A stretch of 64,000 bases of DNA from Bdellovibrionales bacterium (GTDB lineage Bacteria; Bdellovibrionota; FAC87; UBA2466). The position numbers and the translations under genes were made by a program. Numbering within the stretch: position 1 is the stretch's first letter; each line of letters begins with the position of its first letter. Positions 1 to 64,000 of the stretch are shown one piece after another. The DNA is taken from positions 1 through 64,000 of the forward strand of contig SXPJ01000103.1 in NCBI GenBank assembly GCA_005776395.1, given 5' to 3'. The notes beneath the pieces are model-generated. The model saw nothing but the letters and a program-made list of their open reading frames with translations. It did no database searches and was not told where the DNA came from.

Positions 1-531
1 GGCCTGCTGCTCGACTCCCTGCTCGCCGCACCGGCGGCCCGTGTTGTCACGATCAGCAGCCTGACGCATCGCCGCGCCACGCTGCCGATCGACGATCTGC
101 ACTGGGAGCGCGAGCGCTATTCGCGGGCCGGCGCCTACGGCCGTTCCAAGCTGGCGAATCTGATGTTCATGCTGGAACTGGACCGCCGCCTGCGTCGGCG
201 CGGAGCGGCGGCGCTCAGCGTCGCCGCGCATCCGGGCTATGCGGCCACCAATATCGGCTTCGGTGGCGGCAGCAGGACGTCCCTGTTCGGCCGCCTGATC
301 ACGATCGGCAATGTGCTGCTGGCCCAACCCGCCGCGCTGGGGGCGCTGCCGACCTTGTACGCGGCGACCGCCGCCGATGTGCAGGGCGGTGAGTATTTCG
401 GCCCGAATGGTCCGCTGCAGTTCCGCGGCTACCCGGTGCGCGTCCGCAGCAGCGCGCGGGCCCGCGACGCCGGGCTGGCGGCGCAGCTGTGGCAGGCCTC
501 GGAACGGATGACCGGCGTGCATTTCGCCTGA
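1..531 (+). CDS. Short-chain dehydrogenase/reductase, 5'-truncated
   Basis: The reading frame is open from the first base, so the N-terminal Rossmann glycine motif lies outside the window. What remains shows the SDR core: a hydrophobic strand ending in VVTISS (the catalytic-serine strand) and, about 30 residues later, YGRSK, the YxxxK catalytic pair. An HPGY segment follows, as in the retinol dehydrogenase/protochlorophyllide reductase-like branch. Such enzymes are cytosolic NAD(P)H oxidoreductases; the substrate cannot be told. Codons are strongly GC-rich, unlike everything after about base 1263. The next gene lies 70 bp downstream on the same strand. Confidence 0.8.
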   Translation, partial: GLLLDSLLAAPAARVVTISSLTHRRATLPIDDLHWERERYSRAGAYGRSKLANLMFMLELDRRLRRRGAAALSVAAHPGYAATNIGFGGGSRTSLFGRLITIGNVLLAQPAALGALPTLYAATAADVQGGEYFGPNGPLQFRGYPVRVRSSARARDAGLAAQLWQASERMTGVHFA

Positions 532-600
532 GAAACCACCGATTCGCCGCGGGCAATGGCCAGCGCTAAGCTGAACCCACTACAAGGAGGAGAGTCCCCC

Positions 601-1263
601 ATGCGTATCCCCGAGTGGCGGCTGGCGGCGCTGTGCTCGCTTGCGTTGACAGTCGGCGCCTGCGGCAGCAGCGATCTGGCCGGTGACCTGCCTCCCAACG
701 CCGCCGCCAGCGGCACTGCAACGCTGAAATGCGCCCTGCCCGCCAGCGGCAGTGAATTCGAGGCCAGGGACGCCGAGGCGCTGAACCTCGATCCCGCCGC
801 CGTCGCCGAAGCGACGCGCTACGCCAATCTCACCAACGCGGTGTCGATCCGCGTCTACCGCTACGGCTGCCTCGCCGGCACCGGCGCGCTCGATCCGCTC
901 ACCGGCGGCATTCCGAACACCGTCTGGAGCACGACCAAGGGCGTGGTCTCGCTGCTCACCGGCCGCGCGGCGCAGCTCGGTTACTTGGATCTCGACGATC
1001 CAATCGGCAAGTACGTGACCGAGGCCGACGCCGAGCACGGTGCGGTGACCATCCGGCAGATGCTGACGCAGAGCTCCGGCCTGCGCTTCGTGTGGACCGG
1101 CGACCTCAACCTCGGCAACCCGGATTCCGTGCGCTACACGCTGGCGCTGCCGTTCGACTTCGCGCCCGGCACCGAATTCACCTACGGCCAGAGCACGGTG
1201 ACCCTGCTCGCGCACACGGTGGAACGCGCGGTCGGCGAGGATCTGCAGGCCTTCGCGCAGCGT
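601..1263 (+). pseudogene. Serine hydrolase (class C beta-lactamase family) lipoprotein, 3'-truncated at a sequence junction
   Basis: ATG at 601 follows a strong AAGGAGG ribosome site at 585-591. The product begins with a lipoprotein signal (lipobox VGAC), so it should be a periplasmic or outer-membrane lipoprotein. A STTK tetrad (SxxK, nucleophilic serine and general base) and a YGQS triad (YxN equivalent) place it in the beta-lactamase/D-Ala-D-Ala carboxypeptidase/esterase superfamily. The family-like sequence ends near codon 221 (FAQR). The last nine codons up to the TGA at 1291 are no longer family-like and lie in AT-rich DNA. The C-terminal part with the KTG-type motif is missing. It is called broken because of the join described in the findings; in its source organism it is probably an intact gene. 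Confidence 0.75.
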
Positions 1264-1553
1264 ATGCCTGATACCGAAAGCGTAGGAATCTGAAATTGTG
1301 AATACGGGTTTGTGGGGCGATCTATTACTGTTGAGAAATTTAAATGGGTCTTGGGATCTGTGGGATAGTTTACTTCGGGGATAAGTGTAAATGAACTTTG
1401 CCGATTTTCTTTATCTAAATTGGTTCCGTAAGAGGTGGATAGAACTACGGTCAGTGTCTTAGGTGACTGGGCAGCTAGAATAGAGCTTGAGCTTAAAATA
1501 CAGTATAAACCCAGTGCCATTAATAATTTGAACTGCCCCTTAAACCCCGCCAT
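1264..1553 (-). pseudogene. Secreted protein, N-terminal fragment cut at the junction
   Basis: ATG at 1553 (or TTG at 1571) opens a reading frame starting with a typical signal peptide: a basic start, the hydrophobic core LLMALGLYCILSSSSI, then AAQ. About 70 mature residues follow, rich in T, S, N and P, with alternating polar and hydrophobic residues such as FTLIPEVNYP and HLNFSTVID that suggest outer-membrane beta strands. No stop codon occurs before the frame runs into the GC-rich segment at about 1263, so the C-terminal part is missing. No family was recognised. Composition agrees with the rest of the AT-rich window. No clear ribosome site was seen. Confidence 0.45.
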
Positions 1554-1772
1554 AGAGTAGTGTTTTACCAAAATTTAAAACCGAAGTCCCGCAAGTTTTA
1601 TGTATCGCGTTAACATTTCAATGACGGCATTTAAACTATATTAATTTCATGTACTTATAACATCTTGTGAAGGTGACAAATTTGGCTGTTTTTAACCTGT
1701 TTGGCTTGGACGGATAAGATTGACAGTCAGCCAATCACTTGCGATTCTTCCCCTCAACTAGGGAAAATTTTC

Positions 1773-2621
1773 ATGAACCAACCTCTTATTTTAGATGGAA
1801 AAAAAGTCGCTGAATCGGTTTATCAGAAGTTACTTTTAGAAGTTTCATTGCTCTCTTTTGTTCCACGAATTGTTTTTTTAAGGGTGGGGGAGGATCCCGC
1901 TTCGCAGTCCTATGTGAGGAGTAAAGAGAAGCGATGTCTCGAATTGGGTTTAAGGGGCGAGACAATCGTTTTTGCGGAATTTGTAAGTGAAGATGAACTC
2001 ATTGATAAAATACTTACTTTAAATCGTGATAAGGATGTGAATGGAATCTTAGTTCAGCTACCCCTACCTAAGCACATGGATAAGGCAAAGGTTTTGCGAA
2101 GTATCGATCCTTTAAAGGATGTGGATGGATTACATCCTGAAAATGCAGGCCTTTTACTTCAAGGGAAACCCAGATTCATTCCCTGCACCCCGATTGGAAT
2201 AGTGGAGATGTTGAAGTTCTATCAAATTCCTATCGAAGGTAAGCGGGTTATTGTGATGGGGCGAAGTGAAATTGTGGGGCGTCCAATGGCTCAGCTTTTT
2301 CTTAACTACAATGCTACAGTGACTGTATGTCACTCTAAGACTCAGAACTTAAAAGAGGAGCTTCAGAGAGCTGAAGTTCTAGTCGTGGCCATTGGAAAAA
2401 CTCAATTTGTAAAGGCGGACATGATATCCCCTGGAGTGACTATCATTGATGTTGGAATTAACCGAGTCGATGGAAAAATTGTAGGTGATGTCGATTTTGA
2501 TTCAGTCAGTAGTAAAGCCGCAGCTATTTCACCTGTGCCTGGGGGGGTTGGCCCTATGACGATTGCGATGTTGATGAAAAACTTATCTCTTGCAGCTACT
2601 TTGCAATCTCAAAAGAATTAA
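1773..2621 (+). CDS. folD: Bifunctional methylenetetrahydrofolate dehydrogenase/cyclohydrolase FolD
   Basis: This cytosolic one-carbon enzyme interconverts 5,10-methylene-, methenyl- and 10-formyl-tetrahydrofolate. The 282-residue length is normal for FolD. Visible signatures are the N-terminal catalytic Y-x3-K (YVRSK) after LRVGEDPASQ, the glutamine-proline patch VQLPLPKH, DGLHPENAG, PCTP, the NADP-binding VMGRSEIVGRPMA and the C-terminal PVPGGVGPMT. The ATG at 1773 is preferred over a TTG 72 bp upstream, because the extra residues are not FolD-like and the weak site TAGGGA lies about 10 bp before the ATG. The gene converges on coaE with a 4-bp overlap of the 3' ends. Confidence 0.96.
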   Translation: MNQPLILDGKKVAESVYQKLLLEVSLLSFVPRIVFLRVGEDPASQSYVRSKEKRCLELGLRGETIVFAEFVSEDELIDKILTLNRDKDVNGILVQLPLPKHMDKAKVLRSIDPLKDVDGLHPENAGLLLQGKPRFIPCTPIGIVEMLKFYQIPIEGKRVIVMGRSEIVGRPMAQLFLNYNATVTVCHSKTQNLKEELQRAEVLVVAIGKTQFVKADMISPGVTIIDVGINRVDGKIVGDVDFDSVSSKAAAISPVPGGVGPMTIAMLMKNLSLAATLQSQKN

Positions 2622-3241
2622 ATCAGACGGTCTTTTTTCCATTGAGTGATTAGAAGTTCTACCGATTTCTTTAGTTCCTTCTCATTGCTCTCATTCCAAA
2701 TTAAATGGGTAGCCACAGATTTACGGATTTCATCTGAAGTTTGAGATTTTAAAATATCGTTAAAAAGTTCGGGGGCCATTAGATCTCTAAGCATAACTCT
2801 TTGACGCCGAATCTCGGGGCTTGCCATGATAACAATGAGCCGTGGAAAGAGTTTAGTATGGTTATGTTCAATCAAAAGAGCCGCCTCACACAGAACAAGT
2901 TTCGCCCCTTCTTTAGCTTTTGTTTCGGCTTTTAAGTTAAAGAGCTCCCAAATTTTGGGGTGAAGTATTTTCTCTAAAGCTTGGCGCTTTTTAGAATCTT
3001 TGAAAATGATTTCTCGAATGGCTTGTCTATTAATTTTTTCCTTTAAGAAAATCTCTTCTCCAAATAGTTGGCGAAGATCTTTATGAACTGAAGTGTCGGA
3101 ATCTAAAATGGCTCTGCCCAAATAGTCCAGATTAATGACACTAATGCCAGCCTCTTCAAAAAAACGGGCGGCTATAGATTTTCCAGAGCCAATTCCTCCG
3201 GTCAGCCCCCATATCTGGATCTTTTTTGTGAGATTAATCAT
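2618..3241 (-). CDS. coaE: Dephospho-CoA kinase CoaE
   Basis: CoaE catalyses the last step of coenzyme A synthesis, ATP-dependent phosphorylation of the 3'-hydroxyl of dephospho-CoA. The product is 207 residues, the usual size. The P-loop GLTGGIGSGKS lies near residues 12-22 and is followed by INLDYLGR, matching the conserved D-x-x-x-R segment. LHPKIW and the C-terminal RQRVMLRD lid region also fit. The ATG at 3241 sits just upstream of the P-loop at the expected distance. The gene ends inside the stop region of folD, so there is no room for a terminator between the two convergent genes. Confidence 0.95.
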   Translation of the reverse strand: MINLTKKIQIWGLTGGIGSGKSIAARFFEEAGISVINLDYLGRAILDSDTSVHKDLRQLFGEEIFLKEKINRQAIREIIFKDSKKRQALEKILHPKIWELFNLKAETKAKEGAKLVLCEAALLIEHNHTKLFPRLIVIMASPEIRRQRVMLRDLMAPELFNDILKSQTSDEIRKSVATHLIWNESNEKELKKSVELLITQWKKDRLI

Positions 3242-3335
3242 GGCTCTATTCTAACTTCTTTTGGGGGTAAAAAAAGATGAAAATAAGAGGAGGACTTCAG
3301 GATAAAGTTATGACCTTCTGCATTTTACTTTCCGA

Positions 3336-3583
3336 TTATGAAATGGGAAGGAGAATCAAGATTCTCTTTTGCTCGCAGTGGAATTTAATAATATCGATAA
3401 GCTCACTCTTAATCTTGAAAGCTTGATAATCAATCCCACAGTCCTCTGCTAACTTTTCAAGGAATTGGGCTTTTTATTTTTTTCTTTCATATCGATATTC
3501 CCTTAATTCGTTTGCGAATAATCTCTTTGTTCTTCTCCTTGGGTTTATTAGTCAATCGTAACGATATCAACAGGTTCTCAATA
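3336..3583 (-). pseudogene. Possible decayed short gene, unrecognised
   Basis: The ~390 bp between coaE and the next gene hold no intact gene. On the reverse strand two coding-looking pieces lie in different frames. The first contains KEKNKEIIRKRIKGI and ends in TGA near 3493. The second contains EKLAEDCGIDYQAFKIK and ends in TAA at 3336-3338. Between them are runs of A where a frameshift could have occurred. The second piece is helical and charged, somewhat like a small DNA-binding or antitoxin protein, but no family can be named. On the other strand an AGAGGAGG-like stretch at 3286-3293 resembles a ribosome site but leads to no long frame. Confidence 0.25.
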
Positions 3584-3633
3584 TTAATTCTTTTTTGCTA
3601 AGGTTTTGCTTAAGAAGGTTCGAAGTATATGAC

Positions 3634-4455
3634 ATGTCAAGTTACTCATTGGGATTCCATACTCTCATTTATTTGTGGGGGGGTGCGATGTGTTGCGGAT
3701 TGGGTTTCGGCTGGTCTGCAGCCAATGAGATCCACACCCTCGATATCTCCACTCTCAAAACCTCAAACAGACCTCAGGGAGCAGCCTTTAGAATCGGTGG
3801 TGTTAATTCGAATGAAGTCATTCGTTCCCTCACTGAACTAAATGGAATCTCCATTCGGGTGTTAGAGGCAAGAATGAGACCTGGGAATGAGTTTAATAGA
3901 CTTTCCGAAGAAGTTCGAAGAGACATTGGATCTTTCAACCTGTCAAATGGCGGGTTTCTAGGCAGGACAGAAAGTCTATTGGAAGTATTGGCCAGAGATA
4001 ACACATTTGTGGTCACTACAAGGCGATTGACTCATCAGAGGTTAGCTGCACCTCTCATTGAATTCATGCGTCTTTGGAGGGATGGGCAACGAAGAGGTGA
4101 AAATTTTCGGCCCATTATAGTAACTTATCCTCCGGCTGGACCCGGGGTTAGACCAAGAAGATTTGATATTAACATGTCTTGTACTCGTGGATATCAAGCT
4201 TCTCCTTTTTCGGATGAAGCGCAAATGCAGCATCAAGATACACAAAATGCGAGAGATTGTTACCAAGGTGCTTGGCAAACAGCGGGAGGTTGTAGTTTAC
4301 ATATTACAAACCTAGATACTCGTAAAACCTTAACAACGTTTGATATGATCCCTTTTCTTATTCACCGCTATGGTTTTTACGAAGGAATGGGCACTCCTGT
4401 TGGTTATCGCCTTCCTCCGGAAAAAATATTAGAAGTTTTGGATTTTCTGAATTAG
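3634..4455 (+). CDS. Secreted protein of unknown function
   Basis: This is a 273-residue product with an N-terminal hydrophobic export segment (LIYLWGGAMCCGLGFGW) followed by SAANE, consistent with a cleavable signal. The mature part is soluble and mixed in character, with four cysteines in the C-terminal half (MSCTRG, ARDCYQ, GGCSLH region) that could form disulfides in the periplasm. No family or catalytic motif was recognised. An upstream TTG at 3595 would add 13 basic residues; the ATG at 3634 gives a cleaner signal peptide. The gene stands alone, with relic-filled spacers on both sides. Confidence 0.55.
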   Translation: MSSYSLGFHTLIYLWGGAMCCGLGFGWSAANEIHTLDISTLKTSNRPQGAAFRIGGVNSNEVIRSLTELNGISIRVLEARMRPGNEFNRLSEEVRRDIGSFNLSNGGFLGRTESLLEVLARDNTFVVTTRRLTHQRLAAPLIEFMRLWRDGQRRGENFRPIIVTYPPAGPGVRPRRFDINMSCTRGYQASPFSDEAQMQHQDTQNARDCYQGAWQTAGGCSLHITNLDTRKTLTTFDMIPFLIHRYGFYEGMGTPVGYRLPPEKILEVLDFLN

Positions 4456-4578
4456 ACTAGTTTCACCCATCGTTCAGCGGATTATTTCAGTGGCCGGTCC
4501 CGGCTCGCTTCACGTTGGTTTATTAACTAGTCCCTAGCGGAAAATGAAAGTGGTCGCGGGTAAGTGCATTTCTCATTT

Positions 4579-4776
4579 TCATCCCGCCATGGGCGTATCC
4601 TGGATCAAAGCCGAAGGATCTCTTCTCCAACCGATAAACACAGCTTTAAGTTTTCTCTGGAATACATTCCCAGATTGCTTCCATAACTTTTTGTGTTTTC
4701 GTCGAATATTCCCCAGTTCACGATTCATTTTCTTTTCAATGGACGGTGTTAACGGATTAGTTCTATATAGACCTAG
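4579..4776 (-). pseudogene. Fragment resembling the C-terminus of an IS256/MULE-type transposase
   Basis: The reverse strand is open for about 65 codons, ending in TGA at 4579-4581. The fragment contains YRTNPLTPSIEKKMNRELG followed by a basic, tryptophan-bearing helix. This resembles the conserved RTTNxIExxNRExRRR segment near the C-terminus of IS256-like (mutator-type) transposases. The N-terminal two thirds with the DDE residues are absent, and the frame is preceded by a stop. The surrounding 4456-4836 spacer holds no other gene and is probably debris from an old insertion. The match is by eye only. Confidence 0.35.
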
Positions 4777-4836
4777 CTATTTTTCGGTGCTAAAACCGGC
4801 TGGTTAATAAGCCATTTAATAAAAAGAATTTACCCT

Positions 4837-5586
4837 ATGATAAATCAAAAAAAGATTGTTGTTGTTCTTCCTGCTTACAACGCGGAACTAACGCTAGAGA
4901 AGACCTACCTGGAAATTCCAAGAGAGGTTGTGGATGAAGTTATCTTGGTGGATGATGCTAGTTCAGATAAAACAGTCCAATTGGCTAAACAATTGGGAAT
5001 TACAACGATCCAGCATCCCCAAAATAGAGGGTATGGGGGAAATCAGAAGACCTGTTACGAAGCGGCTTTGAAATTAGATGCCGATATCGTAGTCATGGTG
5101 CATCCTGATTATCAATACACTCCCAAATTGATTACCCCTATGGCCTCAATGATAGCTTTTGGGGTCTATGATTGTGTTTTAGGATCCCGAATTTTGGGTG
5201 GGGGGGCTTTGGCAGGTGGAATGCCTCTTTATAAGTATATTTTTAATCGATTGCTTACCGCTACTCAGAATCTTTTGTTGGGTCAGAAACTTTCAGAATA
5301 TCATACGGGGTATCGAGCTTTTTCAAAAAAGGCTCTCCAAACTCTGCCTTTAGAAAAAAACTCCGACGATTTTGTTTTTGATAGTCAAATGTTGGTACAG
5401 CTTATTTGGGCAAAATTTAAAATTGGAGAGATCTCTTGCCCTACCAAATATTTTCCTGAAGCCTCCTCAATAAATTTCGTACGATCTGTGAAATATGGAT
5501 TGGGATGTTTAGCTGCAGCTGTTGAATTTCGATTGCGCAAATATGGAATCAAGGTGGCTTCTTATCTAGATTTTATTTCCATCTGA
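4837..5586 (+). CDS. Family 2 glycosyltransferase (dolichyl/undecaprenyl-phosphate sugar synthase-like)
   Basis: This is a 249-residue cytosolic-face GT-A enzyme expected to move a sugar from a nucleotide donor to a polyprenyl phosphate or similar acceptor. The fold begins with [10 protein letters not shown], then [12 protein letters not shown] (the nucleotide-binding acidic motif), NRGYGGNQ, and [11 protein letters not shown] in the place of the usual DxD loop. [10 protein letters not shown] follows, typical of DPM1/GtrB-like members. No C-terminal membrane pair is present, so it is the short soluble type. The gene converges with the GT-C-like cluster and overlaps its last gene by 21 bp. A polyprenyl-phosphate sugar made by this enzyme would be the expected donor for those GT-C proteins; that link is inference. 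Confidence 0.85.
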
Positions 5587-6993
5587 TTTGAGATCTCTCC
5601 AAGCCACATAGCTTAAGCCAAATAACACCACTACCCATCGACACCAGAACTGTAGTGAGTCCGATTTTAGCGTGAAATATTTTCCGTAATAAGAGATCAG
5701 TATTTGATCTTGGGGCGGATTTTGTCCCGCTGCCAAAACAACACTAAAAAATAAAATTGAGAAGCCTAATGTTATCCAGAGAAAAGTTTTGTAAGCCTTT
5801 CCAATTTGGTTCCAACTAAGTGCTCCGGCAAAGGCCATACAAGGAAAAGCTGAGACAAGATATCTAGGACCAGGAGCTGAACCTCCATGCCATCCGTTAA
5901 ATCCAGCATTCATCCACAAAAGTCCGAAAAAAAACAAAATAGAAAGAAGTCCAATGGATACACTTTTTATAAGAGCACGATGGCCTATCAGGCTTTTCCA
6001 AAAAGGGACCATCAGAATAACGGATAAAATAAGGATATAGGGCTGAGTAAAAAATATTCCGCGGATAGGTCCAAATAAAAGTTGAATTAGAATATTGGCA
6101 TTTGGAAACCATGAAATAACTCCATAGTTCTCAAAATTAGTATGAGCGTCTACAAAGAGAGGGTTTTGAAATTTTTGAGGAAGTGTCATGACACCTCCAA
6201 AACAGCGCCAATGGTAGAACGCAAAAATAGCCACAGGAATTATTAGACCCCTTATCAATCTTAAATAAATACGTAACCATGAATGCCGTTCTTGAGTTAG
6301 AACCCATAATCCAACGAGGGGAATGAGTAGAGCTGAGCTGTAATCTCCTAAAATACCTAAACCAAGAGAAAAACCAACTGCGGACCACTGGGTTCTTAAA
6401 ATAAAAAGAATTACCGCTAAAGACAGAATAGTTGCATAACCGTGACCATGGAAACTATTCATATAAAAATCCCCAGTATTTCCGAACATTGAGGCAGATA
6501 CAAAAAAGAGTATTCCAGAACGAGGTATATTCTGTTCAGATAATAGAATAGCTAAGCGAGAGATTACCCAAGCCAAGGGTAGAATTTGAAGCACAAAACA
6601 AAGAAACCACATGATGAAACTCATCATATTATTCCAGGCTAAATTGAGCTCTCTTGGGTTTGTGTAGCGATTGTTAATGAGCGAATTAAGCGGTTTGTAG
6701 AGTGCCGCAAAGAGTGGCGCCGCTAAGAGGCTTGGGCCCGGGGCTTTATTGGAGTAGTAATGACCTTCCGGAGTTTTTGCCCAGTCGATTGTTAACTTTT
6801 CCCATGGGCTGATTTCAAAAGAGTGTTTTTCAGTGAGAGCTAATAATAGCGCTACGCGAGACATGACATTAGTGCTTAATCCAGTTCTGTTGGATAGTGC
6901 AGCAAGAAGAAATACAAACAAAAAAATCCAATGGCGACAGGGAGTTATTCTGGGAATCCATGAATTAATTAAACTGTTAAGTTTTATCTTCAT
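5566..6993 (-). CDS. GT-C-like multipass membrane protein (last gene of cluster)
   Basis: The product has 475 residues and about ten to twelve hydrophobic segments starting at residue ~22. After the first membrane helix is a periplasmic loop with [19 protein letters not shown], resembling the acidic first loop of GT-C glycosyltransferases (the PMT/ArnT superfamily), which use polyprenyl-phosphate sugars. It is clearly paralogous to the gene at 8385-9731, which has [19 protein letters not shown] at the same place. ATG at 6993 lies 15 bp after the stop of the preceding gene, so the three genes form an operon. The acceptor is unknown; lipid, capsule or protein glycosylation are all possible. Confidence 0.7.
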
Positions 6994-7008
6994 TAGAGTT
7001 TAGGGGGA

Positions 7009-8388
7009 TTAATGAGTAAGTTCAATTTTCGCTGAGGGAAAAGGGGTGGCGTAGATTAATCGCCTTAATGAAATGCTTAAATTGTTGTTACCGTAAATTT
7101 CTGCGAGAACTGAAAGTCTTTGAGGGAAGTTGCTAAAATTATCCACTTCGATGTTAATGTTTTTAAGTGAATCCGATTTCGGTAGCTGTTTGGCTATTTC
7201 AATCTGATTTATTAAAGTGGGTCCGAAATGAAGCCCACGATCTCCCGAATTTAATTGGATATAGGCTATATAAGTTAAAATCAACATCACCATGCTTGAA
7301 CTGTAAACTTTAAATAGCCTTTGAGTTTTTAAATTTTCAACTCCCTCTGAAAAAGCCATCCAGAAAACACAAAAATAGATCGACCACGAAGCATTCATGT
7401 AATGAGGATGTGCTCTTAGTTTCATCTTAAAGCTGATGAGTACAGTCATAATTAATACGGTAATAAAGTAAATTCTAATAGGCTTTTCCAAAGCACATGT
7501 GCGAGAAAATAGTTTCTTTAATCCTAGAAAATAATAGAGGGGCCCAATTGAGGTTAAAAGTATTAGGAAGTAGATTCCAATCTTCCCAGCTCCTTTGAAA
7601 AACTGATAAAAATTTGGACTGAAATATTCAAAAAAACCAAAATATCCAAATAGTCTTAACCCTAATAAAGGGCTTAAAAATATAGCTGCCCATTGAGGGT
7701 GTCCGTAGGGGGCCAGAGTTTTTGCGATTAGCAACGTCTTTAGGTAGGGCCAGCAAATAACTCCAATGAGTAATTGAACTAATATTAGTTTTTTTAGGTT
7801 TTTATCCTTTTCCTTTATCATTAGCCAATTAAGAATCCCCATTCCTGGAACAATAACTAGTGTGGCCATTAAGTGAATATGAAAGAGTATGGCAGCTAAT
7901 ACTGCAGCTAAAATAAAATCATTTGAAGTTCGCTTACTGCAATAGCGAATAACTGCTGAGGAAAAAAGAGCTGAAATAGGAATTAGAAACACATTGTCCC
8001 ACAAACTACGATTATAGAAGTAAAGGAAAGGGGATAGTAAAGCGATTAGAATCCCTATTTTTTTTAACTTTAGATCAAAAGATAAGCGCCATAATGAAGC
8101 AAAGATAACTCCCCAAGAAACTATTGTTTTTATTAATACAATAATTAACAAGTTATGAGTCGTATGGAGAAGAATTTGATAGAAAAAATTTGGAATGGGT
8201 CCATAAGTTGTTCCATTGCCACCAGCAATCCCTAAATCTCCCCATCGATTAAGTTGGTTGGATTCTAAAGCTTTTGCTACTAGCAGGGGTTGGTCTAAAA
8301 TCCAGTCAACATTTCCTGGGAAAAGCAAGTAAAGTATTAAGGTAAATAGGGAGCCAAAGTAGAAGAACCAGTTTTTGAATAAGCTCAT
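7009..8388 (-). CDS. GT-C-like multipass membrane protein
   Basis: This 459-residue integral membrane protein has about ten to eleven predicted helices and a soluble C-terminal tail of ~80 residues. The first loop, after GNVDWILDQPLLVAKALE, carries an acidic residue as in GT-C transferases, but the family assignment is weaker than for its neighbours and no SNKAPGP motif is present. The start ATG overlaps the stop codon of the upstream gene by 4 bp, indicating translational coupling. The gene is the middle member of a reverse-strand operon of three membrane proteins. Confidence 0.65.
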   Translation of the reverse strand: MSLFKNWFFYFGSLFTLILYLLFPGNVDWILDQPLLVAKALESNQLNRWGDLGIAGGNGTTYGPIPNFFYQILLHTTHNLLIIVLIKTIVSWGVIFASLWRLSFDLKLKKIGILIALLSPFLYFYNRSLWDNVFLIPISALFSSAVIRYCSKRTSNDFILAAVLAAILFHIHLMATLVIVPGMGILNWLMIKEKDKNLKKLILVQLLIGVICWPYLKTLLIAKTLAPYGHPQWAAIFLSPLLGLRLFGYFGFFEYFSPNFYQFFKGAGKIGIYFLILLTSIGPLYYFLGLKKLFSRTCALEKPIRIYFITVLIMTVLISFKMKLRAHPHYMNASWSIYFCVFWMAFSEGVENLKTQRLFKVYSSSMVMLILTYIAYIQLNSGDRGLHFGPTLINQIEIAKQLPKSDSLKNINIEVDNFSNFPQRLSVLAEIYGNNNLSISLRRLIYATPFPSAKIELTH

Positions 8389-9731
8389 TTTGTTCCCTTG
8401 GGCCAGTATAGTGTTTTAGTTCCAACAAATATTAATAAGGGAACAATCAAAAATAGTCTAGATAAGGTGGTGGTTGTTGGATTTTTGAAATTAATTTTTA
8501 GGTAGAGGGGCCAGAGGGGAACTTGGGAGGGGGCAATATGTGAGCTGTAGACTAAACTGGCAAAAACTAAAGATACGATGACCAAAATGAAAAGAGTTCG
8601 TTGAAGGGGAAGAGCCATTTTATCGAAGCAGAGTCCTATACTTAGTGCGAAAACTGGGAAAATAGGGCTAAGGTATCTGGGCCCGGGTGTAAGCCCTCCA
8701 TGCCAGCCTCCGAAACAGCTGTTCATCCAAAGCAACATTGCAAAAGCGACTAACGTAAATTTAAGCTGAGGGGGGATATCAAAAGACTCTTTAGATAGAA
8801 TTTTTTTGAGAGCCCAACCAAGAAGTACAAAGACCCAAGGGAGGGTCCAAAGAATTCCCCGACTTTGTCCGAGGAGTAATTGATTAATTGTCGAGAGCTG
8901 TGGATAAGGGAGTAAAATTCCCCAAAGATTATGGGATTTAGAGCTTAGATCTTGATAAATTGGATTTTGAAACTGATTTGCAATATGAAATGGGCTACCA
9001 AAACATTGGTTATGATAAAAAATCCATAGTAAAAGGGGGGCAACCCCTCCCATGATAAATCTCGAGAAAATTTTCAGGTCGCGTTTTATGATTAATAGAA
9101 GAGGAATGGTTAGCAGCACTCCGCTGTAATCACAGAGGACTGCAAAACCAAAGGATAATCCCGCCCAAAAATATTGAGAGCGCTCAATCAATAAAATCAT
9201 AGCAAGAATGAAAATAGCTGTCATGCCATGGCCATAGTAGGTGCTCATTAAAAGGGAGGCAGTATTTCCAAAAAGAAGTGCCGCAAGTGTTAAGTAGAGA
9301 GCCAAGGGCGAAACTTTTCGGCTGATAAGATTTAAAGAAATAAGGTAGGCAAGCCCCATGAAAGGGATTAATTGGAAGAGATAGGAAAGTAGTTTTAGCC
9401 AGGTGGCTTTATACTTGATGAGTTGTTTAACTCTTTCAGCCTTTTCCGAGATTTGACTAAGGGCTATTTTTTCCAAAATAAAAAAGACGGGTGCCGCTAT
9501 TAACATTGGGCCAGGAGCTTTGTTTGAGTAGTAATGAGCCTCGGGCGTTCTGGCCCAATCAGATGTTAAATGGACATAGGGATCGATTTGAAAACTATGA
9601 TCTTCAACAATGGCAATAAGAGTCGCAAATCTGGAGTCAGCATTGGTGCCTGCACTTAGGTGACAGGCCAGATTAATTACGAAAAAACTCGCAATCCACC
9701 AGATGACCCATTTTTTTAGTTGGTTTCCTAT
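8385..9731 (-). CDS. GT-C-like multipass membrane protein with no canonical start codon
   Basis: The frame has an ATG at 9506, but coding similarity to the paralogue at 5566-6993 clearly continues upstream. About 75 further codons include a membrane helix, the EDHSF/IDP loop and [19 protein letters not shown], of which only the final M is the ATG at 9506. The upstream frame is closed by TAG at 9744-9746. Between that stop and the first helix no ATG, GTG or TTG occurs. An AAGGA site is followed 7 bp later by ATA (9731-9729), the likeliest initiator by position if the sequence is correct. From ATA the product would be ~448 residues, matching its paralogue. It is the first gene of the operon and probably a polyprenyl-sugar-dependent transferase. 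Confidence 0.65.
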   Translation of the reverse strand: MGNQLKKWVIWWIASFFVINLACHLSAGTNADSRFATLIAIVEDHSFQIDPYVHLTSDWARTPEAHYYSNKAPGPMLIAAPVFFILEKIALSQISEKAERVKQLIKYKATWLKLLSYLFQLIPFMGLAYLISLNLISRKVSPLALYLTLAALLFGNTASLLMSTYYGHGMTAIFILAMILLIERSQYFWAGLSFGFAVLCDYSGVLLTIPLLLIIKRDLKIFSRFIMGGVAPLLLWIFYHNQCFGSPFHIANQFQNPIYQDLSSKSHNLWGILLPYPQLSTINQLLLGQSRGILWTLPWVFVLLGWALKKILSKESFDIPPQLKFTLVAFAMLLWMNSCFGGWHGGLTPGPRYLSPIFPVFALSIGLCFDKMALPLQRTLFILVIVSLVFASLVYSSHIAPSQVPLWPLYLKINFKNPTTTTLSRLFLIVPLLIFVGTKTLYWPKGTK

Positions 9732-9924
9732 CGATAATTCCTTCTAGTTCATCCGGGAGAATATACATGCGGATGTATTACCCATCAATCTTTTCCACTA
9801 GGGGCCTTTTTTCGAGTTATTTACTTACAGGAAAAACTAATTAAGTGCCGATAGTATCGCTGGGAAATTACAGGTTGAGTGATTATTATTGCGAAATAAA
9901 ATAACGACATCTATTCTTTACGAA

Positions 9925-11322
9925 ATGAGAAAAATAGGGAGCAGTAAAGGTGTGATGATAAAACGATTATTATTCTTAGCGGTTTTAATTGCACTAACTC
10001 TAGCCTTTCGCTATCCCTACTGGATAAATCCGACAGTCTTTAACTCTGATCATGCGGTGGTAGGGTTACAAGCTTTAGAAATATTGAAAGGATATCGATC
10101 TTGGTATCTCTGGGGGGTTGGTTATCAAAGCTCGTTTGAGCCATTTTTAACTGCGATTTATTACCGTTTATTTGGATTTTCCCATCATGCTTTGGCAGTT
10201 GTGGGTATTTTGGGATTTGTCTTGGTTATTATTTCTCAATACTTTGTTTTATTGCGATGGGTGGTTCCAAGTAGATCTTTTTTACTTTGCTGTTTTGCAA
10301 TTCCTTCAGTGATGTCTATTACACAGATTACTGTTTTTCCACCTAGAATTTACTCGCTGACCTTCATGTTTTTAGCATGTGTATTGTTGAACTCCCGAAC
10401 TAGAGTCTTGATTGCATTGGGGGCCTTCGTTGCTTTCTTTTCTCTCTATATTGATTATTACGTTATTCAGTTGCTTCCTGGTGTTTTTTTCTGGGGGTAC
10501 TTTGAAAATAAAAAAAACAAAGATACTTTTAGAGCTTTTGGGTTGGGTTCTGGTTTGGGAGTTCTATTTTTAATATTATGCCGGTTACTTAGACCCGAGG
10601 GAGGTGTCCCTCTGGCATTTTCTCCTAAGATATTTTTGAAAAATGTTCCACTACTGTGGAATGAGGGGTTGCCAGCATTATTTGGATACCACTCAAGTTT
10701 ATATAATTTTGGAAGTTTATCTAATCAATGGGTTTGGATGGCAAAGGTGACTGCTATTATTTTTTTGGTTCTTGGAATCTTTTCAGCCATTAGGTTAATG
10801 AGTCAAAGGCAATATTCCCATCTAGCCATGGTGGGGGTGTTGGGAACCGTTGTTTCCTTATTAGGTTTTTCGGGATCTTCTATGGCTTCAGATGTTCACT
10901 CGGTTAGGTACCTAGGGGTTATTTGTTGGTTACTTCCCTTTACTTTACTTCCTGTGGTTCAAGAGATGAAAGCAAAGTTTTTTTGGGGGTTGTTCCCTGC
11001 TCTACTCATAGTATGGACTTTAATCGGTTGGAATAGTTACTTTCCTCTGGTTAAGAACTTACGGCCTGTTAGGACAGCTCAAGGAAATGCAGAGAGTGAG
11101 ACCCTTTTAATTGAAGAGCTTAGAAAACAGAAAGTTGAAGTAGCAGCTGCGGATTATTGGACTAGTTATCGCTTAAGTCTGCTTTCCTTTAACAGACCTA
11201 TCATTGTTCCTAACGAAGAAGGTCGTAATCGATTTTGGCCTTACTGGGATAGTTTTCAAAGTCAGGCAAATAAGATTCGGATTAGCGAGAATCCTGAAGG
11301 CTTTAAAATTTCTCAATTTTAA
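9925..11322 (+). CDS. GT-C-like multipass membrane protein
   Basis: About 465 residues with ten or more hydrophobic helices. After the first helix the loop FNSDHAVVGLQALEILKGY resembles the acidic first loop of GT-C glycosyltransferases, where an aspartate acts as catalytic base; a GVGYQSSFEPFLTAIYY segment follows as in that superfamily. Possible starts are TTG at 9889, ATG at 9925 and ATG at 9955. None has a strong ribosome site, and 9955 begins right before the first helix. It diverges from the three-gene reverse cluster across ~140 bp. A short palindrome plus T-run follows the stop. The substrate is unknown. Confidence 0.65.
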   Translation: MRKIGSSKGVMIKRLLFLAVLIALTLAFRYPYWINPTVFNSDHAVVGLQALEILKGYRSWYLWGVGYQSSFEPFLTAIYYRLFGFSHHALAVVGILGFVLVIISQYFVLLRWVVPSRSFLLCCFAIPSVMSITQITVFPPRIYSLTFMFLACVLLNSRTRVLIALGAFVAFFSLYIDYYVIQLLPGVFFWGYFENKKNKDTFRAFGLGSGLGVLFLILCRLLRPEGGVPLAFSPKIFLKNVPLLWNEGLPALFGYHSSLYNFGSLSNQWVWMAKVTAIIFLVLGIFSAIRLMSQRQYSHLAMVGVLGTVVSLLGFSGSSMASDVHSVRYLGVICWLLPFTLLPVVQEMKAKFFWGLFPALLIVWTLIGWNSYFPLVKNLRPVRTAQGNAESETLLIEELRKQKVEVAAADYWTSYRLSLLSFNRPIIVPNEEGRNRFWPYWDSFQSQANKIRISENPEGFKISQF

Positions 11323-11336
11323 AAGGGCCCTTTTTT
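11320..11336 (+). terminator. Short palindrome followed by T-run
   Basis: The sequence AAAAGGGCCCTTTTTT begins at the stop codon of the preceding membrane-protein gene. It can form a compact AAAAG/CTTTT stem with a GGCC loop followed by T residues. The stem is short, so termination strength is uncertain. Confidence 0.35.
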
Positions 11337-11433
11337 AAGAGAATCCCCTGAAGCTATCAACCTATCGAACAAGAGATCTTAAGCAAAGAAAAAAAACTTT
11401 GTCTACCTAAATAGGAGGCAGTATCTTTGGGTA

Positions 11434-12336
11434 ATGTTCAAACGTGTACTTATCTTAGTCTTATTGTTATCGTTAAGCGCTTGTTCTTCTCAAATAGGCC
11501 AAATCCGAAGAGTCTCGGACGGACTGGCCCCCATTGTTCTTATGAGCGATTTCGGAACCTATAATGAGGGTATCGCAATTTGCAAAGGGGTTATGCTGAA
11601 AATTCAGCCAGGACTCTCTTTCGTGGATGTAACTCATCAGATTCCAGCTTTCTCTGTTCGAGATGCGGCAAGGTTTTTAGCGAATCTAACCCCTAACTTT
11701 CCCGAAGGGACCGTTTTTGTTGTGCTTGTGGAGAAATACATTGAAAAAACGGCTCGGCCGATTGTAGCTAAAAACAAACGGGGTCAGTATTTTGTTTTGT
11801 CTGATAATGGTATTTTATCTTTAATCTCTGAGAGAGGAGAGATCGAGAAGGTCAGAGAGGTTAAAGAAAATTCGTGGCTTAATGGAGGTAAACTTATTTC
11901 TACTTTTATGGGAAGAGATGTCTATGCACCTCTAGCCGCGCATTTAGCTAGGGGCGAAGATTGGAGTGAGGTAGGTCCGGAGATGGAAAAAATTAACCTT
12001 CTTGATAAAAAAGCTCTTCGAGTAAGTGAAACTCAAGTTGCAGGTGATGTTATCGCTTTAGAGGATCCTTTTGGGAACTTGGTGACAGATATTACAGCAA
12101 CCGCCTTTTTGAACGCCAAGTATGTATTGGGAGACAAAGTTTCCGTGCTTATCGGAACTACTAAGCATGTAATCCCCTTTGTTAAGACCTATGATGATGT
12201 TCGAGTAAATGAAAAACTTCTTTATATAGATTCGACTGATCATGTGGCTGTGGCCATCCACCAAGGAGATTTTGCAGGGAAATATAAAATAAAGCCTCCT
12301 GTAAAATTTGTGATTAGCATTAAAAAGGAAAAGTAA
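11434..12336 (+). CDS. SAM hydroxide adenosyltransferase-like (DUF62 family) lipoprotein
   Basis: The first 17 residues form a textbook lipoprotein signal ending LSAC. The mature ~280 residues match the DUF62/SAM hydrolase-chlorinase-fluorinase fold: IVLMSDFG, VDVTHQIPAFSVRDAA, FPEGTVFVVLV, YFVLSDNGILSLI, FMGRDVYAPLAAHLARG and DPFGNLVTDI. Family members split S-adenosylmethionine to adenosine and methionine using water. The canonical DPGVG segment is replaced by EKYIE while the following arginine (TARPI) remains, so activity is uncertain. Export of such an enzyme is odd because SAM is cytosolic. AGGAGG at 11413-11418 lies a rather long 15 bp before the ATG. The next gene starts 2 bp after the stop. 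Confidence 0.8.
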   Translation: MFKRVLILVLLLSLSACSSQIGQIRRVSDGLAPIVLMSDFGTYNEGIAICKGVMLKIQPGLSFVDVTHQIPAFSVRDAARFLANLTPNFPEGTVFVVLVEKYIEKTARPIVAKNKRGQYFVLSDNGILSLISERGEIEKVREVKENSWLNGGKLISTFMGRDVYAPLAAHLARGEDWSEVGPEMEKINLLDKKALRVSETQVAGDVIALEDPFGNLVTDITATAFLNAKYVLGDKVSVLIGTTKHVIPFVKTYDDVRVNEKLLYIDSTDHVAVAIHQGDFAGKYKIKPPVKFVISIKKEK

Positions 12337-12338
12337 GT

Positions 12339-13505
12339 ATGCACTTTGATAAAGTTCTGTTGAAAGAATTGCTCTCTTGTCCTACAGCCCCCTATCGAGA
12401 GAGTCATGTTTCCTCTTTTATTGAGCGGGTATTAAAGAATGAAAAGATTCCTTATTTTTTAGATCCTGTGGGTAATATTGTAGTTGGAGCTAGTTCCAAA
12501 GAGGATTATTTAGAAAAGTTGAATGTAAAACCTAAAGAGCCTATACGACTTTTTATTGCTCACATGGACCATCCAGGTTTTCATGGAGTTAAATGGACTA
12601 AAGCAAATACTTTAGTGGTTAATTGGCTCGGGGGAACTCCAAGGAAGTTTTTAAATGGGGCCCGTGTGTGGCTAGCGACCTCCGAAGGATCTGTGGGATT
12701 GGGCTCTATTCAAAAAGCAAAGCTTAATAGCGCAAAGAGTGCATTAAAGTCTTCAGAGATCATAATTAAAAAATGGAATCTTGGTGAGGCACCTACAAAA
12801 AGCAAAGCTTCTGAAGTTTTTGGAGGTTTTTCTTTTAGAGCGCCTGTCTGGGAAGAGAAACGAAATCTGTATACGAAGGCCGCTGATGATTTGGTAGGTG
12901 TTTTTGCGATTCTAAGCTTAGCAAAGAGTTTAAAGAGTAAGAAGAGCCCCTTTCTTGGACTTATTTCTCGCGCTGAAGAGGTGGGATTTATTGGGACCCT
13001 TGGACATCTTGATTTGGGCTGGCTTAATCAGAATAAGAAGACCATTGTTGTGGTAAGCCTTGAAACTTCGCGAACTTTACCTGGGGCTTTAATTGGGAAA
13101 GGTCCTATTGTGAGATTAGGAGATAGAGCCACCCCTTTTGATCCGGGATTTGTACAGGTTTTAACCGAGATTGCTCAATCCCTTTTGCCAAATAAATTTC
13201 AGAGAAGAATCATGGATGGGGGAACCTGTGAAGCTACTGCAGCTCTAGCTTTTGGTTTTCGAGCTATTGGAATTTCAATCCCTTTAGGAAATTATCACAA
13301 CCAATCATTTGAAGGGGGACCCGATTCGAGAGGAGAGTGGGGGCCCGCTCCTGAGTTTGTTCACCTTGAAGATATCCAGGGAATGCTAGCTTTATGTGAA
13401 GGGCTCATGAAGAAGGGGCTTTCATGGGAAGATCCTTGGAAAAAAAGGAGACTCTCTTTTTTAGCTGTAAAGAGAGCTTCAAAAAAATTATTAGAACTTA
13501 GGTGA
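12339..13505 (+). CDS. M42-family-like metalloaminopeptidase
   Basis: The 388-residue cytosolic product has the metal-ligand series of the M42/M28-like co-catalytic zinc aminopeptidases: AHMDHPG (His), KAADDLVGV (bridging Asp), RAEEVGFIG (catalytic Glu pair), SLETSR (acidic ligand, Glu instead of the more usual Asp), DGGTCEAT, and GNYHNQSFE (last His). M42 enzymes trim N-terminal residues from peptides, usually as large oligomers. The start ATG lies 2 bp after the DUF62-like lipoprotein gene, with AAGGAAAAG as ribosome site, so the two are co-transcribed. The 3' end overlaps the convergent small gene by 15 bp. Its ~50-residue basic C-terminal extension has no obvious role. Confidence 0.85.
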   Translation: MHFDKVLLKELLSCPTAPYRESHVSSFIERVLKNEKIPYFLDPVGNIVVGASSKEDYLEKLNVKPKEPIRLFIAHMDHPGFHGVKWTKANTLVVNWLGGTPRKFLNGARVWLATSEGSVGLGSIQKAKLNSAKSALKSSEIIIKKWNLGEAPTKSKASEVFGGFSFRAPVWEEKRNLYTKAADDLVGVFAILSLAKSLKSKKSPFLGLISRAEEVGFIGTLGHLDLGWLNQNKKTIVVVSLETSRTLPGALIGKGPIVRLGDRATPFDPGFVQVLTEIAQSLLPNKFQRRIMDGGTCEATAALAFGFRAIGISIPLGNYHNQSFEGGPDSRGEWGPAPEFVHLEDIQGMLALCEGLMKKGLSWEDPWKKRRLSFLAVKRASKKLLELR

Positions 13506-13829
13506 AGGTCGGCGATTGAGTTTTTTGTGACGGCTTAAGTGGATACTTTTTTTCTGTTTTAAATGAGCGGTTCGGACTATTTTAGATCCCGACCAGTGAT
13601 AATTGACTATCTTGTATTTAACTTGAGCAGGATTGAAATTGGGGCGATGCATTTGGGCTAGCGCCTGGCACTGCTTCTTAGATCTAAGTTTCGAATTGAA
13701 TTGGAGTCGGATCTTTTCCCTACTGTTTTTTTTATTGAGGATATCTATCCTACATTGTCCTGAAAAAACCGGGGTCACCAAGGTTAAAATCCACAGCACT
13801 GTGTATTCTTTGAGTTTTAGCAATCGCAA
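13491..13829 (-). CDS. Small basic secreted protein, unknown
   Basis: The product is 112 residues. A signal peptide (hydrophobic VLWILTLVTPVFSG) precedes a strongly basic mature domain beginning QCRIDI, with a pair of cysteines (QCRID and KQCQAL) that could form a disulfide. It starts with TTG at 13829, and a TAGGAG site lies about 8 bp upstream. The start overlaps the end of the preceding small gene by 13 bp in another frame, suggesting coupled translation. No family was recognised. The C-terminus overlaps the convergent peptidase gene by 15 bp. Confidence 0.5.
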   Translation of the reverse strand: MRLLKLKEYTVLWILTLVTPVFSGQCRIDILNKKNSREKIRLQFNSKLRSKKQCQALAQMHRPNFNPAQVKYKIVNYHWSGSKIVRTAHLKQKKSIHLSRHKKLNRRPSPKF

Positions 13830-14014
13830 ACGTCAGCTCCTACAAAACACAAAACTTCCGAAATAACTCTTAGTTCAATCTTAGTGCCAACTTCACTGGG
13901 CTTGAAACCATTGCGGAGAGAGGGTTTTAGTGGCCCTTTTTTGACATCTCTTTTGTATCCCATTGGAGTTCTAGAAATCTTAGAGAAACAGTACATATTG
14001 GGAACTGTAACCAT
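13817..14014 (-). CDS. Small cysteine-bearing protein, unknown
   Basis: This is a 65-residue frame starting with ATG at 14014, preceded by AAGGGTG about 9 bp upstream. It has no signal peptide. The middle is basic, and the C-terminus CFVGADVCDC holds three of its four cysteines in ten residues, which may indicate metal binding or disulfides. It overlaps the start of the next small secreted-protein gene. No family was recognised; it could also be an untranslated leader. Confidence 0.35.
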   Translation of the reverse strand: MVTVPNMYCFSKISRTPMGYKRDVKKGPLKPSLRNGFKPSEVGTKIELRVISEVLCFVGADVCDC

Positions 14015-14040
14015 TCGGTAATTTCACCCTTAAAGATTTT

Positions 14041-14546
14041 TAGTTTATCCCTTGTATTTTTTTATCCACACTTCCCTCGTAACGTTGATAGGGTTTTTAT
14101 TGGGATAGGTTGCCTTATAGAGCTGCAATTAAATTATTAAGAGAAACCATTTATCTTGGTGAAAAGTAATCCCTACAAGATATCTTCACATACAAAGTAG
14201 ACCTTTATTTATAGGGAGGTATTATCTCTTTTAAAAGGCCTGCAAAAAAACTCATGGTAAGGTTTTTCAAGATGAAAGATTTGCTTTTGAAATCTTGCCT
14301 TAAGGGAAAGTTAAAGTCTCAATCTCACCATGTGGTTTTAAGAGCTAGACGTAACTAAAGGCATTAACAGCTCCCTTAAGGTAGGAATTCTTGCGTTAAA
14401 AGTACGAACATCAAAAAAAGGGACACCGCTTCCCATGTTTCCTCTTCCCGTATTGTTGCATCCGGAGATTAAAATCACTCTTTATCCCAAAGAATCACTT
14501 TGATACAATGGGGGCAAGTTCAAAGAGAAAAGGTGGAAAACCCAAG
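14041..14546. other. Gene-poor spacer with an inverted repeat
   Basis: About 500 bp without a convincing gene. CCTTAAGGGA at 14298-14307 and TCCCTTAAGG at 14372-14381 form a 10-bp inverted repeat with a 64-bp spacer. A 34-codon frame (14253-14357) starts with ATG some distance after a GGGAGG at 14214-14219 and ends inside this structure; it shows no recognisable features. The region may hold a small RNA or decayed DNA. Confidence 0.3.
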
Positions 14547-14681
14547 TTGAAAATTAATATTCCATTTCGAACTTTTAATATTGTAATGCTCTTAATGCTT
14601 TTGGGAATGGTATTCTCAATGTCTAGATGCGGGGATGTTCCTGTTAACACTGCGATAACTATAAGGATGGGTAACCAATAA
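14547..14681 (+). CDS. 44-residue membrane or secreted peptide
   Basis: TTG at 14547 is preceded by AGGTGG 10 bp upstream. The 44 residues contain a basic start, the hydrophobic stretch IVMLLMLLGMVF, then SMSRCGD. The cysteine recalls a lipoprotein, but arginine just before it is not a proper lipobox, so a membrane-anchored peptide or a cleaved leader is as likely. It ends 13 bp before the next secreted-protein gene and probably shares its transcript. It is short and lacks homologues that could be named by eye. Confidence 0.4.
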   Translation: MKINIPFRTFNIVMLLMLLGMVFSMSRCGDVPVNTAITIRMGNQ

Positions 14682-14694
14682 AGTTCGCTTCAAT

Positions 14695-15324
14695 ATGAAA
14701 ATTTTTTGGCTCTCACTACTTGTTTTATTTGCTCGTCCAATGCAAGCGGCTCTTGATCCTGTTGAGCTGAAAGCTAAGATTGCTGCTATGTATCTCTCTC
14801 GTAGTCCGTATTGTAGCAGTCCTATTCTTGTTTTTAGCAAAAGCACTGTTTACCAATATGATGTATTTGGTTTTCCCACTCTGGGAGTCACCGATAATAA
14901 AACTCGAAGCTATGATGGTAGCTATTATTGTATTATTTTTAAAATGAGTGAGCAGTTTTCCTTTCGAGCAAATATTTTCGAGGGAAATTGCAATATGAAT
15001 GATAGTCATACTAGTGATGTTTGTACGTCCAGTCATACGAACACACAAATTGATGGGGTTTCTTCTAGCTGTACAGGAGCCTCCGATGAAACTGTTTATC
15101 TTTATTTAAGTACTGCATCTAACTCCAACGATCCTGATCTGGCTACTCAGCCATTTTCTCCACCTACAGTTGGGGATACATCCAAAGGGATTAAGCTAAA
15201 CTTTCCGTTTACTGTGAGCGGTAATGTTTCCGGTCGACTTATTATCGATGCAATCAATCGAATTAACAGTGTGGGAAGTGGCTGTTCTCTTTCGATGCCT
15301 AGGTTCTCTTTTGTTAATGAATAG
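14695..15324 (+). CDS. Secreted Cys/Ser/Thr-rich protein, unknown
   Basis: The 209-residue product has a clear signal peptide (MKIFWLSLLVLFARPMQA, cleaved after AxA). The mature chain is rich in S, T, N and D with about eight cysteines, suggesting an exported disulfide-bonded beta protein. The style is similar to the lipoprotein at 17263-18063 (YCSS/CAV segments and Ser/Thr/Asn-rich loops), but no repeat or family is recognised. The start ATG is well placed for the signal sequence; no strong ribosome site is seen, so coupling to the short frame upstream is possible. Confidence 0.6.
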   Translation: MKIFWLSLLVLFARPMQAALDPVELKAKIAAMYLSRSPYCSSPILVFSKSTVYQYDVFGFPTLGVTDNKTRSYDGSYYCIIFKMSEQFSFRANIFEGNCNMNDSHTSDVCTSSHTNTQIDGVSSSCTGASDETVYLYLSTASNSNDPDLATQPFSPPTVGDTSKGIKLNFPFTVSGNVSGRLIIDAINRINSVGSGCSLSMPRFSFVNE

Positions 15325-15400
15325 AGACTTCACTAGCCCGTTCATCCAATAAAAATTAATTCCTTGAGTTTTATTTTTTTACAGTGAGATTTTGTGGGGT

Positions 15401-17068
15401 TTAACGTCGATTTTGAGAGCGAGCTTTTCGAGATGTTTTATGGGTAGAGTAAAGCTCCCGTTTTACCTGTCTTAAGGCGTTTAGAGAGGTGAGTTGGCTA
15501 GGGGAAAAAGCATGGGCCTTAGCAAAGTTTTCTTGGGCTAAAAGCTTATTTCCTAAACCCATCCAGCTTAAGCCGAGTCCATGATAATCAGAGGAAGATA
15601 AAGGATTTATACTGAGTGCTTTTTCATAGTTAAGTTTAGCCTCTTTAAAGTTTTTTAATGCTAAATAAAGGGTACCTAGTTGATGGAAATCTGAAATTTG
15701 AGGGGATAGTCTGGATGAACTATGAAAATGGGAAATTGCCTTTTCATAATTCTCTTCTCTTTCAAAATAGTAACCTAAAGTTCGATAAGCTAAGGCACTT
15801 TTAGAATTAATTTCAAGGGCGTGGGTTAGGAGTGTAGGAGTATCCTTCCAATAGCCGGTTTGAAAGTAGGTTCGAATTGCTAAAATGACTAAAATCAACA
15901 CTGCGATGTTCTGGACCCAGGATTTTTTGATGAAAAACTTTAGGCTAAATGCGATGGCTAGGGCCACTCCCACAAGAGCGAAATAGAGATCATGATCGGC
16001 AACGCTAGATGAGGTTTGAAAAAGGAGTCGATTAAATATAAAAAGAGGTAATAGGGTAGCTAGAAAAAATCCTTCACAGGCTAGGGCCCAGTTCATTTTG
16101 TTCCATTTAAGAAAGAGTGTTAACGAAAAGATGAAAACAAAGAACACGGAGGCTGTGGTGTAAATTGAGGTTTGAGTTAAGACCCAATCGGGTGCTCTTC
16201 CATAATCAACTCCCAAATGAAGAGGAAGTAGAATTTTACTAAAATAGAAGCTTAATGAGTCTAAAGCCAGAATAGTTTTTTCTTTTAAGTTGATCTGTAA
16301 ATTTGCGATATGAATCCAGGACTGTGTCGAGCCTTGGAGCCAGATTAGAGGAGCTGCAAGCCCCATCCAAAGGGCTAATAATTTAGAGCTTAATAAAAAA
16401 CGTTCTTTTTTATAAGGAAAGTAGATCAAAACTGAGAACGCAATAGGAAGGGTGATAGAAGATGGGTTGGAGAAGAGGCTTAATAAGAAGCTCAATGTAG
16501 AACAGAGAAAAAAGAATTTAAATATTTTTGATTTGGGCGAGGTTTCCTGTCCTATTAAAAAAAGAAAAAGGGAGAGTATCCCCCAAAATCCAGCTAAGGG
16601 TTCTTTGAGTCCAGAAACCCAGGCGATTGATTCAACTTGGACAGGATGAATCGCAAAGAAAAGAGCTCCAAAAAAACTTCCCAAAGGATGGCGAGTTAAA
16701 AAACATAAGAGCCACAAGAGAATAAATACGGTTCCTAAGTGAAAGGCTAAGGGGAGCAAATGGAAAATAGTTGAGTTAAATCGAAATTCTTTAGGAACTC
16801 CAGTTTTAGCTCGGGGAATCGTTTCTAAATTTTTTTGTTTAGTTAAGTGGCCTGCAACTCTCCAAATGGAGTAGGTCAATGGCATATAAATAAGATAAGG
16901 CTTTTTCCATAAATCTAGTATTTGAGTTTTTGGAGTGGTGGAGAATTGGGGATGGGAATCTAAATGGGTCGTATCTTCTAATAGAGTAAAGTCAAAAAAG
17001 GGCACACGAATAAATACAATAGTCGTAAAAAATAAAAGTAAGAGGCTAAGAAGATAGGTGCGTTTCAA
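15401..17068 (-). CDS. TMTC-like membrane protein with TPR repeats
   Basis: The product is 555 residues. The N-terminal ~400 residues hold about ten hydrophobic helices, with the motif AIHPVQVESIAWVSGLKE in a periplasmic loop. This is the hallmark of bacterial TMTC-like proteins, GT-C relatives fused to tetratricopeptide repeats. The C-terminal ~130 residues contain three TPR units (around ALAYRTLGYYFEREENYEKA, DFHQLGTLYLALKNFKEA and DYHGLGLSWMGLGNKLLA). Animal TMTC proteins are O-mannosyltransferases; bacterial ones are uncharacterised but may glycosylate exported substrates. ATG at 17068 begins directly at the first helix. It is a further GT-C-type gene in this 12-kb stretch. Confidence 0.75.
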   Translation of the reverse strand: MKRTYLLSLLLLFFTTIVFIRVPFFDFTLLEDTTHLDSHPQFSTTPKTQILDLWKKPYLIYMPLTYSIWRVAGHLTKQKNLETIPRAKTGVPKEFRFNSTIFHLLPLAFHLGTVFILLWLLCFLTRHPLGSFFGALFFAIHPVQVESIAWVSGLKEPLAGFWGILSLFLFLIGQETSPKSKIFKFFFLCSTLSFLLSLFSNPSSITLPIAFSVLIYFPYKKERFLLSSKLLALWMGLAAPLIWLQGSTQSWIHIANLQINLKEKTILALDSLSFYFSKILLPLHLGVDYGRAPDWVLTQTSIYTTASVFFVFIFSLTLFLKWNKMNWALACEGFFLATLLPLFIFNRLLFQTSSSVADHDLYFALVGVALAIAFSLKFFIKKSWVQNIAVLILVILAIRTYFQTGYWKDTPTLLTHALEINSKSALAYRTLGYYFEREENYEKAISHFHSSSRLSPQISDFHQLGTLYLALKNFKEAKLNYEKALSINPLSSSDYHGLGLSWMGLGNKLLAQENFAKAHAFSPSQLTSLNALRQVKRELYSTHKTSRKARSQNRR

Positions 17069-17262
17069 TACTCTATAGGCTACGGGCAGGTTGCAAAGGA
17101 GTCAAACACGGGATGTTAAAGAGAGTTTTAAATTCAAATACAGGGGGTTACTAGCACTCTTCCTAAATCAAGATTAAGGGGTAAATGTGAATTAAATTCC
17201 ATTTTTGTTTAATTGATAAAATATCTAAGAAGCCTATTCTGATAGATGGGAGGTTACGGGAT

Positions 17263-18063
17263 ATGAGGTTTTTAAATACCAGGGTTAGTAAAGGGGTTTA
17301 TTTAAGTATGATCCTCTTAGCTATTGCCTGCGGAAAACTAGATACCCCTTCGAATTCAGGCTCTGGCTCTAGCTCTAGTCTTATTCCAGGTGGAACAACT
17401 ACAACGGATGAAATTTTTAGTGTGACCGTGGGGACCATTTATGAAGGCGATCCAAATGATACGGTATTGGCTCAGGGCAGTTGTGCTGTTTCAAAAAACG
17501 ATAGCACCCCTAAAACCTGTTCTACTATCTCTATCCCAGAAGGGGAGCTTTACTATGGAAAACTAATACTCTCGGCTACTATTACAAATAAAAGCAAATG
17601 TGCTATTTTTACTTTTCAGCCCTATTATTATCAAATGTCAGCGTCTGCCGATTTTAAACCTTCAGATGCTAATAGTAGCTTTGCTGCCCTGGATTGCTCG
17701 GCTAGTTCAATTTTAAATAGAACTCCAGCAGGATGTTTTTCGGGCCCCGCGACCCAGACCGACATCATATCCAATTTACTAGTTAGTACAGGCGTGTACT
17801 ATCTTCCATTCACGAACCCTGATTTGAAATGGAAAATCAAGTCTGCAAACAAGGTTCGAGAGGAAAGAAACTTTTCTCCTGGAAATAGATGGACGACGAA
17901 TATTTTAAGCGATCCGACCCAAGCAACAACGAATTATATCGCAAACAGTATGCAAGACTATCAGTTTACCTGCGATGATATCTTTTCTGATGAACAATAC
18001 TCTATCATATTGAAGATTGCTGATCTGGATGGAATTGTAGATCACCACCTTGATTGGAATTAA
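17263..18063 (+). CDS. Putative lipoprotein, unknown
   Basis: This 266-residue protein starts MRFLNTRVSKGVYLSMILL with the cysteine in AIAC as probable lipidation site. A low-complexity Ser/Gly/Thr linker (SGSGSSSS, GGTTTT) follows, then a soluble domain with seven or so cysteines. This is the layout of surface lipoproteins with a flexible tether. No domain was recognised. The ATG at 17263 follows GGGAGGTTACGGG at a suitable distance. It converges with the beta-barrel gene 18 bp downstream. Confidence 0.6.
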   Translation: MRFLNTRVSKGVYLSMILLAIACGKLDTPSNSGSGSSSSLIPGGTTTTDEIFSVTVGTIYEGDPNDTVLAQGSCAVSKNDSTPKTCSTISIPEGELYYGKLILSATITNKSKCAIFTFQPYYYQMSASADFKPSDANSSFAALDCSASSILNRTPAGCFSGPATQTDIISNLLVSTGVYYLPFTNPDLKWKIKSANKVREERNFSPGNRWTTNILSDPTQATTNYIANSMQDYQFTCDDIFSDEQYSIILKIADLDGIVDHHLDWN

Positions 18064-18081
18064 TTTTAAAAAGATCGGTAC

Positions 18082-18738
18082 TCAGTCTATTTTTTTTTGA
18101 TTTAAAAAATCTCTTGCTCTTTCTTCAGTAGAAATCACATGTACTTTTTTACTGGAAAACTGAACCGCTGTGGTCACCATTATTCCGTGGGAATGAGTTG
18201 TGGTAGTAGTGTCGAGTATATTTATAAGTCCATAGTGATATTTAATATTAAAATCTAAGGTGATCTCTTCAGTGATCCCCATCTCATACCCTAATCCCCC
18301 CAAAAGACTAGCATCATAATTTTTAAATAGGTCGAGGTTAGCTGGCGAAGTAAAATTTTGAGTTCCTTTTTGAATAATAAAATCTCCACCTCCGCCAAAA
18401 TCAAGGAAAAATCTACTGGACTGGGTACGATAAAAAGAAACTCTTCCCAAGAAACGGAGCTGTCCATAATTTAAAACCACTCGGCGATTAGAGGACTCTT
18501 CTGAATACCCTTTTCCCACTAAGTAACCACCCGTGAGAACGGAAAAAAGGTCAGATGGGAAAAACTCCCAGTAAAGCCCCCCGACCCCACCTAATTTATT
18601 GTCTGTATTTGCATTTGGAGATACAGAAACATTAGAAAAATTAACTCCCCCCTCGATACCATAGTTGTAAACAAAATCATCTCCGACCACAGTTGCAGTC
18701 AAAAAACTAATCCAGCAAATTAAAAGTAAATGGCGCAT
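18082..18738 (-). CDS. Outer-membrane beta-barrel protein (porin-like, PorT/OmpW style)
   Basis: The product has 218 residues, with a signal peptide ending near VVG, then alternating hydrophobic/polar strands separated by Gly/Asn turns (GIEGGVNFSNVSV, GGLYWEFFP, FFLDFGGGGDF, GGLGYEMGI, DFNIKYHYGLI) typical of small 8-stranded outer-membrane barrels. The C-terminus is soluble and charged (TEERARDFLNQKK), unlike the usual terminal aromatic residue, so about 30 residues extend beyond the barrel. The function is unknown. ATG at 18738 is upstream-adjacent to the nested palindromic element. Confidence 0.65.
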   Translation of the reverse strand: MRHLLLICWISFLTATVVGDDFVYNYGIEGGVNFSNVSVSPNANTDNKLGGVGGLYWEFFPSDLFSVLTGGYLVGKGYSEESSNRRVVLNYGQLRFLGRVSFYRTQSSRFFLDFGGGGDFIIQKGTQNFTSPANLDLFKNYDASLLGGLGYEMGITEEITLDFNIKYHYGLINILDTTTTTHSHGIMVTTAVQFSSKKVHVISTEERARDFLNQKKID

Positions 18739-18790
18739 ATCGTCAGAAAGGGTTGAGCCTTAAGTATAACCTCTAAGCTTAAATTTAGGA

Positions 18791-18993
18791 AAGCTAAGAT
18801 ATTAGAGCACAGCTCAAAATCTGCTCGCGTCACGAAAGTGTGCGAATTTTTTCTGGATGAGGATACAGGAGTGAGGCCCCGCAAGCGTGCCTTTAGGCAC
18901 GTTGAGGAGCCAAGCGACGAAGACGACATCCAGAAAAAATGCAGCCACTTGTAGTAGCAGGGGGTTTTGAGCTGTGCTCTAGATTCTTAGTTT
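18791..18993. repeat. Nested imperfect palindrome (MITE-like or structured RNA)
   Basis: Three tiers of inverted repeats share one centre. The outer arm AGAGCACAGCTCAAAA (18804-18819) pairs with its exact complement at 18965-18980, and imperfect pairing extends ~12 bp further out (CTAAGA on both sides). The middle arm ATTTTTTCTGGATG (18846-18859) pairs perfectly with 18927-18940. The apical hairpin CGTGCC-TTTA-GGCACG lies at 18886-18901. The whole ~200-bp unit fills the gap between two divergent genes. It could be a palindromic mobile element or a long hairpin RNA. Confidence 0.6.
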
Positions 18994-19040
18994 ACATCGT
19001 TCAATCTTTCAGCGATTCTGTGGCCTTAAAAAAGGGGGAG

Positions 19041-19694
19041 ATGATGGGAGAAATAGTGGCCGCTTTATATCAGGTCGTTGATCTTTTTTTACATTTAGAT
19101 GTTCACTTAAGCACTGTGATACAGAGCTACGGGATCTGGACCTACGCCATCCTATTTTTAATCATATTTTGTGAAACTGGGTTGGTTGTCACTCCTATAC
19201 TTCCTGGAGATTCATTGCTCTTTGCTGCCGGCACCTTTGCCGCCAAAGGGGATTTTAATCCCAGTCTTCTCATTCCATTGTTATGTATCGGAGCTGTTTT
19301 GGGTGATGCTTTAAATTACAGTATTGGAAGATATTTAGGACCTAAAGTTCTTCAAGGTGAATCCAAGATATTTAAGAAACAATATCTAGATAAGACTCAA
19401 CGATTTTATGAACGGTATGGAGGAAAGACCATTATTTTTGCACGGTTTGTTCCCATCGTTCGAACCTTTGCCCCCTTTATGGCTGGAGTTGGAAAGATGA
19501 AGTATACCCATTTTGCGATTTATAACGTGATTGGAGGAGTTGTTTGGATTGTTCTTTTTGTATTAGCGGGTCTGTTTTTTGGAAACATTCCTGCAGTGAA
19601 ACAGAATTTTACGTTAGTGATTATGGCAATTATTGTGCTTTCTATCATGCCCGCAGTGATTGAGACGGTGAGAGCCAGAAGTAAGGCCTGTTAG
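19041..19694 (+). CDS. DedA-family membrane protein
   Basis: About 217 residues in the DedA/SNARE-associated (VTT) family of inner-membrane proteins linked to polyprenyl-phosphate or phospholipid flipping and membrane homeostasis. Signatures: E-T-G-x-V-V-x-P-x-L-P-G-D (residues ~43-55), GDALNYSIGR, the amphipathic F-x-R-[FY]-G-G-x-x-[IV]-x-x-A-R-[FW]-x-P-x-x-R motif (FYERYGGKTIIFARFVPIVR), and three or four helices. ATG at 19041 (or 19044) follows AAGGGGGAG. An ATG at 18939 lies inside the palindrome and is not likely to be used. The stop abuts the polA start. Confidence 0.88.
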   Translation: MMGEIVAALYQVVDLFLHLDVHLSTVIQSYGIWTYAILFLIIFCETGLVVTPILPGDSLLFAAGTFAAKGDFNPSLLIPLLCIGAVLGDALNYSIGRYLGPKVLQGESKIFKKQYLDKTQRFYERYGGKTIIFARFVPIVRTFAPFMAGVGKMKYTHFAIYNVIGGVVWIVLFVLAGLFFGNIPAVKQNFTLVIMAIIVLSIMPAVIETVRARSKAC

Positions 19695-22388
19695 ATGCCC
19701 CCTAAAGAAAAAGAAAAGATCTATATCATTGATGGAAGCTCTTATTTTTTTAGAGCTTACTATGCTATTCAGAGGCTTTCGAACTCTAAAGGATTTCCGA
19801 CCAACGCCATTTTTGGTTTTATTAATATGCTGCTCAGAGTTTTGGAGGTCGAAAAGCCACATCATTTGGCAATAGCTTTTGATACCGCTAAGCCCTCTTT
19901 TAGAAAAGAGATCTACAAAGAGTACAAAGCCAATCGAGAAGCTCCCCCTGAAGACTTAATCGTTCAGATCCCTCACATTTTGCGAACGGTGGACTGTTTT
20001 GGAATCAAAAGACTTGAGATGGAGGGTTTTGAAGCAGATGACATTATAGGGACTCTTGCTAGAAAAGCTGAAGAGCAGGGCTATTGTGTCGAAATTATCA
20101 CCTGCGATAAAGATCTCATGCAGCTTGTGACCGATCATGTAACGATATACGACACCATGAAGGAGAAAAGATATGATCTTCATGGTGTGAAAGAAAAGTT
20201 TGGGGTAGAGGCCTGTCAGGTCATCGATTTTTTAGGTCTGATGGGGGATGCTTCCGACAATATTCCGGGTGTTTCTGGGGTGGGAGAGAAAACTGCGGCC
20301 GATCTATTGAATCAATTTGGTTCAATGGAAAAAATTTATGAAAATTTAGACAAAATTAAGCAAGAAAAAAGACGAGAGACTTTAAGACAGGAAAAAGAGA
20401 TCGCATTTTTAAGTCGTGAGCTTGCGACCGTGAAGTGTGATGTTCCAATCGATATTAACTGGAAAGAGTTTGCTTATACAGGGCCTAAAATGGAGCCTCT
20501 TAAATCTCTACTTGAAGAGATGGAATTTCATAATCTCATGAAGAGATTTGATTTCAAAACTGATGATGCCCAATTTAAAGCTGGGCATTATAAAACTATT
20601 GATACAAAAAAAGAGTTAGAGCAACTTATCGAGGCTTGTAAAAAGTCGGGGTTGATAGCCATCGACACCGAGACCACTTCACTCTCTCCCCATTCGGCTA
20701 AGCTCGTAGGAATTTCAATCTCCTATGAGGAAACAAAAGCAGCCTATATTCCAGTGGGACACTATCCGGTTGGCGCCCCAGAAACTCTAGTGATGGGGCA
20801 ATTAGAGAATGATTGGGTTTTAGAGCAGTTTAAACCGCTACTTGAGAATCCGAATGTTAAAAAAGTGGGACAGAATTTAAAGTATGACCTTCAGATTTTA
20901 AGAAAATGGGGTATCGAGGTTCAAGGAGTGGTAGGTGACACTCTCTTAGAAAGTTATCTTTTAGATCCTGAGCAGCCCCATAACTTAGATGCCTTAGCAC
21001 TTCGTCATTTAGGCCATCAAAATATTAGTTACGAAGAGGTGACAGGAAAGGGAAAAGGTCAGATCTCTTTTGCGGAGGTTTCGCTAGATAAAGCAACTCA
21101 GTACTCTGCTGAGGATGCAGATGTTACCTATCGTCTTTATCATCTTCTTAACCCTATGTTAAAAGATGCGGGGCTTAACAATCTTTATGAACAAATTGAG
21201 GTTCCTTTAGTTGAGGTTTTAGCTGAGATGGAGTTTACGGGAATTTCTGTTGATCAAAAACGGCTTCTAGAAATGGATGAAGCTTTGACCGAAGATCTTA
21301 GTTCCGTTGAAGATAAGATCTTTGAAATAGCAGGGGGGGCTTTTAATATGAACTCCCCTAAACAGCTTTCGCAGATTCTTTTCGAAAAGTTAGCTCTTCC
21401 GGTTATCAGGAAAACTAAAACAGGCGTTTCAACTGATGAAAGCGTGTTACAAGAACTTTCAAAGTCTCATGAAATCTGTCAGTGGATTTTAAAGTATCGA
21501 GAGTTCAATAAGCTTAAATCAACTTATGTTCAGGGGCTTTTAGAGCAAATTCATCCTGAGACTCATAGAATTCACACCCGTTTTAACCAAACAGTGACTG
21601 CCACCGGACGGCTTTCGAGCTCAAATCCTAATTTGCAGAACATTCCTACGATTGAGGATCCGCGATATGACGTGAGATCGGCTTTTGTAGCGGGGACTGG
21701 TAAAAAACTTCTGTCGGCCGATTATTCTCAAGTAGAACTTAGAATTTTAGCCGATATGAGTGAAGACACTGAACTGATGCGGGCCTTTAAGAATAATGAA
21801 GATGTTCATGAACACACGGCTCGACAGATCTTTAAAACTCAGACCGTTTCACCCGAACAGAGAAAAGTGGCTAAGACGATCAACTTTGGTGTGGTCTATG
21901 GACAGACACCCTATGGTTTATCTCAGACATTAAAAATTTCCCCGGGAGAGGCTAAAGCTTTTATTGATGCCTATTTTGAGACCTATAGTGGAGTGAAAAT
22001 ATTTTTATCTTCCTTAATCGAAGAGGCGAGAAAAAATGGTTTTGTAAGGACTCGCTTGGGGAGAAGAAGATTTATTCCGGAGATTAATTCTCAGAACCGT
22101 ATGAGAAGGGAAATGGCCGAGAGAACAGCCATTAACACTCCTATTCAGGGTTCTGCTGCCGATATGATCAAACTTGCGATGTTGTCGACGTATCAGCGGA
22201 TGAAGAAAGAAAAATTAAGATCCAAAATCCTTCTTCAAGTTCATGATGAATTGCTTCTCGAAGTGCCGGAAAATGAGCAGGAAATGGCCCAAAAGATCCT
22301 AAGAACCGAGATGGAGGGGGCGATGGCGTTAAAAGTTCCCCTGAAAGTGGATATGGGATGGGGAAAAAATTGGAGAGAGTGCGAATAA
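19695..22388 (+). CDS. polA: DNA polymerase I
   Basis: PolA fills gaps and removes primers during replication and repair. At 897 residues it has all three domains. The 5'-nuclease (1-~290) shows DGSSYFFRAYYA, GFEADDIIGTLA, TCDKDLMQL and GLMGDASDNIPGV. The 3'-5' exonuclease (~300-490) has intact catalytic residues: DTE at ~324-326, NLKYD and YSAEDAD. The polymerase has motif A DYSQVELR (~676), motif B RKVAKTINFG and motif C VHDE (850s). The ATG directly follows the TAG of the DedA gene with no spacer, suggesting co-transcription. A hairpin lies just after the stop. Confidence 0.97.
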   Translation: MPPKEKEKIYIIDGSSYFFRAYYAIQRLSNSKGFPTNAIFGFINMLLRVLEVEKPHHLAIAFDTAKPSFRKEIYKEYKANREAPPEDLIVQIPHILRTVDCFGIKRLEMEGFEADDIIGTLARKAEEQGYCVEIITCDKDLMQLVTDHVTIYDTMKEKRYDLHGVKEKFGVEACQVIDFLGLMGDASDNIPGVSGVGEKTAADLLNQFGSMEKIYENLDKIKQEKRRETLRQEKEIAFLSRELATVKCDVPIDINWKEFAYTGPKMEPLKSLLEEMEFHNLMKRFDFKTDDAQFKAGHYKTIDTKKELEQLIEACKKSGLIAIDTETTSLSPHSAKLVGISISYEETKAAYIPVGHYPVGAPETLVMGQLENDWVLEQFKPLLENPNVKKVGQNLKYDLQILRKWGIEVQGVVGDTLLESYLLDPEQPHNLDALALRHLGHQNISYEEVTGKGKGQISFAEVSLDKATQYSAEDADVTYRLYHLLNPMLKDAGLNNLYEQIEVPLVEVLAEMEFTGISVDQKRLLEMDEALTEDLSSVEDKIFEIAGGAFNMNSPKQLSQILFEKLALPVIRKTKTGVSTDESVLQELSKSHEICQWILKYREFNKLKSTYVQGLLEQIHPETHRIHTRFNQTVTATGRLSSSNPNLQNIPTIEDPRYDVRSAFVAGTGKKLLSADYSQVELRILADMSEDTELMRAFKNNEDVHEHTARQIFKTQTVSPEQRKVAKTINFGVVYGQTPYGLSQTLKISPGEAKAFIDAYFETYSGVKIFLSSLIEEARKNGFVRTRLGRRRFIPEINSQNRMRREMAERTAINTPIQGSAADMIKLAMLSTYQRMKKEKLRSKILLQVHDELLLEVPENEQEMAQKILRTEMEGAMALKVPLKVDMGWGKNWRECE

Positions 22389-22426
22389 AAAGAATCGGTA
22401 AGTTTTGACGCAAAACAATTCTTTCT
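22389..22426 (+). terminator. Hairpin after polA
   Basis: AAAGAAT (22389-22395) pairs with ATTCTTT (22418-22424), and an inner GTTTT-GACGC-AAAAC stem lies between them, immediately after the polA stop. A long U-tract does not follow, so it could be a terminator of moderate strength or an mRNA 3' stabiliser. Confidence 0.4.
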
Positions 22427-22489
22427 AAAATGGGATCTGAAAATTATAAAGTTCCCGCATACCTAACGCAGTACACGGTCATTATACTC

Positions 22490-22690
22490 TGCTTAAGACG
22501 CGATCTGTAGCGAGAGTCTGATTGACCCTTAATGTAGGGCACATGCTAATATGGCAACATAGGGTGAGGATTCTGATCAACCCTAGTCGTTGGAAGTCAA
22601 TTCTCTAAAATTGGTACTCTTTAATTGCCCCTAAATAGGGGCGGTCGCCATTCGTTTAACCGCGAATGACAAGGCCTTTTATTCTCTGGA
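22490..22690 (+). promoter_or_regulatory. Structured 5' leader of nrdJ (candidate riboregulator)
   Basis: The ~310-bp spacer before nrdJ is rich in complementary segments. Examples are GCCCC-TAAATA-GGGGC (22626-22641 region), CATTCG-TTTAACCG-CGAATG just downstream, CAATT-CTCTAAA-ATTGG, and GACCCT/AGGGT pairings further up. A TATACT box at 22483-22488 could be the promoter -10, but no good -35 was found. Class II reductases are often under cobalamin riboswitch control, and an 'nrdJ RNA' motif is known upstream of nrdJ genes in other bacteria. The canonical B12 box was not found here, so this is only a candidate leader. Confidence 0.4.
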
Positions 22691-22697
22691 GGTATTT

Positions 22698-25600
22698 GTG
22701 AAGATCAACCGTCATTTCACTCAAAAACTAAATTCTAGTTACGATGGAATTACTTTTGAAACTCGTAAGTCAGAAATCAGAGAGGCCGATGGACGGGTCG
22801 TCTTTTCTGAGGAGAATGTCGTAGTTCCCTCGAGTTGGTCTCAGGTAGCTACTGATATCTTGGCTCAAAAATATTTTAGAAGAACGGGAGTTCCTACAGC
22901 TAATGAGGAACTTCGTGGAGAGAATGATTGTCGACAGATTTTTCATCGCATGGCCGGTTGCTGGACCGATTGGGGTAAGCGCTATGGTTATTTTGATGGC
23001 GATGAAGACGCGAATCATTTTTACGATGAACTTTGTTATATGTTAGCTCATCAGATTGCGGCACCTAACAGTCCTCAATGGTTCAATACGGGGCTTTATT
23101 ATGCCTATGGAATCAATGGCCCTGCCCAAGGGCATAGTTATGTGGATCCTAAAACGGGAAAGCTCAAGGCCTCGCAAAGTGCTTACGAACATCCACAACC
23201 TCACGCCTGTTTTATTCAAGGGGTGAAGGATGATCTGGTTAATGAAGAGGGGGTGATGGATCTGTGGATTCGAGAGGCCCGTCTTTTTAAATATGGCTCG
23301 GGAACAGGAACCAACTTTAGTCGTTTAAGAGGGGAGGGGGAAAAATTAACTGGAGGAGGAAAGTCGAGCGGACTTATGTCCTTTCTGAAAATTGGGGATC
23401 GAGCTGCAGGCGCTATTAAGAGCGGTGGAACAACTCGCAGAGCCGCTAAGATGGTCTGTTTGGATATAGATCATCCTGAAATTGAAAGTTTTATCGATTG
23501 GAAGGTCGTTGAAGAGCAGAAGGTAGCGGCTTTGGTAGCAGGATCTAAAATGATTAAAGAGCACCTGTCTAAAGTTCACAAAGCCTGTTTTCAGGAGGGG
23601 GCGGCAGAGATTGATTTACAAAAAAATAGGGCCCTTAAAAAAGCCATTATTGCAGCTCGTTCAGTAAAAATTCCTGACAGTGCAATTTCTAGAGTTTTAC
23701 AATTAGCTCAGCAGGGCGAGATGGAAATTGATTTTCCTGAGTATGATGTTGATTGGCAAAATGAAGCCTACGCAACGGTCAGTGGACAGAACTCAAACAA
23801 CTCGATTCGAATCCCTAATGAATTTTTTGAAAAGTTAGAAAGTAATGGAACTTGGAGTTTGCGATACCGCACTAATAAGAAGATCGCTAAAGAGATCAAT
23901 GTTCGAAAACTTTGGGATCGAGTCGCTTATGCCACATGGTCTAGTGCGGATCCTGGAATTCAATGTGATACGACAATCAATGAATGGCACACCTGTCCTG
24001 CGGAGGGAAGAATTAATGCTTCAAATCCCTGTTCGGAGTACATGTTCTTAGACGATACGGCTTGTAATCTGGCTAGTCTTAATCTCATAAAATTTTATGA
24101 TGATAAAACAGATAAATTTGATGTGGAGAGCTTTCAGCACGCTTGTCGTCTGTGGACAATTGTTCTTGAGATCAGTGTACTGATGGCCCAGTACCCCAGC
24201 CAGGCTATTGCTCAAAATAGTTACGACTATCGAACACTCGGTTTAGGTTATGCGAACTTAGGGGCTCTTTTAATGTCGATGGGGCTTTCCTATGGAAGTC
24301 CTAAAGCTTTGGCTATGACGGGAGTCATAACCTCCATTCTCACCGGTGAAGCTTATACAACATCTGCTGAAATGGCTCAGTCTTTAGGGGCTTTTGCTAA
24401 GTATAAACCTAATAGAGATGCTATGCTTCGAGTGATTCGAAATCATCGACGAGCAGCAAGGGGAGGAGATTCGAAGGAGTATGAAGGGCTTTCTATAGTT
24501 CCTCAACCCCTCGAGTGGGATCTAGTTCCCAAAGAATTAATTTCGGCTTCTCAAAAGGGATGGGATAAAGCTTTAAGCTTAGGAACCGAATTTGGTTTTA
24601 GAAATGCACAGGTTTCGGTCATTGCCCCCACGGGAACTATCGGCCTTATTATGGATTGTGATACGACCGGAATCGAACCCGATTTTTCTCTAGTTAAATT
24701 CAAAAAGTTGGCAGGTGGAGGATATTTTAGAATTATTAATCAGTCGGTTCCAAGGGCTCTTGAAAATTTGGGTTATTTGAAATCGGAAGTAGATTCAATT
24801 GTTAAATATTGTGTAGGCCATGCGACTTTCGTTAAAGCCCCTTTTATCAACCCTGAAACACTAGCTAAAAAGGGTTTTACCAAAGAGGAATTTAAAAAAA
24901 TAGAAGGCTTAATTTCGACGGGATTTGATATTCAGTACGTAGTGACCCCTTTTGCACTAGGTGAGGCCTTCTGCCGAGAGACTCTGGGAATTACTGGCAC
25001 TGAACTTATGGATCCTTCATTGAGTCTTCTAAAAAAAATAGGATTTAGTGAAGAGGAGATTGAAGAGGCCAATCAATATGTATTTGGAACAATGACCCTT
25101 GAGGGGGCCCCTCATCTAAAAGAGTCTCATTATCCTATTTTCGACTGTGCCAATAAATGCGGTAAATATGGTCAAAGATATCTTTCCGCAACAACTCACA
25201 TTGATATGATGGCAGCGGCTCAGCCTTTTATCAGCGGAGCTATCAGTAAAACGATCAATATGCCGAATGAAGCGAGCGTTCAAGATATTGCTCATGCTTA
25301 TCTTACGAGTTGGAAAAAAATGTTAAAGGCGATCTCGATATATCGTGATGGCTCAAAGCTAAGTCAGCCGCTTAACGCTCAAATGGCTAGTTCCATCTTT
25401 AGTCAATTGAGTGAGGAGGAAGAGGTTGAATCGGTTGAAATTAACAAGACAGATATCAAACAGATAACTGAAAAAATTGTTCGAAGATCGATTCGAAGAG
25501 AACTGCCTAAAAAACGGTTTGGCTATACAGTTAAAGCCACTGTTGGGGGACAAAGAGTTTATTTAAGAACGGGTGAATATGAAGATGGAACCTTAGGTGA

Positions 25601-26195
25601 AATCTTTGTGGATATGTACAAAGAGGGGGCTGCCTATCGAAGTTTGATGAATGCTTTTGCGATATCTGTCTCCTTGGGACTTCAATATGGAGTGCCCCTT
25701 GAAGAGTATGTAAATAAGTTTAATCTCTTTAGATTCGAACCCAACGGGCATGTTAGCGATCACGATAACATTAAGTTTTGTTCCTCAATTATTGATTTTA
25801 TATTTAGAGATGTTGCGATGAATTATCTCGGTAGAACTGATCTTGTTCATGTGCCTCCTCAGGAGGAGCTCGCGGTGAGCTATAATGCGGCAGCCTCGAT
25901 TACTACAACAATATCGGGAGCCGGTGAATTCCAGAGGGTAAGTGAGCCCCAGAGTTATGGGGGGGGATTTCAGATGATGGCTGAAACTACAGAAGTTAAA
26001 AGCTTAATTCATGGTGAAACCGACATGGTGATTACAAGTGAAGAGTGGTCGGATGATTTAGCTCTAGCCTCAAGACTTGCTAAGACTAAAGGCTATGAAG
26101 GTGATCCCTGTAATGAGTGTGGGCAATTTACTCTTGTTCGTGGAGGAACCTGTCTACGTTGCGTGAGCTGTGGATCTACGTCAGGGTGTTCTTGA
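22698..26195 (+). CDS. nrdJ: Vitamin B12-dependent (class II) ribonucleotide reductase
   Basis: This enzyme reduces ribonucleotides to deoxyribonucleotides, using adenosylcobalamin to make the thiyl radical, with or without oxygen. The product has 1165 residues. Recognisable features are [48 protein letters not shown], the active-site NPCSE (Cys at ~445) followed by [27 protein letters not shown] (~643), and a C-terminal zinc ribbon with CNEC and CLRCVSC. The start is GTG at 22698 with TGGAGG 7 bp upstream. No intein is present. It stands alone behind a structured leader. Confidence 0.96.
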
Positions 26196-26226
26196 GGATT
26201 AAGCAGTTCATAAGTAAGTGGGGTTT

Positions 26227-26955
26227 CTAAAGGATCTCTTTTTTCATTATAAAGAGATAGTTAAAGCCTCTTAAGAAGTAATTTCCTTCAACCGCAGATG
26301 TGTGCCAGTGGTTGCGCTTCAGCGTACGATTATGGCGAACCACTGAAATAATATCGACAGGCTTAAAATGTTTTTGCATACGTTGAAAGAGTTCGAAGCC
26401 GATTGGACAAAAGGGTTTCCCTTTCTTGAAGGAATCACAAACATAGAGTGCAAAATATCTACGGTTTTTTAAAATTCTAAAGCTCTCAGCAAAAACCTTT
26501 TCCATCGCTTCATAGTAAAGGGGGGTTCTGGCATCTAGCTCCCCAATGCATTTGGGATCGCCCGAATATTTAATGTGGTTCGAATAGGGCGGATCCATAA
26601 AGATAAAGTCAACGGAGTTGCCTTTAACAGGAAGACTTCTAGCATCTCCTTTAAGAATATCTTCACGATAAGGATAGATATCAAAACCAAGTCCTTGTCG
26701 CTTGAGATCTTTACAGACATCAAGTGTGGTTCCGCTTCCGCAGAAAGGATCCATCACAATGTCATTCTCTCGTGTGTAACGCTCTAGAAGATTCCAAATG
26801 ACATAGGAAGGGGTCGCCCCTACATAGTTCTTATCCCCCTGTTCCGATTTTCCATAATGCTGAGATGGATACTCCCACAATGTAGTAGTTTCCAGCTTCA
26901 ATTTGGGTTTCTCGAAAAGGGGTCTATTTTTATTCCTAGAGTTTAAGCGTTCCAT
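26227..26955 (-). CDS. DNA (N6-adenine or N4-cytosine) methyltransferase, orphan
   Basis: The 242-residue class I methyltransferase has the SAM-binding motif DPFCGSGTT (residues ~69-77) and the catalytic DPPY (121-124), in the order I then IV with almost no target-recognition insert between, as in compact gamma-type enzymes. TPSYVIWNLLERY before motif I matches the N-terminal motif of this family. No restriction endonuclease or specificity subunit is nearby, so it is likely a regulatory or solitary methylase. ATG at 26955 is chosen over TTG at 26967; neither has a clear ribosome site. It ends 32 bp after nrdJ on the opposite strand. Confidence 0.8.
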   Translation of the reverse strand: MERLNSRNKNRPLFEKPKLKLETTTLWEYPSQHYGKSEQGDKNYVGATPSYVIWNLLERYTRENDIVMDPFCGSGTTLDVCKDLKRQGLGFDIYPYREDILKGDARSLPVKGNSVDFIFMDPPYSNHIKYSGDPKCIGELDARTPLYYEAMEKVFAESFRILKNRRYFALYVCDSFKKGKPFCPIGFELFQRMQKHFKPVDIISVVRHNRTLKRNHWHTSAVEGNYFLRGFNYLFIMKKEIL

Positions 26956-27029
26956 CTGGCCGCGCAATATACAGTAAATTGAATTTAACTCCTAGCGATT
27001 GCACGCTAAATTTAGATTGGAAAAGTAAC

Positions 27030-27065
27030 TGTCTAATGTTTAGACACCTGTCAAAAAGTTGGACA
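27030..27065. promoter_or_regulatory. Tandem TGTC-N9-GACA operators
   Basis: Two palindromic sites with identical half-sites and spacing lie side by side: TGTC-TAATGTTTA-GACA (27030-27046, a perfect 7+3+7 palindrome) and TGTC-AAAAAGTTG-GACA (27049-27065). Their centres are 19 bp apart, about two helical turns, and lie ~150-170 bp upstream of the sigma-54-type promoter. This is a usual place for an enhancer-binding activator. The regulator is not in the window. Confidence 0.55.
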
Positions 27066-27209
27066 CTTTGATAACCCTATGAATGTTCGAGATAAATCAC
27101 TCGAGTTTTAAATAGTGACTAAAAGTTCGACAGTTGTTGAAGAGTTGGTCGATCTGATTAAGCTATAAATATACAAGTAAAAACAAATGGTTATGCTTAA
27201 TACTTAAGG

Positions 27210-27226
27210 CTGGCACACTCTCTGCT
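27210..27226 (+). promoter_or_regulatory. Sigma-54-type promoter
   Basis: CTGGCAC-ACTCT-CTGCT matches the -24/-12 consensus (YTGGCACGNNNNTTGCW) with the invariant GG and GC exactly 12 bp apart and only minor mismatches. It lies ~75 bp upstream of the ATG of the outer-membrane protein gene at 27300 and downstream of tandem palindromic sites suited to an NtrC-type activator. Confidence 0.65.
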
Positions 27227-27299
27227 TAAAGGGGCCATACCGCTTTTGAAATGGGCATCAAAATAAGAGAGAGAAAATTTCTTTTTAGGGGGAAGAATA

Positions 27300-28199
27300 A
27301 TGAAGAAGTTTTTATTGGTTCTAGTTTTTGCCGTAAGTTTCGTAATTAAAGCTACTACTGTTTTTGGAGCTGAGGTTAGCGAAGAGACTAAAGCTCCAGC
27401 TGAAAAACCTGCTAAGGCTAAAGCCATAGTTGAGACCTTAGTACCTCAAACTGAAGAGAGTGATAAGTCGACAGAGACCGACGGGAACTCTTCTGAAATG
27501 AAGATTCAAAACAACATTACTTTTGGTCAGGTCACAAGCCCTATAGAGTACATTCATAAAAATGACTCTTCTGGAAACACTCTTGCCCCTGAAGGTGAAA
27601 GGGCAAGCGGTAAAAATAATAACTCATCTAGTATGAGTGCTGAGATTAAAAGTTCACCAAGCACAGTTGGAATCGCTTTAATTCCCATGGGGGGAGGAAC
27701 CGTTTACCAAGGTCGTTGGAATAACCATATCCGAAACAATTACACATTAGGCGTGGCTTTAGAGCTCTCTATTATTCCTCTCTTGTCGCTTGAAGCTGAA
27801 GTGGCGCAAGGGCGGTATTACATTAGCTATTCAGGTTATGGCCACAACTTTACTCAGTACACCTATGGGGGATCGGCCAAGTTCTACCTAACTCGAGGAG
27901 TTTTACAGACCTATCTAGGCGGTGGAATTTTAGGAATTACCTATCAGAACATGACCTACGGAATGGACTCAATGTCTACTTATGATCGAACTGTAGGAGC
28001 AGGACAGGCTATAGCTGGAGCTGAAATCGTGCTAAGCAACAATATAGCTCTTGGAGTTCGTGGAAGTTATATCGTCCCCTTATTCAACCGTCCCAGAGTC
28101 ATGAGCGGTGGGGGATATGCGTATCCATCTTACGAAGAGTTTTCGGCGATGAATACAGCCATGTACCGATTAATGGGTTCAGTTAAAATTTCTCTTTAA
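27300..28199 (+). CDS. Outer-membrane beta-barrel protein with Pro/Lys/Glu-rich N-terminal linker
   Basis: The product has 299 residues. A signal peptide ends at VFGA, then comes a ~80-residue low-complexity acidic/lysine linker (EETKAPAEKPAKAKA), then a barrel-like domain from about residue 120. Amphipathic strands separated by Gly-rich turns are visible: GIALIPMGGGTVYQG, LGVALELSII, AEVAQGRYYISY, YTYGGSAKFYL, TYLGGGILGI, GAEIVLSNNIALGVRGSYI. The protein ends in MGSVKISL, close to a barrel-type C-terminal strand. AGGGGGAAGA gives a good ribosome site. The sigma-54-type promoter and upstream palindromes imply control by a signal-responsive activator. The function is unknown. Confidence 0.65.
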   Translation: MKKFLLVLVFAVSFVIKATTVFGAEVSEETKAPAEKPAKAKAIVETLVPQTEESDKSTETDGNSSEMKIQNNITFGQVTSPIEYIHKNDSSGNTLAPEGERASGKNNNSSSMSAEIKSSPSTVGIALIPMGGGTVYQGRWNNHIRNNYTLGVALELSIIPLLSLEAEVAQGRYYISYSGYGHNFTQYTYGGSAKFYLTRGVLQTYLGGGILGITYQNMTYGMDSMSTYDRTVGAGQAIAGAEIVLSNNIALGVRGSYIVPLFNRPRVMSGGGYAYPSYEEFSAMNTAMYRLMGSVKISL

Positions 28200-28200
28200 T

Positions 28201-28240
28201 AGGATCTTCTCCAAACACAAAATCATTTGGAGGATCAGAA
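28201..28240 (+). terminator. Hairpin after outer-membrane protein gene
   Basis: CTCCAAA and TTTGGAG form a 7-bp stem, extended by GATC/GATC across a 2-base bulge, directly after the stop codon. It is followed by AGAAATTTTG, not a pure T-run, so termination is probable but not certain. Confidence 0.4.
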
Positions 28241-28434
28241 ATTTTGATTTAAACACTTTAGGGTGAAGTCTACTAGATAAGAGAGTAGAAAAAAGCCCTA
28301 CGCATGAACTGCGCTTTGGCGAGAAGTGGTTGAATAAAGTTTCTGGTCCTCCAAGGGTTTTAAACTTCATTAAAAACCATTCAAATTCTTGAACCTCTTT
28401 TTAAAAAGAGAAGGAATGGGTTTCAAAGTATAAA

Positions 28435-29880
28435 ATGGATTCTAGTTCAAAAATAGATAGGGTTTTTAGCCCAACGGAAACTAAAAACCTGGTTAACGAT
28501 TTGGCACTTTGCCTTGAGCAATACTATCGAGAGTGTCAGGCCATGACATCTCGAACCGTTCCCCCTTTGACTCCAGAGGTCTATATGGAGTTAGTCAGAG
28601 AAAAACTTACAGACAATCGAACCTCATTTAAAGAGCTTGCGAATTTAGCTCTAAGCCAGGGGCATCACCTCCATGATCCACGTTACATGGGCCATCAAGT
28701 GCCGCCTGCCATTCCGGCTGCAGCCTTATTTGATGTGTTGGGGCGGGCCTCTAGTCAAGGTGCTGCCGTTTTTGAGATGGCGCCATTTGGAACGGCAGTT
28801 GAAAAGGTGATGATCAATGAACTGGGAAAAATGATCGGATGGAAAGAGGGGGGATTTGCTGGAATTGGAACCCACGGTGGGACCCTTGCCAATGTGACCG
28901 CTCTACTTGCGGCAAGAAATATTTATTACAAAGACTCTTGGAAAAAGGGGATGAGAGATTTTTTAGAAGCGAAACCGGCCCTCATGACAAGTGCTGACAG
29001 CCATTATTGCATTGCTCGCGCCTGTGGTATTTTAGGGATTGGAACATCTCAAGTGATCAAAGTTCCTGTGGACTCTAAACGAAGAATGGATCTTAAAAAA
29101 TCTAGAGAGATACTACAGGCCTCGAAATCTAACGGTCTCAATATTTTTGCTATTGTAGGTTCAGCGTGCACGACCCCCACGGGCTCTTTTGATGATCTTA
29201 AAGGAATAGCAAGTCTGGCTAGAGAATTTAAACTCTGGTTTCATGTCGATGGAGCTCACGGAGCGAGTTTTCTTTTTTCTGAAAAGTATAAACATCTTCT
29301 CGAGGGAATTGAGGAGGCAGATAGTGTGGCTTGGGATGCACATAAGATGCTTTTTGTTCCAGCTCTGTCGACCTATCTTTTATATAAGGATGCTAGAAAT
29401 AGTTGGGAGGCTTTTGCTCAAGAGGCTCCTTATCTCTTTGATCCTAATGATCCGCAAGGATTGGCAGAGTTTGATGGAGGCTTAAGAACGATGGAATGTA
29501 CCAAAGGGGTGTTATCGTTGGCCCTATGGGGAGTGTGGAGTCTTTATGGTAAAGAATTTTTAGCCTCGCTTATTGAAAAGGCGATGGAAAACACGAAGAC
29601 TCTATATCGACTTATTACAAATTCGAAAGATTTTGAGGTCGCACATGAGCCTCAATGTAATATTTTATGCTTTAGATTTATTCCTACTGGCATAGAACAT
29701 AGTGAAGAATCTCTTTCTCAATTACAGCAGAATATTCGTAATCAGCTTCTTAAAGACGGAGAGGGATATATTACTGGCACTCGAATTGAGGGGCGGTATT
29801 GGTTACGGGTCACAATTATTAATCCCCTTACGAATGAAACCCACCTGAGTAGATTGTTAGATAAAATCCGAGGTATTTAA
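28435..29880 (+). CDS. PLP-dependent group II decarboxylase
   Basis: The 481-residue product belongs to the aspartate aminotransferase fold, decarboxylase group II (glutamate, diaminobutyrate, tyrosine and aromatic amino-acid decarboxylases). It shows THGGTLANVTALLAAR, ADSHYCIARA (ring-stacking histidine), GSACTTPTGSFDD, FHVDGAHG (Asp contacting the pyridine nitrogen) and DAHKM with the PLP lysine at ~304. DPRYMGHQVPP at the N-terminus also fits. The substrate cannot be decided by eye; the diaminobutyrate/glutamate-like branch is plausible. No strong ribosome site lies before the ATG at 28435. glpD follows 75 bp later on the same strand. Confidence 0.85.
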   Translation: MDSSSKIDRVFSPTETKNLVNDLALCLEQYYRECQAMTSRTVPPLTPEVYMELVREKLTDNRTSFKELANLALSQGHHLHDPRYMGHQVPPAIPAAALFDVLGRASSQGAAVFEMAPFGTAVEKVMINELGKMIGWKEGGFAGIGTHGGTLANVTALLAARNIYYKDSWKKGMRDFLEAKPALMTSADSHYCIARACGILGIGTSQVIKVPVDSKRRMDLKKSREILQASKSNGLNIFAIVGSACTTPTGSFDDLKGIASLAREFKLWFHVDGAHGASFLFSEKYKHLLEGIEEADSVAWDAHKMLFVPALSTYLLYKDARNSWEAFAQEAPYLFDPNDPQGLAEFDGGLRTMECTKGVLSLALWGVWSLYGKEFLASLIEKAMENTKTLYRLITNSKDFEVAHEPQCNILCFRFIPTGIEHSEESLSQLQQNIRNQLLKDGEGYITGTRIEGRYWLRVTIINPLTNETHLSRLLDKIRGI

Positions 29881-29955
29881 AAATAGGGCTTAGTCCCATC
29901 TTGAGGATACTAAATCGGAGAAAAAGGCTAAGTTCAGTGATAAAATTGTTAAAGT

Positions 29956-31503
29956 ATGAATCGGTCTAAAGATATAGAGAGATTAAAAACGGAAGAATTT
30001 GATGTTTTAGTGGTTGGAGGTGGAGCCACGGGAACCGGATCTGCCCTGGATGCCGTTAGCCGAGGACTTAAAACGGCTTTAGTAGAACGCTTTGATTATT
30101 CCTCAGGAACTTCTAGCAAAAGCACAAAACTTCTTCATGGGGGCATAAGATATTTAGAACAGGCCGTAAAGAAAATGGATCGTGGCCAATATAAATTGGT
30201 TCGAGATGCTCTTCATGAGCGAAGTACTCTTTTGAAGTTGGCTCCCCATCTCACAAGATCATTGGCCTTATTAACCCCAATCTATCGACGATTAGATACC
30301 CCTTATTATATGGCTGGTTTGAAGTTGTATGATTGGCTAGCCGGTCGTCAGGGATTAATACCAAGTCATTATATGAGTGCGGCTCAAGCTCTTATAAAGT
30401 GTCCTATGCTTAAAAAAGAGGGACTTAAGGGCGGGGTCCTCTATTACGACGGTCAATTTGATGATGCTCGAATGAATGTGTGTTTAGCCTTAACGGCTAG
30501 CGAGCAGGGGGCTGCGATTGCTAACTATATTGAGGTGATAAATCTGCTTAAGAAAAAAGGAAAACTCATCGGGGCTGAGGTTGAAGATAAAGAGACGGGA
30601 GAGAAATTTACTATCAAAGCTAAAGTTGTGATCAATGCATGCGGTCCTTTCTGTGACTCCTTGAGGACTTTAGACAATCCCAAAGCCGAACCGATGCTGA
30701 CCGTGAGTTCTGGAATTCATATTGTCTTAGATAAGAGATTTTCTCCATCCGATACTGGTCTCTTAATCCCAAAAACGGAAGATAAGCGGGTTCTTTTTCT
30801 TTTACCGTGGCAGGGGCACACATTAGTGGGAACTACCGACAATCCGGCTCCAATCGAAGCTGAACCGAAAGTTAGCCGTAATGATATTGAATATATTTTG
30901 CGACAGCTGAGACAGTATTTTTCGATAGAGGTGAGTGAGAAAGATATTTTATCGAGTTGGTCAGGTTTGAGGCCTTTAGTTTCTGAATTAAAAGCCCACG
31001 ATACTGCGCGCCTTTCAAGAGATCATCTAGTGAATATTAGTGAGTCAGGGCTTGTGACTATTACGGGTGGCAAATGGACTACCTATCGTAAAATGGCCCT
31101 AGATACAATTTCTCAAGCTATTCGAGTTGGGGATTTAAAGCCTTTGAGGCCTTCACTTACCGAAAAAATTCCTATTGCAGGTGGAGAGAATTTTAAATCT
31201 TCAATTAGCGAAGAGCTTCAGAAAAAACACCCTATAGAAAGTGATACGAGCGTTCACTTGATGGAATCCTACGGAAGCCGAGCTTTTCAAGTGGCTAAAA
31301 TCGCCGAGAAGTTTCCTGCTAAATTAGTGTCTACTCATCCTTACATCGAAGCTGAAGTTGTTTATGCAATTCGAGTCGAAGGGGCGAGAACGGTAGAGGA
31401 TATTTTAGGACGCAGAATGCGGCTCTCTTTTTTAGATAGCAGATCAGCTGAAAAGGTTCGGCCAAGAGTTCTGGAATTATTAAAACAGGAGTTATCACAG
31501 TAA
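29956..31503 (+). CDS. glpD: FAD-dependent glycerol-3-phosphate dehydrogenase
   Basis: GlpD oxidises glycerol-3-phosphate to dihydroxyacetone phosphate at the inner membrane and passes electrons to quinone. The 515-residue protein has the FAD-binding VLVVGGGATGTGSALDA near the N-terminus, SGTSSKSTKLLHGGIRYLE, YYDGQFDDARMNV, INACGPFCD, LLPWQGHTLVGTTD, WSGLRPLV, and GGKWTTYRKMA, all characteristic of GlpD. A C-terminal helical domain (~residues 400-515) is complete. The gene fits with use of lipid-derived glycerol. No glpK or glpF is nearby. Confidence 0.93.
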   Translation: MNRSKDIERLKTEEFDVLVVGGGATGTGSALDAVSRGLKTALVERFDYSSGTSSKSTKLLHGGIRYLEQAVKKMDRGQYKLVRDALHERSTLLKLAPHLTRSLALLTPIYRRLDTPYYMAGLKLYDWLAGRQGLIPSHYMSAAQALIKCPMLKKEGLKGGVLYYDGQFDDARMNVCLALTASEQGAAIANYIEVINLLKKKGKLIGAEVEDKETGEKFTIKAKVVINACGPFCDSLRTLDNPKAEPMLTVSSGIHIVLDKRFSPSDTGLLIPKTEDKRVLFLLPWQGHTLVGTTDNPAPIEAEPKVSRNDIEYILRQLRQYFSIEVSEKDILSSWSGLRPLVSELKAHDTARLSRDHLVNISESGLVTITGGKWTTYRKMALDTISQAIRVGDLKPLRPSLTEKIPIAGGENFKSSISEELQKKHPIESDTSVHLMESYGSRAFQVAKIAEKFPAKLVSTHPYIEAEVVYAIRVEGARTVEDILGRRMRLSFLDSRSAEKVRPRVLELLKQELSQ

Positions 31504-31865
31504 GGAGATAGAAGAAGATAGAGAATTCTTTTTGAGAACTCGTTTGGCCTTTTTAATAGGATCTTTTCTTTCATCGCTATCCAAGATGTATACAGGGTAT
31601 TTCAACATAGTTTTGAAATTATTTATGGTATTCATGACTTAACTACCAATTGGATCCAAAAGGAAAAGTATCCATAAACTAGATAGCGAATCTCACCTGA
31701 ATTACCCTCTTATTTCAGTTTGCAAAATCTTCATGAAAATGGCGAAATCACCACAATTATTTTGTGGAGAAAAAAAAAGAAAGCTTTTAAAATTTAAGTT
31801 AACTGAATTGAGTTCGTTTAATTTACTTAAAAAGAACCGCCAAATAAAAGTAAAGAGTGGTAGCC
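31504..31865. other. Spacer upstream of the giant gene
   Basis: About 360 bp, very AT-rich, without a believable gene. A small CCACAA/TTGTGG hairpin (around 31754-31770) is followed by a long A-run. No promoter close to consensus was found, though the start region of the giant gene has AAAGAG as a weak ribosome site. Confidence 0.4.
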
Positions 31866-34800
31866 ATGTTCGAAAGATTGTCATCTGTCGTGAGAGATCA
31901 TCTTAGGTGGAAGAGATTCATTTTTGGAGATATTGTTTCTATTTCATTGCTCTTTATGTTTTGGAGCCCCTCTAGTCAGGGGCGAAATCCCTTCCAGGAT
32001 CATGATAGTCCCGTAGTTGATTCAGATAATACTACGTCATTCGAAACGGGCAATGAGCCGAGATTAGGGAGTGAAGCGCCACAGCCTACTTCTTCGAACG
32101 AGCGGGGAGCACAGGAAACTCGAACGGCGCCCCTCCCGCCCCATGGAAATTCCGTTTTGCCGGTAAATTCGCCGGTAGTTCAACCACGGCCCGGGTTAAC
32201 TAGTGTTTCCGACTTTATCGCGAGGTATGAGCCTTCGACAGGCGTTTTCCAAGCAGCTCTTGATAGAGCCGCAAACTTAAGTGAGGCGAGAAATAACCCG
32301 ACAACACTTCAAAACTTCGCCGCAAATCCTGTGTATTGGGCTACTCACGGACGTGGGCATGCGATCGATATCGCGAACCATGCAGTGGGGCTTCACAATC
32401 AACTAAGAACCTCTGGATTTTACAACCAACTACCACATGTTGGAAGCATGTCCCAATCCGTACGTACCGAGCTTTCCCGTTCCATTCCTGAATTAGGAGC
32501 GCTCTATGGTCTTACCCATGACATGGGGATGTATGGAACAACACTGGCTCACCGAGATAGGCATTTTCTTGTCGCTCCTATGATGGCCTTTGGTTATGTT
32601 CCCCATGAAATGCGAAACGAAGCCCGAGGGTTTCACGATATGCTGGAACGGCTGGGAAATGATCCCAATAGCGCCATCATGAGGGAAATCAACCAATTAC
32701 TTGAATCCGGAGCCTACCCAGGTGTTTCAGAAGCAGATGTGAGGCAAGGCAGAGCCAATGCCTTAAACGCAAAACGACGACTTCTTGCTGAGGTTGTATT
32801 CGGCTCGGTAAGTCATGGCCGAATCGCCGGTGAATTTGCAAATCTTGGCTTTAATCTGGAAACGGCGGAGGGAAGAGCTACCGTTGCAGCCCGAAGAGAT
32901 TTCTATTTAAGAGCCTTAAGAGACGCAAGTCCTGAAGGATCTCATGTGCGCATGCTTGAACATGATCTAGCTCAAGCAAGAACGAGATCCGGTTCCACAC
33001 GGGAAGTCATCGCGGGGCTAGAAGCAAGGCTCGTGGAAACTCGGCGGGAGGCGAGTGCGGTTCATCAGAATGAAAGGGTTAATCTCAATTCGTTTTATGG
33101 TGGCGCCGAAAATGTGAATCGCCTTTTTATGCTTTGGAACGATCCGCAATATATCGCTACCCTTCCAAGTTCCCAGCGCGAGGCCCTCACCCGTTTTGGA
33201 TCTTTTGTCGCTGAAGGGGAACGTCTTTTGAGCGCAGCGGATGGGAATAGACAACGGGGGCCTCTCCTTGTGGGGGCCGGAAATACTCAGATAGTGAACA
33301 CGCCCAGTGGCACGATGATGGTTGTGACTGATCATACGAATGGCCGCCGCGTTTATGCGTCGATTCAAAGTGAGTTTCAAACCGGAGAGGCTAATCTTCT
33401 CAGAGGTATGGTGGATCCCCAGGGCCGTTGGGTCATGCCGGTTGTGTCGGGCCGATTTACGGCCGAAGAAATTCCACGCCAGGCGAATGCTGCGGCAATG
33501 ATTGCCGTCGATACTTTCAAGAACATGGCGCGTGCGATTCCCTCTCTCGGAAGTCAACCGCTCCGCCTCGTCGTTACGGGAGAAAACCCAGTTTTCTATC
33601 AAGTGTTGAATACCGCTTTAGAAAGCCATTTTACTTCTATAAATGCGGAGCGTGCTCGGCAAGGTCGGCCCGGTTTTACTTTTGAGTTAGTGACTCCGGA
33701 GGCAGCTCTTGCAGGCGCGGCATCTGCCACTCGCCCTAGGATTGTGCATGTTCCAGGAATTCAAGGAGGTCCTCCAATTGGAAACATAACCTCGAATCCC
33801 GAATCGGGGCGCCTCCAGTCGGGTCGAGTATTAACGGGACCAGAAAGAACAGCTTTAGCGACAGGCATCGAAGGAATGGGGTTTGGGAGACAATCTTGGT
33901 TATTGAATCAGGTTTTGACCCCTGAGGCTCGCCACGTGACGGTCCCATCTGGCAATATCTTGATCTCCGCGGGTTCTCCTCCCGGAGCGGTTTACTTTCT
34001 TACGAGCGGGACGGTCGAAATAGCTCACGCGGGGGCAGGGGCACAACCTATTCGACTGACGGCAACCCCCGGTAACCCTATTCCCATTGGCGAAAATTCA
34101 GCCCTTTCTCGACAGGGACGAGACGCGACGGTCCGAGTGATTTCAAATGCTGAAGTCATCATGATCCCAAGCCATGTAGCGCAAGGTTGGACTGTCAATG
34201 ATCTTGTGATCCCAAACAATGAAATCCCGGCCTATGTAGAAAGGATGTACTCTAGAAGGGGAACTAACCCTTCCCCTTCTTCAAATTCCCCTCCTGTCGC
34301 CGGTAGTGCTCAGAGAGAACCCTCTCCGCTGACAACTGCGGAGCTTGCGGGTGTCCAGCCCGGATCCAGAGCTCCTGAGCAAATGGTAAGAACTCGGCAT
34401 GCATATCAAACCCTGGGTATCGGGCAAGTGACACCCGTGACCGAAACAGTACGTAATACCGTCGGCGCAACCAACGAGACCGCCTACCGGGCTACGCGTC
34501 TATTGGATGCGCTAGGCATGAATCACGATTCGCACTTCCGCAGAACCCTCGAAGGAAATGGAGTCCTTGAGTTTTCAATTAATGAATCCAGTGCGACCAA
34601 CAATGCTCGACAAACGGCTCGAAACATTGTCGAAGCCCACAGGTATCTATCGCAGCTCATGATCTTAGATCCGGTAAGATACGGAGGGCTTAAGTTGCCA
34701 GATATTCGAATAGAAGGCACCGGAGAGAACGCAAGACTTATTGTTTCCATGAGTCAGCAAGGCGCTACTCCTGTCGAACAAATGGCAAATAGGGGGCAAC

Positions 34801-37800
34801 TGATCGTTAGCTTACTCGAACTTGCACCGAATTACCTCAATGAGGCGAACCAGGGTCGGAATGCTCGAATGAGCCCCGAGGCTGCACGCGCCGTACAAAC
34901 TATTGTCCAGAATCAGACACGCCTTAACGCTCAGAACACTTTTTTTAATGCAGTTGTGGCGGAGATGAATAGATCCGGAGGTCTTCCCACAGATGCCATG
35001 ACAAGATTACCCGAATCCGCAATCGCCAGTGCTGCCAATGCGGAAGCAAATCGATTATCCCAATTGATAGAAGGAAGAGCGAGAACTTTGCCAGCTCTTA
35101 AAGAGGAAATACGGAGATTGATGGCGGTGGCAACGGATGCGGAACTCACTCGTTTGGAGGCATTAGAAAGGACTGGATCTCAAAGGGCAATCGAAAGCGA
35201 GTTGCGAAACCAAATTGCGCGGAATAGGGATTTATACCAAAAGTTGCGGCCTGAGCATACCTTTATGCAAAACGCTTTGGAGGCACAGGCCGCGCAAAAT
35301 GAAAGAGCACGTTTGGGGGGGCTCACCACCCCTGAAGCGATGCGAAACGAACTTGTGGCGCAAGCCACAAGGGCGACGGGGCCGGAGCAGAGGCGTTTGA
35401 ATGACTTAGCAAGTGCTAGAACGCCGAATCAGCAGGTCCAAGCGGAGATTCAGAGTCAAATCTTGCGCGAGACTAATCTAATGACGAATCGATTGAATGA
35501 AATGAATAACATACGGGCTCAGACTATTCGCGAAAATGGGATCGGAATGCAACGTGAATTGGCCCGTCAACAGCAACAGTATCAACAGGGTTTAGACACC
35601 CATTTTAGAAACTCAAACGCCGGGGCTGTGATGAATTTAATCGGACTCGTTCATGGAATACGAGCACTCACCCAGCCACATGTAGAATCCTCGAACACCC
35701 CACCGTGGGAAAGAAATTTCCGTGCAATTGCCCCTTTTGCCCAAATTGGGTTCGCAACCTCGGGTTTAACGACCGATGTTCTCTTAAGAAACACACCGAA
35801 TCCTTTTGCGGTAGGTAGTAGCCGTCTTGTTCGTTTGGGTGGACATCTGAGTGCGGCCACCGGCACCGCCACGATGGGGTTGAGTGCGATTACCGAGGGA
35901 ATCGCATTGAATAATGCCCTTTTTCACGATGAGAATCGAGATGGTTTTCGAGGTTCTCGAATCGCCAATTCGGCTTTTCTAAGCACTGCCAATACCATCG
36001 GCGCTTTAGGCCAGGCGACAGCTTGGATAGCGCCAGCCGGAAGCGCCACAGGCCGTATTGGCGGATTGATAGCGGGAAGTATCGTGCTTCCGGTGCTTGT
36101 CGCTTACGAAGCTGGGCGAACGATCGTGGCCGCCAACGAGATGATGCAAGCTCAAGCAGACTTCACTATTGGATTCAACGACATGGTACAATCGATAAAT
36201 AGACCTACTTCCGTTATAGGTACACCTGGTATATTTTCGAGCTACGTAGACATTCCGGGCTTAAGACCTGTAGCCTCAGACTATCGACACCTAAGAAACT
36301 GGATTTCAGTTGTGAGTACTGATCCGCGTCGCATGAGGAATAGAGATCGCACTCCGATGAATTGGGAAGACCTCCTACACAATAACCCGGAAAATTTTGT
36401 TAACAATAGTAGAATTTTTGCTGATTGGAACAGGAATAGAGTTAGGAATTTAGAAAGCTCTCCACTGCTCTCAGGTTTTCGAAATTCGTTAAACTCTACG
36501 CCACTAGGACAAGCTACAATGTGGTTAACCCAACCTAGTCATAATAATTTTGAAACTCAAAGAGATGCTATGCTTCAGGAGTTAAATAACCGTAGAGAAT
36601 TGGTAACTCTAGGAAGCCATGCTCAAAACGAAATGTGGGGTAATTCAGAAAATGGATGGCGTAGTTTTATGGCCCGTGACGCCGATTATCTACGACTAAT
36701 ACGTCCGTTAGAGGCCCAATGGGCTCCCCAGGTAGCCGAATTCAATAGACTTCGCCAAATTCGCCAAGGGATGCGGCCTGGCCAACAAAGAGATCAGTTG
36801 ATTCAACTGGGAATGTCGCATGATACTAATGATCCTCTTCGCAGACAGTTTGACGCGGCGAATGTCGAGGCGGCAGCAGAAGATCAACGTAGGTTACAGT
36901 TAGCCACTTCGCTTGCGCAACGGTATATGAACGCGTCGGGAAGAAACAGAGGGGCAGTATTAGACGAAATTCGGGAGCTTTTGGGAATTAGTCGAGACGA
37001 TTGGGATTGGTCGAATTCCAATGCAGCAAATAGCAATTTACCCCTAGTAAATACTGTCACGGCGCAGGCCAATAGAGGACAGGAGGCCTTCACGGAGTTT
37101 CTAAGGCGGCAGATTATTGCGAGGAGCGCTCACCAAACCGTGATGCTTCACTTTGCCGGCCGCTTAAGCGTCATTCGCGAAAGAGAAATCATGGAACCGC
37201 TATTGGCAAATGAGCGCCGTGTGGTGGAGCAGCATAATACGATGCAATCTGCGGTGGAGGCCTATTACCAGAGCATTATAAATGCACGATCTGGTGGACA
37301 GACCGATCAATCAGCGGCCGCGGTGAACGCGGCATTGACCCGTGTTAACGAACAGTTTCGAATATTGCAAGACAGAGCCTATGCAGAATCACCTTTGCCC
37401 ATATCACAAACTGCCAGAGCTAACAATGAAGCTGCGTTAATCACTGCATTAACGGCCGATCGAAGAGCGATAGAGGAAGGCCATTCTGTAGAATTCAGGG
37501 GAAGGGAACGGGTCCGTAATTATCTTCGCGATCATTATACAAGTGAAGCCGAAAGGCATTTTCTTCGGAATATCGATTTTGTAAGACGGGTAGAAATCGA
37601 AGATCTTCCTGAACGCCATTTATTGGCACTTTCAATGAGTCGAGAAAGATATATCGAACGAAATATGGAATTTGCTCCAGAGCAAATGGTGGCCCAATCG
37701 AGGAGAGAAACAACTCAATATGCCGCGAATCTTATAGGTGTTAATAGAGAGAGAGAGCAGCTTCCTACAGCCCCAGCGGTGAATGGCGCAATAGAACAAA

Positions 37801-38567
37801 TGAATTCCGCTGAGATCGGTAATGCTCCGGTTCTAGACAATAACAATAGGCCTCAAATAGTTAACCAGCGGCCAGTCACCTTGGCGAACCATTTGAGTGA
37901 ACTCACCACGATAATCGCTAGCCAAGAGGCGGATGTTAGCTTGATGAGGACCAGGATGCAGAGGACGGGAACCGATCCAGCCGTTAGAGCTGATCTTGAA
38001 GCAAGAATTACCATTAAGGAAACCGTTATTGCGCAAATGCGGGTCAGTAGAGCGCTGGTGGAGAATCAAAATATGGCGTGGAGAACTCAAAGACTCCAGG
38101 AGATCCAGCGTCTGTACCGTACCGAAACGGCCAGACTGTTCGATGCGGCAATCGCTGTAACAAATGGAGGAGCTCCACAAATGAACAATACAGTGAGAGC
38201 GGAAATCACTAGACTTCGAGAGAACGCGATTCTGAGCCAATCGGTCGTGACTCAGCTGCGGGGCCAAACCACCCGAAGTCCTTCTCCAGACACTCTCTTG
38301 GAAGCGGAAACACGGGCCATGGTAGCCACCCGCGCGCTGGCCGAAAGACTCTACGCCATCACTCGCCCCCCTCTGTTAATCCCCGCTCCAACTCGTTCTA
38401 TCCAATCTTCTAATCCGGTTAGCTCGACACAGTCACAGACGGGCAACTCAACTCTGTTAGCCCCCGCTCCAACTCGTTCTATCCAATCTTCTAATCCGGT
38501 TAGCTCGACGACAACCACCATTCCTGTTCCTTATCAAAATAATAATCCCTATCTACCACAAAGATAG
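31866..38567 (+). CDS. Giant multidomain protein: HD-like, cNMP-binding-like, coiled coil, hydrophobic core
   Basis: About 2233 residues from ATG 31866 (GTG at 31857 is an alternative). In order: a signal anchor (~20-37); a Pro/Ser/Glu-rich linker to ~110; an HD-phosphohydrolase-like region with HGRGH (161-165), LTHDMGMY (HD at 218-219) and HRDRH (229-233); a region with charged helices; a cyclic-nucleotide-binding-like fold (~672-772: VPSGNILISAGSPPGAVYFL, then TSGTVEIA and later IGENSAL); a helical domain; two similar coiled-coil units (~1075-1127 and ~1155-1209); a long Gly/Ala-rich hydrophobic stretch (~1255-1425); a long Arg/Gln-rich helical region; and a duplicated Ser/Pro tail. Composition is richer in G+C than adjacent genes. 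No family was recognised for the whole; an exported or envelope-spanning effector or scaffold is only a guess. Confidence 0.7.
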   Translation: MFERLSSVVRDHLRWKRFIFGDIVSISLLFMFWSPSSQGRNPFQDHDSPVVDSDNTTSFETGNEPRLGSEAPQPTSSNERGAQETRTAPLPPHGNSVLPVNSPVVQPRPGLTSVSDFIARYEPSTGVFQAALDRAANLSEARNNPTTLQNFAANPVYWATHGRGHAIDIANHAVGLHNQLRTSGFYNQLPHVGSMSQSVRTELSRSIPELGALYGLTHDMGMYGTTLAHRDRHFLVAPMMAFGYVPHEMRNEARGFHDMLERLGNDPNSAIMREINQLLESGAYPGVSEADVRQGRANALNAKRRLLAEVVFGSVSHGRIAGEFANLGFNLETAEGRATVAARRDFYLRALRDASPEGSHVRMLEHDLAQARTRSGSTREVIAGLEARLVETRREASAVHQNERVNLNSFYGGAENVNRLFMLWNDPQYIATLPSSQREALTRFGSFVAEGERLLSAADGNRQRGPLLVGAGNTQIVNTPSGTMMVVTDHTNGRRVYASIQSEFQTGEANLLRGMVDPQGRWVMPVVSGRFTAEEIPRQANAAAMIAVDTFKNMARAIPSLGSQPLRLVVTGENPVFYQVLNTALESHFTSINAERARQGRPGFTFELVTPEAALAGAASATRPRIVHVPGIQGGPPIGNITSNPESGRLQSGRVLTGPERTALATGIEGMGFGRQSWLLNQVLTPEARHVTVPSGNILISAGSPPGAVYFLTSGTVEIAHAGAGAQPIRLTATPGNPIPIGENSALSRQGRDATVRVISNAEVIMIPSHVAQGWTVNDLVIPNNEIPAYVERMYSRRGTNPSPSSNSPPVAGSAQREPSPLTTAELAGVQPGSRAPEQMVRTRHAYQTLGIGQVTPVTETVRNTVGATNETAYRATRLLDALGMNHDSHFRRTLEGNGVLEFSINESSATNNARQTARNIVEAHRYLSQLMILDPVRYGGLKLPDIRIEGTGENARLIVSMSQQGATPVEQMANRGQLIVSLLELAPNYLNEANQGRNARMSPEAARAVQTIVQNQTRLNAQNTFFNAVVAEMNRSGGLPTDAMTRLPESAIASAANAEANRLSQLIEGRARTLPALKEEIRRLMAVATDAELTRLEALERTGSQRAIESELRNQIARNRDLYQKLRPEHTFMQNALEAQAAQNERARLGGLTTPEAMRNELVAQATRATGPEQRRLNDLASARTPNQQVQAEIQSQILRETNLMTNRLNEMNNIRAQTIRENGIGMQRELARQQQQYQQGLDTHFRNSNAGAVMNLIGLVHGIRALTQPHVESSNTPPWERNFRAIAPFAQIGFATSGLTTDVLLRNTPNPFAVGSSRLVRLGGHLSAATGTATMGLSAITEGIALNNALFHDENRDGFRGSRIANSAFLSTANTIGALGQATAWIAPAGSATGRIGGLIAGSIVLPVLVAYEAGRTIVAANEMMQAQADFTIGFNDMVQSINRPTSVIGTPGIFSSYVDIPGLRPVASDYRHLRNWISVVSTDPRRMRNRDRTPMNWEDLLHNNPENFVNNSRIFADWNRNRVRNLESSPLLSGFRNSLNSTPLGQATMWLTQPSHNNFETQRDAMLQELNNRRELVTLGSHAQNEMWGNSENGWRSFMARDADYLRLIRPLEAQWAPQVAEFNRLRQIRQGMRPGQQRDQLIQLGMSHDTNDPLRRQFDAANVEAAAEDQRRLQLATSLAQRYMNASGRNRGAVLDEIRELLGISRDDWDWSNSNAANSNLPLVNTVTAQANRGQEAFTEFLRRQIIARSAHQTVMLHFAGRLSVIREREIMEPLLANERRVVEQHNTMQSAVEAYYQSIINARSGGQTDQSAAAVNAALTRVNEQFRILQDRAYAESPLPISQTARANNEAALITALTADRRAIEEGHSVEFRGRERVRNYLRDHYTSEAERHFLRNIDFVRRVEIEDLPERHLLALSMSRERYIERNMEFAPEQMVAQSRRETTQYAANLIGVNREREQLPTAPAVNGAIEQMNSAEIGNAPVLDNNNRPQIVNQRPVTLANHLSELTTIIASQEADVSLMRTRMQRTGTDPAVRADLEARITIKETVIAQMRVSRALVENQNMAWRTQRLQEIQRLYRTETARLFDAAIAVTNGGAPQMNNTVRAEITRLRENAILSQSVVTQLRGQTTRSPSPDTLLEAETRAMVATRALAERLYAITRPPLLIPAPTRSIQSSNPVSSTQSQTGNSTLLAPAPTRSIQSSNPVSSTTTTIPVPYQNNNPYLPQR
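38371..38509 (+). repeat. Two 58-bp direct repeats in the tail of the giant gene
   Basis: The units at 38371-38428 and 38452-38509 differ at two positions and are spaced 81 bp (27 codons) apart. They encode the repeated peptide APTRSIQSSNPVSST. The near-identity at DNA level indicates a recent in-frame duplication. Confidence 0.85.
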
Positions 38568-38675
38568 CGTTAACTCTCGAGTGAAAGGGGATAAAATCTC
38601 CTCTGAATGAGGCCACTTTGTGTAAACGCTAATACGGACTACCGCATTTTACTCTTCGCAATTTTTTGCAGCAAT

Positions 38676-38718
38676 AAACTCCCCAGCTAGATCTTTTCTC
38701 ATACAGCTGAGGAGTTTT
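38676..38718. terminator. Bidirectional terminator hairpin
   Basis: AAACTCC-CAGCT and AGCTG-GGAGTTTT form an imperfect stem of ~12 pairs around a 15-base loop, ending in TTTT on the forward strand. It lies between the convergent giant gene and the PEGA-like gene. Confidence 0.55.
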
Positions 38719-38743
38719 ATAAGGATCATAATTTTTTAAATAA

Positions 38744-39211
38744 CTATCGGACTCCAATTTGTTGAACTTGGTTAGCTTGAATATTGAGATCGAAGCTTTG
38801 AGCCTGCTTTCCCCAAGTGATGATGACGTTGTAATTATGCTTTTTACAGAACTTTACTTTAGGAATCATGAAGCTGTGATTATGAGATCTGCCCGTATTC
38901 ATCAACTGACCTTGAAGATAGATACGTGCAGAAGGATCTTCGACAAAGACCTCTAACAAGGAGTGGCCCATATTGTCACAATCATATTGCTGTTGGAGTT
39001 CCTCTTCTTGTTGTGAATTCTGTGGGCGTTGATCCTGTTGTCGTGGGTTCTGTGGATCTTGCTGACGCTGCTTCTGCTGACGCTGATCTTGATTGTATTG
39101 TTTTTGGTCTTGTGGGTGGGTTCTTTCTTTATGAGTTGGTATATGATCTGCTATCGCCGCGAATCCGAGAGTCATTAAACCGATTGAGATCTGTTTTATG
39201 CTTGTATTCAT
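38744..39211 (-). CDS. Secreted Gln-rich protein with PEGA/TIGR03000-like domain
   Basis: The 155-residue product has a short signal peptide (LMTLGFAAIA) and then a ~45-residue tract of Gln, Arg, Asp and Pro (for example QRQQKQRQQDPQNPRQQDQ). The C-terminal ~70 residues read FVEDPSARIYLQGQ, FMIPKV, KKHNYNVIITWG, DLNIQANQVQQIGV. This spacing resembles the PEGA-like TIGR03000 beta-sandwich found on surface proteins of planctomycetes and other bacteria. The Gln-rich part may be an extended stalk. ATG at 39211 follows AGGAGGGCAA, a strong ribosome site. It converges with the giant gene. Confidence 0.6.
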   Translation of the reverse strand: MNTSIKQISIGLMTLGFAAIADHIPTHKERTHPQDQKQYNQDQRQQKQRQQDPQNPRQQDQRPQNSQQEEELQQQYDCDNMGHSLLEVFVEDPSARIYLQGQLMNTGRSHNHSFMIPKVKFCKKHNYNVIITWGKQAQSFDLNIQANQVQQIGVR

Positions 39212-39284
39212 TTGCCCTCCTTTAAGGTCTTATTAATAAAACCTTTTTGAAGAATGAATCATGCAACTTATATGCTGAAAAAAA

Positions 39285-41303
39285 TCATGAGCTCTTCGAG
39301 GCTTGAGAAAGTAAGCTGGCCCAACTACCTTGAGCCACCCCCTTCATTTCAGAGGGGAGAAATAGGGTGAGAGTATTTTTAGCTCGAGTTATCGCTACAT
39401 AGAGAATTCTTTTGGACTCCTCTGTATCCAGCTGTTCTTTTATCTCTTTGAGTCGTAAGTATTGCGGCGACATGATTACTTCAGTCTTCTCTCGATACTT
39501 CATAGCGGGCGGTTCATTAGGAGCGGTTAGAAGAATCGGGAGCTGTGTGGGGGCTTTTCGTAAATTATCTACTAGAAAGACATCTTCGAACTCCAGCCCT
39601 TTAGCGGCATGAACTGTCATGAGTTTAATTGCATGGGGGGAGGTCTCGCCAGATTTCGATTTAAATAGAATTTTTTCTTTTTTCCAGAGGTCGAGATCGT
39701 TTAGCGCCTCTACTATGCTGTAATGTTTCTCTGTCAGGGGTTTAAGCCATTCAAAAAAGGCTTCATATTGAATTGGAAAATAGGAGCTGTTTTCAAAAAG
39801 AGCAAATAGTGCTTCGCGAACCGAAACTCTAAAGTGATTAGATAAAGTAAAAAACCAATTGAGGCGTGGTGAGAGATGGTTTTTTACCTTTTCTTCGAAA
39901 GGTAGTGCCGATTCATCATCGCGTAATGCGGCAAGTTCAGATAGAGGAAGTCCAATCCAAGGAGAGTAGAGAAAGGCGGCTAAAGAAAATGAATCGCTGG
40001 GCCGGTTCAAAGCTTTTAGATAATGATTCAGATCTAAAATGTCATGATGAGAAAATAGCGAAAGAGTTTGGGTACAGTTGACTAAAATCCCCTTTGCTAT
40101 CAATGCGGAGCGATAGGAGTCTATTCTATCTCCCATTCGAAAAAGAAGAGCGAGATCGCCGAGCCTATTTCCTTTCTGTTGATATTCATCTATGGCCTCG
40201 AGAACTGCATTAAGCTCAGCCTTCTTTTTATCGGTTTTTCTGTCAGTATTAGATTCACAATCATAGTAGTTGATCTTAATAGGCTCACCTTCAACCCTCT
40301 TTCCGCTTGTCATGGGCTGAAATGAAACAGGATTTGTGTTGAAAAAATTTCGGCTAAAGCGGTTGATATCTAAGATGAGGGTGCTTTGAGTTCTAAAATT
40401 AGTATTGAGTTCAGCGATAACCCCACCCCAATCTTCAGTCAGACGACTAACTTTGTAAAAAAGAGAGACATCGGCATGGCGAAACGAGTAAATAGACTGC
40501 TTGGGATCTCCTACCACAAAAAGTTTATTGTATTCATTCCCAAGAAGTTTCTGAAAAATAGACCATTGATTTTGGCTTGTGTCCTGAAACTCATCAATAA
40601 GAAAAGCCTTGAATTGAGTTTGTAATTTAGTACGGACATTAGAATGGTTCTCTAAAATTCTGAGACTTAGTTGTTCCAGATCGTCAAAACGGAAGAGGCC
40701 ATTTGAATGCAAATCCATTTCTAACTCGACTAGAAATGGGTTTATTGTTTCAAAGAATGAAAAGGTTGGGTCTTCTTCGTCCATTTTATTGGCAAATTTG
40801 GCAGTGTTTCTGGCTTCATAAAAAGAGAGAAAGAGATCTCTTAGTTCACTACGCGAAACCTTGGAAAGTACTGAGGCCAATTGAGAGGAAGAGAGGGAGT
40901 GAATCCATTTGCGATATGCAGTCTCAATTTTAACCTGAAATTGGTAATCACTGATTATCTCTTCGATAGGGGGGTAGCCTAATAAGCTTCCGAACTCTTG
41001 AAGCAGATAGTAGCAGAAGCTATGAATAGTTCCGATAAAACGCGTTCTCTCGACCTCTTTCGCTAAATGAGAAAGGGAGAGATCTTTCGCTAAAGCTATT
41101 GAAATTCTTTTTCGTAATTGCTCAGCGGCCTCAGTAGTGAAAGTCATGGTTAGAATTTCAGTTGGGAGCAGTCCAGATTTTAAGAGCTCAAGATATCGCG
41201 CCACAAGGACTGTGGTCTTTCCTGAACCGGCAGCTGCAGTTATTACCATGGGTTTTCCAAGCGTGAGTGCAGCAAATCTTTGTTCTTCGGTAAAATTAAA
41301 CAT
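39285..41303 (-). CDS. UvrD/Rep-type helicase (AddA/RecB-like, without nuclease domain)
   Basis: This is a 672-residue superfamily 1A DNA helicase. Walker A AAAGSGKTT (near residue 26), motif Ia TFTTEAAEQLRKR, motif II LIDEFQDTS, motif III VGDPKQSIYSFR, motif IV-like LNTNFRTQ, motif V TVHAAKGLEF and motif VI YVAITRAK are all present. It is shorter than AddA or RecB (~1200) and lacks the C-terminal nuclease; the nuclease is in the overlapping upstream gene. ATG at 41303 has a GAGGGGG site upstream and overlaps the nuclease gene's stop by 8 bp. Together they probably process double-strand DNA ends. Confidence 0.85.
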   Translation of the reverse strand: MFNFTEEQRFAALTLGKPMVITAAAGSGKTTVLVARYLELLKSGLLPTEILTMTFTTEAAEQLRKRISIALAKDLSLSHLAKEVERTRFIGTIHSFCYYLLQEFGSLLGYPPIEEIISDYQFQVKIETAYRKWIHSLSSSQLASVLSKVSRSELRDLFLSFYEARNTAKFANKMDEEDPTFSFFETINPFLVELEMDLHSNGLFRFDDLEQLSLRILENHSNVRTKLQTQFKAFLIDEFQDTSQNQWSIFQKLLGNEYNKLFVVGDPKQSIYSFRHADVSLFYKVSRLTEDWGGVIAELNTNFRTQSTLILDINRFSRNFFNTNPVSFQPMTSGKRVEGEPIKINYYDCESNTDRKTDKKKAELNAVLEAIDEYQQKGNRLGDLALLFRMGDRIDSYRSALIAKGILVNCTQTLSLFSHHDILDLNHYLKALNRPSDSFSLAAFLYSPWIGLPLSELAALRDDESALPFEEKVKNHLSPRLNWFFTLSNHFRVSVREALFALFENSSYFPIQYEAFFEWLKPLTEKHYSIVEALNDLDLWKKEKILFKSKSGETSPHAIKLMTVHAAKGLEFEDVFLVDNLRKAPTQLPILLTAPNEPPAMKYREKTEVIMSPQYLRLKEIKEQLDTEESKRILYVAITRAKNTLTLFLPSEMKGVAQGSWASLLSQASKSS

Positions 41304-43242
41304 AGCCCATTCCCCCTCGACAGAATGTGGGAGATTCACATCTCGAGCATTCAGTGGCGTTTGGGGTTGCAGTAAATTGCCCTTCTTGAATAGATTGAGA
41401 GATTTGAGTCAAGTGTTGGGTTCCCACTGAGAGAAGTTCGTCAAATTTCTCAGAGGTTAAAACATGGCCTCGGGTTAGTTGAGATTTAAGCTCCTTTGAA
41501 ATAAAGGGATCATTTAAAATTCCTCGGCGAAGTTCCCCTTTTTTTAAATCATAAAACAGTACGCCCGCACAAGGTTTGTTGCCTATTTTTTTTATTGATA
41601 GAATATAAAGGAGCGCCTGAAAGTGATGCCCTTCATTGATATGATTGGGAGAAAAGTCCACAGTTCCAGTCTTGTAATCAAGGAGCAGTGTAGAACCATC
41701 TTCTCTTTCAATAATTCGGTCAATTTTACCCATAAACGTAAAACCTTCGAGCTCAAGTTCGAAGCTCTTCTCAACTCCTAGATTCTCTAGATATCCGAAC
41801 TCTGATTTAAGAGTGTTCTCTAATTCGAAAAAATGAGATTCAATTTGGCTAAATTGTTGAACCATCATTGTGTGAAGGGGATGAGAGGGTTCCAGCTCGC
41901 TAGAAAGACTTGAGAGTGAGAGTTTGAATAGTTCTAGGAGTTTTTTATCCGGTTCACGAAAATGGGCTTCAAGGGCTCCATGTACTGCAGAGCCAAAAAT
42001 AAGAGCATATTTATCCTCTAAATTCTGAATGGGACGAAGTTTTAAGCGATGGCGAATTAGATATTGTGTAGGACAGGTCGAATAGTTTTCAAGTTGTGTT
42101 GCAGAGAGCCTCAGTTTTTTTGGGGGGAGTGTAAGCTCCGGCTTGGGAATACAAGCCGGTTCCAACCTGGAAAGTAACTCAACCTTTTCAAATTCATGAA
42201 CAGGAGCTTGGCTGGATAGAAAGACCCGCTCTCGGCCTGGTCCTTGGGTGTGGCTGAGCATTGTTTTGAGATAGTTTCTATCAGTTGTGATCCTAGGGAT
42301 TGAAAAGCCCCCGTTCATTAAACTAAATAACTCAGGTTCTGTTAGAAAAAGCTTCTGTTGTGCAGCAAAAAAAGATTCATCGATATAACTCCAATAGGTA
42401 AAATGATTAAAGAAGGGGACAGACTGAAAAGGGTGAATAATCACCGGTGCCGAAGGGGTTTCTAATGTTTTCTTAAAAAACAGAGAGTTGAAAGAGATCT
42501 TCAGGTGAGAAAGCTTTGATTCTAAAAAAAGAAGGGCGTGAGGAGCCCCTCCAAATGCAATGAGTTGTTGTTTGGAATTGTTTTTATGGGAAAAAATTTC
42601 ACTGGCTAAATGAGAAAGAACTTGGGCTGCAGGACCTACCATGGGGGGAAGTGTTTTTCGAATCTGTTCTGAATCCTCTTCGGGAAGTTCCCAGAATTCA
42701 ATAGGTCTGGATGAAGTCTCCTGAAGATATTGATGCGCCTCTGCCCATTCAGAGAAGAGAAATGTGGAGCTTTTAGCTTTGACAAAAATTCGCTCGCAAT
42801 TCAAAGACTCAACTTGTTTTTCTTTTAGTTTTCCGATTGCGATCCAATAAGCTTGGGCTAGATCCTGCTTTAGAGGGGAATCCAGATAGAGGTGGAGAAG
42901 CCTTTGTAAGAGAAGGTTCTTAGGACTGGGAAAAAGATGGGAAAAACAAAAATCGACCTGTTCATGGGTGACAATGAGAGAGAGTCTTAATTGCTCTAAA
43001 GTCGCTAAATACTTTTTGAGTTCTTTTTTGTTTTCAATGTTTAAAAATAGAGCGAGTTGTTCGAGCCTTTTTTGTTCCGATTCAATAGTGTTTTTCGTCT
43101 GAATAAGAAGTAATTCTGATGCGAGTCGAGCTAGCCCCTTTTTTTCTGGGAATAGATGACAGTAGAGTTCGAAGTGTTCTTCGCTTTCGAAAACAATCTC
43201 GGGGCCGATTGACATGGGTTTAGCAATAGCACTATTTTTCAA
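41296..43242 (-). CDS. PD-(D/E)XK nuclease, AddB-like with iron-sulfur cysteines
   Basis: Up to 648 residues. The C-terminal ~250 residues form a RecB-family nuclease: GSAVHGALEAHF, GKIDRI, LLLDYKTG and HHFQALLY. Cysteines in NYSTCPTQY and in the C-terminal CSRCESPTFC fit an AddB-type 4Fe-4S clasp. The N-terminal ~370 residues look like a degenerate helicase scaffold without Walker motifs. The start is uncertain: TTG at 43242 or ATG at 43215. The frame remains open upstream to the TAG at 43300-43302, with coding-like residues (RVLILGTKLL, PIPDRFAAL) but no ATG, GTG or TTG. Translation is coupled to the helicase gene. Confidence 0.75.
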   Translation of the reverse strand: MKNSAIAKPMSIGPEIVFESEEHFELYCHLFPEKKGLARLASELLLIQTKNTIESEQKRLEQLALFLNIENKKELKKYLATLEQLRLSLIVTHEQVDFCFSHLFPSPKNLLLQRLLHLYLDSPLKQDLAQAYWIAIGKLKEKQVESLNCERIFVKAKSSTFLFSEWAEAHQYLQETSSRPIEFWELPEEDSEQIRKTLPPMVGPAAQVLSHLASEIFSHKNNSKQQLIAFGGAPHALLFLESKLSHLKISFNSLFFKKTLETPSAPVIIHPFQSVPFFNHFTYWSYIDESFFAAQQKLFLTEPELFSLMNGGFSIPRITTDRNYLKTMLSHTQGPGRERVFLSSQAPVHEFEKVELLSRLEPACIPKPELTLPPKKLRLSATQLENYSTCPTQYLIRHRLKLRPIQNLEDKYALIFGSAVHGALEAHFREPDKKLLELFKLSLSSLSSELEPSHPLHTMMVQQFSQIESHFFELENTLKSEFGYLENLGVEKSFELELEGFTFMGKIDRIIEREDGSTLLLDYKTGTVDFSPNHINEGHHFQALLYILSIKKIGNKPCAGVLFYDLKKGELRRGILNDPFISKELKSQLTRGHVLTSEKFDELLSVGTQHLTQISQSIQEGQFTATPNATECSRCESPTFCRGGMGYV

Positions 43243-43299
43243 AGCTGCAAAGCGATCTGGAATTGGGTCTAATAACTTTGTCCCTAGAATTAAAACTCT

Positions 43300-44049
43300 C
43301 TACGGTCTTTCTGTTGCGTGTGATGGCTTGATGCTTTTTATAGATTTTTTGGATTGGGATTCAGCTAAAAAGGCTTTAGCCGAACGACTAAAGGGCAAAG
43401 AACTCGCTGTGAGAGTTTTATCCCCATTACTTGGGGGCTGAATTTGTTTCATCGTTTTATTATCTAGGAAATATTTAATGGCCGCTTCGGTGGTTTCTGA
43501 ATCCTTTGTAAGATTTGCGGGGTTTTTACCCATAACTCCCATAAGAGCATGAAAGGAGTTCATTCCAGTGTCGGAGTCGGCGGAGGCGGGGAATTTATAA
43601 TCCACGTTTCCAGATTCTAAAAAGTTTTTTCGAGCCATTGCCTCTTTAAAGATCTCTTCATTAATTAAAAACTTCCCATGGTTTTGAATGGTTTTTTGAC
43701 CGGCTAAGATTTGAGTCTCCTCAAAGGTGTGATTTTGACCGGGAACTGCGCTGAAAAGAGGTGTTCGGCCTTCACGACGAAGATATTGCGATTTAGGAAG
43801 CCAGCTGATATCGACTTTCTGGGTTGCCTTTCCATTGACTGTTTTTACAAATCGACCAAAAGTGTGGAAACTGTTCGAAAGACTTAAGCCCCCTTCGTAA
43901 CTATAAAACTCTGCGAAGTATTCGACATTCTCAGATGCACCCATGGCTGAATGGGCAAGTTCCCTAAAAGAGGTTTCTGCCTGGATAAGGCTTGAGAAAT
44001 TGAAAAATAGGAGGAACGTAAATTTTATCAGAATACGGAACTTCAACAT
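43300..44049 (-). CDS. Secreted protein, unknown
   Basis: The product is 249 residues from ATG 44049, which has AAAGGA about 6 bp upstream and begins a clear signal peptide (LIKFTFLLFFNFSSLIQA). The mature protein is soluble, without cysteines or a recognised domain; the last ~50 residues are Ser/Lys-rich and look disordered. An ATG 75 bp upstream would add residues that obscure the signal. Its stop lies directly before the open frame of the AddB-like gene, so the three genes may be one transcript. Confidence 0.55.
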   Translation of the reverse strand: MLKFRILIKFTFLLFFNFSSLIQAETSFRELAHSAMGASENVEYFAEFYSYEGGLSLSNSFHTFGRFVKTVNGKATQKVDISWLPKSQYLRREGRTPLFSAVPGQNHTFEETQILAGQKTIQNHGKFLINEEIFKEAMARKNFLESGNVDYKFPASADSDTGMNSFHALMGVMGKNPANLTKDSETTEAAIKYFLDNKTMKQIQPPSNGDKTLTASSLPFSRSAKAFLAESQSKKSIKSIKPSHATERP

Positions 44050-44187
44050 AGATGTCCTTTGTTGAAGCAAGAATAGTTCCAACTGAACATGTGCGAAAAA
44101 ATAGTGTAAACTAAACGAATGCATTGAGGATTATTTAGTCAATTGGCATTGAGTATACAGCCATCAATTTAGAATGGATTCTGATTT

Positions 44188-45000
44188 ATGATTAAAAGAG
44201 TATGGAACGATCACCTGGTTTTGGTGACTGGAGCTGGACATGGATTGGGAAGAGAGATCAGTCTAGAAATAGCTCGTGCCGGAGCAAGGGTAATAGTAAC
44301 TGATAGGGATGAGTTACGTGCTCAAGGCACTCATGAGGAAATTTTGAAAGCCGGAGGAAAATCGGTCTTTTATCAAATGGACGTGGGAGATCTAGATTCC
44401 ATTCGTAGAGTAAGAGACGAAGTCGAAACAAAAATAGGAACGATTACAGGCTTAGTTAATAATGCGGGTATCGTGATGGGAGGAGAGTTTCAAACAGTCT
44501 CTTTGGAAAATCACTTAAGAATGTTGGACATTAACACTTTAGGAGTTGTTCGAGTGACCCACCTCTTTTTTCCTCATCTCCTAGTAGCAAAAGAGAGTTC
44601 TATTATAAATATTGCTAGTGCTTCAGCTTTTTTAGCGCTCCCTTTTGGAACCTCTTATGCTGCGAGTAAGTGGGCAGTGCTTGGTTTCTCCGATTCGCTT
44701 AGGGAAGAGCTTAAACTTAAAAAGCAGAGCCACGTTTCAGTGATGACTGTTTGTCCCAGCTTTATATCAACGGGAATGTTTCATGGTGTGAGTTTGCCGT
44801 GGCTGATGAAATGGGTGTCTCCTCAAAAATTGGCGGTAAAAATTCGTCGCGCGATAGAGAAAGGGAAAGAAAACATTCTTAGTCCCTGGAATGTTCTTCC
44901 GGTTCCTTTAGCTAAAGGGCTTTTGCCTAAACGATGGTTTATTTCTCTTTGTCGTTGCCTGGGAGTTAGTCAAAGTATGACCTCTTGGGAAGGTCATTAG
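44188..45000 (+). CDS. Short-chain dehydrogenase/reductase
   Basis: This 270-residue classical SDR has TGAGHGLG (NAD(P) Rossmann motif, residues 14-21), the cofactor-specificity acidic residue in VTDRDE, NNAG, the catalytic serine in IASASAF, and YAASK with Tyr at ~157 and Lys at ~161. The C-terminal ~60 residues (after FHGVSLPWL) are hydrophobic and basic, similar to membrane-associated SDRs acting on lipids or retinoid-like substrates. The substrate is unknown. It converges with a chalcone-isomerase-like gene 2 bp away and starts ~140 bp from a divergent secreted-protein gene. Confidence 0.85.
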   Translation: MIKRVWNDHLVLVTGAGHGLGREISLEIARAGARVIVTDRDELRAQGTHEEILKAGGKSVFYQMDVGDLDSIRRVRDEVETKIGTITGLVNNAGIVMGGEFQTVSLENHLRMLDINTLGVVRVTHLFFPHLLVAKESSIINIASASAFLALPFGTSYAASKWAVLGFSDSLREELKLKKQSHVSVMTVCPSFISTGMFHGVSLPWLMKWVSPQKLAVKIRRAIEKGKENILSPWNVLPVPLAKGLLPKRWFISLCRCLGVSQSMTSWEGH

Positions 45001-45002
45001 GA

Positions 45003-45689
45003 CTAAGGTTTTCCTGCGGTACTTAGTAAAGATTTTTTTAATACTAGCATCTCTTGATCGACAGGAATTCCTAACCAAACTCGCCATAGATCGCTTACAA
45101 GTGTCGTTCCTTTTTCTTCAATAGTTTTCTCAGTAGTAAAAATAGAGATGTGTTCTTTATTGTCTTCTGGGGTGAGATAACCAATCAAGAAAGCACGCTG
45201 CCCCGCATTTAGGGAATAGGTTGTCTGTTCCCTAATATACGAAATTTCAGGTGAATAGAGATCCACATTATTTACATCCAAGGCATCGTCAAATTCGGCC
45301 CGAATATCCTCTGAAGAAACATTTTGCAACATGTGTAAGATCATTAATCGAGTTTGGGTTTTTCCAAGGCTATCTATAGGGTTTTGGGAACTTAAGAGCG
45401 AAGGGTTATCCAAATAATGAATAGCTACGTAGGCATTTACTTTGACGATGGCTATCCATTTCTGACGAGTTCCTTTGCCACTTAAGGCCACTTTTACGAT
45501 CTCTCCTGTGGGAAGAGTTATATTGGCTTCCGGGTGTATGTTCACAGTGGAGCCTCCGACTGAGTAAGTGATCGGCGTCCCTAAAAAAGTGACTGGATTT
45601 TTGGGATGAGGGGCCGCATAAGCCTGCGGTGAAACAATAAAAGAAAGGGTTAAAAATGAACTGGCCCAGAAGAGGATGATTTTTACCAT
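45003..45689 (-). CDS. Exported chalcone isomerase-like domain protein
   Basis: The 228-residue product has a signal peptide ending YAA and then the chalcone-isomerase-like fold seen in many bacterial secreted proteins: [20 protein letters not shown] followed by a hydrophobic strand and LDNP, and near the C-terminus WRVWLGIPVDQEMLVLKKSLL. Bacterial members are thought to bind fatty acids or other small hydrophobic ligands and are not flavonoid enzymes. The conserved catalytic arginine of true isomerases cannot be judged by eye. It lies tail to tail with the SDR gene. Confidence 0.7.
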   Translation of the reverse strand: MVKIILFWASSFLTLSFIVSPQAYAAPHPKNPVTFLGTPITYSVGGSTVNIHPEANITLPTGEIVKVALSGKGTRQKWIAIVKVNAYVAIHYLDNPSLLSSQNPIDSLGKTQTRLMILHMLQNVSSEDIRAEFDDALDVNNVDLYSPEISYIREQTTYSLNAGQRAFLIGYLTPEDNKEHISIFTTEKTIEEKGTTLVSDLWRVWLGIPVDQEMLVLKKSLLSTAGKP

Positions 45690-45911
45690 GTTATTGATGA
45701 TATCAATAAGGTTTTGTTCCAGACAAGCAGTACTTTAGAATTTGGGGGCATTCTGCCACCAACCAGGTGATTATTTCAGGGGAAATATTTTGACCCCTTT
45801 CGGGAATCTAGAGTTTAGGCACAAACTATCCGCTCAAAAGAGGATTTGAAATGGTCCCGCTATTGCAAATTCTCATTACAGAAGTTCAACTTGTATCAAG
45901 GAGGAGTAAAA

Positions 45912-46580
45912 GTGAGAAATTTAACAAAAGGTATCGGAATAGGGCTAATGGTTCTAGTCGGAGTTATGGCAAAGGCCGATCACAATTCGCCCAGTGGATC
46001 TGTGAGCCGTTTGGTGTATGAGGCTCAGGAGCTAACTCAAGTGGTTCGTTATGTCGGATTAAATTATCAGGTACAGCAGGCGGTTAATCGATTTAACTAT
46101 GATGTGTATCGACTGGCCGATTGCGTTAGGTTTAATGGCAGAGGCATCCACGGTGAGGCTCTTGATAGAAATAGGGGAGAGCACGTAGCACCCCCAAGTT
46201 TTCGAGATCACACAGAAGAGATGGGAGTTCCTTATCAATGTCGTGGATATCTAGACATGACAAGAAGAAGTTTCATGCCGGTGGACAGATATTTAAGCGA
46301 TACTTACTATGATTTTCCCCAGGTCTATCATTCCTATTTAGAAACTAGAGAGTCATTATTTAGAATTCAGGTGGGTGGATTTCCTGGCCCTGGCCCTGGA
46401 CCCGGACCTGGACCTGGACCTGGATATATTTCATGTGTAGCTGTTGATGCGGGATGGGAAGAGCATGGTGGCGGTCATATAGGCTATGGACGTAATGCGG
46501 TTGAAGCTCAGAGAACTGCATTAAGGGCATGCCAACAGTTTCACGGGCAATGCCGTATCCAACAATGTCGAGGTAACTAA
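45912..46580 (+). CDS. Secreted protein with Gly-Pro repeat and DUF4189-like tail
   Basis: GTG at 45912 follows a strong AAGGAGG site (45898-45904) and gives a clean signal peptide (GIGIGLMVLVGVMAKA). The 222-residue product has a helical N-terminal domain with two cysteines, then FPGPGPGPGPGPGPG, then a short domain with AVEAQRTALRACQQFHGQC, the Ala/Cys pattern of DUF4189-like domains. The Gly-Pro tract is coded by a CCTGGA hexamer array at about 46383-46424, which can change length by slippage. Strong transcription termination follows. Confidence 0.6.
   Translation: MRNLTKGIGIGLMVLVGVMAKADHNSPSGSVSRLVYEAQELTQVVRYVGLNYQVQQAVNRFNYDVYRLADCVRFNGRGIHGEALDRNRGEHVAPPSFRDHTEEMGVPYQCRGYLDMTRRSFMPVDRYLSDTYYDFPQVYHSYLETRESLFRIQVGGFPGPGPGPGPGPGPGYISCVAVDAGWEEHGGGHIGYGRNAVEAQRTALRACQQFHGQCRIQQCRGN
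46383..46424 (+). repeat. CCTGGN hexamer array coding Gly-Pro
   Basis: Seven tandem hexamers of the form CCTGGC, CCTGGA or CCCGGA lie inside the coding frame, giving (Pro-Gly)n. Arrays of this kind vary in copy number by polymerase slippage without shifting the frame. Confidence 0.85.
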
Positions 46581-46597
46581 GAAAAGTTAAATTGAGG

Positions 46598-46636
46598 GTG
46601 AGGGCCTATCTAGCTAAGATAGGCTCTCACTTTTTT
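46598..46636 (+). terminator. Rho-independent terminator
   Basis: GTGAGGGCCTATCT and AGATAGGCTCTCAC form a near-perfect 14-bp stem with a short loop, followed by TTTTTT. It ends the forward gene and overlaps the last codons of the convergent HAMP gene. Confidence 0.85.
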
Positions 46637-47096
46637 CTTTGAGTTCTAAAGTGTCGCTGCGAATTTTATTCACGATAGTTTCAAACTCTTTAAACTCATC
46701 GTGATCCCCTAAACGCAATTTGTGACTCCAATCCCCTCGTGAGTAGAGAATAAGTTGACGTTTAATCGTGGCAATTGGATTTGTGAGTCTTCGTACCATT
46801 AAGAAGGCTGCAACAAACATCGCTAATATTGAAAATAAAAAAAGGATAAAAAGCCAAGTTTCAAGAATCCGTTGTTCATGTCTCACGATTTGAACCACTT
46901 GGGCTGAGATCCCTAACTCATCCCCCATAAAGAGGTTGTAGTTGCGTTGAATGAACCAAGCCATAACGAAGATCATCACAAGGGAGGTGAATCCGCCGGT
47001 CAAGGTTAAGTACATAACGTATTTTAACTGAACAGGCAGGGCTCTTAATTTTCTTGGGACGCCCAAAGTTGCTGAGTGAGAGTTTTCGCGTGGCAT
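46614..47096 (-). CDS. Two-helix membrane protein with HAMP domain
   Basis: The 160-residue product has two transmembrane helices (about residues 28-50 and 80-102), separated by ~30 periplasmic residues, then a HAMP-like linker: RRLTNPIATIKRQL, then SHKLRLGDHDEFKEFETIVNKI. There is no kinase, cyclase or chemotaxis output domain, so it may signal through partners. Its ATG is 4 bp after the stop of the ArsA-like gene at 47101, and it is the last gene of a four-gene operon. Its stop codon lies inside the terminator hairpin of the convergent gene. Confidence 0.65.
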   Translation of the reverse strand: MPRENSHSATLGVPRKLRALPVQLKYVMYLTLTGGFTSLVMIFVMAWFIQRNYNLFMGDELGISAQVVQIVRHEQRILETWLFILFLFSILAMFVAAFLMVRRLTNPIATIKRQLILYSRGDWSHKLRLGDHDEFKEFETIVNKIRSDTLELKEKSESLS

Positions 47097-47100
47097 GGCT

Positions 47101-48156
47101 TTAGAATACCAGTTTTTTTCCTATTTGAGAAAGGGTCTCAAGATCGTGAATGGGCCCTGATCTCTTTTCTAATTTAATTTGAGGAATCTTATTTAAGTTG
47201 GAATCAAATTGAGAAATCCAATATTGCTGCTGAGCGACTAACTCACTTCGGTAAGTTAACACCTTTTCGATCTCCTCGCGTTCCTGTTTGGGAAGTTCAA
47301 TGGATGGAGGGATCTCCTTAGGAAATTCTTTTTCAATTCGATTTAGAATAACACCAGAAAGAGGGATCTCTTTTTCTTTGAGTGCTTTTATAAAATCTAG
47401 AGATTCAGTAAATCTAACTTCGCTCGGATAGGTCACAAGAAAAAATCCGGTAGCTTGGCTTTTTAAAAGCTGAATAACTTCAAGGTTTCTATCTCTAAAT
47501 CCTGTATGCATTCCTTCGAGATCATCCATGACCTCGGCTAAAGCTTTGAAAAAGTCGTTTCCAAAAAGTTTTTCCAGAAGTTTTATGGCTATTTTGGTTC
47601 CATGGCGAAAAAGTGAGAAAGGGGTCTTAGTTTTTTGAAACCAACGCAAAACTGAGTTGTCCATGAAGTTAGCGAGTTTTTGAGGGGCATCTAGAAGATC
47701 CAAAGCATTTTGTGAGGGGGGGGTATCTACAACAATTTTCTCAAACGAAGAATCTTTTGCGAACTCTAACAGTCGTTCCATGGCCGCATATTCGTGACTA
47801 CCCCCTAAGCTCTCCACCATAATTCGATAGAGACGGTTATTTAAAATTTTATCTTTCTGTTTTTCTGAACCCGCAAATCTTGTAATGACCTTATCAAAAT
47901 ATCTTTGAGTATCGAGCATTGAGGCAAAGAGTTTAGACTCTTGGGTATGAGGGAGGGGAACGTTTTGTAGGTCGCTTGAGAAGGTTTTAAATCCCAGCGC
48001 TTGAGCTAATCTTTTGGCCGGATCAACCGTAAGAACTATTGTTCTATGGCCTTCTAGAGCTAGTTGAGTTCCCAAAGCTGCAGCTACGGTGGTTTTCCCC
48101 ACACCTCCGGGGCCTCCCACTAAAAAGATCCTCTTTTCTTTCCAAATTGGGTTCAC
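47101..48156 (-). CDS. ArsA/Get3-family ATPase, paralogue 1 (signature lysine missing)
   Basis: This 351-residue deviant-Walker-A ATPase shows GGPGGVGKTT at ~14-23, LTVDPAKRLAQALG (the DPA switch), DTPPSQNALDLLDAP (switch II-like) and VTYPSEVRFTES. In the canonical family the loop reads GKGGVGKT, where the first Lys reaches across the dimer; here that Lys is Pro. Family members drive arsenite pumps or chaperone tail-anchored proteins; bacterial paired versions are mostly uncharacterised. It follows its paralogue with no spacer. No arsB or arsenic regulator is near, so arsenic transport is unlikely. Confidence 0.85.
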   Translation of the reverse strand: MNPIWKEKRIFLVGGPGGVGKTTVAAALGTQLALEGHRTIVLTVDPAKRLAQALGFKTFSSDLQNVPLPHTQESKLFASMLDTQRYFDKVITRFAGSEKQKDKILNNRLYRIMVESLGGSHEYAAMERLLEFAKDSSFEKIVVDTPPSQNALDLLDAPQKLANFMDNSVLRWFQKTKTPFSLFRHGTKIAIKLLEKLFGNDFFKALAEVMDDLEGMHTGFRDRNLEVIQLLKSQATGFFLVTYPSEVRFTESLDFIKALKEKEIPLSGVILNRIEKEFPKEIPPSIELPKQEREEIEKVLTYRSELVAQQQYWISQFDSNLNKIPQIKLEKRSGPIHDLETLSQIGKKLVF

Positions 48157-49023
48157 TTAACTCTCCAAAGAATCGGCAATTAGCTCAATAGTTTCTTTCA
48201 AAACTTCGGTTGTAAATCTAGGAATCTGTTTCATCATTAGAGGTAGATCTTTAGCCTTTTCAATTGATATTTGCTCTCTTTCTAATCTCAACCTATGGTC
48301 TTCAAGGCACTCTTTAATGTTAGGGGGAAGTTTTTTTTGCATGTGTGTGGGCAAGAAAAACTTAGGCGTGCATTGGTTGATCCATAAAAAGCCCAATGGA
48401 AATTTCCCTAGCTTCAATAGCTGATCAATAAACTGCTCACTTTCCACAAGTGGCATCTCTTCAGGAAGAGTGACCAGATCGAGGCGAGTGTAAGGATCCA
48501 TGAACATGTCACAAATATTTCCTGCTTGCCTATGAACGAAACCAGTTGCGAACATTTTTTCTATCCCCATCGGGGATTTGAAAAATGAAAGGGCATGGCC
48601 TGTGGCTGGAAGGTCCACAATGAGTACATCTTGTTGTCCTCGATCAAAAAGGTCCCAAACTTTGCCCGCGATGACAGTTTCTGAGAGACCAGGAGCCACC
48701 TCAATGAACGCTTTAAGGACTTTGTTCTCAAAAATTACATCTAAAATTTTTTCAAATTTTAAGGTTTTTAAAGCATATTCTTTAAAACAGATGGCGGCGT
48801 CCAGTTGTTCCCAATGAATTCCAAAAGATTTTAAAGCTAAAGGTTCAAGTGATGTTTCAAAGGGGTTCCAACTGACAAATCTTACTTTTCGTTTCTGACG
48901 GGAAAGGGCCAAAGCCGTACCCCAAGCGATTGCAGTTTTCCCCACTCCACCTTTGCCGGTAAAAAAGATAAGCTTTCGTTTTAAAGAATCTGCCAGGAAA
49001 GAATGTGTCGAAGAGGAATTCAC
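48157..49023 (-). CDS. ArsA/Get3-family ATPase, paralogue 2 (altered DPA switch)
   Basis: The 288-residue product has an intact deviant Walker A, GKGGVGKTA (~23-31), including the signature lysine that is missing from the downstream partner. The position of the usual DPA motif reads SWNPFETSLEPL, so the switch I-like Asp is replaced by Asn. DLPATGHALSFFKSP corresponds to switch II. It lacks the extra C-terminal part of paralogue 1. ATG at 49023 overlaps the lipase-like gene by 4 bp. The complementary losses suggest an obligate heterodimer with the 47101 product. Confidence 0.83.
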   Translation of the reverse strand: MNSSSTHSFLADSLKRKLIFFTGKGGVGKTAIAWGTALALSRQKRKVRFVSWNPFETSLEPLALKSFGIHWEQLDAAICFKEYALKTLKFEKILDVIFENKVLKAFIEVAPGLSETVIAGKVWDLFDRGQQDVLIVDLPATGHALSFFKSPMGIEKMFATGFVHRQAGNICDMFMDPYTRLDLVTLPEEMPLVESEQFIDQLLKLGKFPLGFLWINQCTPKFFLPTHMQKKLPPNIKECLEDHRLRLEREQISIEKAKDLPLMMKQIPRFTTEVLKETIELIADSLES

Positions 49024-49856
49024 AAGCGAATGATTGTATCACTAGATTTAATGTCTTTCGACCCTTTGAACTTAAAGAGTTGTTTAGGGTTTTGATTTCG
49101 AGAAGGGGAGGGCATCATCTCTTCATTATTTAAATGAGAAAGAATGATTTCAAGAACCCGTTTAGAAAATAAAAGGCCTGCATGGCCCACATGGGATAGA
49201 TGAATATTTCTAACCCCCTCCCACCAGGTGCAATCTTTGGGTCGAATGACAATATCTAAGTCTCCAGAAACAGCAACGGCTCGGGTAAATTTAGGGGCAG
49301 GACACCGATTTAAAAGTTCAATCGTTCGACTTTGAGGGGTCAGTTCTCTAATGTGAGAAATAATGGAGTATTTTGACCATTCAGTTCCTCGATGAGGGGT
49401 TCCTAAGGTAATGAGGTTTCGCACCAATCCATCCCCTCCTAAAAGTTGAACGAAATAACGGGCAATAACTCCACCCATGGAGTGGGCTACGATGTCCACC
49501 TGGGGAGTCCCATGTTTTTTTATCAGGAGTCGAGTTTCCCGAGCCACCTGTTCAGCCAACCGGGGAATGGGGTGAATACTGGTGAGAAGATTAACCTCTT
49601 TGAATTGTCTAAAACCTTTTGAGTAAAGGCGTTGTTTTAGCCATGCAAAAGTGCTGCGGTTGTGAAAAATCCCGTGAATAAAGACAATGGGTAGTTTAGG
49701 GCTCGATTGGCGAAAAGAAAGTGAAGGCAAAGTCGGTAGCGATTTTGATACTAGCCCCAAAGGATAAAGTTCATAGGTCAAAATAGAGGCTGCGGATTCT
49801 CGGGCAATATCCCAGCCCAATCGAGAGGCTTTATAAAGTGGATGTTTAAGCTTCAT
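49020..49856 (-). CDS. Alpha/beta hydrolase, PGAP1/lipase-like
   Basis: The 278-residue product shows VFIHGIFHN (oxyanion-hole HG), the nucleophile elbow AHSMGG with Ser at ~126, the acid in SGDLDIVI, and the catalytic His in HVGHAGLL. TLGTPHRGTEW after the nucleophile is typical of lipase class 2/PGAP1-like esterases acting on acyl chains or GPI-type lipids. No signal peptide is clear, so it may be cytosolic or membrane-associated. It is the first gene of the operon with the two ArsA-like ATPases and the HAMP protein. Confidence 0.8.
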   Translation of the reverse strand: MKLKHPLYKASRLGWDIARESAASILTYELYPLGLVSKSLPTLPSLSFRQSSPKLPIVFIHGIFHNRSTFAWLKQRLYSKGFRQFKEVNLLTSIHPIPRLAEQVARETRLLIKKHGTPQVDIVAHSMGGVIARYFVQLLGGDGLVRNLITLGTPHRGTEWSKYSIISHIRELTPQSRTIELLNRCPAPKFTRAVAVSGDLDIVIRPKDCTWWEGVRNIHLSHVGHAGLLFSKRVLEIILSHLNNEEMMPSPSRNQNPKQLFKFKGSKDIKSSDTIIRL

Positions 49857-49956
49857 TTTAGATTAACTTTCACCTAAAATTCACTTTTGGCAAGGGGGGT
49901 GGCAAAAAAGAGAGTTATCCTAACCACTTTGCTTGTTTTCTTTAAAGGATTTCGCC

Positions 49957-49985
49957 TTGACTTGAGAGCCTAAGAAAACGATAAA
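49957..49985 (+). promoter_or_regulatory. Sigma-70-type promoter of the bc complex operon
   Basis: TTGACT (49957-49962) and GATAAA (49980-49985) are separated by exactly 17 bp, close to the TTGACA/TATAAT consensus. The start of transcription would fall near 49992, about 50 bp before the Rieske ATG. Confidence 0.6.
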
Positions 49986-50041
49986 CATGGGCGTTCAAAA
50001 AAATAATAGAAATTGAACTTTTATTGACGGCGGTCATATTT

Positions 50042-50563
50042 ATGCCAACACCTAAATTCCCCGAATCTGAAAATGCTATAACCCGAAGGGATTTTTTTAA
50101 CTGGGTTGTGGTAGGTTGGGCTGGCTTTGCAGCTGCTATGGGTGGCGCTCTTACAGCTATTGGGCGCCTTTTTTTCCCAAATATTACATTTGAACCCCCT
50201 CAACAATTTAAAGCGGGATTTCCAGCCGAATATGCTGTGAACAAAGTAGATGAGAGATTTAAAAAACGTTATGGCGTTTGGATCGTAAGAAATGAACGGG
50301 GAATTTATTGCCTTTCCACCGTTTGTACGCATTTAGGTTGCACCCCCAACTGGTTAGAAGGTGAAGCTAAGTTCAAGTGTCCTTGCCACGGTAGTGGATT
50401 CTATTCTACCGGGATAAATTTTGAAGGTCCGGCTCCGAGACCTTTAGAGAGATACAGAATTGGACGTTCAGAAGACGGTCAGATCGCTATTGATAAGACT
50501 GTAAAATATCAATTTGAGAAGGGTCAATGGAACGATCCTAGTTCGTTTTTGGAGTTAGCGTAA
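50042..50563 (+). CDS. Rieske iron-sulfur protein of a bc/b6f-type complex
   Basis: The 173-residue product contains RRDFFNW near residue 15, a twin-arginine-like signal anchor followed by a hydrophobic helix (WVVVGWAGFAAAMGGALTAI). The cluster-binding loops are CTHLGC (95-100) and CPCHGSGF (113-120), holding the 2Fe-2S centre with two Cys and two His. It accepts electrons from quinol at the membrane's outer face. ATG at 50042 is preferred to TTG at 50024. It is the first of four genes spaced 7-10 bp apart that encode the complex. Confidence 0.92.
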   Translation: MPTPKFPESENAITRRDFFNWVVVGWAGFAAAMGGALTAIGRLFFPNITFEPPQQFKAGFPAEYAVNKVDERFKKRYGVWIVRNERGIYCLSTVCTHLGCTPNWLEGEAKFKCPCHGSGFYSTGINFEGPAPRPLERYRIGRSEDGQIAIDKTVKYQFEKGQWNDPSSFLELA

Positions 50564-50572
50564 GAGGTTAGT

Positions 50573-51361
50573 ATGTCTTCATTTAAAGAGTTTTCAGAAT
50601 CAATCACAAAGTCTCAGGCGTGGAAATCTATTTTCCGTCATGGGGCTCCCAACAATGCTCGCAATCGAGTTTTGGTGGTATTGATGAATGTGTTTCTCCA
50701 TTTACACCCTATTCGAATGAAAAAATCAGGGGTTCGAATGAGTTTCACTTGGTGCATGGGGGGATTAACCTTCTTCCTGTTTTTAGTTGAAACTGTCACA
50801 GGTGTTCTTTTGATGTTCTATTATCGTCCTACAGCAGAATTTGCTTATATGGACATCATCGCTCTACGTGAACATGTTCCGATTGGAATTATGCGTGAAG
50901 TTCACCGTTGGGGAGCTCACGCCATGGTGATCACTGTATGGCTTCATATGTTCCGTGTTTTCTTGACAGGGTCTTATAAGCCCCCTCGTGAATTTAACTG
51001 GGGCGTGGGGGTGATCCTTCTTGTTTTAACTTTATTGTTAAGTTTCACCGGTTACTTGCTTCCTTGGGACCAGTTGGCCATTTGGGCTATTACTGTGGGA
51101 TCTAATATGGCCCGTGCGACACCGTTTATGGGCCATGAAGGGCCAGGAGCCTCCTTAATTAACAGCTTAATGGGATTTGATGTCGTTCATGCAGGTAGTG
51201 ACGCCAGGTTTGCACTGCTAGCGGGTCGATTAGTGGGTGAAGCGACACTTCTAAGATTCTACGTCCTTCATTGTATCTTTATTCCGTTAATAGCAAGCGT
51301 ATTGATGGCAATCCACTTTTGGCGTGTGAGAAAGGACGGGGGCATTTCAGGGCCTCTGTAG
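50573..51361 (+). CDS. Cytochrome b (b6-like N-terminal subunit)
   Basis: This 262-residue membrane protein has four helices. Haem-ligand histidines lie in VHRWGAHA and VWLHMFRVF, and in the fourth helix HCIFIPL with [11 protein letters not shown]. The two histidines of the last pair are 14 residues apart, the spacing of cytochrome b6, not of mitochondrial-type cytochrome b (13). [13 protein letters not shown] is the conserved Qo-side stretch. The C-terminal half of a full-length cytochrome b is in the next gene, the split arrangement of b6f-like complexes. The start follows the Rieske stop by 9 bp. Confidence 0.92.
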
Positions 51362-51368
51362 AAACAAC

Positions 51369-52469
51369 ATGGCAACCATCGGAAACTTTATAACCTCAGC
51401 GATTAATGCGTTTTGCCAGCCGTCGATTCTGTTTACGGCTTCATGCATTCTCTTTTATCTCGTGTTTTTCCGTTGGCGTGAAAAGTTTGCTGAGAAAAAG
51501 ACACTCTACTGGATGGAAGGCTCAATGGGAGTTTTCATTTTTGTAAGTTGTTTAAACCCAACCTTCCGAAGTGTTGTGACTAAGCCAGATAACATTCCAA
51601 TTGTGGGGATGTTGTTTTTAGTTGTATTTTTCACTTGGTTAGCCGTTCACAAAATGGTCATCAATGATCGTTTGATTGATCAGGGCCTTGATGTCGAAAA
51701 TAAAAAGGAGGCCAAAGAGCTTGTTTTTACTTGGCCAGACCTGGTTTTTAGTGAGTTTATCTGTTCCATTATTGCTTGGTGTGTTCTGTTGATTTGGTCG
51801 ATTGTTCTTAAAGCTCCACTTGAAGAGCCTGCAAATCCGGTAGAAACCCCTAATCCTTCAAAGGCACCTTGGTACTTTTTGGGGCTTCAGGAGATGTTGG
51901 TTTATTACGATCCGTGGTTGGCGGGTGTGGTATTCCCTACTCTAATTGTGGTGGGCCTTATTCTCATTCCCTTCATTGATATTAATCCCAAAGGTAATGG
52001 CTATTATACTTTCAAAGAACGAAAATTTGCGATTACCTCCTTTCTTTTTGGATTTTTGATTCTTTGGATTCTGCTCATTATTTACGGAACCTTTTTACGA
52101 GGACCCAACTGGAACTTCTTTGGCCCTTATGAGGTCTGGGACCTTCATAAGTTGGAAGTTCTTAAAAACGTTAATCTCTCAGAGTATCTCTTTCGGAGTA
52201 CGGGTTTAAATGGAGGCAAATTGCCTGACAATCCCTTCCTGCGTGAGGGGCTAGGGATGGTATTAGTGATTGGCTATTTTGTTTATGGTACCATCCTGTT
52301 GCAGAAAAAATGGATGAAGAATTTGTACGAGAAGATGGGCAAGCCAAGATTCTATATTTTAGTGGGGCTCCTTCTTTCGATGGGTGCTTTGCCCATCAAA
52401 ATGGTGCTTCGATGGCTTATTAACTTGAAATACATCGTGGGAATTCCCGAGTGGTTCTTTAATATTTAG
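51369..52469 (+). CDS. Cytochrome b C-terminal domain/subunit IV-like, extended
   Basis: The 366-residue product corresponds to b6f subunit IV, with extra helices before and after. The Qo-site segment PNPSKAPWYFLGLQEML carries APWY where PEWY is usual; related multihaem bc complexes often show this form. The first ~110 residues contain two or three additional helices, and the C-terminal ~120 residues contain two more. It sits 7 bp after the cytochrome b6-like gene and 10 bp before the octahaem cytochrome gene, so all are made together. Confidence 0.85.
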   Translation: MATIGNFITSAINAFCQPSILFTASCILFYLVFFRWREKFAEKKTLYWMEGSMGVFIFVSCLNPTFRSVVTKPDNIPIVGMLFLVVFFTWLAVHKMVINDRLIDQGLDVENKKEAKELVFTWPDLVFSEFICSIIAWCVLLIWSIVLKAPLEEPANPVETPNPSKAPWYFLGLQEMLVYYDPWLAGVVFPTLIVVGLILIPFIDINPKGNGYYTFKERKFAITSFLFGFLILWILLIIYGTFLRGPNWNFFGPYEVWDLHKLEVLKNVNLSEYLFRSTGLNGGKLPDNPFLREGLGMVLVIGYFVYGTILLQKKWMKNLYEKMGKPRFYILVGLLLSMGALPIKMVLRWLINLKYIVGIPEWFFNI

Positions 52470-52479
52470 GGGCTAACAC

Positions 52480-55400
52480 ATGGCCAACAATGCTTCAGAT
52501 GACAGGTTTTATAAAGGTAATACAATAATCAAAGTGTTCGCGATCTCCAGTATCGTGATGTTGGTATTCACGGTCTGGATGATTTTGGACGATTTTGGAC
52601 GTGAGTGGAAAGGCTATCAAAGTCAATTCATGGCTTTGAAGGCTAAAAAATTTCAAGAGCAGATCGAAGTTGCCAAAGGTCAGATTGACGAAGCTAAACT
52701 AAAAGAGATCCAAGATAAGTTGGCTCAAGCTGAGAAAGAGATTGAAAAAAAATCTACAGAAGAGAGTAAGCTTGAAAAGACTTTGACCAACGCCAAAACC
52801 AAGATGGCTAATGCCACTGTCAATTTCCAAGGGGAAAAGGCGGTTTGGGATGTGGAAAAATATCAGCATGAAGCAAAGTATGGCCACAAGATTGCGGAAG
52901 GCCACATGGAGCTTACAGATCCTAAGGCCAAAAAATCCTACGATGCACTTATGAAGCATTGGGATGAAGTTCAAAAGCTTCGTAATGTGATGAATGTTCG
53001 AACCCAAGAGTACGAAGCTAAACAGGTTGAAAACACCACTTTTTTTGAAGCAAAATCTCAAGCAGAAAAAGAGCTGAAGCTGTTAAGAAGTGAAGTTGAC
53101 AGACTCGAGTCTGCTAAACAGGGGGCTGAATTAACCTTATCCAAACTGATTAGAAATTCTCCCGTATTGGATATGGCAAGCCCTACGCTTAAATTGCAAC
53201 AGATCGTACTGCCGACAATTCGTGATGATATTTACTTTTCTCAGGTTCAAAAAGTTGATCGCTGCACCACTTGTCACCTAGCTATCGATCTTCCTGGTTT
53301 TGAAAAAGAGGCCCAGCCCTTTAGAACCCATCCTAAGTTGGATCTCATGCTGGGGAGCTCCTCTCCACATCCTATCGACAAGATCGGTTGTACGGTCTGT
53401 CACGAAGGTCGTGGAACCTCGACAGAGTTCTCTCGCGCGGCTCATACTCCTCGTAACGAAGAACAGAAGAAAGAGTGGGAGAAGAAGTATCATTGGCATG
53501 AACAGCATCACACTATTGAGAAGATGATCCCTCTCCAATACACTGAGGGAAAATGCCGTGTTTGTCATAAGTCGACTGAGTATGTTCCCAAGGCCGAGAA
53601 GCTTAACAAAGCCGTACAGACTATCCGAGGGGCAGGATGCTTCGGATGTCATCGTATTGAAGGCTGGGATCACATGCGCAAACCGGCCCCTTCTCTGAAA
53701 CGGGTTAAAGGTAAGTTGACTCGTGACTGGATTATGAAATGGGTTAGAAAGCCCAGGTCCTTCAATCAGTGGACAAGGATGCCCGCTCAGTTTCATCAGA
53801 GCAATATTACAAGTGATGAGTTCAAACAATATCAAGAAGCAGAGCTTAATGCTTTGACCGATTACATTATGGAAGAATCGGACAATTACAAACCGAACTA
53901 CTACACAGCACTTGGTAATAAGGCACAAGGTAAAGAGGTGTTTGGACAGGTGGGTTGTTTAGGCTGTCATCAAATTGATGATTTCCCAAGAAACCGTGGT
54001 CGTTATGGTCAAGCGCCTGACTTGAGCACGATTGGAAGTAAGGTTTCTAAAGATTGGCTCACCACTTGGTTGAAAAATCCCAAACATTATTGGCAGGGAA
54101 CGGTCATGCCGAGCCTTCGTTTATCTGACGGAGAGATCGGGGATCTTACAGCCTACCTTCTTAGCAAGCGGAATGAAGAGTTTGAGAAGCTTGAAGCCGG
54201 TACCAGTGATTTAGAAACCCAGAAGAGGGTGCTTAAACTTTATTTGCTTCGTGATCCTAAAATGGCACCTGCCACCGAAACCAAGGTCGATAGTTATATT
54301 TCCGAACTTAAGCCTCATGAAGTTGTGAGCAAGTTAGGTAAAGCGGCTATGACTCGATATGGTTGCTATGGTTGTCATGAATTCAAAGGTTTTGAAATGG
54401 CTCAGGGAATAGGGGTTGAGCTATCCGATTGGGGTAGTAGGCCTACCAATAAATTGGATTTCGGTCTCCAGGAGATGGAGCATACCAACTACAATTGGGC
54501 CCATGCTAAATTGGCTAACACTCGAGTTTGGGACAAGGGAATCGTTAAAGAGTACCTTGATCTTTTACGTATGCCTAACTTTGAGATGGAAGAAGAGGAC
54601 CGAAACAGTGTGGTGACTGCTGTATTAGGTATGACGGCTCAAAAAATTGATCCCCCTTCTGCTAAGGTTCTCACCGCAAGAGAAACCTTTATAGAAGAGG
54701 GGCAGCGTATTGTTCACCAATATAACTGTCAGGGATGTCATATGGTTGAGGGAATATATCAAGCCCTAGCGGATGATGATCCTAATAAAGAAGAGCATGA
54801 AAAGCATAAGTGGGATCTAGAAGGCAGAGTTTTGTCCTACTATAGCGAGGATGAAACCCTAGGCCCTCCACCTCTCGTGACAGAGGGGGGCCGTGTCAGA
54901 TCTGATTGGGTTCATAACTTCTTAAACAATCCAACTCATCGCTTGAGGGAGAAACTAAAAATTCGGATGCCCTCTTTCAATCTGACCCATGATGAAGTGA
55001 ATAAAGTGGTGAGTTACTGGGCAGCTCAAGGTAATCTGCAGTTTCCTGTGGCCACTTTAGAAAAAGTGAGTTTGACCTCCACTCAGCTTTCCAATGCTAA
55101 AGCGCTGTTCAATAAGTTGCAGTGCGCTAACTGTCATACAGTGGGAAGAGAGGCCACTCCGAGTGAATTGGCTGAAGAGGGCAGCAGTAAAGGATTGGCT
55201 CCTAACTTAGCTCGGGCCCATGGAAGATTAAACAAAGATTGGATTATCCAGTTGTTGAAAGAACCTGGTAAAATGGTTCCCGGCACAAGAATGCCCGGAT
55301 ACTGGCCAGAGATGCAATCTCCGGCTCCGGAAATTATGGGTGGGGATTCAAAAGCTCAAATGGAGTTGCTAGCTAATTATGTTCTCTCACTTGGACAAGG

Positions 55401-55494
55401 TGGGTTTGGAACAAAACCTGAGAGTGAGATGAAACCCGTATCTAACTTAAGTTCCTCGATGGAATTTAAAGTGAGTGCAGCAACTTCAAAGTAA
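52480..55494 (+). CDS. Membrane-anchored octahaem cytochrome c of the bc complex
   Basis: The product has 1004 residues: one N-terminal membrane helix (~15-37), then a ~180-residue coiled coil rich in Lys, Glu and Gln, then eight CxxCH haem sites at about residues 262, 304, 359, 387, 493, 629, 750 and 882. Several sites sit in repeated monohaem cytochrome modules (GCxGCHxI...WxxxWxxxP...MP). It takes the place of cytochrome c1 or f as electron acceptor from the Rieske protein and may span the periplasm. Eight haems plus a long coiled-coil spacer in one chain is unusual. No separate c1 gene is present. Confidence 0.85.
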   Translation: MANNASDDRFYKGNTIIKVFAISSIVMLVFTVWMILDDFGREWKGYQSQFMALKAKKFQEQIEVAKGQIDEAKLKEIQDKLAQAEKEIEKKSTEESKLEKTLTNAKTKMANATVNFQGEKAVWDVEKYQHEAKYGHKIAEGHMELTDPKAKKSYDALMKHWDEVQKLRNVMNVRTQEYEAKQVENTTFFEAKSQAEKELKLLRSEVDRLESAKQGAELTLSKLIRNSPVLDMASPTLKLQQIVLPTIRDDIYFSQVQKVDRCTTCHLAIDLPGFEKEAQPFRTHPKLDLMLGSSSPHPIDKIGCTVCHEGRGTSTEFSRAAHTPRNEEQKKEWEKKYHWHEQHHTIEKMIPLQYTEGKCRVCHKSTEYVPKAEKLNKAVQTIRGAGCFGCHRIEGWDHMRKPAPSLKRVKGKLTRDWIMKWVRKPRSFNQWTRMPAQFHQSNITSDEFKQYQEAELNALTDYIMEESDNYKPNYYTALGNKAQGKEVFGQVGCLGCHQIDDFPRNRGRYGQAPDLSTIGSKVSKDWLTTWLKNPKHYWQGTVMPSLRLSDGEIGDLTAYLLSKRNEEFEKLEAGTSDLETQKRVLKLYLLRDPKMAPATETKVDSYISELKPHEVVSKLGKAAMTRYGCYGCHEFKGFEMAQGIGVELSDWGSRPTNKLDFGLQEMEHTNYNWAHAKLANTRVWDKGIVKEYLDLLRMPNFEMEEEDRNSVVTAVLGMTAQKIDPPSAKVLTARETFIEEGQRIVHQYNCQGCHMVEGIYQALADDDPNKEEHEKHKWDLEGRVLSYYSEDETLGPPPLVTEGGRVRSDWVHNFLNNPTHRLREKLKIRMPSFNLTHDEVNKVVSYWAAQGNLQFPVATLEKVSLTSTQLSNAKALFNKLQCANCHTVGREATPSELAEEGSSKGLAPNLARAHGRLNKDWIIQLLKEPGKMVPGTRMPGYWPEMQSPAPEIMGGDSKAQMELLANYVLSLGQGGFGTKPESEMKPVSNLSSSMEFKVSAATSK

Positions 55495-55514
55495 GTAGTA
55501 AAAAAATAATACTG

Positions 55515-55547
55515 TAGCCCTGAGTTTAAGAGATAAGGGGCTATCTT
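55515..55547 (+). terminator. Weak hairpin after the bc operon
   Basis: TAGCCC (55515-55520) pairs with GGGCTA (55538-55543), followed by TCTT. Six base pairs with a 17-base loop; weak. Confidence 0.3.
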
Positions 55548-55566
55548 CCAATAAATGAGGTCATTC

Positions 55567-56169
55567 ATGCGTTTGATAGCAGCGTTTGTACTACTGGGTT
55601 TACTTGGATTAGGAATCTCCGGGTGCGGTTCAAAACAGTTTACTCAAGGAAACTATGACGATCTAAGTGAAGATCGTCTTCTTGACGACAAATTCAATGA
55701 AAGCGATATGCGTCAGATCGCGGATACGATGGTTAAATCCCTAACTGAAAGTTTGGTTATTCGAGAAGCTAAAAAGCCACCTGTGGTTTTAGTGACTCTG
55801 GTTAAAAATCGCTCTCAAGAGCATATCGACATGAAGAGCATGACGGATAAAATTAAAGTGACCCTTATCAAAAGTGGGCGTTTCAAATTTACTGAAAAAG
55901 AGAACCGAGAAGAGATGGCTGGAGAAACCGAATATCAAGAGCAATCTGGCTATGTCGATTCTGCTTCAGCCCGTAAAAAAGGGCGTCAAATTGGCGCGCA
56001 ATACTTTTTAACCGGTGAAATTACAGATCGCGTTCAGGAGGTCGGTAGTAAAAAGTATGTTTATTACAAATGTACATTTAATTTAGTTAACATTGAAAGT
56101 GGCATTCTCGAGTGGGCTGACGAAAAAGAGATTCGAAAATACTACACTAAAAAATCGGTCGGCTTTTAA
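55567..56169 (+). CDS. LpoB-like lipoprotein (penicillin-binding protein activator family)
   Basis: About 200 residues from ATG 55567 (ATG at 55555 would add four). Lipobox ISGC places it in a membrane leaflet. The mature part shows MVKSLTESL, VVLVTLVKNRSQEHID, KVTLIKSGRFKF, the AR-K-GRQIGAQYFLTGEITDR block and YYKCTFNLVNIESG, the pattern of the LpoB/YcfM-like fold. In E. coli LpoB stimulates the peptidoglycan synthase PBP1b from the outer membrane. GAGGT before 55567 serves as ribosome site. The next gene, 23 bp downstream, is its common partner. Confidence 0.82.
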   Translation: MRLIAAFVLLGLLGLGISGCGSKQFTQGNYDDLSEDRLLDDKFNESDMRQIADTMVKSLTESLVIREAKKPPVVLVTLVKNRSQEHIDMKSMTDKIKVTLIKSGRFKFTEKENREEMAGETEYQEQSGYVDSASARKKGRQIGAQYFLTGEITDRVQEVGSKKYVYYKCTFNLVNIESGILEWADEKEIRKYYTKKSVGF

Positions 56170-56192
56170 CCCCGATACCCAAAGGAAAACCC

Positions 56193-57422
56193 ATGGGTCG
56201 GATCCTCAGTATCTTACTCTGCCTTTCTTTTTTATTGTCGGCAGGGTGCGCTACCTATGCCGGAAAAGTGAGAATGGCTCGAGCCTTTTTTGAATCGGGC
56301 CAATATGACGCTGCGGCTGCAGATCTAAAATTACTTGTAGAACAGAAAGATAATGATCTTCTCCTGTATCAGCTCGAACTGGGTATGGTTTATCACGCAG
56401 CGGGCAGATACCAGGAGGCAATAGATAGCTTTAAAGAGGCTGAGAAAATTGCGGTCCTTAATGATTATACAAGTCTCTCTCAAGAGGTTGGGAGTGTTCT
56501 GTTTAATGATTCCACCAAAGTTTATAAGGGCGAAGACTTTGAGAAGATCTTAATTAATATTTACATGGCGATTGATTACACTCTTTTGGGAAAGTGGGAG
56601 TCGGCTTTAGTGGAGTGTCGTCGGGTCAATCAAAAACTAGATGTCATGATCTCTCAGGGAAAGATGCCCTATCAGCATAATAGTTTTGCTAAATATCTTG
56701 CTGCGAGTCTTTTTGAATCTCAATCTGAGTTTAATGATGCTTTTGTCGACTATCGCACGGTGAAGAAATGGATGGGGAACTTTGCTTATCTCCCCGGCCC
56801 TTTAATGAGAGTTGCCGATAAATTAAAGGCTCATCAGGAGTTAGAAGATTACGCTAAAGAGTATCCCCATCAGAAAAAATATCTTCTAACAAAAGATCAG
56901 GGGGAGGTGATCCTTTTTCTAGAGGCGGGAAGAGCCCCCTATAAAGTTCCTAATCCTAGCTTTAATTTAATTCCCTTGTTCGCCCGCAATGGATCTAGCT
57001 TTGAAAAAGGGACTCTAAGAGATGTAAAAAGTCAGGCCTCAGCCGATGCTGAGATTCTTTTTGATATTGAGGGAACTGCAATTTTTGAGCTCGACGAAAA
57101 AATAGCGATGATAACTGCCAAGAAAGTGGGCGGAATGGTCGCTAAACGGGCGATGGCCTATGGAGTCGGTCAAGCGACTAAAAGCAAAGATGCCGAGTTT
57201 TTAAGTTACCTTCTTCTGAGTATGACCGACCATGCCGATTTAAGAAGTTGGGTGACTTTGCCTGCTAATCTTCGAGTTGCGAGATTAGCCCTTCCTGCTG
57301 GACGGCATGACCTAGTCCTTGATATGGTAGCCGCTGGAAGCCAGAGACAGGTCAAGAGATGGGAAAAGGTCCGAGTGAAGCCCGGACAAATTACTTTCCT
57401 AAATCTGCGGATTTTTGAATAG
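56193..57422 (+). CDS. COG3014-like lipoprotein with TPR-like helices
   Basis: The 409-residue product carries the lipoprotein signal LLSAGC, then TPR-like helices (ARAFFESGQYDAAAADLKLL, GMVYHAAGRYQEAIDSFKEA) and a ~250-residue C-terminal domain with IFELDEKIAMITAKKVGG and RSWVTLPANLRVARLALPAG. This layout is known in COG3014 proteins, which are often coded beside LpoB-like genes and are of unknown biochemical role, presumably in envelope or peptidoglycan assembly. It lies 23 bp after the LpoB-like gene and 15 bp before valS, so all three may be co-transcribed. Confidence 0.75.
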   Translation: MGRILSILLCLSFLLSAGCATYAGKVRMARAFFESGQYDAAAADLKLLVEQKDNDLLLYQLELGMVYHAAGRYQEAIDSFKEAEKIAVLNDYTSLSQEVGSVLFNDSTKVYKGEDFEKILINIYMAIDYTLLGKWESALVECRRVNQKLDVMISQGKMPYQHNSFAKYLAASLFESQSEFNDAFVDYRTVKKWMGNFAYLPGPLMRVADKLKAHQELEDYAKEYPHQKKYLLTKDQGEVILFLEAGRAPYKVPNPSFNLIPLFARNGSSFEKGTLRDVKSQASADAEILFDIEGTAIFELDEKIAMITAKKVGGMVAKRAMAYGVGQATKSKDAEFLSYLLLSMTDHADLRSWVTLPANLRVARLALPAGRHDLVLDMVAAGSQRQVKRWEKVRVKPGQITFLNLRIFE

Positions 57423-57437
57423 AGTTAGGAATGAAAT

Positions 57438-60071
57438 ATGTTGGATACACAATTTATACCGAAAGATTCAGAGTCTTCAATTTATGAGTTTTGGTTAAAA
57501 CACGATCTATTCAAAGCGGATTCTAACTCTAAAGCTCCCACCTATACGATTGTTTTTCCTCCTCCTAATGTGACTGGAGTTCTTCACATGGGGCACGCTC
57601 TTACCTGTACGCTTGAAGATATTTTAATTCGAAGAAAACGAATGCAGGGTTTTAATACTCTGTGGCTTCCTGGAACCGACCATGCAGGAATTGCAACTCA
57701 GATGGTGGTGGAACGAAACCTCATGAAAGAGGAAAAAAAGAGCCGACATGATCTGGGGCGTGAGAAGTTTCTTGGGAAAGTTTGGGAGTGGAAAGAAAAG
57801 TCCCAGGAAACCATTGTCAGCCAGATGAAAAAGATGGGGGGAAGTTTTGATTGGAGTCGCCTAGCTTTTACTCTGGACGAAAATGTTTCTCTTGCGGTGA
57901 GAGAATGTTTTTTAAGACTTTATAATGAAGGATTGATTTACAGGGATACCGCAATTATTCAATGGTGCCCTCGGTGTCATACGGCACTGTCTGATCTTGA
58001 AGTTAAGTTTAAAGAGACTCCTGGTAAGTTTTGGCATATTAAGTACCGTCTTAAAGGGGAGCCTTCTAAATATTTGGTGGTGGCAACCACTCGGCCCGAG
58101 ACCTTGTTAGGGGATACAGCCGTTGCGGTTCATCCTGAAGACGATAGATTTAGAGATTTTCATGGCAAAGAGGTGATGGTTCCTCTCGTGGGAAGAGCGA
58201 TTCCTGTTATTTTAGACACCTATGTAGACATGCAATTTGGAACTGTAGCTCTTAAAATAACTCCGGGACATGATCCGAATGACTATATTGTAGGCAAGAA
58301 ACATAACCTGCCTATCATCAATTTAATGGATGAAAATGCCGTATTGAATAAAGAGGCGGGTGCTTATCAAGGGCTGGACCGGCAGAAGGCTCGACTTAAA
58401 GTTTTAGAGGATTTAGCAAAACAAGAATTGTTAGTGAAAGAAGAAAATCACAATCATAATGTGGGCCATTGTGATCGTTGCGGAACTGTAGTTGAACCTA
58501 AAGTGAGTGCTCAATGGTTTGTGAAGGCTGAAGAACTGGCTAAAGATGCGATTCGTGCTGTTGAGAGCAAAGAGATTCGAATTGTTCCCGAAGAGTGGGA
58601 GAAAACTTACTTCGAGTGGATGAGAAACATTCGTCCTTGGTGTATCAGTCGTCAGTTATGGTGGGGCCATCGCATTCCTGTTTGGTATTGTCAGCAGTGC
58701 GAAGAGGCTCATGTAGGGCTTGAAGCTCCAACGGTCTGTAAAAAATGTGGAGAGACAAAACTACGACAAGATGAAGATGTTTTAGATACCTGGTTTAGCT
58801 CTGGTCTCTGGCCTATTTCGACCCTGGGCTGGCCCAAAAATTCTCAAGATCTAAAAGCTTTTTATCCTACCTCTGTTCTGGAGACAGGATTTGATATCCT
58901 TTTTTTCTGGGTGGCTAGGATGATTATGCTGGGCATGAAAATGGCTGGCAAGATTCCATTTCATACTGTCTATCTTCACCCGATGGTGAGAGATGAGCAC
59001 GGTCAGAAAATGTCTAAGACTAAAGGCAATGTCGTAGATCCCTTAGAGATCAGTGACCGTTTAGGAACTGATGCGCTTCGATTTTTCTTAAGCTGGAATG
59101 CTTTCCATGGTCGTGACATGAGAGTTTCTGATGAAGGGGTGGAGAGCTGTAAGTTTTTCGTGAATAAAATTTGGAACGCTTCTCGTTTTGTTCTCATGCA
59201 TTTTGGCGATGTTAAACAGTCTAATGTAGATCTTTCTAATGAAGTGAATCAGTGGATCTGGTCTCGACTCAATCACATCAAAGAGGAAGTGAATAGATCT
59301 CTTGATCAGTATCGTTTTTTTGAAGCTGCTCAGGCTCTGTATCATTTTATTTGGAGTGAGTATTGTGACTGGTTCATCGAATTTATTAAATCTAAAGATG
59401 AATTAGAGGCTAGAAAGGCCGCCAAAGAATCCACTGCAGTTGAGGTTTTGGAAGAGGCCATTCGACTATTGCATCCTTTTATGCCCTTTGTGACGGAAAA
59501 ACTTTGGCAGGAGATGCCGATTCGAGAACAGAGTAAAGTGTCTATTTGTATTGCTTCCTATCCCGCAGTTGATAACTCTAAAAAATTTCCAGTAGCCGAA
59601 GAACGTTTAGCTAGAGTGATTCGACTGATTGAACAGGTTCGAACGACTCGGGGGCTGCATCAGTTGTCTCCGGCTACTGAGATATCTCTTTCTGTAAGCT
59701 CGCTAGCGGGAGATAGTTTGCTCTTTGAACTGAGTCCTTTTAAAGAACTCATCAAAAAAATGGGGAAGCTCAAAGAATTGGATTTTAAGACTCAGGAATT
59801 TCCAAAAGAAACTCATTTATCGATTGTGATGAGAGATTTGAAACTTTTCATTCCAAAGTCCGACTTAGGAGATCTCACTAAAGAATTGTCTCGAAAGCGA
59901 AAAGAGCTTCAGGAAAAAACTGAGGCGCTGCGAAGAGCTGATGAAAAATTGAGAAATGAAAAGTTTATAAATAGCGCTCCACAAGCGGTTAAAGAGGGGG
60001 TCGTTAAACAAAAAATGGATCTCAAGAGAGAGGTTGAAGCTCTTGAACAGTATTTGGCAGACTTAGGCTAA
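57438..60071 (+). CDS. valS: Valyl-tRNA synthetase
   Basis: ValS charges tRNA-Val with valine and edits misactivated threonine. The product has 877 residues, the usual length. The class I signatures are HMGH (~50-53, in PPPNVTGVLHMGHAL) and KMSKT (~524). The editing domain shows TTRPETLLGDTAVAVHPED, and zinc-like CPRCH and CDRCG pairs are present. An anticodon-binding region and the typical C-terminal coiled-coil arm (last ~65 residues) complete it. TAGGAA lies just before the ATG. lolC/E starts 1 bp after the stop. Confidence 0.97.
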   Translation: MLDTQFIPKDSESSIYEFWLKHDLFKADSNSKAPTYTIVFPPPNVTGVLHMGHALTCTLEDILIRRKRMQGFNTLWLPGTDHAGIATQMVVERNLMKEEKKSRHDLGREKFLGKVWEWKEKSQETIVSQMKKMGGSFDWSRLAFTLDENVSLAVRECFLRLYNEGLIYRDTAIIQWCPRCHTALSDLEVKFKETPGKFWHIKYRLKGEPSKYLVVATTRPETLLGDTAVAVHPEDDRFRDFHGKEVMVPLVGRAIPVILDTYVDMQFGTVALKITPGHDPNDYIVGKKHNLPIINLMDENAVLNKEAGAYQGLDRQKARLKVLEDLAKQELLVKEENHNHNVGHCDRCGTVVEPKVSAQWFVKAEELAKDAIRAVESKEIRIVPEEWEKTYFEWMRNIRPWCISRQLWWGHRIPVWYCQQCEEAHVGLEAPTVCKKCGETKLRQDEDVLDTWFSSGLWPISTLGWPKNSQDLKAFYPTSVLETGFDILFFWVARMIMLGMKMAGKIPFHTVYLHPMVRDEHGQKMSKTKGNVVDPLEISDRLGTDALRFFLSWNAFHGRDMRVSDEGVESCKFFVNKIWNASRFVLMHFGDVKQSNVDLSNEVNQWIWSRLNHIKEEVNRSLDQYRFFEAAQALYHFIWSEYCDWFIEFIKSKDELEARKAAKESTAVEVLEEAIRLLHPFMPFVTEKLWQEMPIREQSKVSICIASYPAVDNSKKFPVAEERLARVIRLIEQVRTTRGLHQLSPATEISLSVSSLAGDSLLFELSPFKELIKKMGKLKELDFKTQEFPKETHLSIVMRDLKLFIPKSDLGDLTKELSRKRKELQEKTEALRRADEKLRNEKFINSAPQAVKEGVVKQKMDLKREVEALEQYLADLG

Positions 60072-60072
60072 A

Positions 60073-61257
60073 ATGCCGATATTATTTTTACTACGAAGAT
60101 ATTTAGTGCCGCGAGAGGGAAATCTCCTCTCTTTTGCTTTGTGGGTTTCAGTCATAGGCGTTGTTATCGGAATTGTTCAGCTGATGTTGGTGTTGTCAGT
60201 CATGTCCGGATTTCTAGAGTTTTTAGAAACGAAGTACACCTCAATCTCCTCGGACATGGTGGTTATTCCCAAGGGATCTGTCCCACAAAAAAATATGGGA
60301 GATGTGTTAAAAAACATTCCTGAAATTGAAGCTATAACCCCCTTTGGACTCGGTCAGAGTATGTTGGTAAAAACTGGGGTCGCTGGAGTTACTTTAGAAG
60401 GGATTGATCTTAAAACTGCATCTCAAGTTACCCAGTGGAATAAAATTTTATTAGCTCCGCCAATCACAGATCCCAAAATTAAAAACTCCCAGTGGATCTG
60501 GTTAGGATCTCAGCTCGCCAAAAAAATTCAAGCTAAAGTGGGGGATTCTGTGGAGATCCTCATTCCCGGACAAAAGAATCAATTGGAACCCTTTATTGTG
60601 AGCGCTATCACGAAATTTGGCCTTTATGATCACGATCTTCACTATGCTAGAATCGATCTCGAAGTTTTAAAAAAAATATTTAATAAGCAAACTGGTTCAC
60701 CTCTTTATAAAGTAAAACTAAAACCTGGGGTTCCACTTTTTCGAGGAGCCAAAGCGATTAAGGTTCGATTTAAACAGAATGCTCAAGTTAAGACGTGGAA
60801 TCAGATTAATCAAAACCTATTTTTAGCTGTTGAAGATCAAAAACGGCGGCTTTTTCTGGTTTTAGAAATTATTGTGGGGCTGGCCGGAGTCAATGTCGTG
60901 AGCCTTTTGATGATGAGTTCGCACTACCGAAGAAGAGACATGGCGATTTTAAGAGCTATGGGGCTTAAAGCCCGTGGAGTTTTTTTGTTTTTTATTGCTC
61001 AAGGGGCCATAGTAGGCGCTATTGGGGTGTCGTGTGGCGTGGCTTTAGGCATTGTGGCTTGTAAATTGGCCGAGAAGTATCAACCCTCTATTTTGAGTGA
61101 ATCTATCTACAACACCAATCGATTACCTTTTAAAATTCAGGTAGGGGATGTGGCTGTGATCTCTTTAGCGGCCCTGTTCTTATGTATTTTGTTTAGTGTG
61201 GTACCGGCTCTAAAAGCTGCCTATGCAAGGCCTGTGGAGGCGTTAAGATATGAGTGA
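60073..61257 (+). CDS. Lipoprotein-releasing ABC transporter permease LolC/LolE
   Basis: This 394-residue permease extracts mature lipoproteins from the inner membrane for transport to the outer membrane. It shows the four-helix MacB/FtsX layout: an N-terminal helix (~22-46, beginning near LSFALWVSVIGVVIGI), a ~220-residue periplasmic domain, and three C-terminal helices with the coupling segment MMSSHYRRRDMAILRAMGLK. Only one permease gene is present, so the complex is probably a LolC/E-like homodimer (LolF type). It overlaps lolD by 8 bp. The many lipoproteins in this window are expected substrates. Confidence 0.9.
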   Translation: MPILFLLRRYLVPREGNLLSFALWVSVIGVVIGIVQLMLVLSVMSGFLEFLETKYTSISSDMVVIPKGSVPQKNMGDVLKNIPEIEAITPFGLGQSMLVKTGVAGVTLEGIDLKTASQVTQWNKILLAPPITDPKIKNSQWIWLGSQLAKKIQAKVGDSVEILIPGQKNQLEPFIVSAITKFGLYDHDLHYARIDLEVLKKIFNKQTGSPLYKVKLKPGVPLFRGAKAIKVRFKQNAQVKTWNQINQNLFLAVEDQKRRLFLVLEIIVGLAGVNVVSLLMMSSHYRRRDMAILRAMGLKARGVFLFFIAQGAIVGAIGVSCGVALGIVACKLAEKYQPSILSESIYNTNRLPFKIQVGDVAVISLAALFLCILFSVVPALKAAYARPVEALRYE

Positions 61258-61960
61258 ACTATTATTATCCGCAAGAGATGTTTCCAAAATCTATCGTCGA
61301 AAATCTGAGCCGCCTATTTCTGTTTTAAAGCGAGTTAATTTGGAGATTGGAGTTAATGATCGAATTGCTATTCTTGGAAAAAGTGGAGCAGGAAAAAGCA
61401 CCCTGCTACATGTTTTGGGAACTTTAGAGACCCCCTCTCATGGCACGGTTCTTTTTCGTGGAAAAAACATCTTTGAACTTAGCGAAAATAATTTAGCCCA
61501 TTTTCGCAATCATCAAATTGGGTTTGTTTTTCAGTTTCATTATCTGATGCTTGAGTTTACAGCTCTTGAGAATGTGATGATGCCGGCCCTTCTTGCAGGG
61601 GAAAGTAAAGCCAAGGCCAAAGTTGCGGCAGAGCACCTGTTGTTTCGAGTGGGGTTAAAAGATCGCCTGACCCATAAACCCAGTCAGTTATCGGGTGGGG
61701 AACAGCAAAGGGTCGCCATTGCTAGAGCCTTAATGATGAAACCTAAACTTCTTTTAACCGATGAAATAACTGGAAATTTGGATTCCTCAACGGGCCAACA
61801 GATCTTTGACGTGATCCGCTCACTTCAAGAGGAGCATGGAATTGCATGGGTCTGTGTCACTCATGATGAATCTCTAGCTAGAAGTTTTCCCAGAGTTCTT
61901 CGACTCGACCAAGGAGAACTTTTTGCTCTTTCCCACTTAAATCGCGACGCATTGAATTAA
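61250..61960 (+). CDS. lolD: Lipoprotein-releasing ABC transporter ATPase LolD
   Basis: The 236-residue ABC ATPase has Walker A GKSGAGKS (43-50), Q-loop FQFHYL, ABC signature LSGGEQQRVAIARAL (~147), Walker B LLLTDEITGNLD (Glu in the form DEI) and the H-loop VTHD. This matches the LolD/MacB/FtsE subgroup and pairs with the preceding permease. The 8-bp overlap ensures coupled translation. A good promoter for the next gene starts inside its last codons. Confidence 0.93.
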   Translation: MSELLLSARDVSKIYRRKSEPPISVLKRVNLEIGVNDRIAILGKSGAGKSTLLHVLGTLETPSHGTVLFRGKNIFELSENNLAHFRNHQIGFVFQFHYLMLEFTALENVMMPALLAGESKAKAKVAAEHLLFRVGLKDRLTHKPSQLSGGEQQRVAIARALMMKPKLLLTDEITGNLDSSTGQQIFDVIRSLQEEHGIAWVCVTHDESLARSFPRVLRLDQGELFALSHLNRDALN

Positions 61961-61980
61961 TAAAAAAGCACATTTATACT
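61952..61980 (+). promoter_or_regulatory. Sigma-70-type promoter of bamA
   Basis: TTGAAT (61952-61957) and TATACT (61975-61980) are 17 bp apart, matching the consensus at 9 of 12 positions. The -35 box overlaps the end of lolD. The expected transcript starts near 61987, giving a leader of ~110 bases before bamA. Confidence 0.5.
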
Positions 61981-62100
61981 AACTCATCGTTTACAACAGG
62001 TGGGGTCTATGGGTAGAATCCACGCTTGTTTTGTTATGTAATAAAAACAGGTACTTAGCTCGATTAAATCAAGTGAAGCCTTTACGTATTGAGAGAAGAG

Positions 62101-64000
62101 TTGCGTAAACAAAGTTTTATAAATTCTGCCTTTGTTTTTTTGCTGCTTTGGGTGAGCTCTATTTCCATCTATGGAGCTAGTAATATTGTTTCGTCAATCG
62201 AGATTCATGGGAATAGAAAGATTGAAACAGATGCGGTTAAGCAAAAGCTTCAAACTCGAATAGGTGAACCTCTTTCAAAGGATTTGGTTCGAGAAGATAT
62301 TCGTTCTCTATTTATGCTGGGTTTTTTTGAAGATGTTTCTGTTCTTGAGGAAGAGACGGAAAAGGGCTTGAAACTTGTTTTCAATGTCAAAGAGAAACCT
62401 ACAATTGCAAAAATTGAATATGAAGGGCTTGAGTCATTAGAAAAAGATGATTTAAAAGATTTAGTCTTAGTTAAAGAATATGAACTGTTAAATCGGCAGA
62501 AACTAAATGAATCGGTCGAAAAAATTGTTCAGAAGTATGAGGAAAAGGGATACTACTTAGCCGATGTTCATTATAAGGTGACCCCCTTACCTAATAGCGG
62601 CGAAGTCGTTGTGACTTTCAAAGCCCAAGAAAATGACAAAATCACAGTTAAAAAAATTAACATTATTGGAAATAAAGTTCTTTCGACTGATGATCTCAAA
62701 CGGGTGATGCAGACCAAAGAAGGGGGCGCATTTTCTTGGTTGACCGGTAGTGGGTCCTATCGTGAAGTGGTGTTTGAAAGAGATATTGCTGCCTTGGGTT
62801 TCTATTATGGAACTATGGGGTATGTTCGAGCTAGATTCGGCAAACCTGAAGTGACCGTGTCTCCTGATAAGAAATGGATTTACATTACATTTTATGTCGA
62901 AGAGGGGTTTCAGTACACGGTAGGAAATGTTGATTTTGGTGGGGAGCTTCTTTTCACACGCTCGGAGTTGAGCGATAACATGGAGCTAATTTCCGGAGAT
63001 GTTTTTAATACGGAAACCTTAAGACGAGATACTTTAAGACTGACTGAAAAGTATGGAGACTTGGGTTACGCCTTCGCTAACATTATACCTCAACCCATTA
63101 TTCATGATGATACTCGCCAGGTGGATATCACTTTTGATATCGATAGAGGCCAACGAGTTTATATTGGAAAAATTACTATCTCTAGTAATACGAAAACCAA
63201 AGATAAAGTCGTTCGTAGAGAACTCACGATTCATGAGGGAGAGCTCTACAAGGGAACGAAAAAACGAGAGAGCAAAGAGAATGTGACTCGTCTTGGTTAC
63301 TTTGATTCGGTCGAGTTCCATCAGACGACCTCCAAAGAGGATTCCAATGTCGTTGATATTGATGTGAAAGTTAAAGAGAGATCTACAGGTCAATTGGTTA
63401 TTGGGGCGGGTTACTCTACTGGAGGAGTGGGGTTTATTGCTAATGCCCAATTGTCTCAGAATAATTTCTTGGGTAATGGACAGGTCGCAAGTTTTTCAGC
63501 TCAAATTCAGACCGGGACTAAGCTTTACGAATATTCTTTGAGTTTCCAGGAGCCCTACTATGGAGCCACTTTATGGAGTATGGGAGGAGATCTCTACCAG
63601 GTTCGAAGAAATGTAGCGGTTCTAGAAGCTGTTAACAGCTTTGAAGAGATTAAGACGGGTTCCGCTGTTAAATTGGGTCATCCAGTTTATAACTTTATGA
63701 ACCTCTTTTTGACCTACAAGTTTGAGCACGCCTATGTGCGTCCGTCGAGTATCATTGATAAGACCCTCTATCCTAAAGAGGATGTGAACGGCTATACCAG
63801 TTCACTGGCTGGAAATCTTATTTATGACAAGAGAGATGACCGACTTGATCCCAGAGATGGTTTCTATGGAAGTCTCACTTCGGAATATGCGGGCTTAGGA
63901 GGGGATAGATACTTTGTTAAATCTACTGCGACCGCGAAATATTTTTATCCCATTATTTGGGACTTTGTTTTCAGATTAAATGTCACGGGTTCTAATATTT
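62101..64000 (+). CDS. bamA: Outer-membrane protein assembly factor BamA, 3' end outside window
   Basis: The frame runs open to the end of the window (633 codons). After a signal peptide (FVFLLLWVSSISIYGA) come five POTRA-type repeats, visible as beta-alpha-alpha-beta units: EIHGNRKIETDAVKQKL with LFMLGFFEDV, KIEYEGLESLEKDDL, KKINIIGNKVLSTDDL, the GNVDFGG unit, and ITISSNTKTKDKVVRREL. The barrel begins near residue 430 (LVIGAGYSTGGVGF), and the NLIYDKRDDRLDPRDGFYG motif of the Omp85 family is present near the end. BamA inserts barrel proteins into the outer membrane. The start is TTG at 62101 or 62089; AGAGAAGAG lies right before it. Its place after lolCD is shared by many deltaproteobacterial-type genomes. 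Confidence 0.93.
   Translation, partial: MRKQSFINSAFVFLLLWVSSISIYGASNIVSSIEIHGNRKIETDAVKQKLQTRIGEPLSKDLVREDIRSLFMLGFFEDVSVLEEETEKGLKLVFNVKEKPTIAKIEYEGLESLEKDDLKDLVLVKEYELLNRQKLNESVEKIVQKYEEKGYYLADVHYKVTPLPNSGEVVVTFKAQENDKITVKKINIIGNKVLSTDDLKRVMQTKEGGAFSWLTGSGSYREVVFERDIAALGFYYGTMGYVRARFGKPEVTVSPDKKWIYITFYVEEGFQYTVGNVDFGGELLFTRSELSDNMELISGDVFNTETLRRDTLRLTEKYGDLGYAFANIIPQPIIHDDTRQVDITFDIDRGQRVYIGKITISSNTKTKDKVVRRELTIHEGELYKGTKKRESKENVTRLGYFDSVEFHQTTSKEDSNVVDIDVKVKERSTGQLVIGAGYSTGGVGFIANAQLSQNNFLGNGQVASFSAQIQTGTKLYEYSLSFQEPYYGATLWSMGGDLYQVRRNVAVLEAVNSFEEIKTGSAVKLGHPVYNFMNLFLTYKFEHAYVRPSSIIDKTLYPKEDVNGYTSSLAGNLIYDKRDDRLDPRDGFYGSLTSEYAGLGGDRYFVKSTATAKYFYPIIWDFVFRLNVTGSNI

What the first reader, a model, noticed from the sequence alone, without database searches (positions are those of the whole stretch)
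47101..49023. Paired ArsA/Get3 ATPases with complementary active-site losses
One paralogue has GPGGVGKT (signature Lys replaced by Pro) but a normal DPA switch. The other has GKGGVGKT but NPF instead of DPA. In deviant-Walker-A ATPases the signature Lys acts across the dimer, so the pair looks built as an obligate asymmetric heterodimer with one working site type. This differs from homodimeric Get3 and from the fused two-domain ArsA.
Basis: partly seen in the sequence, partly recalled or inferred. Interest (0 to 1): 0.65.

Follow-up and report, generated by a model that had tools for sequence, protein, structure and literature searches.

The report
BagAB-type Get3-like ATPase gene pair
Two neighbouring genes encode sister ATPases that appear to work only as a mixed pair, each supplying the catalytic part the other has lost; the same arrangement is already known from the tuberculosis bacterium's BagA-BagB complex, and here it is shown to hold in every one of 140 pairs examined from several bacterial phyla.

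Summary
Gene A (47101-48156, minus) has GPGGVGKT plus DPA. Gene B (48157-49023, minus) has GKGGVGKT plus NPF. They abut in frame (TAA then GTG). Their nearest solved relatives are the two chains of the M. tuberculosis BagA-BagB complex (A = BagB, B = BagA), which show the same split: BagB GAGGVGKT + DPA, BagA GKGGTGKS without DPA. So this is a new member of a known kind.

In 140 complete pairs (own phylum, Actinomycetota, Myxococcota, others) A never has the signature Lys and always has DP[A/S]; B always has the signature Lys. A pattern for A with Lys gave no true hit in 439 genomes. A and B are two single-origin sister clades. In one family (11/11 genomes) B lost its own Walker-A Lys yet kept the signature Lys, as expected if B mainly donates that Lys. 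A homologous pair read through as one chain folds confidently (pTM 0.87) into an ArsA-like sandwich; the window's pair, without a linker, did not dock (pTM 0.54), and no Lys-to-nucleotide distance could be measured.

New lead: in ten families of the phylum the pair is followed by gshA.

The parts
47101..48156 (-). Gene A: BagB-type Get3/ArsA-fold ATPase (351 aa), supplies the complete nucleotide site but no signature Lys
   Evidence: ORF; best PDB match 6bs3_B (M. tuberculosis BagB) E 3.8e-51; NF053621 BagB 246 bits E 4.7e-73 (below the equivalog cut-off 521); PF02374 104 bits
48091..48114 (-). A P-loop GPGGVGKT; signature position Pro16 (codon 48109-48111), Walker-A Lys21
   Evidence: position 16 is S/T/P/A/G/C and never Lys in 149 A proteins, Lys21 in 149/149
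48016..48024 (-). A switch I Asp45-Pro46-Ala47, the intact catalytic DPA
   Evidence: DP[A/S] present in 149/149 A proteins
47716..47727 (-). A switch II DTPP (residues 144-147)
   Evidence: invariant in alignment A1
48157..49023 (-). Gene B: BagA-type partner (288 aa), proposed donor of the signature Lys, its own site crippled
   Evidence: ORF; best PDB match 6bs3_A (Rv3679, BagA) E 4.4e-13; NF053622 BagA E 6.3e-20 (72 bits, cut-off 400); PF02374 75 bits
48934..48957 (-). B P-loop GKGGVGKT; signature Lys24 (codon 48952-48954), Walker-A Lys29
   Evidence: Lys24 in 140/140 B proteins; Lys29 is Arg in 7/140 and in 11/11 genomes of family f13 examined
48859..48867 (-). B switch I Asn53-Pro54-Phe55 in place of Asp-Pro-Ala
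   Evidence: no DP at all in 129 of 140 B proteins. Asp to Asn here corresponds to yeast Get3 D57N, which binds but does not hydrolyse ATP (PMC12506534)
48595..48615 (-). B switch II DLPATGH (residues 137-143)
   Evidence: D137, G142 invariant and H143 nearly so in alignment A2
49020..49856 (-). Upstream gene: alpha/beta-hydrolase (lipase/esterase-like), stop overlaps B start (GTGA)
   Evidence: ORF; PF02089, DUF676 and Lipase_2 above their cut-offs; conserved upstream of B in the own family and order
46614..47096 (-). Downstream gene: 160-aa protein with two hydrophobic segments and a HAMP-like region, 4 bp after A
   Evidence: ORF; weak match to the segment before the kinase of WalK/BaeS (no Pfam match); conserved downstream of A in 11 other genomes of the own family/order and, weakly, in family f7

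Best explanation
The two genes encode a BagAB-type, Get3-like A:B heterodimer that works as an asymmetric ATP-driven machine with one hydrolytic site. That site is built from A's P-loop, catalytic Asp45 and switch II plus the signature Lys24 that B inserts across the interface. The second composite site, on B, lacks both its catalytic Asp (Asn53, like the ATP-trapping Get3 D57N) and the Lys that A should donate (Pro16), so it at most holds nucleotide as a structural element. Shown here: the residues, their strict reciprocal conservation over 140 pairs, one ancient origin of each clade, and a confident ArsA-like two-domain arrangement predicted for a homologous pair. Inferred: that this pair forms the heterodimer, that Lys24 reaches A's nucleotide, that only site A hydrolyses, and that opening and closing of the sandwich drives a client-handling cycle at or near the membrane. 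The client is not known.
For: Motifs. Nearest solved relatives are the two chains of one complex, 6BS3, which show the same split in the alignments printed there. 70/70 own-phylum loci examined hold an adjacent A-B pair. 79/79 A genes from named genomes lack the signature Lys and every intact B has it. Census: A signature position S74 T27 P26 A15 G6 C1, B signature position K140. Pattern test: the A motif is found in 202/241 own-phylum genomes, with Lys at the signature position only once, and that one is a true ArsA half; 0/198 in the Mycobacterium phylum; 134/146 Myxococcota have the motif and none of the listed matches has Lys. Family f13: B is GKGG[VT]GR in 11/11 genomes, so the Walker-A Lys is lost and the signature Lys kept. 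Tree: A and B are each one clade (SH-aLRT 98), sisters, apart from Get3/ArsA. Structure: fused homologous pair L133 pTM 0.87, ArsA closed form TMt 0.71 over both domains, 6BS3 chains TMt 0.84 and 0.81. The signature Lys acts across the dimer in ParA (PMC5393062); D57 is essential for hydrolysis in Get3 (PMC12506534). A canonical Get3 in one of the same genomes keeps both motifs (L162).
Against: The window's own two proteins fused without a linker were not docked (pTM 0.54, ArsA rmsd 27). No distance from Lys24 to the nucleotide could be measured and no homodimer was predicted for comparison. B keeps its Walker-A Lys in 133/140 proteins, so its site probably still binds nucleotide and matters; from memory, Whitaker et al. 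2020 report that both ATP-binding motifs are needed in M. tuberculosis (abstract recalled, paper not held). Family f4 B proteins keep an Asp-Pro in switch I, so the loss on B is uneven. The scores to BagA and BagB are below NCBIfam's equivalog cut-offs.
Confidence: 0.78

Rival explanations
1. A and B form a heterodimer, but B is only a scaffold or regulatory pseudo-ATPase. Its signature Lys is kept for P-loop structure or for its own nucleotide binding, not to complete A's site.
For: GKGG is a common P-loop consensus; B keeps Walker-A Lys in 133/140; no direct view of the interface of the window pair.
Against: In 11/11 genomes of family f13 and in one actinomycete (L149) B lost the Walker-A Lys but kept the signature Lys, while A tolerates S, T, P, A, G or C at its own signature position without losing the fold. 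So Lys24 is conserved for more than local P-loop structure.
Confidence: 0.12
2. The proteins act as separate homodimers (A:A and B:B), the pair being merely co-transcribed.
For: Related Get3 proteins are homodimers; the window fusion model did not dock.
Against: Each homodimer would lack one catalytic element in both sites; 140/140 reciprocal split; solved M. tuberculosis relatives are deposited as one A plus B complex; L133 fusion docks at pTM 0.87; two f13 genomes of lower completeness lack both genes together.
Confidence: 0.04
3. Both sites still turn over, B using another acidic residue in its altered switch I, so the pair is asymmetric in rate rather than one-sited.
For: Many B proteins have Glu or Asp near the lost Asp (for example VELD, VEVE); B keeps the switch II DxPxxGH.
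Against: No acidic residue is conserved at that place across B, the window has Asn, and B's site also lacks the trans Lys because A has none.
Confidence: 0.05
4. An ordinary split ArsA arsenite pump ATPase or a homodimeric Get3.
For: Pfam family ArsA_ATPase.
Against: A has no Cys at all and neither protein has the Get3 CxxC; true ArsA and Get3 fall outside the A+B clade; no arsenic genes seen next to the pair.
Confidence: 0.01

Closest known systems
BagA-BagB (Rv3679-Rv3680), bacterial Get3-like A and B of Mycobacterium tuberculosis, PDB 6BS3/6BS4/6BS5
   Same: Adjacent gene pair in the same order; A is closest to BagB, B to BagA; same reciprocal motif losses (BagB GAGGVGKT + DPA; BagA GKGGTGKS, no DPA); actinomycete pair in the same two clades of the tree
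   Different: About 37% identity for A to BagB and weaker for B; below the NCBIfam equivalog cut-offs; B is shorter (288 against 340 aa); different operon (lipase-like and HAMP genes)
Get3/TRC40
   Same: Fold (TM about 0.7 to Get3 chains), deviant Walker A, switch I/II layout
   Different: Get3 keeps signature Lys and catalytic Asp in one chain, is a homodimer and has a CxxC zinc motif; the first and last are not met here
ArsA
   Same: Two related ATPase domains in one pseudo-dimer; the L133 fusion model superposes on both ArsA domains (TMt 0.71)
   Different: ArsA is one polypeptide, both halves keep GKGGVGKT, and it binds arsenite through Cys; A here has no Cys
ParA/MinD deviant-Walker-A ATPases
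   Same: Signature Lys inserted across the dimer (PMC5393062)
   Different: Homodimers; both chains keep the Lys; only short P-loop similarity

Membership tests
BagAB-type heterodimeric Get3-like ATPases | Two adjacent Get3-like paralogues, one BagA-like and one BagB-like | tested here: met
BagAB-type heterodimeric Get3-like ATPases | BagB side without signature Lys but with DPA; BagA side with signature Lys but without DPA | tested here: met
BagAB-type heterodimeric Get3-like ATPases | Falls in the same two clades as the actinomycete pair, apart from Get3/ArsA | tested here: met
   SH-aLRT 98 for each clade
BagAB-type heterodimeric Get3-like ATPases | Physical heterodimer | tested here: inconclusive
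   homologous pair L133 pTM 0.87; window pair without linker pTM 0.54
NCBIfam equivalogs BagA (NF053622) and BagB (NF053621) | Score above the curated equivalog cut-off | tested here: not met
   72 against 400 and 246 against 521 bits; so a member of the wider clade, not of the mycobacterial equivalog
Get3/TRC40 | Signature Lys and catalytic Asp in the same chain | tested here: not met
Get3/TRC40 | CxxC zinc motif at the dimer interface | tested here: not met
   no CxxC in A or B
Get3/TRC40 | Binding and delivery of tail-anchored proteins | not testable with these tools
   needs biochemistry
ArsA | Two ATPase domains in one polypeptide, both with GKGGVGKT | tested here: not met
   separate genes with a TAA stop between; A is GPGGVGKT
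ArsA | Cys-based arsenite site | tested here: not met
   A has no Cys

The most novel reading that the evidence does not exclude
The BagAB pair is a widespread bacterial one-stroke Get3-like machine, fixed before the divergence of several phyla, that serves thiol or electrophile-stress physiology. It is linked to gshA (glutamate-cysteine ligase) through conserved operons in most families of the window's phylum, and in the window's own order, which has lost gshA, it is rewired to a lipase-like and a HAMP membrane protein.
Probability: 0.25. Interest if true: 0.6.

Novelty: new member of a known kind. Interest (0 to 1): 0.4.

Why it matters
It turns a single solved case (mycobacterial BagAB) into a general rule: a Get3-like ATPase pair with reciprocal catalytic losses, held without exception across several phyla. 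Family f13, where B has lost its own ATP-gripping Lys but not the Lys it is proposed to donate, is a natural mutant that makes the one-site model testable. The conserved gshA neighbourhood gives a first concrete lead, outside mycobacteria, to the unknown client or pathway of BagAB.

Tried and rejected
(1) Heterodimer of the window's own pair, read through the single TAA: both halves good (pLDDT 84.8) but not docked (pTM 0.54; ArsA rmsd 27); I attribute this to the one-residue linker, since L133 with about 45 linker residues docks. (2) An alignment of fused, A-only and B-only rows (A3) was discarded because MAFFT placed B rows on the A half. (3) A possible counter-example with Lys in an A-like motif (G189, L169) turned out to be a two-domain ArsA. 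(4) Apparent lone A genes (L084, L092, L108) proved to have an unlinked B elsewhere in the genome. (5) The original BagAB papers (PMC6597400, PMC8404711) are not held, so what they say about the asymmetry could not be read. (6) The first counting of A in named loci used a pattern that excluded Lys; it was repeated without that restriction, with the same result, 79/79.

Full report
WHAT IS THERE. Gene A (47101-48156) and gene B (48157-49023) lie on the minus strand in the order B then A; B ends in TAA and A starts with GTG at the next base, in the same frame, with a GGAG a few bases upstream. A reads GPGGVGKT and DPA; B reads GKGGVGKT and NPF. An upstream alpha/beta-hydrolase gene (49020-49856) overlaps the start of B by four bases, and a 160-aa protein with a HAMP-like region (46614-47096) follows A after four bases, so the four genes look like one operon.

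NEAREST RELATIVES. A finds M. tuberculosis BagB (6bs3_B, E 3.8e-51), B finds BagA (6bs3_A, E 4.4e-13); NCBIfam ranks the BagB and BagA models first, below their equivalog cut-offs. The alignments printed show that BagB itself has GAGGVGKT with DPA and BagA has GKGGTGKS; the Mycobacterium BagA-type protein in L119 reads VEVEGRQG where DPA would be. The pair is therefore a BagAB-type pair, and the reciprocal loss is a property of a complex that already has a crystal structure.

CO-OCCURRENCE. PF02374 was searched in 78 genomes including the own one; 70 had a match at 1e-10, and every one of the 70 loci examined holds an adjacent B-A pair. In all 70, A has S/T/P/G/A at the signature position and DP[A/S]; every B that is not truncated by a contig end or a broken frame has the signature Lys. 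A scan of named genomes gave 79 further A genes, from Actinomycetota, Myxococcota, Thermodesulfobacteriota, Acidobacteriota and a few gammaproteobacterial MAGs, all without the Lys, with every intact partner B GKGG. Census over 149 A and 140 B: A position S74, T27, P26, A15, G6, C1; B position K140. Three genomes without an adjacent B have it elsewhere, again with GKGG.

REFUTATION TEST. A degenerate DNA pattern for the A motif was run with any codon or with a Lys codon at the signature position. Any codon: 202 of 241 own-phylum genomes and 134 of 146 Myxococcota genomes. Lys codon: 1 of 241 and 0 of 198 in the phylum of Mycobacterium. The single hit is the second half of a 594-residue ArsA, which groups with E. 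coli ArsA in the tree. The exact pattern misses A genes with an indel between the two motifs, so these are strict but not exhaustive counts.

NATURAL EXPERIMENT. In family f13, B reads GKGG[VT]GR[TS] in 11 of 11 genomes examined: its own Walker-A Lys is gone, the signature Lys is not. One actinomycete (L149) shows the same. A's Walker-A Lys is invariant (149/149). The conservation thus follows the composite site A(P-loop, Asp)+B(Lys), not each chain's own site.

ORIGIN. A tree of 40 A, 40 B and 6 Get3/ArsA rows puts A and B in one clade each (SH-aLRT 98), sisters to each other. The duplication and the split of catalytic residues most simply date from before the spread of the pair over these phyla. 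The tree is a quick search and several end branches are long.

STRUCTURE. Because the genes abut in frame, the window pair was folded as one chain with the stop read as Gly: both halves are good (pLDDT 84.8) and match 6BS3 chains, but their relative placement is not determined (pTM 0.54; ArsA rmsd 27). A homologous actinomycete pair (L133) with an in-frame spacer gave pLDDT 87.2 and pTM 0.87 with a disordered linker (residues 332-372); it superposes on both domains of closed ArsA (TMt 0.71, rmsd 7.3) and on BagB and BagA (0.84, 0.81). This supports the sandwich arrangement for the family.

MECHANISM. In ParA, the signature Lys of one subunit enters the other's site and stimulates hydrolysis (PMC5393062). 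In Get3, Asp57 of switch I is essential for hydrolysis and D57N traps ATP (PMC12506534). B carries Asn at that place. Hence one composite site is complete and the other lacks both elements. I infer one ATP turned over per dimer cycle, with B's site at most holding nucleotide.

FUNCTION LEADS. [quoted passage not shown] In the window's phylum the operon is usually B-A-(TPR)-(EI24/CysZ-like)-gshA: gshA lies within about 2 kb downstream of A in sampled genomes of ten families (f5, f6, f7, f8, f9, f12, f14, f15, f16, f17), often with a divergent trigger-factor gene upstream. In f1/f2 (own family and order) gshA was not found anywhere in five genomes, with six positive genomes in the same search, and the neighbours are instead lipase-like and HAMP genes. 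The f4 and f13 genomes tested have gshA elsewhere. None of 65 actinomycete, myxococcal and other named loci outside the Bdellovibrio group with enough flank showed gshA downstream. This association is suggestive, not shown to be functional.

IDENTITY OF THE HOST. G068 contig C14 has the same length (1,326,452) as the Bdellovibrio sp. UBA4095 contig found, so the window's phylum is that of Bdellovibrio; the window's genome itself is unnamed.

Noticed in passing
L183, L182, L186, L191, L128, L135, L111, L057, L055 (downstream of A): gshA (PF08886), often with a TPR and an EI24/CysZ-like gene between, follows the bagAB pair in ten families of the phylum; a trigger-factor gene lies divergently upstream in several.
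   Followed up: partly
window 46614-47096: 160-aa protein with two hydrophobic segments and a HAMP-like region, no kinase domain, conserved directly after gene A in the own order; a possible membrane partner.
   Followed up: partly
L038, L045, L050, L053, L060, L065, L193-L197: Family f13 B proteins have GKGG[VT]GR: Walker-A Lys to Arg with the signature Lys kept, in 11/11 genomes.
   Followed up: yes
L160/L166 (Polyangiaceae genome G078); Myxococcota genomes: A second, distinct A-B pair (GGGGVGKT + DPA with GKGG partner); many Myxococcota carry two A-type genes.
   Followed up: partly
L013 (G054): B gene is interrupted (1 TGA, 2 TAA in the frame; two pieces in different frames); assembly error or a broken gene.
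   Followed up: no
L106: Contig of a MAG named Bifidobacterium breve whose A and B group with a Solirubrobacterales MAG (SH-aLRT 99 and 96); the organism name is probably wrong.
   Followed up: no
window 1-4000 and 32001-36000: G+C of 0.49 and 0.51 against about 0.40 elsewhere; no Rfam family matches anywhere in the window.
   Followed up: no
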